Origin: SAR116 cluster bacterium
GTDB taxonomy: Bacteria > Pseudomonadota > Alphaproteobacteria > Puniceispirillales > Puniceispirillaceae
Assembly: GCA_004212735.1 (NCBI GenBank)
Contig: SHBD01000020.1
Span: 1 to 32,366, forward strand
Length of the DNA stretch: 32,366 nucleotides
Direction: 5' to 3'
Shown piece after piece: positions 1 to 32,366 of this stretch. Each line of letters begins with the position of its first letter. Within the stretch, counting starts at the first letter, position 1. Made by a program: the position numbers and the translations under genes. The notes under the pieces are model-generated. The model had not been told where the DNA came from, made no database searches, and saw only the letters and a list, made by a program, of their open reading frames with translations.

Positions 1-54
1 TGATTTTGATTTTAAACGGCAAGTTCAAGGTCCTCTGCTCCGATACATAGATCA

Positions 55-86
55 TTGACAATATCGCTGTAAATCAGCAGTATACT
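55..86 (+). promoter_or_regulatory. possible promoter of the small HTH-like gene
   Basis: A perfect -35 hexamer TTGACA lies at 55-60 and a good -10 hexamer TATACT at 81-86. The 20-nt spacer is longer than the usual 16-18. A short inverted repeat, GCTG-TAAAT-CAGC (66-78), lies between the hexamers where a repressor could sit. The next gene starts 30 nt downstream of the -10. Autoregulation would be an inference only. Confidence 0.35.
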
Positions 87-115
87 CTGTTGTTACACAT
101 CTAAAGAGATTTACT

Positions 116-400
116 TTGTCTTCTAACGCAATATACGCAGAGCTTTCAAAGCTTATGCAATCAATGGAAGAGGATTTGGGGCTCACAAACCTCAGAAATT
201 CTGATAAGAAACTTTTCGCGTGCATGGTTTTATTATCCGAAGACGGTCAACAAAATGTGTCTTTGAAGGACATCAAGGAACATGCATTAACCAAGGCCTT
301 GCCATCGCCTTCCCTTTTCAGCTCATTGAAAAGACTTATGAATAATAGCATTATCAAGAAGGTTGGCTCTGAAAGGTCGGCAACATACCAGCTAAACTGA
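116..400 (+). CDS. small AT-rich protein, possibly winged-helix DNA-binding
   Basis: This encodes 94 residues with a TTG start, preceded by the weak ribosome site AAAGAG about 7 nt upstream. I do not recognise the family. The middle and end look like a winged-helix unit: a helix-rich core (about residues 30-60), a segment with the motif SPSLFSSLKRL (about 63-75) resembling a recognition helix, and a closing strand-turn-strand (IIKKVGSERSATYQL) like a wing. It has no cysteines beyond one and no membrane segment. Codon use is clearly more AT-rich than in the metabolic genes further right, which together with the gene-poor stretch after it suggests an accessory locus. A MarR- or replication-initiator-like fold is possible. 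The assignment rests on pattern only. Confidence 0.5.
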   Translation: MSSNAIYAELSKLMQSMEEDLGLTNLRNSDKKLFACMVLLSEDGQQNVSLKDIKEHALTKALPSPSLFSSLKRLMNNSIIKKVGSERSATYQLN

Positions 401-850
401 GCAAATCTTATCAATTCCCCGTTTTGCCTGATATTCCATTTGGATAATTATTTGTTGGTGTTTTAACGCGAACCTCTGAGTTTGCTCCGCCGTTGCCGAC
501 CGCAATAAGCTATGTGCAGAATGGTGCTGTGTGGCTGACACTCGCGCTCTTAGCTAAGTGTAATCCCAAAAAGCCCCAACGCCTCAGCGCCACAGTCGAG
601 TTCGCAACGGTATATCCAGTGACGTTTAGGGCTGACCACCTTCATGTTCAATTAATTCTCAGCAAGTGTTAGGGCAGTGATACACAACGCTGCCTCGTCA
701 TCTTTGTTACTCAGCGAAGAGGAATAAGTATGTTTACCTCCTCGTTTTAAACACCGGCAGTGACAGCATCCGCAAATGGGCCTGTCAGTGTTCCATGAGA
801 TTGTCACAGAAGGCAACTGATAGTGGTTACCTAACTCCCACACCAATCTG

Positions 851-1265
851 TGTAACAGCGCATGTATAATAGGTACGTAGGTGGGTATGGTTCCTGCCTA
901 CCCATCTTGTAGATGCTTGTATCTGTAGTAGGTCCTTTCCATTACCAGAAGATTTCCAATGGGGCATGTAAGTGATGATAGATACGTGCCTTATTGAGAT
1001 TGTTAATGCATCTAGGTGTAGCATCTAAGTGCCATATCTAACTGTATTCATGGTTTGATGAATATCAGATACACACCCACTTACCCTATACTCAGATGAA
1101 ACTCAGATATCACTTATCTGGTCACTTACTCTGTACTGATAACGATAAGGATATATAGGTCTATTCAATTAACCGAAGATTTCTATTCACTGTGAAACAT
1201 ACTGAGAAACATCTATGTGCGTTGACAGTGATTTACCTTCACGTAAACTGGCTGTAACAGCGCAT
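851..1265. repeat. 13-bp direct repeat pair 402 bp apart
   Basis: The sequence TGTAACAGCGCAT occurs at 851-863 and again at 1253-1265 in the same orientation. A 13-bp match inside 1.1 kb is unlikely by chance (of order one in a hundred by a rough estimate). No gene that would explain it was found between the copies. Confidence 0.55.
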
Positions 1266-1276
1266 TTCCATTGGTA

Positions 1277-1320
1277 ATGGTGCCTCAAAGTAGCGCAGAC
1301 CTACTCGCTGGCAGCACCAT
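1277..1320. repeat. nested inverted repeat
   Basis: The outer arms ATGGTGC (1277-1283) and GCACCAT (1314-1320) pair perfectly. Inside them, AGTAG (1289-1293) pairs with CTACT (1301-1305). No T tract follows, so it is not a typical terminator. It does not fold as a tRNA. Confidence 0.45.
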
Positions 1321-1398
1321 CACTCCATCATAAAGCCTGCAGAAAAATGGACACCCGGTTGCGCAGATGAAAATTCATTTGCGTTAATTTTCGTTCCC

Positions 1399-1426
1399 CT
1401 TGAATTTCATTTTTTTCACACCAAAT
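1399..1426 (+). promoter_or_regulatory. candidate sigma-32 (RpoH) promoter of hsp20
   Basis: CTTGAA at 1399-1404 matches the heat-shock -35 element. The CCAAAT at 1421-1426 sits about 15 nt further on as a partial match to the CCCATNT -10 element. The position, about 100 nt upstream of the hsp20 start, leaves a leader long enough for the structured element described next. The -10 match is only partial. Confidence 0.4.
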
Positions 1427-1433
1427 CAGTAGG

Positions 1434-1527
1434 GTGACGCCAAAACGGGTCACGGTTTGAAGATCGAAACAGCCGACTTGCTTGTTAAGGAGTCGGCGAC
1501 AACTCGCTTAATCATAAGGAGATGAAA
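1434..1527 (+). promoter_or_regulatory. ROSE-like RNA thermometer in the hsp20 leader
   Basis: Three hairpins can be drawn in the leader. The first is GTGAC/GTCAC (1434-1438 with 1449-1453). The second is a perfect 7-bp stem GCCGACT/AGTCGGC (1472-1478 with 1491-1497) with a 12-nt loop. The third is a start-proximal stem in which C1503, U1504, C1507, U1508 and U1509 pair with G1521, A1520, G1518, A1517 and A1516, leaving G1506 facing G1519. The last one carries the U(U/C)GCU box (TCGCT, 1504-1508) opposite the Shine-Dalgarno AAGGAG (1516-1521). That is the hallmark of ROSE elements, known from small-heat-shock genes of Alphaproteobacteria, where heat melts the stem and frees the ribosome site. 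Structure is inferred by eye, without folding energies. Confidence 0.6.
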
Positions 1528-1980
1528 ATGACTGTATTTACCACACCAATGGCACGCCAGTTTGTGGGGTTTGACTCACTGTTCGACGAGTTGAACAAAA
1601 TGGCGGAGCGCAAGGAATCAAACTATCCTTCCTACAATATCGCCAAAGACGATGATGAACATTATCGCATCGAAGTTGCCCTTGCCGGCTTTGCCTTGAA
1701 TGACATCAACATCCAGACAGAAAAGGGTGTATTGACGATTGAGGCCAAGAAAGAAGACGTCAAGGATGAAGCGACAGATAAATACATTCATCGGGGCATC
1801 GCCCAACGCGCCTTCTCAAAAATGTTCCGGCTTGCCGAATATATGAAGGTTGACGATGCGCAATTTGTCGATGGCGTCCTGACCGTGTTTCTGTACCGCG
1901 AGATCCCCGAGGCAGATAAAGCACGGCAGATCTTGATCAACAATCAGGCCAAGAGCCTGCCCAAAGCTGCGCAGGCCTAA
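1528..1980 (+). CDS. small heat shock protein, Hsp20/IbpA family
   Basis: This is an ATP-independent holdase that binds unfolding proteins in the cytoplasm and passes them to refolding chaperones such as ClpB/DnaK. The protein has 150 residues, a normal length. The alpha-crystallin domain runs from about residue 33 to 125, beginning near YPSYNI, with the signature A-x-x-x-G-V-L-T-V in its last strands (FVDGVLTVFL). A C-terminal I-L-I tripeptide (QILINN) would dock the oligomer. The ATG at 1528 is chosen because AAGGAG (1516-1521) lies 6 nt upstream. The in-frame ATG at 1522 would touch the ribosome site. The gene stands alone between a heat-shock-like promoter plus ROSE-like leader and a terminator. 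Confidence 0.93.
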   Translation: MTVFTTPMARQFVGFDSLFDELNKMAERKESNYPSYNIAKDDDEHYRIEVALAGFALNDINIQTEKGVLTIEAKKEDVKDEATDKYIHRGIAQRAFSKMFRLAEYMKVDDAQFVDGVLTVFLYREIPEADKARQILINNQAKSLPKAAQA

Positions 1981-2017
1981 TACGCCTCAAAAGCGCAGAC
2001 TCTCTGCTGACATTTTA

Positions 2018-2051
2018 AGCGGTGACCACCGTTCTCGGTGGTCGCTTTTTT
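2018..2051 (+). terminator. Rho-independent terminator of hsp20
   Basis: Arms AGCG+ACCACC (2018-2030, with a 3-nt bulge GTG) and GGTGGT+CGCT (2037-2046) enclose the loop GTTCTC and run into a T tract (2046-2051). There is no T tract in the reverse direction, so it serves the plus strand only. Confidence 0.85.
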
Positions 2052-2076
2052 ATTGGCTTCGTTCAGATGGCCTGGA

Positions 2077-3216
2077 TTAGGTGCTTGGGCGCAAAGAGCG
2101 CACCATGAACCAACTCAGCGCCACCAGCGGCAGGCCTATGCCAAAGGATACGCGGATGCCGAAAAATTCTGCGACCGCCCCAAGCAATGGCGGTGCCAGC
2201 AGAAACACCACAAAAGATAGCTGCGCCAACGCAGCAACATTAACCGCCGGTGGACGGTCCGTTCGCTGTGCCGCCGCGGAAATGGCAAGCGGGAAAATCA
2301 CTGCCGTGCCAGCCCCCAACAGGGAAAAACCAACGAGCGCCGCTGATGGGGTTGGCGCAAAACTGACCAGTGATACGCCAACGCCAAGCGTGATCACAGA
2401 ACAATAGGTGACTGCCTCAGGTCCATATCGCTCGACAAAATCATCGGCGAAAAAGCGCACTATGAACTGGCTCAACGCAACAAGTGCCAACGCAAGGCCG
2501 CTGACAAACGGCGGTGTGGCAAATACATCACGCATGAAAATCACCGACCAGTCGATACCGGCACCCTCGAGCAACATCGCCGACAGGGTCAGCGCAACAA
2601 GCATCAGGATGGGTTTTGTCGGACGGGCGAAGGTCACGCTCTGGCTGTCCTCGCCAGGCCGCGGTATTGCCGGTTGATAAAACCTGATTAACAGCAATGC
2701 CGAACAGGACGTGAAAATCATAAAGCCTGCCATATGGGCAAACACGGAAATATGCAGCTGGGCAATCAGCGCCCCCACAAGGCCAGAGCCGAAAAACCCA
2801 AAGCTCCAGAAGGCGTGACACCTGTTCATCACGCGGCGCCCAATCTGAAACTCGGTCCGATCAGCCTCGACGTTCACCGCCACCTCGACAACGCCAATCG
2901 AGAGACCCGCCACGAACAGCCAGCAGAAGAAAGCAAGCGGCCCCAATGACAGCGATGCAATCATTTCAGCGCCGCTAATGATCATGATGCCAACAACCAT
3001 GATCCAGCGAAATCCAACTTGCCGTAAAACCCTACCAGCAACCAGAAGCGACAGTTGCACCCCGAGGGCCGCGCCAATGACCGACATGCCGAGCTGCCCC
3101 TCGCCAATACCCATTTGCACCTGCATGTCACCAAGCCGGGGGAAAATTGCCCCCAGTGCCATGGCATAAATGCAAAAAGCAAAAAATACCCCATGCTGTT
3201 GGGAGACTCTGGTCAT
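2077..3216 (-). CDS. MFS transporter, YbjJ-like
   Basis: A 379-residue inner-membrane protein of the major facilitator superfamily. It is almost entirely hydrophobic segments consistent with 12 helices, with a short N-terminus leading straight into helix 1 (FFAFCIYAMALGAIFPRLGD). The opening resembles the E. coli YbjJ type of putative permease. I cannot name a substrate. ATG at 3216 is the start. No strong ribosome site is visible (AGGATG lies rather far upstream). The gene is convergent with hsp20, about 25 bp beyond its terminator, and divergent from the small gene at 3421. No partner gene hints at what is carried. Confidence 0.85.
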   Translation of the reverse strand: MTRVSQQHGVFFAFCIYAMALGAIFPRLGDMQVQMGIGEGQLGMSVIGAALGVQLSLLVAGRVLRQVGFRWIMVVGIMIISGAEMIASLSLGPLAFFCWLFVAGLSIGVVEVAVNVEADRTEFQIGRRVMNRCHAFWSFGFFGSGLVGALIAQLHISVFAHMAGFMIFTSCSALLLIRFYQPAIPRPGEDSQSVTFARPTKPILMLVALTLSAMLLEGAGIDWSVIFMRDVFATPPFVSGLALALVALSQFIVRFFADDFVERYGPEAVTYCSVITLGVGVSLVSFAPTPSAALVGFSLLGAGTAVIFPLAISAAAQRTDRPPAVNVAALAQLSFVVFLLAPPLLGAVAEFFGIRVSFGIGLPLVALSWFMVRSLRPST

Positions 3217-3354
3217 GAGATGCCTGCATCCTGCGGTTGGGGAGCAACTAGCTGAACAAACTGGACCGTTGCGGGCGATACTCTAACGTGGATTTTCCAA
3301 AATAGGCATATTTCTTGCAGCTTCCTTTCATGGTGTCAGTCGCTTGACGACACA

Positions 3355-3373
3355 CTGCAGCACTCTGCAGCAC
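3355..3373. repeat. short tandem repeat in a divergent promoter region
   Basis: CTGCAGCAC occurs twice with a 10-bp period (3355-3363 and 3365-3373), one helical turn apart. It lies in the space between the MFS gene (minus) and the tiny gene at 3421 (plus), downstream of a TTGACG hexamer at about 3344. It could be a repressor site, but this is untested. Confidence 0.35.
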
Positions 3374-3420
3374 AAATTGGCAACGACCGGATGGGAAAAC
3401 AAACCAGAGTGAGAACGATT

Positions 3421-3582
3421 ATGAACCTTGCCCATGATAACAAGAAACGTGCGGAATACATCCGCTTTGGCCATTTGTCCCGCTTCACAACAAAGCGGCA
3501 ATCAGAACAGAAAGGGCTTACGCTGTCACTCGTTTATGCCGGGTTGCTTGCGTATGGTCTGGTCGCTCTGATTACCACCTAA
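3421..3582 (+). CDS. tiny putative tail-anchored membrane protein
   Basis: A 53-residue frame starting at ATG 3421. An in-frame ATG at 3391 would add ten residues. The first 33 residues are polar and basic (KKRAEYIRFGHLSRFTTKRQ). The last 20 form one hydrophobic segment (LSLVYAGLLAYGLVALI) ending at the stop. This basic-cytoplasmic plus C-terminal-helix layout fits a small inner-membrane protein. The ribosome site is poor, and I do not recognise the family. It could be spurious, but the clean bipartite composition argues for a real gene. Confidence 0.4.
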   Translation: MNLAHDNKKRAEYIRFGHLSRFTTKRQSEQKGLTLSLVYAGLLAYGLVALITT

Positions 3583-3616
3583 CAAATTGCTGTGCGATGC
3601 GTCGCTGGAAAATCGC

Positions 3617-3628
3617 CCTTGATCAAGG
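3617..3628. repeat. 12-bp perfect palindrome CCTTGATCAAGG
   Basis: It lies between the 3' ends of the tiny plus-strand gene and the minus-strand ppnP. No T tract follows on either strand. It may be a weak terminator core or a protein site. Confidence 0.3.
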
Positions 3629-3643
3629 CCGACTTCGGTGGAT

Positions 3644-3955
3644 TCAACTGTATGAGCAACAGTAGTTGATCATAGCATGGATTTTCACCTGAAATTTGCT
3701 GTTCGCCGGCACCTCGAAACTACCACCATCGCTGACTGGCTGCCAGTCAGTCGAACCGGGAAGCAAGACCTCCAGTTCACCTGACAGAATCTCCATCAAC
3801 TCATGGGCATCGGTGCCAAATTCATACTCACCGGGCAGCATCACCCCCAGCGTTTTCCATGACCCATCGGCAAAAGTGACCTTGGTGCTTGTCACGCGGC
3901 CGTCGAAATAGATATTGGCCATTTTCTGGACCGTTACATTCTTGAATTCTGACAT
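3644..3955 (-). CDS. ppnP: pyrimidine/purine nucleoside phosphorylase PpnP (DUF1255, YaiE-like)
   Basis: The family catalyses phosphorolysis of several nucleosides, giving free base and ribose-1-phosphate, in the cytoplasm. The protein has 103 residues, slightly longer than the usual 93-95 because of the C-terminal region. Family marks seen are NIYFDGRVTS near residue 14-23, a cupin-like stretch GVMLPGEYEFGT followed by HELMEILSGELEV, and the near-invariant ending with Y-C-C-S-Y. The start is ATG at 3955, where the ribosome site is weak. It follows the VOC gene by 71 bp on the same strand, so they may be co-transcribed. A shared function is not evident. Confidence 0.88.
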   Translation of the reverse strand: MSEFKNVTVQKMANIYFDGRVTSTKVTFADGSWKTLGVMLPGEYEFGTDAHELMEILSGELEVLLPGSTDWQPVSDGGSFEVPANSKFQVKIHAMINYCCSYS

Positions 3956-4026
3956 GTCTTGATTTCACTCTTGATCGCTAGGGGTTGATTTGATGACGGT
4001 CTTTAAACGCTGTTGCGAGGTGCGCA

Positions 4027-4449
4027 TCAAGCCTCGTCAATCATCTGGTGTACCTCGATGATATTGCCAACCGGGTCATGAAAGAAAATCTGATACCATT
4101 CCTTGGCAAAGGCCGTTCCGTAATCAGCAAAATCAATGTCATTCTCCTGCAACAGGGCCTTAAAAGCCTCGATGTCATCAGTGCGAAAGGCGATGTGGCC
4201 TCGTTCAACAGGGTTGATGTGCTGGCTGTGTTTTGCGGCAACAGTCAAATCCTGTTCAGCAAGGTGCATCTGCATTGTTCCCTCGGTGGCAAATCTGATC
4301 TTACCCGCATAGCCGGAGCTGTCGGTTGCGTCCGTCCGAGGAAAATTCTGTGGGGATAGGGACTTCATCTGCAGAATGTTACGATAGAAATCATCCAATT
4401 CATCCACATCTTTGGACACGTAATTGATATGGTGAAATTCCAGCTTCAT
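4027..4449 (-). CDS. VOC-fold (glyoxalase/bleomycin-resistance-like) protein
   Basis: A 140-residue protein with the paired beta-alpha-beta-beta-beta modules of the vicinal oxygen chelate superfamily. Likely metal ligands are the His of FHHINYVS near the N-terminus, the His of RGHIAFRTDD in the middle and the Glu of NIIEVHQ near the end. The region FFHDPVGNIIEV is the classic closing strand. It may be a lyase, isomerase or dioxygenase, and the substrate is unknown. ATG at 4449 is preferred over the TTG four codons upstream because a GGGGGAG ribosome site sits just before it. It lies between the 42-residue membrane protein and ppnP on the same strand. Confidence 0.85.
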   Translation of the reverse strand: MKLEFHHINYVSKDVDELDDFYRNILQMKSLSPQNFPRTDATDSSGYAGKIRFATEGTMQMHLAEQDLTVAAKHSQHINPVERGHIAFRTDDIEAFKALLQENDIDFADYGTAFAKEWYQIFFHDPVGNIIEVHQMIDEA

Positions 4450-4520
4450 AAGCTCCCCCAATAAATTCCCTGAAGCAATTTCTCGTACTCAATGTGGCAT
4501 CTTCAGGCTCATGACATGCG

Positions 4521-4649
4521 TCATGCCTGACCAAAGAAATGATTGAAGGATTCCCAACCAAACCAGAAAATGGCAAGCCAAACCAAGCCCTTGATAAAAA
4601 AGAACGCGAAAGCCAGACCACCAAACCTGATCAATAATTTTTTTAACAC
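4521..4649 (-). CDS. 42-residue membrane protein (short, easily missed)
   Basis: On the minus strand a GTG start at 4649 is preceded by a strong GGAGG (4655-4659 on the complementary strand), 5 nt away. The 42 residues open with a basic stretch (MLKKLLIRFGG). They continue with one or two hydrophobic segments rich in Phe and Trp (LAFAFFFIKGLVWLAIF, then WFGWESFNHFF) and end with GQA and TGA. Codon choice and the ribosome site make this much more convincing than the overlapping 74-residue frame on the same strand. I do not recognise a characterised family. It lies between clpB and the VOC gene, all on the minus strand. Confidence 0.65.
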   Translation of the reverse strand: MLKKLLIRFGGLAFAFFFIKGLVWLAIFWFGWESFNHFFGQA

Positions 4650-4678
4650 ACTATCCTCCACCATCTAAAGACTACCGG

Positions 4679-4700
4679 GCGATGAACAGGATGTCATCGC
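4679..4700 (-). terminator. hairpin downstream of clpB
   Basis: A perfect 7-bp stem GCGATGA/TCATCGC (4679-4685 with 4694-4700) with an 8-nt loop lies 53 bp beyond the clpB stop. No U-rich run follows in the minus direction, so it is at best a weak terminator or a transcript-end stabiliser. Confidence 0.3.
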
Positions 4701-4752
4701 TTTCCTGTGAATTGAAAAAACAGGGAATGGGCAAAAAGGCGCAGGAGATGGC

Positions 4753-7401
4753 TCAGGCAGAGCCGGCGACATCACCGGCGGCGTCGGACAATGCGCCCTT
4801 TAACTTGCCGTCCGCAGCAACGCCCACGCCGAATACCAGCTTATTGGTAACCGGATCAAGGCGCACCTCGACAACATCTCCATCGCCAAACCTGCCTGCC
4901 AGCAATGCCTCAGCAAGCGGGTTCTGCACCGCATTCTGAATGACCCGCTGCAATGGCCGCGCGCCAAACTGTGGGTCATAACCACGCAACGCCAACCAAT
5001 CTGCCGCAAGATCATCAAGGCGTAAACTGATTCCACGGTCAGCAAGACGCCCCGCCAGTCGGGCAAACTGGATCGTGACAATCGCCCCCATATCGCCCTG
5101 TGAGAGACGATGAAAGAGCAATATCTCATCAATCCGGTTCAAAAATTCGGGCCGGAACGTCGCTTGCACATCGCTCATCACGGCCGTGCGGGCCACATCC
5201 GAATCCTGATCATCATCAAGCGCCAGCAGATGGTCGGCGCCAATATTCGAGGTCAGCAGGACAAGCGTGTTGGCAAAATCAATGCGCCGTCCCTGGCCAT
5301 CGGTTAGATGTCCCTCATCAAGCACTTGCAACAGCACATTGAAAATGTCCGGATGGGCCTTTTCAATCTCATCAAACAGCACCACCTGATAGGGTCGGCG
5401 ACGCACCGCTTCGGTCAGGCTGCCTCCCTCCTCGTACCCAATATAACCGGGAGGCGCACCAATGAGACGCGCCACCGCATGTTTCTCCATATATTCGGAC
5501 ATATCGATCCGCAAAACGGCATCATCATTGTCAAACAGAAACTCCGCCAGAGCCTTGGCAAGTTCGGTCTTGCCCACGCCGGTGGGACCCAGCATCAGAA
5601 AACTGCCCATGGGCTGGTGCGGGTCAGCAAGGCCGGCCCGGGACCGGCGAATGGCATTGGCAACGGATGATACAGCTTCACTCTGGCCAATGATCCGCTG
5701 GCCAATGATTGCTTCCATGCCCAGCAGTTTTTCGCGCTCACCCTCCAGCATCTTGTCAACTGGAATACCGGTCCAACTGCTGATTACCGATGCGATATGC
5801 GGAGCTGTGACCTCTTCATCAACCAATTCTGACTCAGCCACCGCATCCTTGGCAGCAGCAAGTTCCTGTTCCAGCGCCGGTAATGTGGCGTAAGTGAGTT
5901 CAGCCGCCACCTCGAGTTTACCCTCGCGCTGTGCCACATCAAGATTATGGCGCTGATCCTCCAGCTGTTGCTGCAATTTGGCAACTTCGGCCATGCGGGC
6001 CTTGACCCCATCCCATGCTGCTGTCAATTCTGCTGAGCGCTGTTCAAGGATTTCCAACTCCCCGGCAATCGCCGCAAGCCGCTTTTCTGAAGCCTTGGCA
6101 TTCTCCTTCTGCAACGCCGCCTGTTCGATTTTCAACTGGATGATCTGCCGGTCAGCCTTGTCAAGATCAGCAGGCTTGCTATCGGACTGAATGCGCAGAT
6201 GGCTTGCCGCCTCATCCATCACATCAATTGCCTTGTCAGGCAGAAATCGCTCAGCGATGTAACGGTGCGAGAGACGTGCTGCCGCAATCAATGCATCATC
6301 GGTAATTCTCACGCCATGGTGCAGCTCATATTTTTCCTTCAGGCCACGCAGGACAAAAACCGTGTCCTCAACGCTTGGTTCATCAACAAACACAGGCTGG
6401 AACCTGCGTGTCAATGCAGCATCCTTTTCGACATATTGACGATATTCATCCAGCGTTGTCGCACCTATACAGCGCAGCTCGCCACGCGCCAAAGCCGGCT
6501 TCAGGAGGTTCGACGCATCCATCGCACCATCCGTCCTGCCTGCCCCAACGAGTTGGTGCATCTCATCGACAAACAAAATGACCTCGCCATCGCGTGATTG
6601 CACCTCCTTGAGGACGGATTTCAAACGCTCCTCAAATTCGCCACGATATTTTGCGCCGGCAACAAGCGCGCCCATATCAAGCGACAGCAGCGATTTATTG
6701 GCAAGCGCCTGTGGCACATCACCATTGATGATCCGCTGTGCCAACCCTTCGGCAATTGCGGTCTTGCCAACACCTGGTTGACCAATCAGCACTGGGTTGT
6801 TTTTGGTACGACGCGCCAAAATTTGTACGGTGCGGCGAACCTCGGCCTCGCGGCCAATCACCGGGTCCAGCTTGCCATTGCGCGCGGTATCGGTCAGATC
6901 GGTGGTGAATTTGCTCAGCGCTTCATGTGCCTCCTCAGCCATGTCACTGTCTGCGGTCCTGCCCTTGCGAAGCTCGGTAACGACACCGGCAAGGCGCACC
7001 GCGTCAACACCAGACTCACGCAGCAGCTTGCCGGTATCACCCTTGCTTTTCGCCATGGCAATCAACAACGCATCAACAGCCAAAAAAGAGTCCTTGAGTG
7101 ATTTGGACTCAGTCTCGGCCGCCTGCATAATCCGGGCAAGTTCCATATCCACCTGCATCTGGTCAGCCCCGCCGCCCGTCACTGACGGAATTGCCGCAAG
7201 CCCTTTGTCCAGACCTGAGCGAAGCGCACCAAGATCGCCACCTGCCCGGCCAATCAGATTGCGGGCCATCATATTGTCATCCGCCAGAATCGTAGACAGA
7301 ACATGCAGCGCGGTTAGCTTCTGGTGGTCAGCGGCAAGCGCCTCATTCTGTGCGGCAATCATCGCGTTACGCACAAGCGCGGTAAATTTATCTGTCTGCA
7401 T
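4753..7401 (-). CDS. clpB: ATP-dependent protein disaggregase ClpB
   Basis: This is a hexameric AAA+ unfoldase that, with DnaK, pulls polypeptides out of aggregates after heat stress. It has 882 residues, close to the family norm of about 860. In order: the Clp N-domain repeats (1-145); AAA-1 with Walker A GQPGVGKT (about 207-214) and Walker B VILFVDE (about 274-280); the charged coiled-coil M-domain typical of ClpB (about 405-525); AAA-2 with Walker A GPTGVGKT (about 603-610) and the Walker B motif VVLFDE; then the C-terminal D2-small domain. ATG at 7401 is chosen. The GTG one codon upstream is also possible, and AAGGAG lies at 7411-7416 on the complementary strand. A long leader (about 190 nt) separates it from a sigma-32-like promoter. 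Confidence 0.97.
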
Positions 7402-7595
7402 CACTCAACACTCCTTCATCAGCTGGCACCATTTGCTTGAATTTACCAGCCTTGTTGACGCCTCCCGGCCCCGCGTCCCGATGCTGGCAGCATAGCATAA
7501 ATCGGCAGGGACGAAGCCAGGCCAGATAGCCATGTGTCACGTGCTGGCTCATCCACCTGTCCGCACCAAGGCCTCACCTGGGCAGATGGTATGTG

Positions 7596-7623
7596 AAATC
7601 GGTTGACACCCTCACGGACCAAG
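7596..7623 (-). promoter_or_regulatory. clpB: candidate sigma-32 promoter of clpB
   Basis: Read on the minus strand, GGGGCTTGGT contains the -35 element CTTGGT (complement of 7618-7623). CCGATTT (complement of 7596-7602) follows after 15 nt, matching six of seven positions of CCCATNT. This is a good heat-shock promoter fit, and it sits immediately downstream of three tandem 19-bp repeats. The implied 5' leader of about 190 nt is long. Confidence 0.5.
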
Positions 7624-7628
7624 CCCCG

Positions 7629-7685
7629 GGTCAAAAGCACATAAATAGGTCAAAAGCACATAAATAGGTCAAAAGCACATAAATT
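7629..7685. repeat. three tandem 19-bp repeats upstream of clpB promoter
   Basis: The unit GGTCAAAAGCACATAAATA occurs three times head to tail at 7629-7647, 7648-7666 and 7667-7685. The copies are identical except for the last base of the third. The array ends 5 bp from the predicted -35 element of clpB (in the minus direction). It is AT-rich, unlike its surroundings, and has no spacers, so it is not CRISPR. It could be a multi-copy binding site or a slippage-prone microsatellite. Confidence 0.9.
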
Positions 7686-7770
7686 TATGCAAATATCATT
7701 TACTATGCTTTTTATTTATGGAAATGGTTTGGATTTTTCAAGGGGTGGGTCTTTCAAATCGTCACCTATT

Positions 7771-8064
7771 TCATTGCAACCTTTCGGCCAATCCGGTCGG
7801 CTTGCCATCTATCGAGACCATGTTCTTTTTCTTTTGATAGGCATCGAGTCCCTCATCTGACATTTTTTCGAAGAACGGGACCAATTCCAGCTCCGCACGG
7901 TGACGAATCACCTTCATCTCGGGAACACTGGAACCACAAGATGTCTGCACCCGATCGATGGCCAGATCAAAAATCTGCCCTGCTGCTGGCAGGTCTGGAA
8001 AGCAGGGTTGTGCTTGCAGAAAAGCGATGTGTTTTCCTGACATGCTTTCGAATGCCTGTCCCAT
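7771..8064 (-). CDS. C-terminal piece of a PNPOx-like (pyridoxamine 5'-phosphate oxidase-related) protein
   Basis: The 97 residues match the C-terminal third of a flavin-reductase-fold family related to pyridoxamine phosphate oxidase. The marks are DRVQTSCGSSVPEM (about residues 37-50), EGLDAYQKKKN and VSIDGKPTG near the end. The FMN-binding beta-barrel that should precede these (another 100 or so residues) is absent, and the upstream sequence does not encode it in any frame I can see. However, ATG at 8064 has a good AGGAG site 9 nt upstream (complement of 8074-8078), so the short form may be translated. It is either a decayed gene with a new start or a stand-alone domain. It cannot be expected to bind FMN in the usual way. 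Confidence 0.6.
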   Translation of the reverse strand: MGQAFESMSGKHIAFLQAQPCFPDLPAAGQIFDLAIDRVQTSCGSSVPEMKVIRHRAELELVPFFEKMSDEGLDAYQKKKNMVSIDGKPTGLAERLQ

Positions 8065-8212
8065 AAAATCAGTCTCCTGTTTAAATTCGTGAATAGCTTT
8101 GGTGCACTTGGCAAGTGAGGCTAAATCTTTCGCGTAAAATTTTCGTTAATGACAGCTTCGCATGGCTGCATTTCCACTTGTCGCTATCAGCGTCCTGTGG
8201 TGAAGTCCGGCA

Positions 8213-9529
8213 ATGACCCTGCCCCCTCAACCAGCTTTTCACTCGCCTGCCTCAACCCGTGATTTTATTGCTGTCGAGTGGCGGTTTCTGCTGTTTGGCA
8301 TGGCAATGGCGTTCTGCTCATCGCTGGGCCAGACTTTTTTTATCTCCCTTTATTCAGGCCATATCCGCGCCGAGCTTGCGCTTAGCCATGGTGAGTTCGG
8401 CACCTATTATGCCATCGCCACAACCTGCAGCGCGATCAGCCTGTTGTGGGTCGGCAAGCTGGCCGACACGGTGCGGGTGGAAAAGCTGGCGTTATTGGTG
8501 CTCTCGTCTCTGTGCCTTTCGGCGATGCTGTTCAGCCAGGTTTTTTCCGTGGTGACACTGGTTCTTGGGATTTACATGCTGCGGCTATGTGGGCAGGGAA
8601 TGATGACGCATGTCTACTCAACAGCCATGGCAAGACGTTACATCGCGGCGCGTGGCCGTGCGTTGTCAATTGCCCAGATGGGGATCAGCTTCGCCGAATC
8701 CATCGGGCCGATCTCGGTTGTGGCGCTGCTGACGATCTTTGACTGGCGACAGATCTGGTTGTTCCTGCCGATTTGTCTGGCGTTGACACTCGGCCCCAAC
8801 ATCCGCTCTCTGACCCGGCGCACCCGCTATCAGGATGGCGGAGGATTGGAAGCGCTACAAGCCAAAAGCACCACGCCAAATGACGGGGCCGAAAAACAAG
8901 CCACGGCGGCGATCATCATGATCGATGGTGTGGCACATTGGCGACGGCGGGCAATGCTGCGTGATCGTCGGTTCTGGTTTGGCCTGCTGGGGCTTTTCAC
9001 GGTTCCGAATTTCAGCATTACCGGTTTGCTGTTCCACCAGATTCATCTGGCCGAATTGAAGGATGTCAGCATGGAAAGCTGGACAGCCAACTATGTACTT
9101 TATGCCGGGTTTGCGATCCTTGGCACGCTGTTATCAGGCCAGTTGGTTGACCGCTTCACCGCGCGCCGCGTTGCCGCACATACAATGTTGCCGACGGCAT
9201 TGGCCTGTGCCGCGCTGTGGTTCGGCAATTCCAGCCTTGGTGTGCCAATATTTTTCGCACTTTTTGGTCTGGCATCAGGGATGCCGTTCAGCGCATTGAC
9301 AGCGATTACGGCTGAGCTTTATGGCACCCGGTTTATTGGTGAAATCAAATCCGTCTTTCTGCCAGTAGGGGTCTTTGCCTCGGCCTTATCACCAATGATG
9401 ATGGGAGTGATGATTGACCTAGGTCATGGGTTGCCCACCCTGATGGGCCTCAATATCATTCTCGCAGTGATTGCGCAGATTTGCGCCATCCTGTTTCTGC
9501 GGCTTGCGGCGCCGCAGATCAGCCAGTAA
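8213..9529 (+). CDS. MFS transporter
   Basis: A 438-residue inner-membrane permease. Twelve hydrophobic segments are visible, split by a charged central loop (about residues 200-245). The loop between helices 2 and 3 carries a motif-A-like GKLADTVRVEKL (about 81-92), the MFS hallmark. The second half repeats it as SGQLVDRFTARRVA. The soluble N-terminus of about 20 residues precedes helix 1. The substrate is unknown; the general look is of the sugar/organic-acid/drug permease group. ATG at 8213 has only a weak ribosome site. It is transcribed toward the secreted-protein/ygfZ pair but separated by 84 bp. Confidence 0.88.
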   Translation: MTLPPQPAFHSPASTRDFIAVEWRFLLFGMAMAFCSSLGQTFFISLYSGHIRAELALSHGEFGTYYAIATTCSAISLLWVGKLADTVRVEKLALLVLSSLCLSAMLFSQVFSVVTLVLGIYMLRLCGQGMMTHVYSTAMARRYIAARGRALSIAQMGISFAESIGPISVVALLTIFDWRQIWLFLPICLALTLGPNIRSLTRRTRYQDGGGLEALQAKSTTPNDGAEKQATAAIIMIDGVAHWRRRAMLRDRRFWFGLLGLFTVPNFSITGLLFHQIHLAELKDVSMESWTANYVLYAGFAILGTLLSGQLVDRFTARRVAAHTMLPTALACAALWFGNSSLGVPIFFALFGLASGMPFSALTAITAELYGTRFIGEIKSVFLPVGVFASALSPMMMGVMIDLGHGLPTLMGLNIILAVIAQICAILFLRLAAPQISQ

Positions 9530-9613
9530 AGTTACTCCACAAAATGAAGTGCAGAGATAAGCATTCTGCAGGTTGAGGCCGCTCTCGCACTCAGGAGATG
9601 AAAGAGGCGTCAC

Positions 9614-10105
9614 ATGTTCCGCATATTTATCATCAGTCTTTGCGCCCTGCTTACCGTAGCCATTCCGTCGCAAGCCTCGCAATCCGGATCGCCGGAAACG
9701 GAAAAATGGGCGGGCACCTGGTTCACCTGCGAATTTGCAAAAAGCACCACGCCGCCGCATGATGGCTGTGAAATGTTTGACGATGAGGGCTTCCGATTTG
9801 ACGATGGCCGGCTAACATATATCAGGGTGATTGATTCTGAGGAGACCGAATGTCGAGGTGGCAAAGTCGGCCAGTGTTTTGCCCGTGATCAGGCAGCAAT
9901 CACCATCAAGACACAGGACCGCGGTGAACTTGATCTGGGGGATGAGTGGATCTCCGTCCGCTATTTTGGCTGCACACAAAAATTCAGCTTTGCCGACGGC
10001 GCCGAATTTCGTGAAATCATCCCGGCCAAGGATCGCTGTTTCTGGGCGCGCAAGCGGCATTTTTATATCGCCCGCTTTAATGGCAGCGTCCGGGTCCAGA
10101 AGTGA
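9614..10105 (+). CDS. secreted cysteine-rich hypothetical protein
   Basis: The 163 residues begin with a clear Sec signal peptide: MFRIF, a hydrophobic core IISLCALLTVA, and an A-x-A-like cleavage near SQASQ (about residue 22). The mature part has six cysteines (in CEFA, DGCEM, TECRG, GQCFA, FGCTQ, DRCFW), suggesting up to three disulfides in the periplasm. It is rich in Asp, Glu and aromatic residues. I recognise no family. A GAGG ribosome site lies 6 nt before the ATG. Its stop is 29 bp from the ygfZ start, so the two may be co-transcribed, although YgfZ is cytoplasmic. Confidence 0.75.
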   Translation: MFRIFIISLCALLTVAIPSQASQSGSPETEKWAGTWFTCEFAKSTTPPHDGCEMFDDEGFRFDDGRLTYIRVIDSEETECRGGKVGQCFARDQAAITIKTQDRGELDLGDEWISVRYFGCTQKFSFADGAEFREIIPAKDRCFWARKRHFYIARFNGSVRVQK

Positions 10106-10134
10106 TCGGCGTGAGGCACCAATGGGAGGCCACC

Positions 10135-11052
10135 ATGACTGAACCAACATCTGCTCTTTTCGCGCCACTGCCCGGCAGGGGTTTCATCAAGGTTGATGAT
10201 GAGGAAGCGGCGCAGTTCCTTCAGACCATTCTGACCGCCAACATCGACCAGATTTCAGCAGGCGGTTGCGCGCCGGGGGCACTGCTTACCCCTCAGGGCC
10301 GTATCCTCCATGACATGATGATCTACTATTGCTCTGCTGTCTCTGACGCAGGCAGCCATTTCATTATCGAGACTGATGGAGCGGGTCTTGCCGACCTGTT
10401 CACGCGTCTGCGCAGATATCGCCTGCGCCGCCCTGTCGGTCTTCGGGTGGTTGAGGATATGACCATCTGGCTGTGCTGGGGCGCACCGTTTGATGTCGAG
10501 GGGGTTTATCATGACCCACGTCATCAGAGCCTTGGTTATCGCTGGCTCGGCCAAGGTGATGAAATGCCTCCTTTTGCCACCATCGCCACTCGCGGTGAGA
10601 TCACACAATGGCAGGCATTACGCATCGCTGCCGGCGTACCTGAAGGGCCGATTGACCTCACTCCGGAACGCGCTCTGATGCTTGAGGCCGGTCTCGACAT
10701 GCTGGGCGCAGTTGATTTTGAAAAAGGGTGCTATATCGGTCAGGAAGTCACGGCCCGCACTCATTACCGCGGTCTTGTGAAACGCCGGCTTGTACCGCTT
10801 CGCCTGCCCGCTGGCGTGCCGCCCACACCCGGAACTGAAATTCTGTTGGGCGAGAAAGCTGTTGCAACAACCAAAACAGCCGCCAAGACCGAAGGGGGCA
10901 GCCTATGCCTGGCATTGATCAAGCTTTCTGATTTGCATCTTGTGTTAGATGGCGCGGCAAAACTGCAGATTGATGGCTCACCTGCAGATCTGGTTATCCC
11001 AGACTGGATGCAGCCGCTTCCCAACCCGGCGCGGACCGACAAGGCTGGCTAG
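10135..11052 (+). CDS. ygfZ: folate-binding YgfZ/IBA57-type Fe-S cluster protein
   Basis: The protein is related to the T-protein of glycine cleavage and uses a folate cofactor to help assemble or repair certain [4Fe-4S] enzymes such as MiaB and radical-SAM proteins. It has 305 residues. The diagnostic K-G-C-Y-x-G-Q-E motif is present (KGCYIGQE) with the essential cysteine at residue 199. An N-terminal barrel segment (GRGFIKVDDEEAAQFLQ) and LLTPQGRILHDM follow the family order. ATG at 10135 is chosen because GGGAGG lies 5 nt upstream; an in-frame GTG at 10102 lacks such a site. It is convergent with the DUF1192 gene, 10 bp apart. Confidence 0.92.
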   Translation: MTEPTSALFAPLPGRGFIKVDDEEAAQFLQTILTANIDQISAGGCAPGALLTPQGRILHDMMIYYCSAVSDAGSHFIIETDGAGLADLFTRLRRYRLRRPVGLRVVEDMTIWLCWGAPFDVEGVYHDPRHQSLGYRWLGQGDEMPPFATIATRGEITQWQALRIAAGVPEGPIDLTPERALMLEAGLDMLGAVDFEKGCYIGQEVTARTHYRGLVKRRLVPLRLPAGVPPTPGTEILLGEKAVATTKTAAKTEGGSLCLALIKLSDLHLVLDGAAKLQIDGSPADLVIPDWMQPLPNPARTDKAG

Positions 11053-11062
11053 AAAGCAGCAC

Positions 11063-11254
11063 TCAATCGTTATTGATACTGCCGAAAAGCGCTGCGGCTT
11101 CTGCAGTGACGCCGGCCTTGCTTGCAAGAATTTTCTCAACTTTGCTTATCTCAGCCTTCATGGTATCGATATAGGCTGCTAGGTCCTCACGGTTCCACCG
11201 CTCCATCTCCGGTCCAGATCCCGGCGGTTTCAGCGCCTCAAGTTCATCTTCCAT
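11063..11254 (-). CDS. DUF1192 family small protein
   Basis: A 63-residue soluble protein with a Pro-rich, acidic N-terminus and a helix pair (REDLAAYIDTMKAEISKVEKIL) like the coiled-coil core of DUF1192, which is widespread and uncharacterised in Alphaproteobacteria. AGGGAG lies 7 nt before ATG 11254. It is divergent from trcR, with 228 bp of shared upstream sequence, and convergent with ygfZ. Confidence 0.75.
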   Translation of the reverse strand: MEDELEALKPPGSGPEMERWNREDLAAYIDTMKAEISKVEKILASKAGVTAEAAALFGSINND

Positions 11255-11341
11255 CTGCTGGCTCCCTGCTTCACAAAAACGGCAATATCTCTTTGGCAGC
11301 TGCCATTATGCACATTTTTGACATCTCATAGCAAAGGGAGG

Positions 11342-11400
11342 CTTGGCAATCACTGTGTTTCAGGCGTATAAGAAATTAGTTCCCACTTCAATTTGCCAAG
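11342..11400. repeat. 8-bp inverted repeat upstream of trcR
   Basis: CTTGGCAA (11342-11349) and TTGCCAAG (11393-11400) are perfect inverted copies separated by 43 bp. They lie in the 228-bp divergent region between the DUF1192 gene and trcR. CACTT/AAGTG arms (11385-11402) overlap the right copy. They could be operator half-sites, but chance is possible. Confidence 0.3.
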
Positions 11401-11482
11401 TGAACACGCCCGACCGGTGCATTGCACAGGCTCAGCGCGCAACTGGTAGGATATTCGGTAAGACATCAAAGGTAGCATCATC

Positions 11483-12046
11483 ATGACACAGCTTCTCATG
11501 CCCAAAGCATCGGCCGTCTGGCTGATCGACAACACATCCCTGTCTTTTGACCAGATTGCCGACTTTTGTAGCCTCCACCCACTGGAAGTGCAGTCAATTG
11601 CCGATGGTGAGGCTGGCATAGGCATTCAGGGATATGACCCGGTGCAAAATGGTCAGCTGACACAGGGAGAGCTGGATCGTTGCCAGAATGATCCAACAGC
11701 GCGGCTGGTGCTTGCCGAGTCTGACCTGCCGACACCCAACAGGCGCACCAAGGGACCCCGCTACGTGCCAGTTGCAAGGCGTGGCGACAAACCTGATGGC
11801 ATTAACTGGCTACTCAAACATCACCCAGAACTCAAGGACTCACAAATTGTCAAGCTGATCGGAACGACCAAGGAAACCATTGGCAAGATCCGCGACCGTA
11901 CACATTGGAATATCGCCAACATCACTGCCAAACATCCGGCAATGCTGGGGCTGTGCACACAAGGTGATCTTGATGCCGCCATCGAAAAGGCCGGCGGAAC
12001 GACTCAGGTCGAGGAACAGGTCTCAAACCTCAGCGAGTTGCCATAA
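11483..12046 (+). CDS. trcR: TrcR-like cell cycle transcriptional regulator (DUF1013)
   Basis: A 187-residue protein of the DUF1013 family, confined to Alphaproteobacteria and annotated as the cell-cycle regulator TrcR. It has an N-terminal helix-turn-helix-like region (MPKASAVWLIDNTSLSFDQIADF to about residue 40). A conserved middle part follows, with YDPVQNGQLT and PRYVPVARR. A second helical part (INWLLKHHPELKDSQIVKLIGTT, then IGKIRDRTHWN) looks like another HTH. The family is usually single-copy and conserved. The start is ATG 11483 with AAAGG a little far upstream. The next gene, DUF465, starts 26 bp later, so they are probably one transcript. Confidence 0.88.
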   Translation: MTQLLMPKASAVWLIDNTSLSFDQIADFCSLHPLEVQSIADGEAGIGIQGYDPVQNGQLTQGELDRCQNDPTARLVLAESDLPTPNRRTKGPRYVPVARRGDKPDGINWLLKHHPELKDSQIVKLIGTTKETIGKIRDRTHWNIANITAKHPAMLGLCTQGDLDAAIEKAGGTTQVEEQVSNLSELP

Positions 12047-12072
12047 CCCAACCAGTAGTGCGGGAGGTCAGT

Positions 12073-12291
12073 GTGACAGTTCAAGATGAGATTGACGATC
12101 AGCAGATGATCATCAACAAATTGCGCCAGCTTGAGTCTGAACACCGTGACCTGGATGACGTGATCGAGCGTCTGGCTGATGACAAACCCTTTGACCAGTT
12201 AAAGCTACAAAGATTGAAAAAGCGAAAACTCATCCTCAAGGACGAAATGACATTGTTGCGCAGTCGCATTCTGCCGGACATCATTGCGTAG
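12073..12291 (+). CDS. DUF465/YdcH-like small coiled-coil protein
   Basis: A 72-residue, highly charged helical protein matching the DUF465 pattern: [18 protein letters not shown] in the first helix, then [15 protein letters not shown] in the second. This makes a helical hairpin. Function of the family is not established. GTG at 12073 is chosen because GGGAGG lies 5 nt before it. The upstream GTG at 12058 has none. It sits between trcR and purE in one direction, with a 47-bp gap to purE. Confidence 0.8.
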
Positions 12292-12338
12292 CAGGCAAAC
12301 TCACGAATCTGTCGATAATTTCCAGCGAGTCTCTCATC

Positions 12339-12839
12339 ATGACCGGGCCCACAGACAAATCATCACGAAAAATCGCCATCTGTATGGGCAGCCAGTCCGA
12401 CTGGAAAACCATGCAGGAAGCAGCCGCCATTTTGGAGCAGTTTGACGCGCAGCATGAGGTGAAAATCATCTCGGCCCACAGAACCCCAAACCGGCTGACA
12501 AATTTTGCGGAGACCGCTCATGAAGAAGGGTTCGATGTCATCATAGCCGGTGCCGGTGGCGCCGCGCATCTGCCTGGCATGCTGGCAGCTCACACCCATC
12601 TACCGGTTCTTGGAGTGCCGATCGAGTCAGCGGCACTCAAAGGTATGGACTCTCTGCTGTCGATTGTTCAGATGCCGGCAGGTGTCCCGGTCGGCACACT
12701 TGCCATTGGTGTCCCGGGTGCAAAGAATGCGGCCCTTCTTGCACTGCAGATTTTGGCACTCACCGATCTGTCACTTGCTGAAAAGATGATCGACTGGCGG
12801 ACCAAGCAGAGCGCAGATGTTGCCGAGACACCTTCATGA
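12339..12839 (+). CDS. purE: N5-carboxyaminoimidazole ribonucleotide mutase PurE
   Basis: It converts N5-CAIR to CAIR in purine synthesis, working after PurK. It has 166 residues, a normal length for the bacterial class I enzyme. Motifs seen are GSQSDW at 17-22, SAHRTP at 45-50 with the catalytic His47, and the glycine-rich [20 protein letters not shown] follows near residue 120, as in other PurE proteins. The start is ATG 12339. Its stop overlaps the purK start by 4 bp (ATGA), a typical translational coupling of purEK. Confidence 0.97.
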
Positions 12840-13912
12840 CCAGAACCAATCCCGCATCCGTGACAATCGGTATTCTCGGCAGTGGACAGTTGGGACGGAT
12901 GCTGGCAATTGCCGCCGCGCAGCTAGGGTTGCGCACGCATGTCTTTGCACCTGACGCCGATAACAGTCCGGCGGGTGATATCGCGCATCGCACAACGACG
13001 GCATCTTATGATGACACCGCTGCCCTTGCCACCTTCGCCGCAGATGTCGATGTGATCACCAGCGAGTTCGAGAATGTGCCGGCAACAATCATGGATTTGC
13101 TTGCCGATATCTGTCCGGTCAGCCCAGGGCGCATCGCCCTTCACACGGCGCAGCACCGCATTCGTGAAAAAACCCTAGCCAGGGAATTGGGGATAGCGAC
13201 ACCAAAATTCTGGCCAATTGCGAGCGCTAGCGATCTGAAGGCCGCAATGCGCGGGCATGGCCTTCCGGGTATTATGAAAACCTGCACATTAGGGTATGAT
13301 GGCAAGGGGCAGGTGAGAATCAAACCGGGTGACGATATGGACGCCGCCTTTGACAGTCTTGGCACAGATGACGCCATTCTCGAGGAGATGGTCGATTTTG
13401 CCGCCGAAGCAAGCTTTCTGTTAGCACGGAACGCCACAGGTGAGATCAGTCATTTTCCCGCCAGCCTGAACCACCATCGCAATGGCATTCTTGCACAATC
13501 AGCTGCGCCTGCGCCGCTGCATGACGACATTATTGCCGAGGGTATGAACGCGGTCGAGAAGATGGCCGAGGCGTTGGAATTGTTCGGCCTGCTGGCGCTG
13601 GAAGCTTTTGTCACCGTAGATGGCAAATTACTGTTTAACGAAATCGCCCCGCGTCCCCATAACTCTTTTCATTGGACAATCGAGGGCTGCGCGACAAGCC
13701 AGTTTGCCCAGCTTGCGCGCCTGTTAGCAGGAATGCCCTTCGGGGCCACCCATATTTACGGCAATTGGCAGATGGACAATCTACTGGGCGAGGATATGTG
13801 GAAGCTGCCAGAATTGTTCGCATCCGCCGGCACCCATGTCCATCTCTATGGCAAGGCTGATGCCAAGCCAGGGCGCAAAATGGGCCACACCAACCGCCTG
13901 CTTGGCAGCTAG
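12836..13912 (+). CDS. purK: N5-carboxyaminoimidazole ribonucleotide synthetase PurK
   Basis: It uses ATP and bicarbonate to carboxylate AIR to N5-CAIR, the substrate of PurE. The protein is 358 residues and ATP-grasp. The N-terminal Rossmann-like part has [12 protein letters not shown] (about 12-23). The carboxyphosphate/ATP part has [12 protein letters not shown] (about 148-159), and [17 protein letters not shown] (about 267-283) is the PurK signature. It overlaps purE by 4 bp and is convergent with metA, with only 18 bp between stops. Confidence 0.97.
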
Positions 13913-13930
13913 CCAGTCTATCCGGCACAT

Positions 13931-14860
13931 CTAATCGCCAGCAGCCAAGTCTCCGAGTTGAGACAAATCAAAGGGCGTTGCCTGATAAAGATCATTGATC
14001 CAGTTGCTGATCAGCAAAAAGGCAAAGGGGCGCCAGAAATTGACTGGTGGGTGGGACGGATCGTCATCAGGAAAATAACCAACAGGCAGCGCCGTGTTCA
14101 GACCCTCAGCCCGATCCCGGTGATATTCGTTGGCCAATGTTCCCGCATCATATTCGAGGTGGTTCAGAACAAAGAGATCGCCGCTTCGTGGATCGCGCAC
14201 CATGCCGACACCACAGCCGTCCCCCTCTGCCAGGACATCCAGCCCGGCAGCGACAACATCAGTCGCCCTCGTTTCGGTATAGCGAGAAATCGGCATCGGA
14301 AAGCTGTCGGTAAACCCGTGCATCAGCCGGCCTGAGACGTTCTGCAAACGATGCTGGTAAACCCCAAACAGTTTTTCCGGCATCTCAAATTTCGGCACGG
14401 CGAAGAAATGGCTGAGCAACGCTTGGGCTCCCCAGCATATGCCAAGCCGGCGGAAGCAATGCGTTCGCGACCATTCCATGATCTCAATCAGCTCCGGCCA
14501 GTAGCTGACATCCTCGAATGGCAGCGTTTCAATGGGAGCCCCAGTCACGATCAGCGCGTCGAAAAATTGATCCCGGACATCATCCAACTGCCGGTAGAAC
14601 CGGCGTAGATAACCGGGCTCGGTGTTACGCGGCGTATAGCTCGCCGTAGTCATCAATATCATCTCAACCTGCAACGGCGTATTTCCAAACAACCGCGCAA
14701 ACTGAATCTCTGTATCTCGTTTTTTCGGCATGAGGTTAAGCAGCAGCAGACGCAGCGGACGAATGTCCTGACTGACAGCCTGTTGCTGCGCCATGACATC
14801 AACCTGTTCGGCAAAAAGCTCGGTCAATGCGGGCAAATTGTCAGGAACTCTTATTGGCAT
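13931..14860 (-). CDS. metA: homoserine O-acyltransferase MetA, predicted acetyl-CoA specific
   Basis: It activates homoserine for methionine synthesis. It has 309 residues, the usual length, and belongs to the GATase-like MetA family. The catalytic Cys142 lies in GICWGAQA, and His234 and Glu236 lie in NHLEYD. Residue 111 is Glu (TGAPIETLPF). In this family Gly111 marks succinyl-CoA users such as E. coli, and Glu111 marks acetyl-CoA users. The predicted product is therefore O-acetylhomoserine despite the MetA fold. ATG at 14860 has a weak ribosome site. It is convergent with purK and lies downstream of coq9 on the same strand with a 124-bp gap that holds a palindrome. Confidence 0.95.
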   Translation of the reverse strand: MPIRVPDNLPALTELFAEQVDVMAQQQAVSQDIRPLRLLLLNLMPKKRDTEIQFARLFGNTPLQVEMILMTTASYTPRNTEPGYLRRFYRQLDDVRDQFFDALIVTGAPIETLPFEDVSYWPELIEIMEWSRTHCFRRLGICWGAQALLSHFFAVPKFEMPEKLFGVYQHRLQNVSGRLMHGFTDSFPMPISRYTETRATDVVAAGLDVLAEGDGCGVGMVRDPRSGDLFVLNHLEYDAGTLANEYHRDRAEGLNTALPVGYFPDDDPSHPPVNFWRPFAFLLISNWINDLYQATPFDLSQLGDLAAGD

Positions 14861-14914
14861 TAGTTTCTCACTTTGGGTGGCAAGGCACAGCCTGCCAGCC
14901 TGTTATCCAGACAG

Positions 14915-14926
14915 CGGTTATAACCG
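14915..14926. promoter_or_regulatory. 12-bp palindrome CGGTTATAACCG upstream of metA
   Basis: It is a perfect palindrome in the metA upstream gap, 55 bp before the start codon. It is a plausible site for a dimeric regulator. I do not recognise the consensus, and no SAM riboswitch pattern was found here. Confidence 0.35.
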
Positions 14927-14984
14927 ATTGGAGAAAATTTGCCAGCCGCTAGATGATCGGCAGTAAATGGAACGGAGGCGCCAA

Positions 14985-15686
14985 TCAGCGCCCAGCACGT
15001 GGTCCCACTCCGCCGACGATGCCCTCGGCCAGCTTCTGGCCAGCCGCAAAAATCGAACGGGCCGGTCCAGTCATCTGCGGGATGCGTGCGACATCCCTCA
15101 GTCGCCGATCCAGGAATGCCTCAGTCGCTGCCATGTCACTGCTGGTGTCAGCCATCCAGGCGAGCAGGGTGGCACTGTAGACAGCGGCAAGGGTTGCCCG
15201 CTTTGTGTAAAAGGAAAAATCGGTATCTTGTTGGCCGGCGGCGCGCCACATCGAATCAACCGTGCGGTAAAGCGTTCGTGCCGACTGCCCGGCATTGGTC
15301 GGCAGAGCCAACACGGTTAGGGCGCGACGAACTGCTTCCTTGTGCGCTGATGCCTGCTCTAGTCTGATCAACACCAGCGAGCGAATCATCAAATGCACCT
15401 TCTCAGGCTTGTCCTCAAATGCCTCGAAAGCAGAAACCATATCTGCATCGGCCATCGCTATATAGGCAACGATCGCATCAACGGGCCCAGCTGGAAAACA
15501 AGCACTGACGCGCTCCGGTTCGATGCCTGCATCAACGGCGCCAGCCGACAAAGCGTCGTTACTCCAGCCATCAAAGGGCACATGCATGAGTGCAGCCGAG
15601 ATGATCGCGGCCACTTCCTCCGACACTCCCTCACTGATGATGTCTTTACCGAGTATTGACTCTGTGACTTTTCGTCCGACCATCAT
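14985..15686 (-). CDS. coq9: COQ9 family ubiquinone biosynthesis protein
   Basis: A lipid-binding accessory protein thought to present the ubiquinone precursor to COQ7-type hydroxylases. It has 233 residues from ATG 15686 (second ATG at 15683). AGGGG lies 4-7 nt upstream, while a longer in-frame extension upstream of these ATGs has no ribosome site. It is all-helical, with a TetR-like N-terminal region (about 12-50) and the family segment around VHLMIRSLVLIRLEQ (about 95-110). The C-terminus carries WMADTSSDMAATEAFLDRRL, matching the family ending where a lipid-facing helix follows. It is divergently arranged with rpsU, the order from which this family was once named 'rpsU-divergently transcribed protein'. 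Confidence 0.9.
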   Translation of the reverse strand: MMVGRKVTESILGKDIISEGVSEEVAAIISAALMHVPFDGWSNDALSAGAVDAGIEPERVSACFPAGPVDAIVAYIAMADADMVSAFEAFEDKPEKVHLMIRSLVLIRLEQASAHKEAVRRALTVLALPTNAGQSARTLYRTVDSMWRAAGQQDTDFSFYTKRATLAAVYSATLLAWMADTSSDMAATEAFLDRRLRDVARIPQMTGPARSIFAAGQKLAEGIVGGVGPRAGR

Positions 15687-15890
15687 TGATCCCCTAGTGG
15701 TGCGCACACACAAAGTTATACAATCTGGCTCACAATACCACCCCGTGCGGCCTTTTGTCTTTTCGCGTTCTGGGGTTGATACCCATTTCATGGATCTGGC
15801 TTGGTGCTTTACATTCGATCACCGTCTGTGGTACCACTTCACTCCCGTCAAAACGGCTTAACAGCAATCTTTAGAAGGGATGTGAAAGAC

Positions 15891-16094
15891 GTGTACGTCA
15901 CCGTTAGAGACAACAATGTGGATCAGGCGCTGCGGGTTCTGAAAAAGAAACTCCAGCGCGAGGGCGTGTTCCGGGAAATGAAAAATCGCCGGGCCTATGA
16001 AAAGCCATCTGAGCGCCGCGCGCGCGAAGCTGCAGAATCTACCCGCAGAGTTCGTAAACTAATGCGCAAGCGCCTTGAGCGCGAGGGTTACTAG
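15891..16094 (+). CDS. rpsU: 30S ribosomal protein S21
   Basis: A small basic protein of the 30S subunit involved in initiation. It begins [18 protein letters not shown] and carries the invariant [21 protein letters not shown] basic C-terminal helix ending RKRLEREGY follows, as in alphaproteobacterial S21. GTG at 15891 is chosen from family alignment. An upstream in-frame GTG at 15882 would add three residues, and the ribosome site AAGGGA (15875-15880) is somewhat far from 15891, so the exact start is uncertain. It is single-gene, followed by a strong terminator. Confidence 0.95.
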
Positions 16095-16129
16095 TAGTCG
16101 CTTAAAACCATATATCTATTTACATCATG

Positions 16130-16166
16130 AAAGCCGCCCTGACACTTCACGGCGGCTTTTGTTTTT
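16130..16166 (+). terminator. Rho-independent terminator of rpsU
   Basis: A perfect 9-bp stem AAAGCCGCC/GGCGGCTTT (16130-16138 with 16151-16159) with a 12-nt loop is followed by TTTTGTTTTT. It closes the rpsU transcript. Confidence 0.92.
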
Positions 16167-16223
16167 GTTCAGTTTGTTATGGGACAACGCTCACAAAGGA
16201 TGTCCAACAAGGATCCGTGATTT

Positions 16224-16248
16224 ACATTATTGATAAAAAATCAAATGT
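16224..16248. repeat. inverted repeat upstream of pntA
   Basis: ACAT-TA-TTGAT-AAAAA-ATCAA-ATGT pairs over 9 bp with a 2-nt bulge. The TTGAT/ATCAA core recalls an FNR-type site, but the spacer is 5 rather than 4. It lies about 140 bp before the pntA start. Confidence 0.35.
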
Positions 16249-16383
16249 AGATTGACGAATTAGGGTCGTTTTCCCGGCCACGGCAAAAGTGTTTTAACTT
16301 GCATCCGTCAGAGTGATCGGCGACAACAATGCCCCGCCACTGGGCCATAACACGCTTTTAGTAATAAAAATGAGTAGCTCGCC

Positions 16384-17949
16384 ATGATGATTGGATCTCC
16401 TAAAGAAGTCGCTGAGGGCGAAAAGCGCGTGGCGATGACGCCTGACAGCGCCCTGCAGTTGCAAAAGCTGGGTTTTGACTGTGTCATAGAAAGCGGCGCA
16501 GGCGCAGATGCAGGCTTTACCGATGCTGCCTATGAAAAGGCCAATGTCACTGTGGTCAAGACCGCAGCAGCTCTTTGGAAAGCGGCTGACGTGGTTGCCA
16601 AGGTGCGCGGCGTTGACGCCAAGGAGAAAAAACACCTGCGTGCTGGCCAGACGGTGATCAGTTTTTTCTGGCCTGCCCAAAATCCAGATCTGATGGAAAC
16701 CTTCAAAGCGGCAAACACCAATGCCATCGCAATGGATATGGTTCCCCGGATTAGCCGCGCGCAGAAAATGGATGCGCTGTCATCAATGGCAAACATCGCA
16801 GGCTACCGGGCAGTCATTGAATCAGGTAACCAATTCGGGCGATTTTTCACCGGACAGATCACCGCCGCCGGCAAAGTTCCCCCTGCCAAGGTTCTGGTGA
16901 TCGGTGCCGGTGTCGCCGGTCTGGCAGCAATCGGCACGGCAACATCTCTTGGTGCGATTGTCCGTGCCTTTGACGTACGCCCCGAAGTGGCCGAACAGAT
17001 CGAGTCCATGGGTGCCGAATTTCTGATGCTGGAGTTTGATGAGGATGGCGGCGGCGAAGGTGGTTATGCAAAGCCCGCTTCACCGGAATTTATCGAAAAG
17101 GAAATGGCCCTGTTTCGCGAACAGGCGCCGCAGATCGACATCGTGATTACCACTGCCTTGATTCCGGGTCGGCCCGCGCCGAAATTATGGCCAGCCGAGA
17201 TGGTCAGTCTGATGAAGCCAGGGTCAGTTGTTGTGGATCTCGCCGCCGAGCAGGGTGGCAATTGTGACCTAACTGTGCGTGATGAGGTGATCAAGACCGA
17301 CAATGGTGTAACCGTGGTCGGCTACACCGATTTTCCAAGTCGGATGGCAGCGCAAAGCTCGACACTCTATGCCACCAACATCCGCCACATGATGGATGAT
17401 TTGACCCCAGAAAAAGATGGGCAAATTAACATCAACATGGATGATGATGTGATCCGCGGGGCCACCGTCGTCCACAAAGGCGCGGTGACGTTTCCTCCAC
17501 CTGCACCTAAGGTCCAAGCCATCGGCAAGGCAGACAGCGCACCAAAACCGGTCGAACTGACAGCCGAAGAAAAGAAGGCACAGGAGCTTGCAGCTCAGCG
17601 CAAGGCGGGACGGCAACAGGTGGGGCTGCTGATCATCGGCGGCCTGTTCATGCTGCTAATCGGCAATTATGCACCCGCAAGTTTCATGCAGCATTTAATT
17701 GTTTTCGCTCTGGCCTGTTTTGTCGGGTTTCAGGTGATTTGGAATGTCAGCCATGCACTGCACACGCCCCTGATGGCGGTGACCAACGCGATCTCGGGGA
17801 TTATCATTCTGGGTGCATTATTACAGATTGGTTCAAGCAACCAGATCGTGATGATTTTGGCGAGCATATCGGTATTGATTGCCACGATTAATATTGTCGG
17901 CGGCTTCATGGTGACACGCCGCATGCTGGCGATGTTCCAGAAAAGCTGA
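16384..17949 (+). CDS. pntA: NAD(P) transhydrogenase subunit alpha PntA (full-length)
   Basis: This is the membrane-bound proton-translocating transhydrogenase, which makes NADPH from NADH using the proton gradient. It has 521 residues in a single chain, as in E. coli; many Alphaproteobacteria split this subunit into two. NAD-binding domain I has the opening [18 protein letters not shown], and the Rossmann loop [14 protein letters not shown] (about 168-181) is followed by RAFDVRPEV. The signature [12 protein letters not shown] (about 256-267) is present. A charged Ala/Lys linker (about 380-410) then leads to three or four membrane segments from about residue 412. The ribosome site is weak. 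pntB starts 21 bp after the stop. Confidence 0.95.
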
Positions 17950-17970
17950 CCCGAAGAAAGATAGCACATC

Positions 17971-19347
17971 ATGAGCTCAAATATTGTTACAGCAATCTAT
18001 ATCGCCGCCAGCGTGCTTTTCATTCTGTCGCTGGGTGGTCTGTCCAATCAGGAAAGCGCCAAGCGCGCAGTCTGGTTTGGCATCGTCGGCATGGCGCTGG
18101 CGGTTTTTGCCACCATCTTCGGCCCACAGGTAACAAGCTATGAATGGCTTATACCAATGATCGCCGTGGGTGCTGTGATTGGTGCAGTGGTTGCGCATCG
18201 CGTCGAAATGACTGGCATGCCACAATTGGTGGCTGCCCTACACAGCTTCGTTGGCCTGGCCGCTGTTTTTATCGGCATCAACTCCGAACTGTCGCCGCCC
18301 ACGGGTTTGGTTGGTGCTGAAATTATCATTCATGAGGTCGAAATCTTCCTTGGAGTCTTTATTGGCGCGGTCACGACAACAGGGTCAGTCATTGCTTTTG
18401 GCAAATTGTCCGGAGTCATTGATGGAAAACCTTTGGCACTTCCGGCACGCAATCTCTTGAATCTCATTGCCGTTGGCGCCTGTATCTGGCTTGGTTTCAT
18501 GTTCATGAGTCATGCCGGTATTTGGACACTCTATCTAATGACGGCCATTGCCTTCATCTTTGGCGCGCATCTGGTGCTGGCCATTGGTGGTGCCGACATG
18601 CCAGTGGTCGTTTCAATGCTCAATTCCTATTCAGGGTGGGCGGCGGCGGCAACCGGTTTCCTGCTTGGTAATGATCTGTTGATTGTCACGGGGGCGTTGG
18701 TGGGGGCATCGGGCGCAATCCTGTCCTATATCATGTGTCGCGCAATGAACCGGAATTTCCTGTCGGTAATTCTGGGTGGTTGGGGCACCACCACCGGCGC
18801 GCAGCAAGAAGTTGATGGCGAGATGATCGCAACCGATGTGGCTTCGGTTGCCGCTGATATGCAGGATGCTCAAAGCGTTATCATTGTCCCTGGTTACGGC
18901 ATGGCCGTTGCCCAGGCGCAAGGAGCTGTCTCAGAGATAACCCGCCGCCTACGCGATCAGGGTAAATCTGTACGGTTTGCCATTCATCCGGTTGCCGGCC
19001 GCCTTCCGGGGCACATGAATGTTTTGCTGGCCGAAGCCAAAGTGCCCTATGACATTGTGCTGGAAATGGATGAGATCAACGCTGATTTTCCTAACACAGA
19101 CATGGTCATTATTCTTGGCGCGAATGACATCGTCAATCCGGCGGCACAGGATGACCCGAACAGTCCGATCGCCGGTATGCCAGTGCTGGAAGTTTGGAAA
19201 GCACGACAGGTGATCATTTCCAAACGGGGTCAGGGTCGCGGCTATTCAGGTATCGAAAATCCGCTGTTTTTCAAGGATAACTCTCGGATGCTTTACGGAG
19301 ACGCCAAAGCCTCGCTTGACCAATTGCTTGGCAACATCACTACCTGA
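17971..19347 (+). CDS. pntB: NAD(P) transhydrogenase subunit beta PntB
   Basis: The partner of PntA, it carries most of the proton channel and the NADP-binding domain III. It has 458 residues. About eight hydrophobic segments span residues 1-260, including the conserved region [18 protein letters not shown]. Domain III has [12 protein letters not shown] (about 306-317), [18 protein letters not shown] and the closing [17 protein letters not shown] precedes the ATG. It forms an operon with pntA and is convergent with the ABC1 kinase gene across a hairpin. Confidence 0.96.
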
Positions 19348-19401
19348 TAAGGCGATGGCATCCGCTTCTTGGTGATACAGAAACAACCCTCAAACAGCCA
19401 A

Positions 19402-19431
19402 CGGCCAACCCTCCCCCCGAGTAGTTGGCCG
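19402..19431. terminator. hairpin between convergent pntB and kinase genes
   Basis: A perfect 8-bp stem CGGCCAAC/GTTGGCCG (19402-19409 with 19424-19431) with a 14-nt loop lies between the two 3' ends. It lacks a T tract on both sides, so termination by it alone is uncertain. Confidence 0.4.
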
Positions 19432-19466
19432 CTGTAAATACTGTAGCACGTCCGCAGGCTTGCAGA

Positions 19467-20858
19467 TTATGTATCTTTATGCAAAAGATTATCGGGAATG
19501 CCGACCACCTTTGCCGCTTCACGCTGTCTGATAGCCAGTTTTTCAGTGTCAAAATCATCAATCAGATCATGGAACATCGTGTGCCAATTGACCTCTGCGC
19601 CCAGATGCATGAATACAGAACCAAGACCTACCGCTGCTCTGTCCATCAGCACGAATTCACGCGGTGGCTTGATACCGCCGATGCGCTTGAGCTCAGCATG
19701 CACCTGCCCCGCTAGATCGCGGCCAGCCTTACCGTTGCGCAATTGCTGGATGGGTCGCACCTTATCCTCGAGCAGTGGGGCGTAAATAAAGCCAGCCCAC
19801 ATGTTCAACACGTCAATGGCCTCGTTATCAAGTCCGGCAAAACCCCAACTTTCATAGGCGTGGACCGCAAGGTCGCGGTCCTCATCGCGTAACGCTTTGT
19901 AAAGGTCAATGACTCCACCCACAAATTGCGGCCTAAACAGGCGGATCGAACCAAAATCCATGAGGTTAATCCGGTTCTCCGTATCAATCGAGTAGTTGCC
20001 CAGATGCGGATCACCGTGGATCACACCATAAAAATAGAAGGGCACATACCAAACCCGAAACATTTTTTTGGCAACTTCATTGCGCAGCTCCTGACTGGGG
20101 TTGGTCGCGAGAAATGGCATCACACGCTGACCATCAAGCCAACTCATGGTAAGCAACCGTTCGGTTGACAGATCGGCCCGATAATCGGGCAGGCTTACAC
20201 AATCCTCGTCGCGCAGCATATAGCGATAAAGCTGCATGTTCACCGCCTCGCGCTGATAATCCAGCTCCTCGCGGAGTCTTTCCGACAACTCGTCATAGAC
20301 ATCGGATGTTGAGATCGCTGAATCATAACGCTCATAAAGCTTCAGAACCAGTTTTAGCTGCCGCAGATCAGCTTCAATGGCTGAGGCCATATCGGGATAT
20401 TGCAGCTTGACCGCAAGATTATTGCCGGCCTCATCAGTTGCTTTGTGAACCTGACCCAGCGAGGCGGCGGAAACAGCCTCGCGGCTAAAGGACGAGAAAC
20501 TAGACTGCCAATCCTGGCCCAGTTCAGACGCCATCCGGCGGCGGGTGAACAACCATCCCATCGGCGGCGCATCGGCCTGCAGGGCTGCCAGTTCCTCAGC
20601 ATATTCCGGCGGCAGAGCGTCAGGAATCGTAGAGAGAATCTGCGCCACCTTCATGATCGGTCCTTTCAGACCGCCCAATGCCTCACGCAGATCGGCGGCA
20701 TGTTTTGACCTGTCAATCTCCATGCCGAGATAACGCTCGCCAGCAACACGCGCAGCCAGCCCACCCATGGTGCTGGTCACACGTGCATAACGGCGCAAGC
20801 GACCACCCAGCTGGCCCGTGTTTTTTGAGAGTTGCTCAGACCCCTTTTCCGATGCCAT
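19467..20858 (-). CDS. ABC1/AarF/UbiB-family kinase-like protein
   Basis: An atypical protein-kinase-like ATPase of the family that includes UbiB/COQ8, which supports ubiquinone synthesis. It has 463 residues from ATG 20858. The N-terminal family motif, usually K-x-G-Q, reads KVAQ here (in GPIMKVAQILS, about 68-78). The Ala-rich loop is SAASLGQVH (about 130-138), and the ATP lysine is in LAVKLQYP. The catalytic part has HGDPHLGNY, and the metal-binding DFG is in LMDFGSI. The stop of the upstream peptidase gene overlaps this ATG by one base (TGATG), with GGAAGG 5 nt upstream, so translation is coupled. With COQ9 nearby, a ubiquinone role is plausible but not shown. It lacks the long C-terminal membrane pair of E. 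coli UbiB. Confidence 0.88.
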   Translation of the reverse strand: MASEKGSEQLSKNTGQLGGRLRRYARVTSTMGGLAARVAGERYLGMEIDRSKHAADLREALGGLKGPIMKVAQILSTIPDALPPEYAEELAALQADAPPMGWLFTRRRMASELGQDWQSSFSSFSREAVSAASLGQVHKATDEAGNNLAVKLQYPDMASAIEADLRQLKLVLKLYERYDSAISTSDVYDELSERLREELDYQREAVNMQLYRYMLRDEDCVSLPDYRADLSTERLLTMSWLDGQRVMPFLATNPSQELRNEVAKKMFRVWYVPFYFYGVIHGDPHLGNYSIDTENRINLMDFGSIRLFRPQFVGGVIDLYKALRDEDRDLAVHAYESWGFAGLDNEAIDVLNMWAGFIYAPLLEDKVRPIQQLRNGKAGRDLAGQVHAELKRIGGIKPPREFVLMDRAAVGLGSVFMHLGAEVNWHTMFHDLIDDFDTEKLAIRQREAAKVVGIPDNLLHKDT

Positions 20859-22636
20859 CAATCAAGACCTTCCAACTCATCAATCATTCCAGAAATCATA
20901 TCAAGGCCCTGAGACCAGAAAGCGGGTTGCCGTGCGTCAAGCCCGAATTTGGCAAGTGCCACGTCATAGCGCTCTGTGCCGCCTGCGCAGAGCAGGTTTT
21001 TGTATTTTGTTACAAAATCGCCAGACATGCCCGCAACGTTGGCATTCTGATAGCTCTGCCAGAGTGCATTCACCAGACAATCACCAAAGGCATAGGCATA
21101 GACATAGAAGGGCGTATGAACAAAATGTGGGATATAGCCCCAGACAGGCCTATAATCATCACCAATACGAACAGCCGGACCCAATGCCGCGCGTTGTGTC
21201 TCCATCCAGACATCAGAGATTTCCTCTGCCGTCAACTCACCACTCTCGCGTGACCCATGGAACACTGTTTCAAAATTATGAAACGCGATCTGCCGGACAA
21301 CCGTATTAAGCATGTCCTCTACTTTGCCAGCCAGCAACACACGGCGGGTGTCCGCATCTTCGGCGCTGTCAACCAGCTGTCTGAACGCCAGCATTTCGGC
21401 AAACACAGACGCGGTCTCTGCAAGTGTTAGAGGCGTGTCAGACATTAGATAGCCATTTGCCGCAGCAAGACATTGGTGAACACCATGTCCCATCTCATGG
21501 GCAAGGGTCATCACATCCCGCGATTTGCCGGCGAAATTCATCAGAATAAATGGATGCGCCGATGGCGTCACGGGGTGCGAGAACGCGCCCGAGCTTTTGC
21601 CTGGCCGCGGTGCGGCATCAATCCAGCTACGCTCAAAAAAGAGCTTCGCGGTTGCTGCCATCTCTGGATCGAACCCGGTGAAGGCATCAAGCACGATCTG
21701 TTCTGCCTCAGACCACGAAAACTGCCGATCATCATCTCCCGGTAGCGGCGCGTTGCGGTCCCACCAATCGAGTCGGTCGACGCCCATCCAGCCCGCCTTC
21801 ATTGCATAATACCGGTGCGAGAGATCGGCATTACGGCTGTTAACCGCCGATACCAATGCGTCAACCACCTCATCATCCACATCATTAGCAAGGTTGCGCG
21901 AGGCAACAGGTCTGGCAAAACCACGCCAGCGATCCTCAACTTCCTTGTCCTTGGCGATAGTGTTTAAGATGAGTGAGAGCAGCCGGTCATTCGCTTTCAG
22001 AGTTGCCGACAGCGACAGTCCCGCCTCTTTGCGGATGCCGGCATCGGGGCTGGATAGCTTATCAAGGATCTCGGCTTCGGTGACCTCTGCTCCTTGAAAT
22101 GCAAATTTCAGCGCGGCAGCGGTTTCGTCAAACAACCGAACCCAAGCGCCCCGCCCGGCCGGCGCGCGCTCTGCCAGCATGCGCTCCATATCTGCCGACA
22201 GCTGATGGGGTGCCATCGCGCGCACCCGACGCAGCCACGGCTTCCAATAGGCACATTCAGGTGTCTTCATCAAGTCAGTAACATGGGAAACATCCATCAC
22301 TGCTGTTTCAAGCTCTACAAACAAAAGTGTTGCGTTAATCTCGGCACCGGCCTCACGCACAGATTGATGATGCTTGGCAATCGCCGCATCAATGGTATTC
22401 GCAGCAAACAGCAGCTGGGCATGGCTATGCACCTTTCCCAGGGATTCGAAGATGCGTTCATACTCAGCGATCACCAAAGCCAGTTCGGCCCCGGTCGCAG
22501 TGGCCAATTTGCCCTGCCAGTTGGCGGCAAGGGTGACCGCATCTTGCCGGGCTGCAGCGAGATCTGCGGCAAGAACCGAATCATCCATCCCGACATATAA
22601 ATCATTCAAATTCCAAATCGGACTGCTGTCAGGCAT
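20858..22636 (-). CDS. pepF: M3 family oligoendopeptidase (PepF-like)
   Basis: A cytoplasmic zinc metallopeptidase that degrades short peptides. It has 592 residues, typical of the M3B oligoendopeptidase F group. The long helical N-terminal part (to about 330) is followed by the catalytic HEMGH (380-384) and a downstream Glu in LTLAETASVFAEM (about residue 407), a likely third zinc ligand. The C-terminal segment HFVHTPFYVYAYAFGDCLV is characteristic of the family. ATG 22636 has a weak ribosome site. It is divergent from the glycine cleavage operon and translationally coupled to the kinase gene downstream. Confidence 0.93.
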   Translation of the reverse strand: MPDSSPIWNLNDLYVGMDDSVLAADLAAARQDAVTLAANWQGKLATATGAELALVIAEYERIFESLGKVHSHAQLLFAANTIDAAIAKHHQSVREAGAEINATLLFVELETAVMDVSHVTDLMKTPECAYWKPWLRRVRAMAPHQLSADMERMLAERAPAGRGAWVRLFDETAAALKFAFQGAEVTEAEILDKLSSPDAGIRKEAGLSLSATLKANDRLLSLILNTIAKDKEVEDRWRGFARPVASRNLANDVDDEVVDALVSAVNSRNADLSHRYYAMKAGWMGVDRLDWWDRNAPLPGDDDRQFSWSEAEQIVLDAFTGFDPEMAATAKLFFERSWIDAAPRPGKSSGAFSHPVTPSAHPFILMNFAGKSRDVMTLAHEMGHGVHQCLAAANGYLMSDTPLTLAETASVFAEMLAFRQLVDSAEDADTRRVLLAGKVEDMLNTVVRQIAFHNFETVFHGSRESGELTAEEISDVWMETQRAALGPAVRIGDDYRPVWGYIPHFVHTPFYVYAYAFGDCLVNALWQSYQNANVAGMSGDFVTKYKNLLCAGGTERYDVALAKFGLDARQPAFWSQGLDMISGMIDELEGLD

Positions 22637-22836
22637 GGCGTCACCATTTTATCAAAGGTCGGTTATTGTAATCGTACCAAAAGCGCAAGCCGCACCAATT
22701 CATCAATGTTTGGCCTTTCAACGGATATGGGGAAAGCAAGGGCCAATCGCAAGCCACTGAGCCTGTCTAGTCACAAGAAACTGGGGCGTTAATCACCACA
22801 ATATCAGCGGCGTTACCAGAGTTTTGCCTTTTGCGC

Positions 22837-22865
22837 TTGCGATGACATTCAAACAGGCATAACAT
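22837..22865 (+). promoter_or_regulatory. candidate promoter of the gcv operon
   Basis: TTGCGA (22837-22842) and TAACAT (22860-22865) match four of six bases each of the sigma-70 hexamers, with a 17-bp spacer. Transcription would start near 22872, just before the first riboswitch aptamer. It is consistent, but not proof. Confidence 0.45.
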
Positions 22866-22880
22866 TTGGGGGCTCGATAC

Positions 22881-23085
22881 ATGGGTGGGGAGAGCCCGGG
22901 CAGGCGGCTTCGTTCGTCCTGTCACCGGCACCGAAGGAGCAATTCCCCAGAAACTCTCAGGTACCCGTACCCATTCATGTGAGCACTCTGGAAAGTGGCA
23001 CGGCAGTGTCCACCGACGGGGAACACCTGGTCCACTGATGGTTTGGGCCATGGTTAATCTCTCAGGTTCCGTGACAGAGGGGGTG
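22881..23085 (+). promoter_or_regulatory. tandem glycine riboswitch
   Basis: Two consecutive glycine aptamers lie in the leader of gcvT. Aptamer 1 is closed by P1 ATGGGT/ACCCAT (22881-22886 with 22969-22974). It holds the conserved GGAGAG at its start, CACCGAAGGAGCAA and CTCTCAGGTACC. Aptamer 2 is closed by CTCTG/CAGAG (22986-22990 with 23075-23079), with CACCGACGGGG and CTCTCAGGTTCC. The two are joined by a short linker, the classic arrangement in front of glycine cleavage genes, where glycine usually switches expression on. Confidence 0.93.
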
Positions 23086-23109
23086 TTGCCGATGACAATC
23101 GGTAACACC
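23082..23109 (+). promoter_or_regulatory. 12-bp hairpin after the glycine riboswitch (expression platform candidate)
   Basis: GGTGTTGCCGAT (23082-23093) pairs with ATCGGTAACACC (23098-23109) over twelve positions (one G-U) with the tetraloop GACA. It begins a few bases after the P1 strand of aptamer 2 and ends 18 nt before the gcvT ribosome site. Only GTCTTAT follows, so it is a poor intrinsic terminator as drawn. Confidence 0.6.
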
Positions 23110-23140
23110 GTCTTATATGAGGAAACCGAGGAACCCTGGA

Positions 23141-24241
23141 GTGGAAAACCGTCGCACCCCCCTATATGACTTTCACATCGCCCACGGCGCCCGCATGGTG
23201 GCGTTTGCAGGGTGGGACATGCCGGTTCAATACCCAGCCGGCATCAAAGCCGAACATCTTGCTTGCCGCAGCGGCGCGGCTCTTTTCGACGTTTCGCACA
23301 TGGCGCAGATCGAAGTGAATGGCGACGGTGCAGACGCGCTTCTCGAGCGCCTTACCCCGACAGACCTTGAGGCCATAAAGGACGGGCGGGTGCGCTATTC
23401 GCTGTTTCTTAATGAGACGGGCGGGGTTCTCGATGATCTGATGATTGCCCGTTTCGAGGGCGCTTTGCATCTTGTCGTCAATGCTGGGCGCGCCGCGCAT
23501 GACATTTCCCACCTTAAGGCGCATCTGATTGGCGCTGACACCCGGATTAAAGTGCATGATAAAAGGGCGCTTTTGGCGCTTCAGGGGCCGGGTGCGGCGA
23601 CAGTATTAGGTGACCTTGGGCTTGATCTTGATGGGTTCGTTTTCATGGATATCGGGCGCTTCATGCTTGCCGGTGTTGAATGTGTCGTCACCCGGTCGGG
23701 CTATACAGGTGAAGATGGCTTCGAGATTTCCATGGCCGCCAGTGCCGCCGAAACAATCGCCACGCTACTGGCCGCGCGTGATGATGTATTTATCTGCGGG
23801 CTTGGTGCCCGCGATACGCTGCGCATGGAGGCTGGACTTCCGCTGTGGGGGCATGAGCTGGATGAGACAATCAATCCAGTCATGGCCGGGTTGCGCTTTG
23901 TGCTATCAAAAAGGCGGCGCGAGGCAGGCGATTTCTTGGGTGCCAAACAGATTTTGCAAGATTGGGATTTTGGGCCGAAACGGACACTTGTGGGCCTACT
24001 GCCAACTGGCGGCAGGCCGGTTCGTGATGGCACCAAGCTGATTATGGATGGCACGCCCGTTGGGAGCGTCACGTCAGGCGGTTTTGCTCCCAGCCTTGAT
24101 GCTCCGGCCGCCATCGGCCTTGTTGAGTCGCAGTTAGCTGAGCCGGGAACAGCCTTGATTGCTGCCACTCGTGGCAGGGAAACAACTGTTCATGTGGCTT
24201 GCCTACCCTTTGTTCCACATCGGTATGTTCGTGGGTCATAG
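23141..24241 (+). CDS. gcvT: aminomethyltransferase GcvT (T-protein)
   Basis: It transfers the methylene group from the aminomethyl-lipoyl H-protein to tetrahydrofolate and releases ammonia. It has 366 residues. The opening RRTPLYDFHIAHGARMVAF is the family start. FAGWDMPVQYP, LFDVSHMAQI and the folate-site acidic pair Asp98-Asp99 (GGVLDDL) follow. RSGYTGEDGFEI and LGARDTLRMEAGLPLWGHE complete the T-protein core. GTG at 23141 is chosen because GAGGA (23128-23132) lies 8 nt upstream. The in-frame ATG at 23117 has no ribosome site and falls within the leader structure. It is first gene of gcvT-gcvH-gcvP. Confidence 0.96.
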   Translation: MENRRTPLYDFHIAHGARMVAFAGWDMPVQYPAGIKAEHLACRSGAALFDVSHMAQIEVNGDGADALLERLTPTDLEAIKDGRVRYSLFLNETGGVLDDLMIARFEGALHLVVNAGRAAHDISHLKAHLIGADTRIKVHDKRALLALQGPGAATVLGDLGLDLDGFVFMDIGRFMLAGVECVVTRSGYTGEDGFEISMAASAAETIATLLAARDDVFICGLGARDTLRMEAGLPLWGHELDETINPVMAGLRFVLSKRRREAGDFLGAKQILQDWDFGPKRTLVGLLPTGGRPVRDGTKLIMDGTPVGSVTSGGFAPSLDAPAAIGLVESQLAEPGTALIAATRGRETTVHVACLPFVPHRYVRGS

Positions 24242-24289
24242 ACACGCACCGAGCGGCCCAAAGAGCCGCAAAATCTGAAGGAGAAAAGC

Positions 24290-24652
24290 ATGTTACGTTA
24301 CTCAGAAGACCATGAGTGGATTCAATTGGATGGTGATATCGGCACTGTTGGCATTTCCCCACATGCCATCGAACAACTTGGCGATATTGTCTTTATCGAA
24401 CTTCCAGAAGCCGGCGCAACTGTCAGCAAGGGCGATGCTGTCGCGGTGTTTGAATCTGTTAAGGCAGCGTCCGACATCTACAGCCCTGCCACTGGTGAAA
24501 TCACTTCGGTAAACGAGGCGATGCTCGATGATCTGACAAGTATCACGCCGGACCGGGCGACTGAGAGTTGGCTGTTCAAGGTCAAGCTCAGTGACACCAG
24601 CGAACTTGACGAGATGATGGATGAAGCAGCCTATGCGGCGATGATCAGTTGA
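24290..24652 (+). CDS. gcvH: glycine cleavage system H protein
   Basis: The lipoyl carrier that shuttles the aminomethyl group between P-, T- and L-proteins. It has 120 residues, slightly shorter than E. coli's 129. The lipoylated Lys58 lies in FESVKAAS, within the expected beta-turn after VSKGDAVAV. The start MLRYSEDHEWI and the sequence DIVFIELPE are family hallmarks. AAGGAG precedes the ATG. It is 48 bp after gcvT and 128 bp before gcvP, with a hairpin in the second gap. Confidence 0.97.
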   Translation: MLRYSEDHEWIQLDGDIGTVGISPHAIEQLGDIVFIELPEAGATVSKGDAVAVFESVKAASDIYSPATGEITSVNEAMLDDLTSITPDRATESWLFKVKLSDTSELDEMMDEAAYAAMIS

Positions 24653-24662
24653 TGCCCATGTA

Positions 24663-24694
24663 ATGCGGCGTCCTCCAAATAACAGACGCCGCAT
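24663..24694 (+). repeat. perfect 10-bp hairpin between gcvH and gcvP
   Basis: ATGCGGCGTC (24663-24672) pairs with GACGCCGCAT (24685-24694) around a 12-nt loop. No T tract follows. It starts 10 bp after the gcvH stop and might mark a processing or stabilising element that uncouples gcvP from gcvTH. Confidence 0.55.
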
Positions 24695-24704
24695 CGTGAG
24701 CCCG

Positions 24705-24749
24705 GCAACGACCATCAAGTAAAAAACTTAGGCAGCAACGACCACCAAG
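24705..24749 (+). repeat. 15-bp imperfect direct repeat before gcvP
   Basis: GCAACGACCATCAAG (24705-24719) and GCAACGACCACCAAG (24735-24749) differ at one base and lie 30 bp apart, directly upstream of gcvP. Confidence 0.6.
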
Positions 24750-24780
24750 AATAGACGACGTAAAAGCAAAGGAGTGACCC

Positions 24781-27636
24781 ATGTCACCATTGGACAACAC
24801 ACACAGCATTCCCACAGCAGCGCCGCAGGCGCCATTTGCTTCACGCCATATCGGCCTTAACGCACAGGATGTCAGCACGATGTTGACAAAGTTGGGCACA
24901 CCGTCTCTCGAAGCACTGCTTGACGAGGTAATTCCAGCAAAAATTCTGCGCGCCAGCCCCATGGAGATTCCACAGGCGCTTTCAGAGGCCGAGGTGCTTG
25001 CCGACTTGGCGGCGTTGGCCAGCCAGAATAGCGCCAGAACATCACTGATTGGCATGGGATACTATGGCTGCCACACGCCACCGGTTATCCAGCGCAATGT
25101 TCTTGAAAACCCAGCATGGTACACGGCCTACACCCCTTATCAGCCAGAAATTTCGCAGGGCCGGCTTGAGGCCATACTGAATTTTCAGACAATGGTGACA
25201 GACCTCACCGGCATGGATATTGCCAATGGCTCGCTTCTTGACGAGGCAACAGCGGCAGCAGAAGCCATGGCAATGGCGTTCAAGGCGCACCGTGGCAAAG
25301 GCAACATCTTCCGGGTTGACCCTGACGCCCATCCGCAGACGATCAATGTACTGAAGACAAGAGCTGCGCCGATTGGAATCACCCTTGAGATCGCAGCTGT
25401 CGGAACCCCTTTTGAAGCCGACTGTTTTGGCGCACTTATAAGCTATCCGGGTAGCACCGGTGAGGTGCGTGACATCAAGCCAGATATTGATGACATACAG
25501 GCAGCAGGCGGCATGGCAATCGTTGCCAGTGATTTGCTGGCACTCTGTGTTCTTGAATCTCCCGGCTCACTTGGTGCCGACATCGTGCTTGGCTCAGCCC
25601 AGCGTTTCGGCGTTCCCTTTGGCTATGGTGGCCCACATGCCGCCTTTTTTGCCACCAAGACAGCTCATCAACGCTCAATACCCGGGCGTCTTGTTGGAGT
25701 CAGTCAGGATGCGCAAGGCAAGCAAGCCTATCGCCTTGCACTGCAAACGCGAGAGCAGCACATCCGCCGTGAAAAGGCCACATCCAACATCTGTACAGCT
25801 CAGGTTCTGCTGGCTGTGATGGCCGGTTTCTACGCCGTATGGCATGGACCTGAGGGACTGACCCGGATTGCCAACCATGCGCATGATATGGCCTGCCGTT
25901 TCGCCGCGGCGATGCGGCGCGCCGGCCACGTTGTTCGACATGAAGCATTTTTCGACACCGTCGCCATTGAGGCAGCTGATGACCAAGACACATTGATGGC
26001 AGCAGCGCTCAAGGCAGGCTTCAATTTGCGGCCACTTGAAGGGGCGCTTGCCGCCAGCTTTGACGAAACGACAACATCGGCGCAACTAAAAAGTCTTCTG
26101 GCGGCGCTAAACGCCCCCATGCCCACGAGTGAAGATGTCGTCTCCAGCCTGCCGCAATCAACCCTACGGACCACCAGCTTTCTGCGGCAACCCGTGTTTC
26201 ATAAATATCGGTCAGAAACTGAAATGATGCGGTATATGCGCAGCCTTGCTGATCGTGATCTGGCGCTTGACCGCTGCATGATACCACTCGGATCCTGCAC
26301 GATGAAGCTGAATGCCACGGCCGAGATGATGCCAGTGACCTGGCCTGAATTTGCCAACATTCACCCCTACGCCCCGGATGACCAAGCCGCCGGCTATTTG
26401 GAAATGATCGATCGATTGGAAAAACTGCTCGCCACCGCGACAGGCTATGCAGCTGTCTCATTGCAGCCAAACGCTGGCTCCCAGGGTGAATTTGCCGGCC
26501 TTTTGGCGATTGCCAGATATCTTGCAGCGAACGGAGAAGGTCACCGTAACATCTGCCTCATCCCTTCCTCGGCACACGGCACCAATCCAGCGTCAGCAGC
26601 AATGGCAGGGATGAAAGTCGTCGTGGTCAAATGCGATGATGATGGCAATGTTGACATGTCAGACCTTCAGGCAAAAACTGACCAGCACCGCGATAATCTG
26701 GCGGCGATCATGGTGACCTATCCCTCGACCCACGGCGTTTTCGAGGAGTCAATTGCCGAGTTGTGCGAGATGGTTCACGAGGCAGGTGGACAGGTCTATG
26801 TCGATGGCGCCAATCTGAATGCCCTTGTCGGACATTGCGCACCACCGCAATTCGGGGCTGATGTCAGCCATCTGAATTTGCACAAGACTTTTTGCATTCC
26901 ACATGGCGGTGGCGGGCCCGGCATTGGCCCTATTGGCGTTGCAGCGCATCTAGCCCCCTATCTTCCAGGGTCACCGCTTAACGGCGACAATGCGGTCAGT
27001 GCTGCGCCATTCGGATCTGCTAGCATTCTGCCGATCACCTACGCCTATATCAGGATGATGGGGCCAGATGGGCTGACCAATGCAACCAGCATGGCCATTC
27101 TATCAGCCAATTATATAGCGGCACGGCTTGGTGATGTTTTTCCAGTTCTTTACACTGGCAGCAAAGGCCGTGTCGCCCATGAGTGCATTGTGGATGTTCG
27201 GGGTGTTCAGGACCGAACCGGCATCAGTAATGAGGACATTGCAAAACGGCTGATTGATTTTGGTTTTCATGCACCCACTATGTCCTTTCCAGTTGCTGGC
27301 ACCCTCATGATTGAGCCGACGGAGTCTGAATCACTGGTGGAAATTGACCGTTTTTGCGATGCCATGTTGGCCATTGCCGCCGAGATTGAACAGGTTGCCA
27401 ATGGCATTTGGCCAGCTGACGACAATCCGCTGGTCAACGCGCCGCACACAAGCGATGAAATCCTGGCTGATAACTGGACGCATCCCTACAGCCGTAAACA
27501 GGCTGCAAGCCCGAAGGGCAACGCGCAAGCCAATAAATACTGGCCACCCGTGGGCCGGGTGGACAATGCCTATGGCGACCGCAATCTTATCTGTTCCTGC
27601 CCTTCGATTGAGGAATGGGAACAGGCAGCAGAATAG
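24781..27636 (+). CDS. gcvP: glycine dehydrogenase (decarboxylating) GcvP, P-protein
   Basis: It decarboxylates glycine with PLP and loads the aminomethyl group on the H-protein. It has 951 residues, the fused single-chain type (not the two-gene gcvPA/PB form). It contains the N-terminal half with [10 protein letters not shown] and [13 protein letters not shown] and the conserved [11 protein letters not shown]. In the second half are [24 protein letters not shown] and the PLP lysine Lys702 in [17 protein letters not shown]. It ends with the typical WTHPYSR and [19 protein letters not shown] lies 4-8 nt before the ATG. It is the last gene of the operon, closed by a terminator. Confidence 0.97.
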
Positions 27637-27673
27637 CTGATTACGCCCCCTTGTTAGGTGTGATGACTTTGCC

Positions 27674-27714
27674 ATGACCTGCCCGAGATGTTAGCCTCGG
27701 TCAGGTCATTTTTT
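27674..27714 (+). terminator. Rho-independent terminator of the gcv operon
   Basis: Stem ATGACCTG plus CCGAG (27674-27687) pairs with CTCGG plus CAGGTCAT (27696-27709), with one mismatch and an 8-nt loop, and is followed by TTTTTT. It lies 38 bp after gcvP and 14 bp before the next gene. Confidence 0.93.
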
Positions 27715-27727
27715 CAGGTATCCCATA

Positions 27728-29317
27728 ATGCGCAATCTCCAATCACCGGGCAGATCTCCCGTCGCCGCACCAACGGCCATGGCAAGCACTTCCCATCCGC
27801 TGTCATCGCAGGCAGCAATCGGCATTCTGCAGGCTGGGGGCAATGCCATTGATGCGGCGATCGCAGCAGCAGCCGTTCAGGCGGTTGTAGAACCCGGGTC
27901 AACAAGCATTGGTGGCGATTGCTTCTGCCTTTACACGCCAGTTGGCACCGACAAGCCAATTGCCTTCAACGGATCAGGGCGCGCACCTCTGGGTCTCAGT
28001 AGCAACTGGCTGCTGGAGCGCGGCATATCTGAAATCCCCCAGCAATCACCTCATTCGGTCACCATTCCGGGCGCGGTAGATGCCTGGGTGCAATTGAGCA
28101 ATGATCACGGTCGGCTCTCGCTTGCGGATATTCTGGCACCAGCCATCACTTATGCCCGTGATGGCTATCCAATAACGCAGCGCGTTGCCAGCGATTTTAT
28201 AGCTGGCTCTGATGTTCTGGACAGCGATGGGGCATCTGTTTTTCTGCGACAGGGCAAACCGCCGGCAATGGGATCACGACATGCCCAGCCAGCACTCGCC
28301 AAAACCATGGAACTTGTCGCTGGCAAGGGGCGCGATGGTTTTTACAAGGGACCGGTTGCCACCGATATTCTGGCAAAGCTGCGCGCCGTTGGCGGACTGC
28401 ATACCGAAGATGATTTCGCCGCTGCCGTTGGTGAATATGTAACGCCAATCAAGACAGACTTCAGGGGCTATGGCATCTGGGAATGTCCACCAAACGGACA
28501 GGGGATGATTGCCCTGCAACTGTTAAACATTATGTCTGGCATTGGTATTTTTGATGATGACCCACTCAATCCAGACAGGATGCATCATGAGATCGAGGCA
28601 GGACGTCTTGCCTATCGTGACCGTGGCACCTGCCTTGCCGACCCAGCCTTTCATGGCGTACCGGTCGAAACCATCATCAGCAAGAGCTATGCCGAAGATC
28701 TGCGCAGCATGATAGACCCTGAGCACGCGCTTGGCGTGCTGCCGCCCTCACCTCTGCCGACGCAAAAAGCCACGGTCTATATCACCGTGGTCGATCGTGA
28801 TCGCAATGCCTGCAGCTTTATCAACACGCTGTTCTATGGCTTTGGGTCTGGAATCATGGCGCCAAACTCAGGTGTTTTGCTACAAAATCGCGGCATGGGG
28901 TTTGTTGTCGATACAGATCATCCAAACCGGGTTGAGCCGGGCAAGCGCCCCCTGCATACAATCATTCCTGCAATGGCAACGCGCGACGGGCGTGCGGTCA
29001 TGCCGTTTGGAGTCATGGGCGGCGATTATCAGGCTTTTGGCCATATGCAGTTGCTGACCCGGATGTTTGACTATGGGATGGACATTCAGATGGCGCAGGA
29101 TGTCGCCAGATATTTTCCCGACCCCTTTGAGAATAAAATCGAGGTTGAAAGTCCGATTCCCGATGCAACGCGGAAAACGCTGATTAAGCGGGGACATAAC
29201 ATTGTCCCGGCAAAGCGTCCGATCGGCGGATCACAGGCGATCTGGATCGATTGGGAACAGGGCATTCTGACCGGCGGTTCGGACCCCCGCAAGGATGGAT
29301 GTGCGATCGGCTATTGA
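27728..29317 (+). CDS. gamma-glutamyltransferase family protein
   Basis: It belongs to the Ntn-hydrolase GGT family, which self-cleaves before a threonine that becomes the nucleophile. It has 529 residues. The probable nucleophile is Thr349 (ATVYITVVD), where classical GGT has TTH, so the second and third residues differ. Supporting motifs are GGNAIDAAIAAAAVQAVVEP, the SIGGD that follows it, FNGSGRAP, the GSGIM in the loop after the nucleophile, and NRVEPGKRPLHT. There is no signal peptide, so it is probably cytoplasmic like Bacillus YwrD, rather than a periplasmic glutathione enzyme. The substrate is open: a gamma-glutamyl compound or an acyl compound. The gcv terminator is just upstream and panB lies 103 bp downstream. 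Confidence 0.85.
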   Translation: MRNLQSPGRSPVAAPTAMASTSHPLSSQAAIGILQAGGNAIDAAIAAAAVQAVVEPGSTSIGGDCFCLYTPVGTDKPIAFNGSGRAPLGLSSNWLLERGISEIPQQSPHSVTIPGAVDAWVQLSNDHGRLSLADILAPAITYARDGYPITQRVASDFIAGSDVLDSDGASVFLRQGKPPAMGSRHAQPALAKTMELVAGKGRDGFYKGPVATDILAKLRAVGGLHTEDDFAAAVGEYVTPIKTDFRGYGIWECPPNGQGMIALQLLNIMSGIGIFDDDPLNPDRMHHEIEAGRLAYRDRGTCLADPAFHGVPVETIISKSYAEDLRSMIDPEHALGVLPPSPLPTQKATVYITVVDRDRNACSFINTLFYGFGSGIMAPNSGVLLQNRGMGFVVDTDHPNRVEPGKRPLHTIIPAMATRDGRAVMPFGVMGGDYQAFGHMQLLTRMFDYGMDIQMAQDVARYFPDPFENKIEVESPIPDATRKTLIKRGHNIVPAKRPIGGSQAIWIDWEQGILTGGSDPRKDGCAIGY

Positions 29318-29321
29318 CCCG

Positions 29322-29341
29322 GTGCGTGGTCCACCATGCAC
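29322..29341. repeat. near-palindrome after the GGT-like gene
   Basis: GTGCGTGGT and ACCATGCAC (29322-29330 with 29333-29341) are inverted with one G-T pair and only 2 bp between. It lies in the 103-bp gap before panB. No T tract follows, so it may be an operator or chance. Confidence 0.25.
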
Positions 29342-29420
29342 ACACCCCAAAAATGCTTAACCATAACCCCAGCATGTGGTAAACCGCCCTCTCATTCACC
29401 TGTAATGGACGCAGTTGGCA

Positions 29421-30239
29421 ATGCCTGATCAAGATCCTGTTTCCGCCTTTCGTGCATTGAAGGGGCAACGCAAGATTGTCTGCCTGACGGCCTATACCGC
29501 GCCGATGGCGGCAGCGCTTGACCAGCATTGTGATCTCCTTTTAGTCGGGGACTCGTTGGCGATGGTTGTCTATGGCATGGACAATACGCGCGACATTGAC
29601 CTTGATACGATGATCCGCCACGGCAAGGCCGTGATGCGGCGACAAGAAAACGCACTCGTGGCGATTGATCTGCCAGCTGGCAGCTATGAGGACAGCCCGC
29701 AACAAGCGCTTGCCAGTGCACGCCGCGTAATTAATGAGACGGGAGCGCATGGCGTCAAGCTTGAAGGTGGTGTTGCCATACAGGCCCATGTGGAAGCCAT
29801 TACCGGCGCCGGCATCGCGGTCATGGGCCATATAGGCCTGTTACCACAGCATGCAGAATCTGTGAGACAGTTCCGGATCACTGGTAAGACCGACGAAGAG
29901 GCGGCGCAGTTGATGCGTGATTGTGAAGCTCTGGTCAAAGCGGGTGTTTTCGGCATCGTCATGGAAGGAATAGTCGAGCCGGTTGCAAGCGTTGTTGCAG
30001 CTGCCTGCCAAGTGCCAAGCATCGGAATTGGTGCCTCGCCCAACTGTGACGGTCAGATTCTTGTAACCGAAGATATGCTTGGCATGTTTGACGCATATAT
30101 TCCGAAATTTGTGCGTAAATTTGCCACCCTTCAACCAGACATCACGGCAGCTGCCATGGCCTATAATCAGGCAGTGATCGCCGGTGATTTTCCCGAAGCC
30201 GATCATCTCTATTATCCTGGCGGCGAAAAGAAGACGTGA
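29421..30239 (+). CDS. panB: 3-methyl-2-oxobutanoate hydroxymethyltransferase PanB
   Basis: First step of pantothenate synthesis: it adds a hydroxymethyl group from methylene-tetrahydrofolate to 2-oxoisovalerate. It has 272 residues, a TIM-barrel of the usual length. Family motifs seen are LTAYTAPMA, LLVGDSLAMVVYG, VAIDLPAGSY, AHGVKLEGG, VMGHIGLLPQHA and GIGASPNCDGQILV. ATG 29421 is preferred; a TTG two codons earlier is also possible, and neither has a strong ribosome site. Its stop shares one base with the panC ATG, so the two are coupled. The one-carbon donor ties it to the glycine cleavage genes upstream. Confidence 0.97.
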   Translation: MPDQDPVSAFRALKGQRKIVCLTAYTAPMAAALDQHCDLLLVGDSLAMVVYGMDNTRDIDLDTMIRHGKAVMRRQENALVAIDLPAGSYEDSPQQALASARRVINETGAHGVKLEGGVAIQAHVEAITGAGIAVMGHIGLLPQHAESVRQFRITGKTDEEAAQLMRDCEALVKAGVFGIVMEGIVEPVASVVAAACQVPSIGIGASPNCDGQILVTEDMLGMFDAYIPKFVRKFATLQPDITAAAMAYNQAVIAGDFPEADHLYYPGGEKKT

Positions 30240-31081
30240 TGACGCAAACCGTTCAGGACAGACAGGCCGCCAGAACGCAAATCGCCAAATGGCGAGATAA
30301 TGGCCTGACGAGTTGCCTCGTGCCCACAATGGGCGGCATTCATGATGGTCATCTCGCGCTGATGGACCGGGCGCGAACGGTCGCAGACAGAGTCATTGTC
30401 AGTATCTATGTGAATCCGACACAATTTGCCGCCAGCGAGGATTTTGACAGCTATCCACGTGAATTGGGGGCAGATTTGACCCGCATCGGACACCGCGCGG
30501 ACATCGTCTATGCCCCTGCCAACCTCTATCATCCCTTGCATGCCACACAGGTCAATCCAGCGGGCGCTGCGCTCGGTCTGGAAAGTGAGTTCAGACCGCA
30601 TTTCTTTACCGGCGTCGCCACAATCGTGCTGAAACTGCTGAACCAGTTGCCAACGGATTTTGCCATTTTTGGCCAGAAGGACTTTCAACAACTTGTCGTG
30701 GTTCGCCAACTTGTCCGTGATCTTGATGTGCCAGTCGAAATACTCGACCATCCAACCGTGCGCGGGGCTGATGGCCTTGCCCTCTCATCACGTAACATCC
30801 ACCTATCCGCCGATCATCGCGCCATTGCGCCGCAACTCTTTGCGACTCTTTGCACAACAGCACAAAAGCTGCAAACGGGAACAAGACCCGAATCAGCTGT
30901 GGCTGACGCCAGCGATCTGCTGCGCCGGTCAGGCTTTACCAGCGTTGATTATTTGCAACTCTGTAACCCCGAGGATTTGCAGCCAACCGAGATTATCACC
31001 ACCAATGCCAGATTACTTGCCGCCGTGCATCTGGGAGCCGTGCGGCTGATTGATAATATCGCGCTTGGGGATGTCACGTAA
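30239..31081 (+). CDS. panC: pantothenate synthetase PanC
   Basis: It joins pantoate and beta-alanine with ATP via a pantoyl-adenylate. It has 280 residues. The nucleotide-binding VPTMGGIHDGH has the HIGH-like His35 and His38. The acceptor part shows IYVNPTQF, FGQKDFQQ and LALSSRN (Ser183-Asn186). Gly33 replaces the commoner Ala of PTMGALH, a minor change. The ATG overlaps the panB stop (TGATG). A GTG one codon upstream would give a 4-bp overlap. It is followed after 3 bp by the oxygenase gene. Confidence 0.97.
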   Translation: MTQTVQDRQAARTQIAKWRDNGLTSCLVPTMGGIHDGHLALMDRARTVADRVIVSIYVNPTQFAASEDFDSYPRELGADLTRIGHRADIVYAPANLYHPLHATQVNPAGAALGLESEFRPHFFTGVATIVLKLLNQLPTDFAIFGQKDFQQLVVVRQLVRDLDVPVEILDHPTVRGADGLALSSRNIHLSADHRAIAPQLFATLCTTAQKLQTGTRPESAVADASDLLRRSGFTSVDYLQLCNPEDLQPTEIITTNARLLAAVHLGAVRLIDNIALGDVT

Positions 31082-31084
31082 GCA

Positions 31085-31870
31085 ATGACCATGGCACTGT
31101 CTGACTTTATCGATTTTTCCTCATGCCCGGTTTGGGATCCGGCTTTCACCCGACAATGTGCGGCGGGTCTGGAAAGTGACGGTGTTCTCACTCTTCCCGG
31201 TTTTTTGCAGGATGATGCAATTGACATGCTTGTTGCCGAGGCGGAGGCACGCAAACAAGACGCCTATTTTACCGCCTCATCGCATAATGTCTATCTGTCC
31301 GAACCGCGCCCTGATCTCGATGCCGAGCATATCTACAACCGCCAGATTACATCCTCAAAGGGCTGTATAACAACCGATCAGGTGCCAGAGCAATCTGGAC
31401 TGAAAGTCATTTACAGTGCACCGGAATTTCGGCAATTCATCGCAACGATTGTTGGTAGGCCGACACTTTACGAATATGCCGACCCACTGTCCTCAATCAA
31501 TGTGCACTATGCTGATGAAGGCCAGGAGCTAGGTTGGCATTTCGATAATTCGGAATTTGCCATCACATTGTTGCTGCAAGCGCCGCACTCTGGAGGACAA
31601 TTCCAATATGTCCGTGATTTGCGTGATGCCACAGCTGGCGAGATGAACTTCACGGGCGTTGCCGCTGTGCTTGATGGGGAGGCTACAGTGGAAAAGCTGG
31701 CTGTAACGCCCGGGACATTGTTGCTGTTTCGGGGTCGCAACTCGATGCACCGTGTCACCCCCACCATAGGCGAAAAGACCCGCATTCTTGTTGTGCTTGC
31801 CTATAACACCAAACCCGGCATCGCCCTATCCGAGGCCGCCCGTATGACGTTTTTTGGCCGCCTTGGTTGA
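31085..31870 (+). CDS. HalD/BesD/ArpA-type Fe(II)/2-oxoglutarate oxygenase, predicted hydroxylase
   Basis: A 261-residue non-heme iron oxygenase. Iron ligands are His152 and Asp154 (GWHFDNSEF) and His222 (SMHRVTP), and Arg233 (TRILVVLAY) should bind the 2-oxoglutarate carboxylate. The layout, including LLLQAPHSGGQFQYV, PGTLLLFRGRNS and YNTKPG, matches the family named after ArpA and the amino-acid halogenases HalD/BesD. Halogenases replace the iron-binding Asp by Gly; here Asp is kept, so hydroxylation is predicted, probably of a free amino acid or similar. The start at ATG 31085 (or 31091) is 3 bp after panC, so it belongs to the pan operon. Its link to pantothenate is unexplained. Confidence 0.85.
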   Translation: MTMALSDFIDFSSCPVWDPAFTRQCAAGLESDGVLTLPGFLQDDAIDMLVAEAEARKQDAYFTASSHNVYLSEPRPDLDAEHIYNRQITSSKGCITTDQVPEQSGLKVIYSAPEFRQFIATIVGRPTLYEYADPLSSINVHYADEGQELGWHFDNSEFAITLLLQAPHSGGQFQYVRDLRDATAGEMNFTGVAAVLDGEATVEKLAVTPGTLLLFRGRNSMHRVTPTIGEKTRILVVLAYNTKPGIALSEAARMTFFGRLG

Positions 31871-31873
31871 CCA

Positions 31874-32366
31874 TCAAAGGCGCAGCTTGAAGCGAAAACC
31901 AAATCGCTGTTCTCTCCCCATTTTCAAGCCGGCAACCTGTGTTCGCAATTCCGAATATGCGACCATTTCAAGCATGTCTTGAGGATCGCCCAAACGGTAG
32001 GATAACCCATAATCCAGCTCCCGCTCGGTTGCGCCGAGATCGACTACATGATTGGCGTAGGTGACACCACCCTCGAGTGTGCGTCCTGCCGGAATCCGGT
32101 AAGTGAATTTGGCGGAGTCAATATGCACGGGCTGGCTGATGCCAAAACGCACTTCACCACCATGCGCCACGCCGGTGCGAATGCCTATCGCCCAGCTTGA
32201 TGAAATCACTGGATCAACTTTTTCTAAAAGGCTTGGCTCGTTGCCAAGGTCAATAATGGTGACACCAGCACCAAACTGTGCTGTTGGATGCAAGCCTGCG
32301 ATTTCACCTTTGCCCTCATATTGAATGATCCCATATCCGGTGCTGCTGCTGCAGACATTCCCAAAA
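31874..32366 (-). CDS. C-terminal part of an outer-membrane beta-domain protein (partial)
   Basis: An open minus-strand frame runs from the stop at 31874-31876 to the window edge, about 163 residues, with no convincing start. A TTG at 32293 is in frame but has no need to be a start, since coding continues upstream as a Gly/Ser-rich stretch. Alternating polar/hydrophobic strands such as AKFTYRIPAGRTLEGGVTY and LDYGLSYRL, and the ending REQRFGFRFKLRL with aromatic and basic residues, fit a beta-barrel or autotransporter C-terminus. The passenger part lies outside. It is convergent with the oxygenase gene, with only 3 bp between stops. Confidence 0.6.
   Translation of the reverse strand, partial: FGNVCSSSTGYGIIQYEGKGEIAGLHPTAQFGAGVTIIDLGNEPSLLEKVDPVISSSWAIGIRTGVAHGGEVRFGISQPVHIDSAKFTYRIPAGRTLEGGVTYANHVVDLGATERELDYGLSYRLGDPQDMLEMVAYSELRTQVAGLKMGREQRFGFRFKLRL

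Follow-up and report, generated by a model that had tools for sequence, protein, structure and literature searches.

The ROSE-type RNA thermometers described in the literature lie in the 5′ untranslated regions of proteobacterial small heat-shock protein (sHsp) genes and consist of two to four hairpins, the 3′ one of which holds the Shine-Dalgarno sequence (SD) imperfectly paired to a U(U/C)GCU box. Two structures have been given for the G of this box, a G-G pair seen by NMR in the B. japonicum element and a bulged G in the crystal of another ROSE-like element (PMC11342760; this and the other sources given by PMC number are cited from excerpts). The role of the bulged G has been measured in other ROSE elements (PMC11342760, PMC4288164), and it matters for the opening of related ones (PMC11342760, PMC4288164, PMC12857270). 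The function of the 5′ hairpins is, according to those who have studied them, not fully understood (PMC3669281). Heating to as much as 50 °C leaves hairpin I, the 5′ hairpin of the P. aeruginosa ibpA leader, closed, and the SD hairpin on its own gives about 9-10-fold heat induction in two Pseudomonas species; breaking the base pairs of hairpin I led to derepression in Pseudomonas, and removal of the 5′ hairpins from the founding ROSE1 element is said to have reduced the response (PMC3669281).

We analysed a stretch of 32,366 nucleotides (the window), which is one contig (C13) of the 66 that make up the 2.49 Mb assembly of a SAR116-type alphaproteobacterium. Folding revealed a leader of three hairpins at 1434-1530, 5′ of an Hsp20 gene, which is very probably a ROSE-type RNA thermometer of that gene. 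All three hairpins lie on the forward strand. Hairpin I (1434-1453; GUGAC[G]CC-AAAAC-GGGUCAC, the bulged base in brackets) carries a bulged G at 1439 and is supported by folds, covariation and conservation of the bulge; hairpin II (1472-1497; GCCGACUU[G]CUU-GUU-AAGGAGUCGGC), with a bulged G at 1480, is supported by folds, covariation and a match to the Rfam model ROSE_3. In hairpin III (1503-1521), seen in the folds, CUC[G]CUU, which includes UCGCU at 1504-1508, pairs with the AAGGAG SD at 1516-1521. The multi-hairpin layout, the middle hairpin at 1472-1497 and the pairing of UCGCU with the SD had all been proposed in an earlier note on this DNA, and each was recovered by folding, the three-hairpin layout also by RNAalifold and by covariation. 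As to the extent of the leader, a three-hairpin unit stands, with the earlier layout corrected in that the 5′ hairpin at 1434-1453 belongs to the conserved unit. The G-G mismatch that the note had placed in the last stem was not recovered: all six SD bases are paired in the predicted fold and G1506 is a one-base bulge, so that the predicted structure has no such mismatch. With three hairpins, the SD in the 3′ one, a UCGCU box imperfectly paired to it around the bulged G1506 and, downstream, a gene with a PF00011 domain, the leader belongs by the literature definition to the ROSE kind, and would be expected to respond to heat.

The hsp20 gene (1528-1980, forward strand; PF00011, E=3e-17) starts at an ATG at 1528, 6 nt past the SD, from which residue onwards its orthologues align; an in-frame ATG at 1522 abuts the SD and is an improbable start. 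The top NCBIfam match of the protein was IbpB, at 123 bits and thus below the cut-off of 207. Its nearest named relatives, at 87-89% identity, come from SAR116-cluster alphaproteobacteria (L034 and L035), and the matches in a plasmid search with the protein were all below 60% identity. A sigma-32-like promoter, also claimed in the earlier note, is borne out by a -35 box, CTTGAA, at 1399-1404 and, 14 nt 3′ of it, a -10-like box CACCAAAT at 1419-1426, both on the forward strand and judged against what we take to be the sigma-32 (RpoH) consensus. CTTGAA precedes hairpin I in 27 of 28 SAR116-type leaders, a set from which one locus that had no upstream sequence (L024) and one distant paralogue with an unrelated leader (L027) had been dropped; CTTGA within the anti-SD region of L009, L013, L015 and L017 is an artefact, their true CTTGAA lying upstream. 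At the -10 place some relatives have CCCCATAT, CCCAAAT and similar sequences. The transcript would start at about 1431-1434, adjoining hairpin I, and is probably monocistronic, ending at an intrinsic-terminator-like hairpin with a T run (2021-2046, forward strand; 11 pairs in a pattern scan, a consensus match only). Elsewhere in the window, a ClpB-like disaggregase ORF of 883 aa (4753-7404, named by eye) is encoded on the reverse strand, opposite to hsp20 and 2.8 kb away from it, which makes the two disaggregation partners near neighbours. Tandem glycine riboswitch aptamers (22877-23081; 58.8 and 41.5 bits, both above the gathering score) stand directly 5′ of an ORF at 23117 that, by eye, we take to be gcvT-like.

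The leader was compared with the curated ROSE families by covariance-model search (cmscan) of positions 1200-1700. Only ROSE_3 (RF02523) matched at E≤10, and it did so over its full length, spanning hairpins II and III and leaving hairpin I outside (28.6 bits, E=6e-4, below the gathering score of 43); ROSE (RF00435) and ROSE_2 (RF01832) gave no match in this region at E≤10. By Rfam's curated thresholds the leader is thus not a member of ROSE, ROSE_2 or ROSE_3. ROSE_3 also gave two weaker matches at other places in the genome (L002, E 1.04; L003, E 2.29); these do not exceed chance, as every one of the 14 control genomes yields matches at E≤10 in the same search. With ROSE_3 the leader shares a penultimate hairpin with a bulged G, an anti-SD strand of the CUCG-CU type also with a bulged G, and the register of SD and start codon; its stem sequences differ, and the match leaves out hairpin I. 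ROSE_2, the family of E. coli and other enterobacterial ibpA leaders, likewise has 5′ hairpins with a bulged G in the 5′ arm followed by CUC[G]CUGA paired to the SD, but with other stems and spacing. The rhizobial ROSE resembles the leader in a consensus first hairpin with a single unpaired G and in a UUGCU anti-SD box, whereas its second hairpin is free of bulges and its SD hairpin is longer, with an extra lower stem. Outside these families, the short ROSE-like elements of Pseudomonas ibpA have in common with the leader a U(U/C)GCU:SD 3′ hairpin, a stable 5′ hairpin and an sHsp gene, but consist of two hairpins instead of three (PMC3669281). In ROSE-G, too, the anti-SD strand of the SD hairpin has a bulged G; this element differs in its CUGCU box, in a second, opposing bulged G in the SD strand and in its reported position 5′ of ABC transporter genes (PMC12857270). 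The leader has UCGCU, an SD strand free of bulges and hsp20 downstream, and so departs from the ROSE-G pattern, in which CUGCU goes with bulged Gs that face each other across the two strands. A fourU thermometer was set aside, as no four U stand opposite the SD, the anti-SD strand being CUCGCUU.

A covariance model of our own, R1, was built from 16 leaders of the window's family (alignment A3, from which L019 and every sequence outside that family were left out). Searched against its own genome, R1 gave a single match at E≤10, the hsp20 leader. Against 101 relatives, including the window's genome, it gave 44 matches in 43 genomes at E≤0.05, 42 of them at an hsp20 start (coordinates compared by eye), the remaining two being a match at the edge of a contig (G036) and a weak one located elsewhere (G081:C16, E=0.04). 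An hsp20 match was present in 71 of the 101 relatives, 42 with and 29 without an R1 match, the stricter filters having lost at least two relatives (G062 and G068) whose leaders do match R1 (as L047 and L048). In many of the 29 the hsp20 is a distant one (E near 1e-25). In a class-wide sample R1 matched 11 of 385 genomes at E≤0.01, three of them from the window's family (≤5e-10) and eight from other families (1e-4 to 5e-3), which suggests that the close form is a SAR116 feature with weaker relatives elsewhere. Among such relatives, five leaders from other alphaproteobacterial families with genomes of 1.3-1.4 Mb (L117-L120 and L123; R1 E 1e-4 to 1.4e-3) show by eye a short form, with one bulged-G hairpin 5′ of the SD hairpin. 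Matches to the Rfam models were rare in our samples under stricter filters: ROSE in 8/289 and ROSE_3 in 7/289 genomes of the class, and ROSE_2 in 7/299 of the phylum.

The three hairpins are upheld by covariation. In A3, 98.6% of the cells are paired, and 27 cells are changed on both sides against 8.4 in shuffled alignments. A larger alignment, A4, comprised 50 leaders: the window, 45 of 80 named loci and four unnamed ones (L011, L013, L018 and L023), picked as SAR116-like after the leaders had been read, several being named only Alphaproteobacteria, Proteobacteria or the like. Here too 98.6% of the cells are paired, with changes on both sides in 16 of 23 pairs, and double-changed cells number 160, where shuffled alignments give 40.7 and slid ones 7-31, counts that are biased towards the model because A4 was fitted to R1. 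RNAalifold, to which no structure was supplied, returned the same three hairpins from A4, with both-side changes in 15 of 22 pairs. Such changes affect 6 of the 7 pairs of hairpin I and 9 of the 10 of hairpin II, and just 1 of the 6 pairs of hairpin III (99.3% of cells paired), as expected for a helix tied to the ribosome. AGGAG is kept in all 50 leaders and the U-Y-G-C-U box in 49. The bulged base is G in 50/50 leaders in hairpin I and in 49/50 in each of hairpins II and III, and entropy averages 0.89 bit over the columns paired in hairpins I and II, against 0 and 0.14 bit at their bulged Gs. The single exception in hairpin III (L018, 1404-1506) has A for G and has also lost much of its anti-SD box, while its hairpins I and II keep their bulged Gs; the one in hairpin II (L077, 2912-3006) has T in the bulge column of this model-fitted alignment.

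Folding at different temperatures was less informative. The predicted opening of the SD (ViennaRNA) was low across 10-42 °C and just 0.03 at 42 °C, and for the leader of E. coli ibpA, which is an established thermometer, it was 0.07 at 42 °C; in-silico melting is thus not diagnostic, given that a proven element stays shut as well. The earlier note had staked its reading on a hit with the Rfam ROSE models and on a ribosome site closed in the cold. The hit was obtained, although below the gathering score, and the SD is predicted to be closed in the cold; an opening at 42 °C did not emerge from the folds, nor did it for E. coli ibpA. When the bulged G1506 was deleted in silico, the opening of the SD predicted for 60 °C fell from 0.44 to 0.03, in agreement with the role measured for the bulged G in other ROSE elements. 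Together, the covariance match, the covariation, the conservation of the U-Y-G-C-U box and of AGGAG, and the CTTGAA box sustain the note's proposal of a ROSE-like thermometer.

The three hairpins share one core, Y[G]CY/RGR, in which a lone bulged G of the 5′ arm is flanked by a Y-R and a C-G pair: GUGAC[G]CC..GGGUCAC in hairpin I, ..CUU[G]CUU..AAGGAG.. in II and CUC[G]CUU..AAGGAG in III. To look beyond SAR116 we used 82 leaders, those of the 80 named protein-found sHsp loci and of E. coli ibpA and ibpB, dereplicated to 37. Minimum-free-energy folds of these whole leaders, SD hairpin included, contained 63 5′-arm G bulges, against 2.7 in dinucleotide shuffles and 3.3 per 37 in 1110 random windows of the same loci. 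With the SD hairpin removed, at least one hairpin with a 5′-arm bulged G was present in 33 of the 37 leaders, against 4.3 in shuffles, and the seven other bulge types (5′ A, C and U; 3′ G, A, C and U) were near chance. Upstream core hairpins numbered one in 27 leaders, two in 6 and none in 4, so that outside SAR116 the core is usually seen in the SD hairpin and a single upstream one, not in all hairpins. Another set, found by protein across the phylum with E. coli IbpA as the query (50 leaders from a longer list, from which 20 extra class-A leaders were picked by hand; possibly sharing species with the first set), had the core in 36 of 46 dereplicated leaders, against 7.8 in shuffles. Among 20 hand-picked class-B-like leaders (L196-L215; here meaning a match only to about residues 13-128 of E. 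coli IbpA), a Y[G]CC..GGR hairpin was found in 12, against 4.7 in shuffles. In these class-A and class-B-like sets, for which removal of the SD hairpin used one fixed distance, the core is looser than in the first set, the pair above the bulge being C-G in 24/36 and 9/12 leaders, respectively, and mostly G-C in the rest. No upstream 5′-arm bulged-G hairpin was seen in 4/37 leaders of the first set, 10/46 of class A and 8/20 of the class-B-like leaders; some of the latter seem by eye to carry the core on a shorter stem or within the removed part. Four of the ten class-A cases (L151 and L153-L155) belong to one genus outside the Alphaproteobacteria; they keep an auugcuua box 5′ of the SD, and some have other arms (cuuagucg..cgacuaag in L151). 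A larger set had the core in 51 of 62 dereplicated leaders, against 8.2 in shuffles, a figure that is partly circular because 29 of the 112 leaders before dereplication had come through bulged-G covariance models; the protein-found sets (37; 46 and 20) are free of this circularity. In the E. coli ibpA leader (NC_000913) the core can be read in both 5′ hairpins and in the SD hairpin, the fold showing the two 5′ ones, and the ibpA-ibpB intergenic leader (L114 2399-2509, reverse strand) has a bulged-G hairpin 5′ of its SD hairpin. The Rfam consensus structures of ROSE, ROSE_2 and ROSE_3 each include one unpaired G in a hairpin that precedes the SD hairpin, so the feature is already present in public models. 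We found no earlier mention of bulged Gs in ROSE 5′ hairpins in the literature searched, itself available in part; the founding papers (Nocker 2001, Chowdhury 2006) were outside that scope and may have noticed them.

Could the repeats be something other than a set of thermometer hairpins? ROSE sequences were themselves initially taken for a transcription-factor site (PMC4166951), and the inverted repeats might be read as DNA operators for a heat-shock repressor. In the SAR116 leaders, however, pairing is kept while the stem sequence changes, G-U pairs included, and a G bulged on one side alone is at odds with the symmetry of an operator; this covariation leaves the operator reading extremely unlikely. 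The repeats are also, to our knowledge, unlike the CIRCE operator. The second AAGGAG raised another question. It is indeed present at 1487-1492, within hairpin II, as the earlier note had pointed out, and could in the window's sequence form an alternative helix with 1503-1509, acting as a decoy or switch strand that captures the anti-SD box on heating. GGAG occurs in that arm of hairpin II in just 17 of the 50 leaders, though, and is absent from the other 33; moreover, the helix between anti-SD box and decoy was computed at -1.9 kcal/mol compared with -17.1 for the native fold at 37 °C, and at -1.1 compared with -14.8 at 42 °C, a computation that covered forms free of pseudoknots. Because the second copy is not conserved and its helix falls far short of the native fold in stability, we reject the decoy, which retains a negligible probability.

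As to the role of hairpins I and II, simple melting of all three hairpins is unlikely in view of the results on the 5′ hairpins of Pseudomonas and ROSE1 (PMC3669281). Hairpins I and II may instead be merely a stable 5′ scaffold that protects the mRNA or aids its folding, the bulged G being an ancestral folding accident. This is quite possible, if not probable: hairpin II alone acts as a thermometer in two Pseudomonas species while hairpin I of P. aeruginosa remains shut to 50 °C (PMC3669281), and hairpin II of the leader studied here is predicted to be far more stable than hairpin III (-13.6 and -3.5 kcal/mol at 37 °C). It sits less well with the contrast between the variable stems and the nearly invariant bulged Gs and with the clear enrichment of just one of eight bulge types, the 5′-arm G, which together point to selection on the bulge itself; a bulge conserved within stems that otherwise vary speaks for a tertiary contact or for recognition. 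A candidate partner is Hsp20 itself, oligomers of which might bind the bulged-G hairpins of the leader as a putative multivalent site and repress their own translation until titrated off by unfolded proteins. E. coli IbpA binds the ibpA 5′ UTR and represses its own translation in a manner dependent on R93, and seems to prefer structured RNAs such as thermometers over any mRNA (PMC10474464). The bulged-G core, for its part, is present in all three hairpins, recurs 5′ of the SD hairpin in other proteobacterial sHsp leaders and occurs in the leaders of both E. coli ibpA and ibpB. All 42 SAR116-type proteins checked have an arginine matching R93 of E. coli (GIAxR motif), which says little, since such an arginine is common in sHsps. 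Against Hsp20 binding, the class-B-like leaders also have the core, and the Pseudomonas ibpA SD hairpin deprived of hairpin I keeps both its induction and its repression at 25 °C (PMC3669281), so that we regard autorepression by Hsp20 as improbable. In a broader form, the ROSE unit might be a set of hairpins on one core, Y[G]CY..RGR, rather than a single thermosensing hairpin accompanied by bystanders, and the hairpins might serve as a common module for recognition, the likeliest partner being the sHsp itself; this too we hold with little confidence.

Returning to the leader as a ROSE-type thermometer, its operation may be pictured as follows. RpoH (sigma-32) would transcribe hsp20 from a start adjoining hairpin I. 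At normal temperature hairpin III would pair UCGCU with the SD and keep ribosomes off; under heat stress the bulged G1506 would weaken this helix enough for it to open and for translation to start. This would give control by heat of both transcription and translation, as the earlier note had suggested, with hairpins I and II, built on the same bulged-G core, presumably holding or assisting the fold.

No earlier report of a ROSE thermometer in SAR116 appeared among the literature matches listed, and the leader would extend these thermometers to the SAR116 ocean bacteria, in a form that falls below the Rfam thresholds. Of wider interest is the bulged-G core that SAR116 and related leaders carry in hairpins upstream of the SD hairpin. 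If autorepression by Hsp20 were true, the leader would sense aggregation as well as heat, and if the core were a recognition module, the sHsp leaders of Alpha- and Gammaproteobacteria would be combined heat and aggregation sensors with an identifiable RNA code. A single conserved nucleotide offers a simple test both of the function of ROSE 5′ hairpins and of the recognition of mRNA by IbpA.
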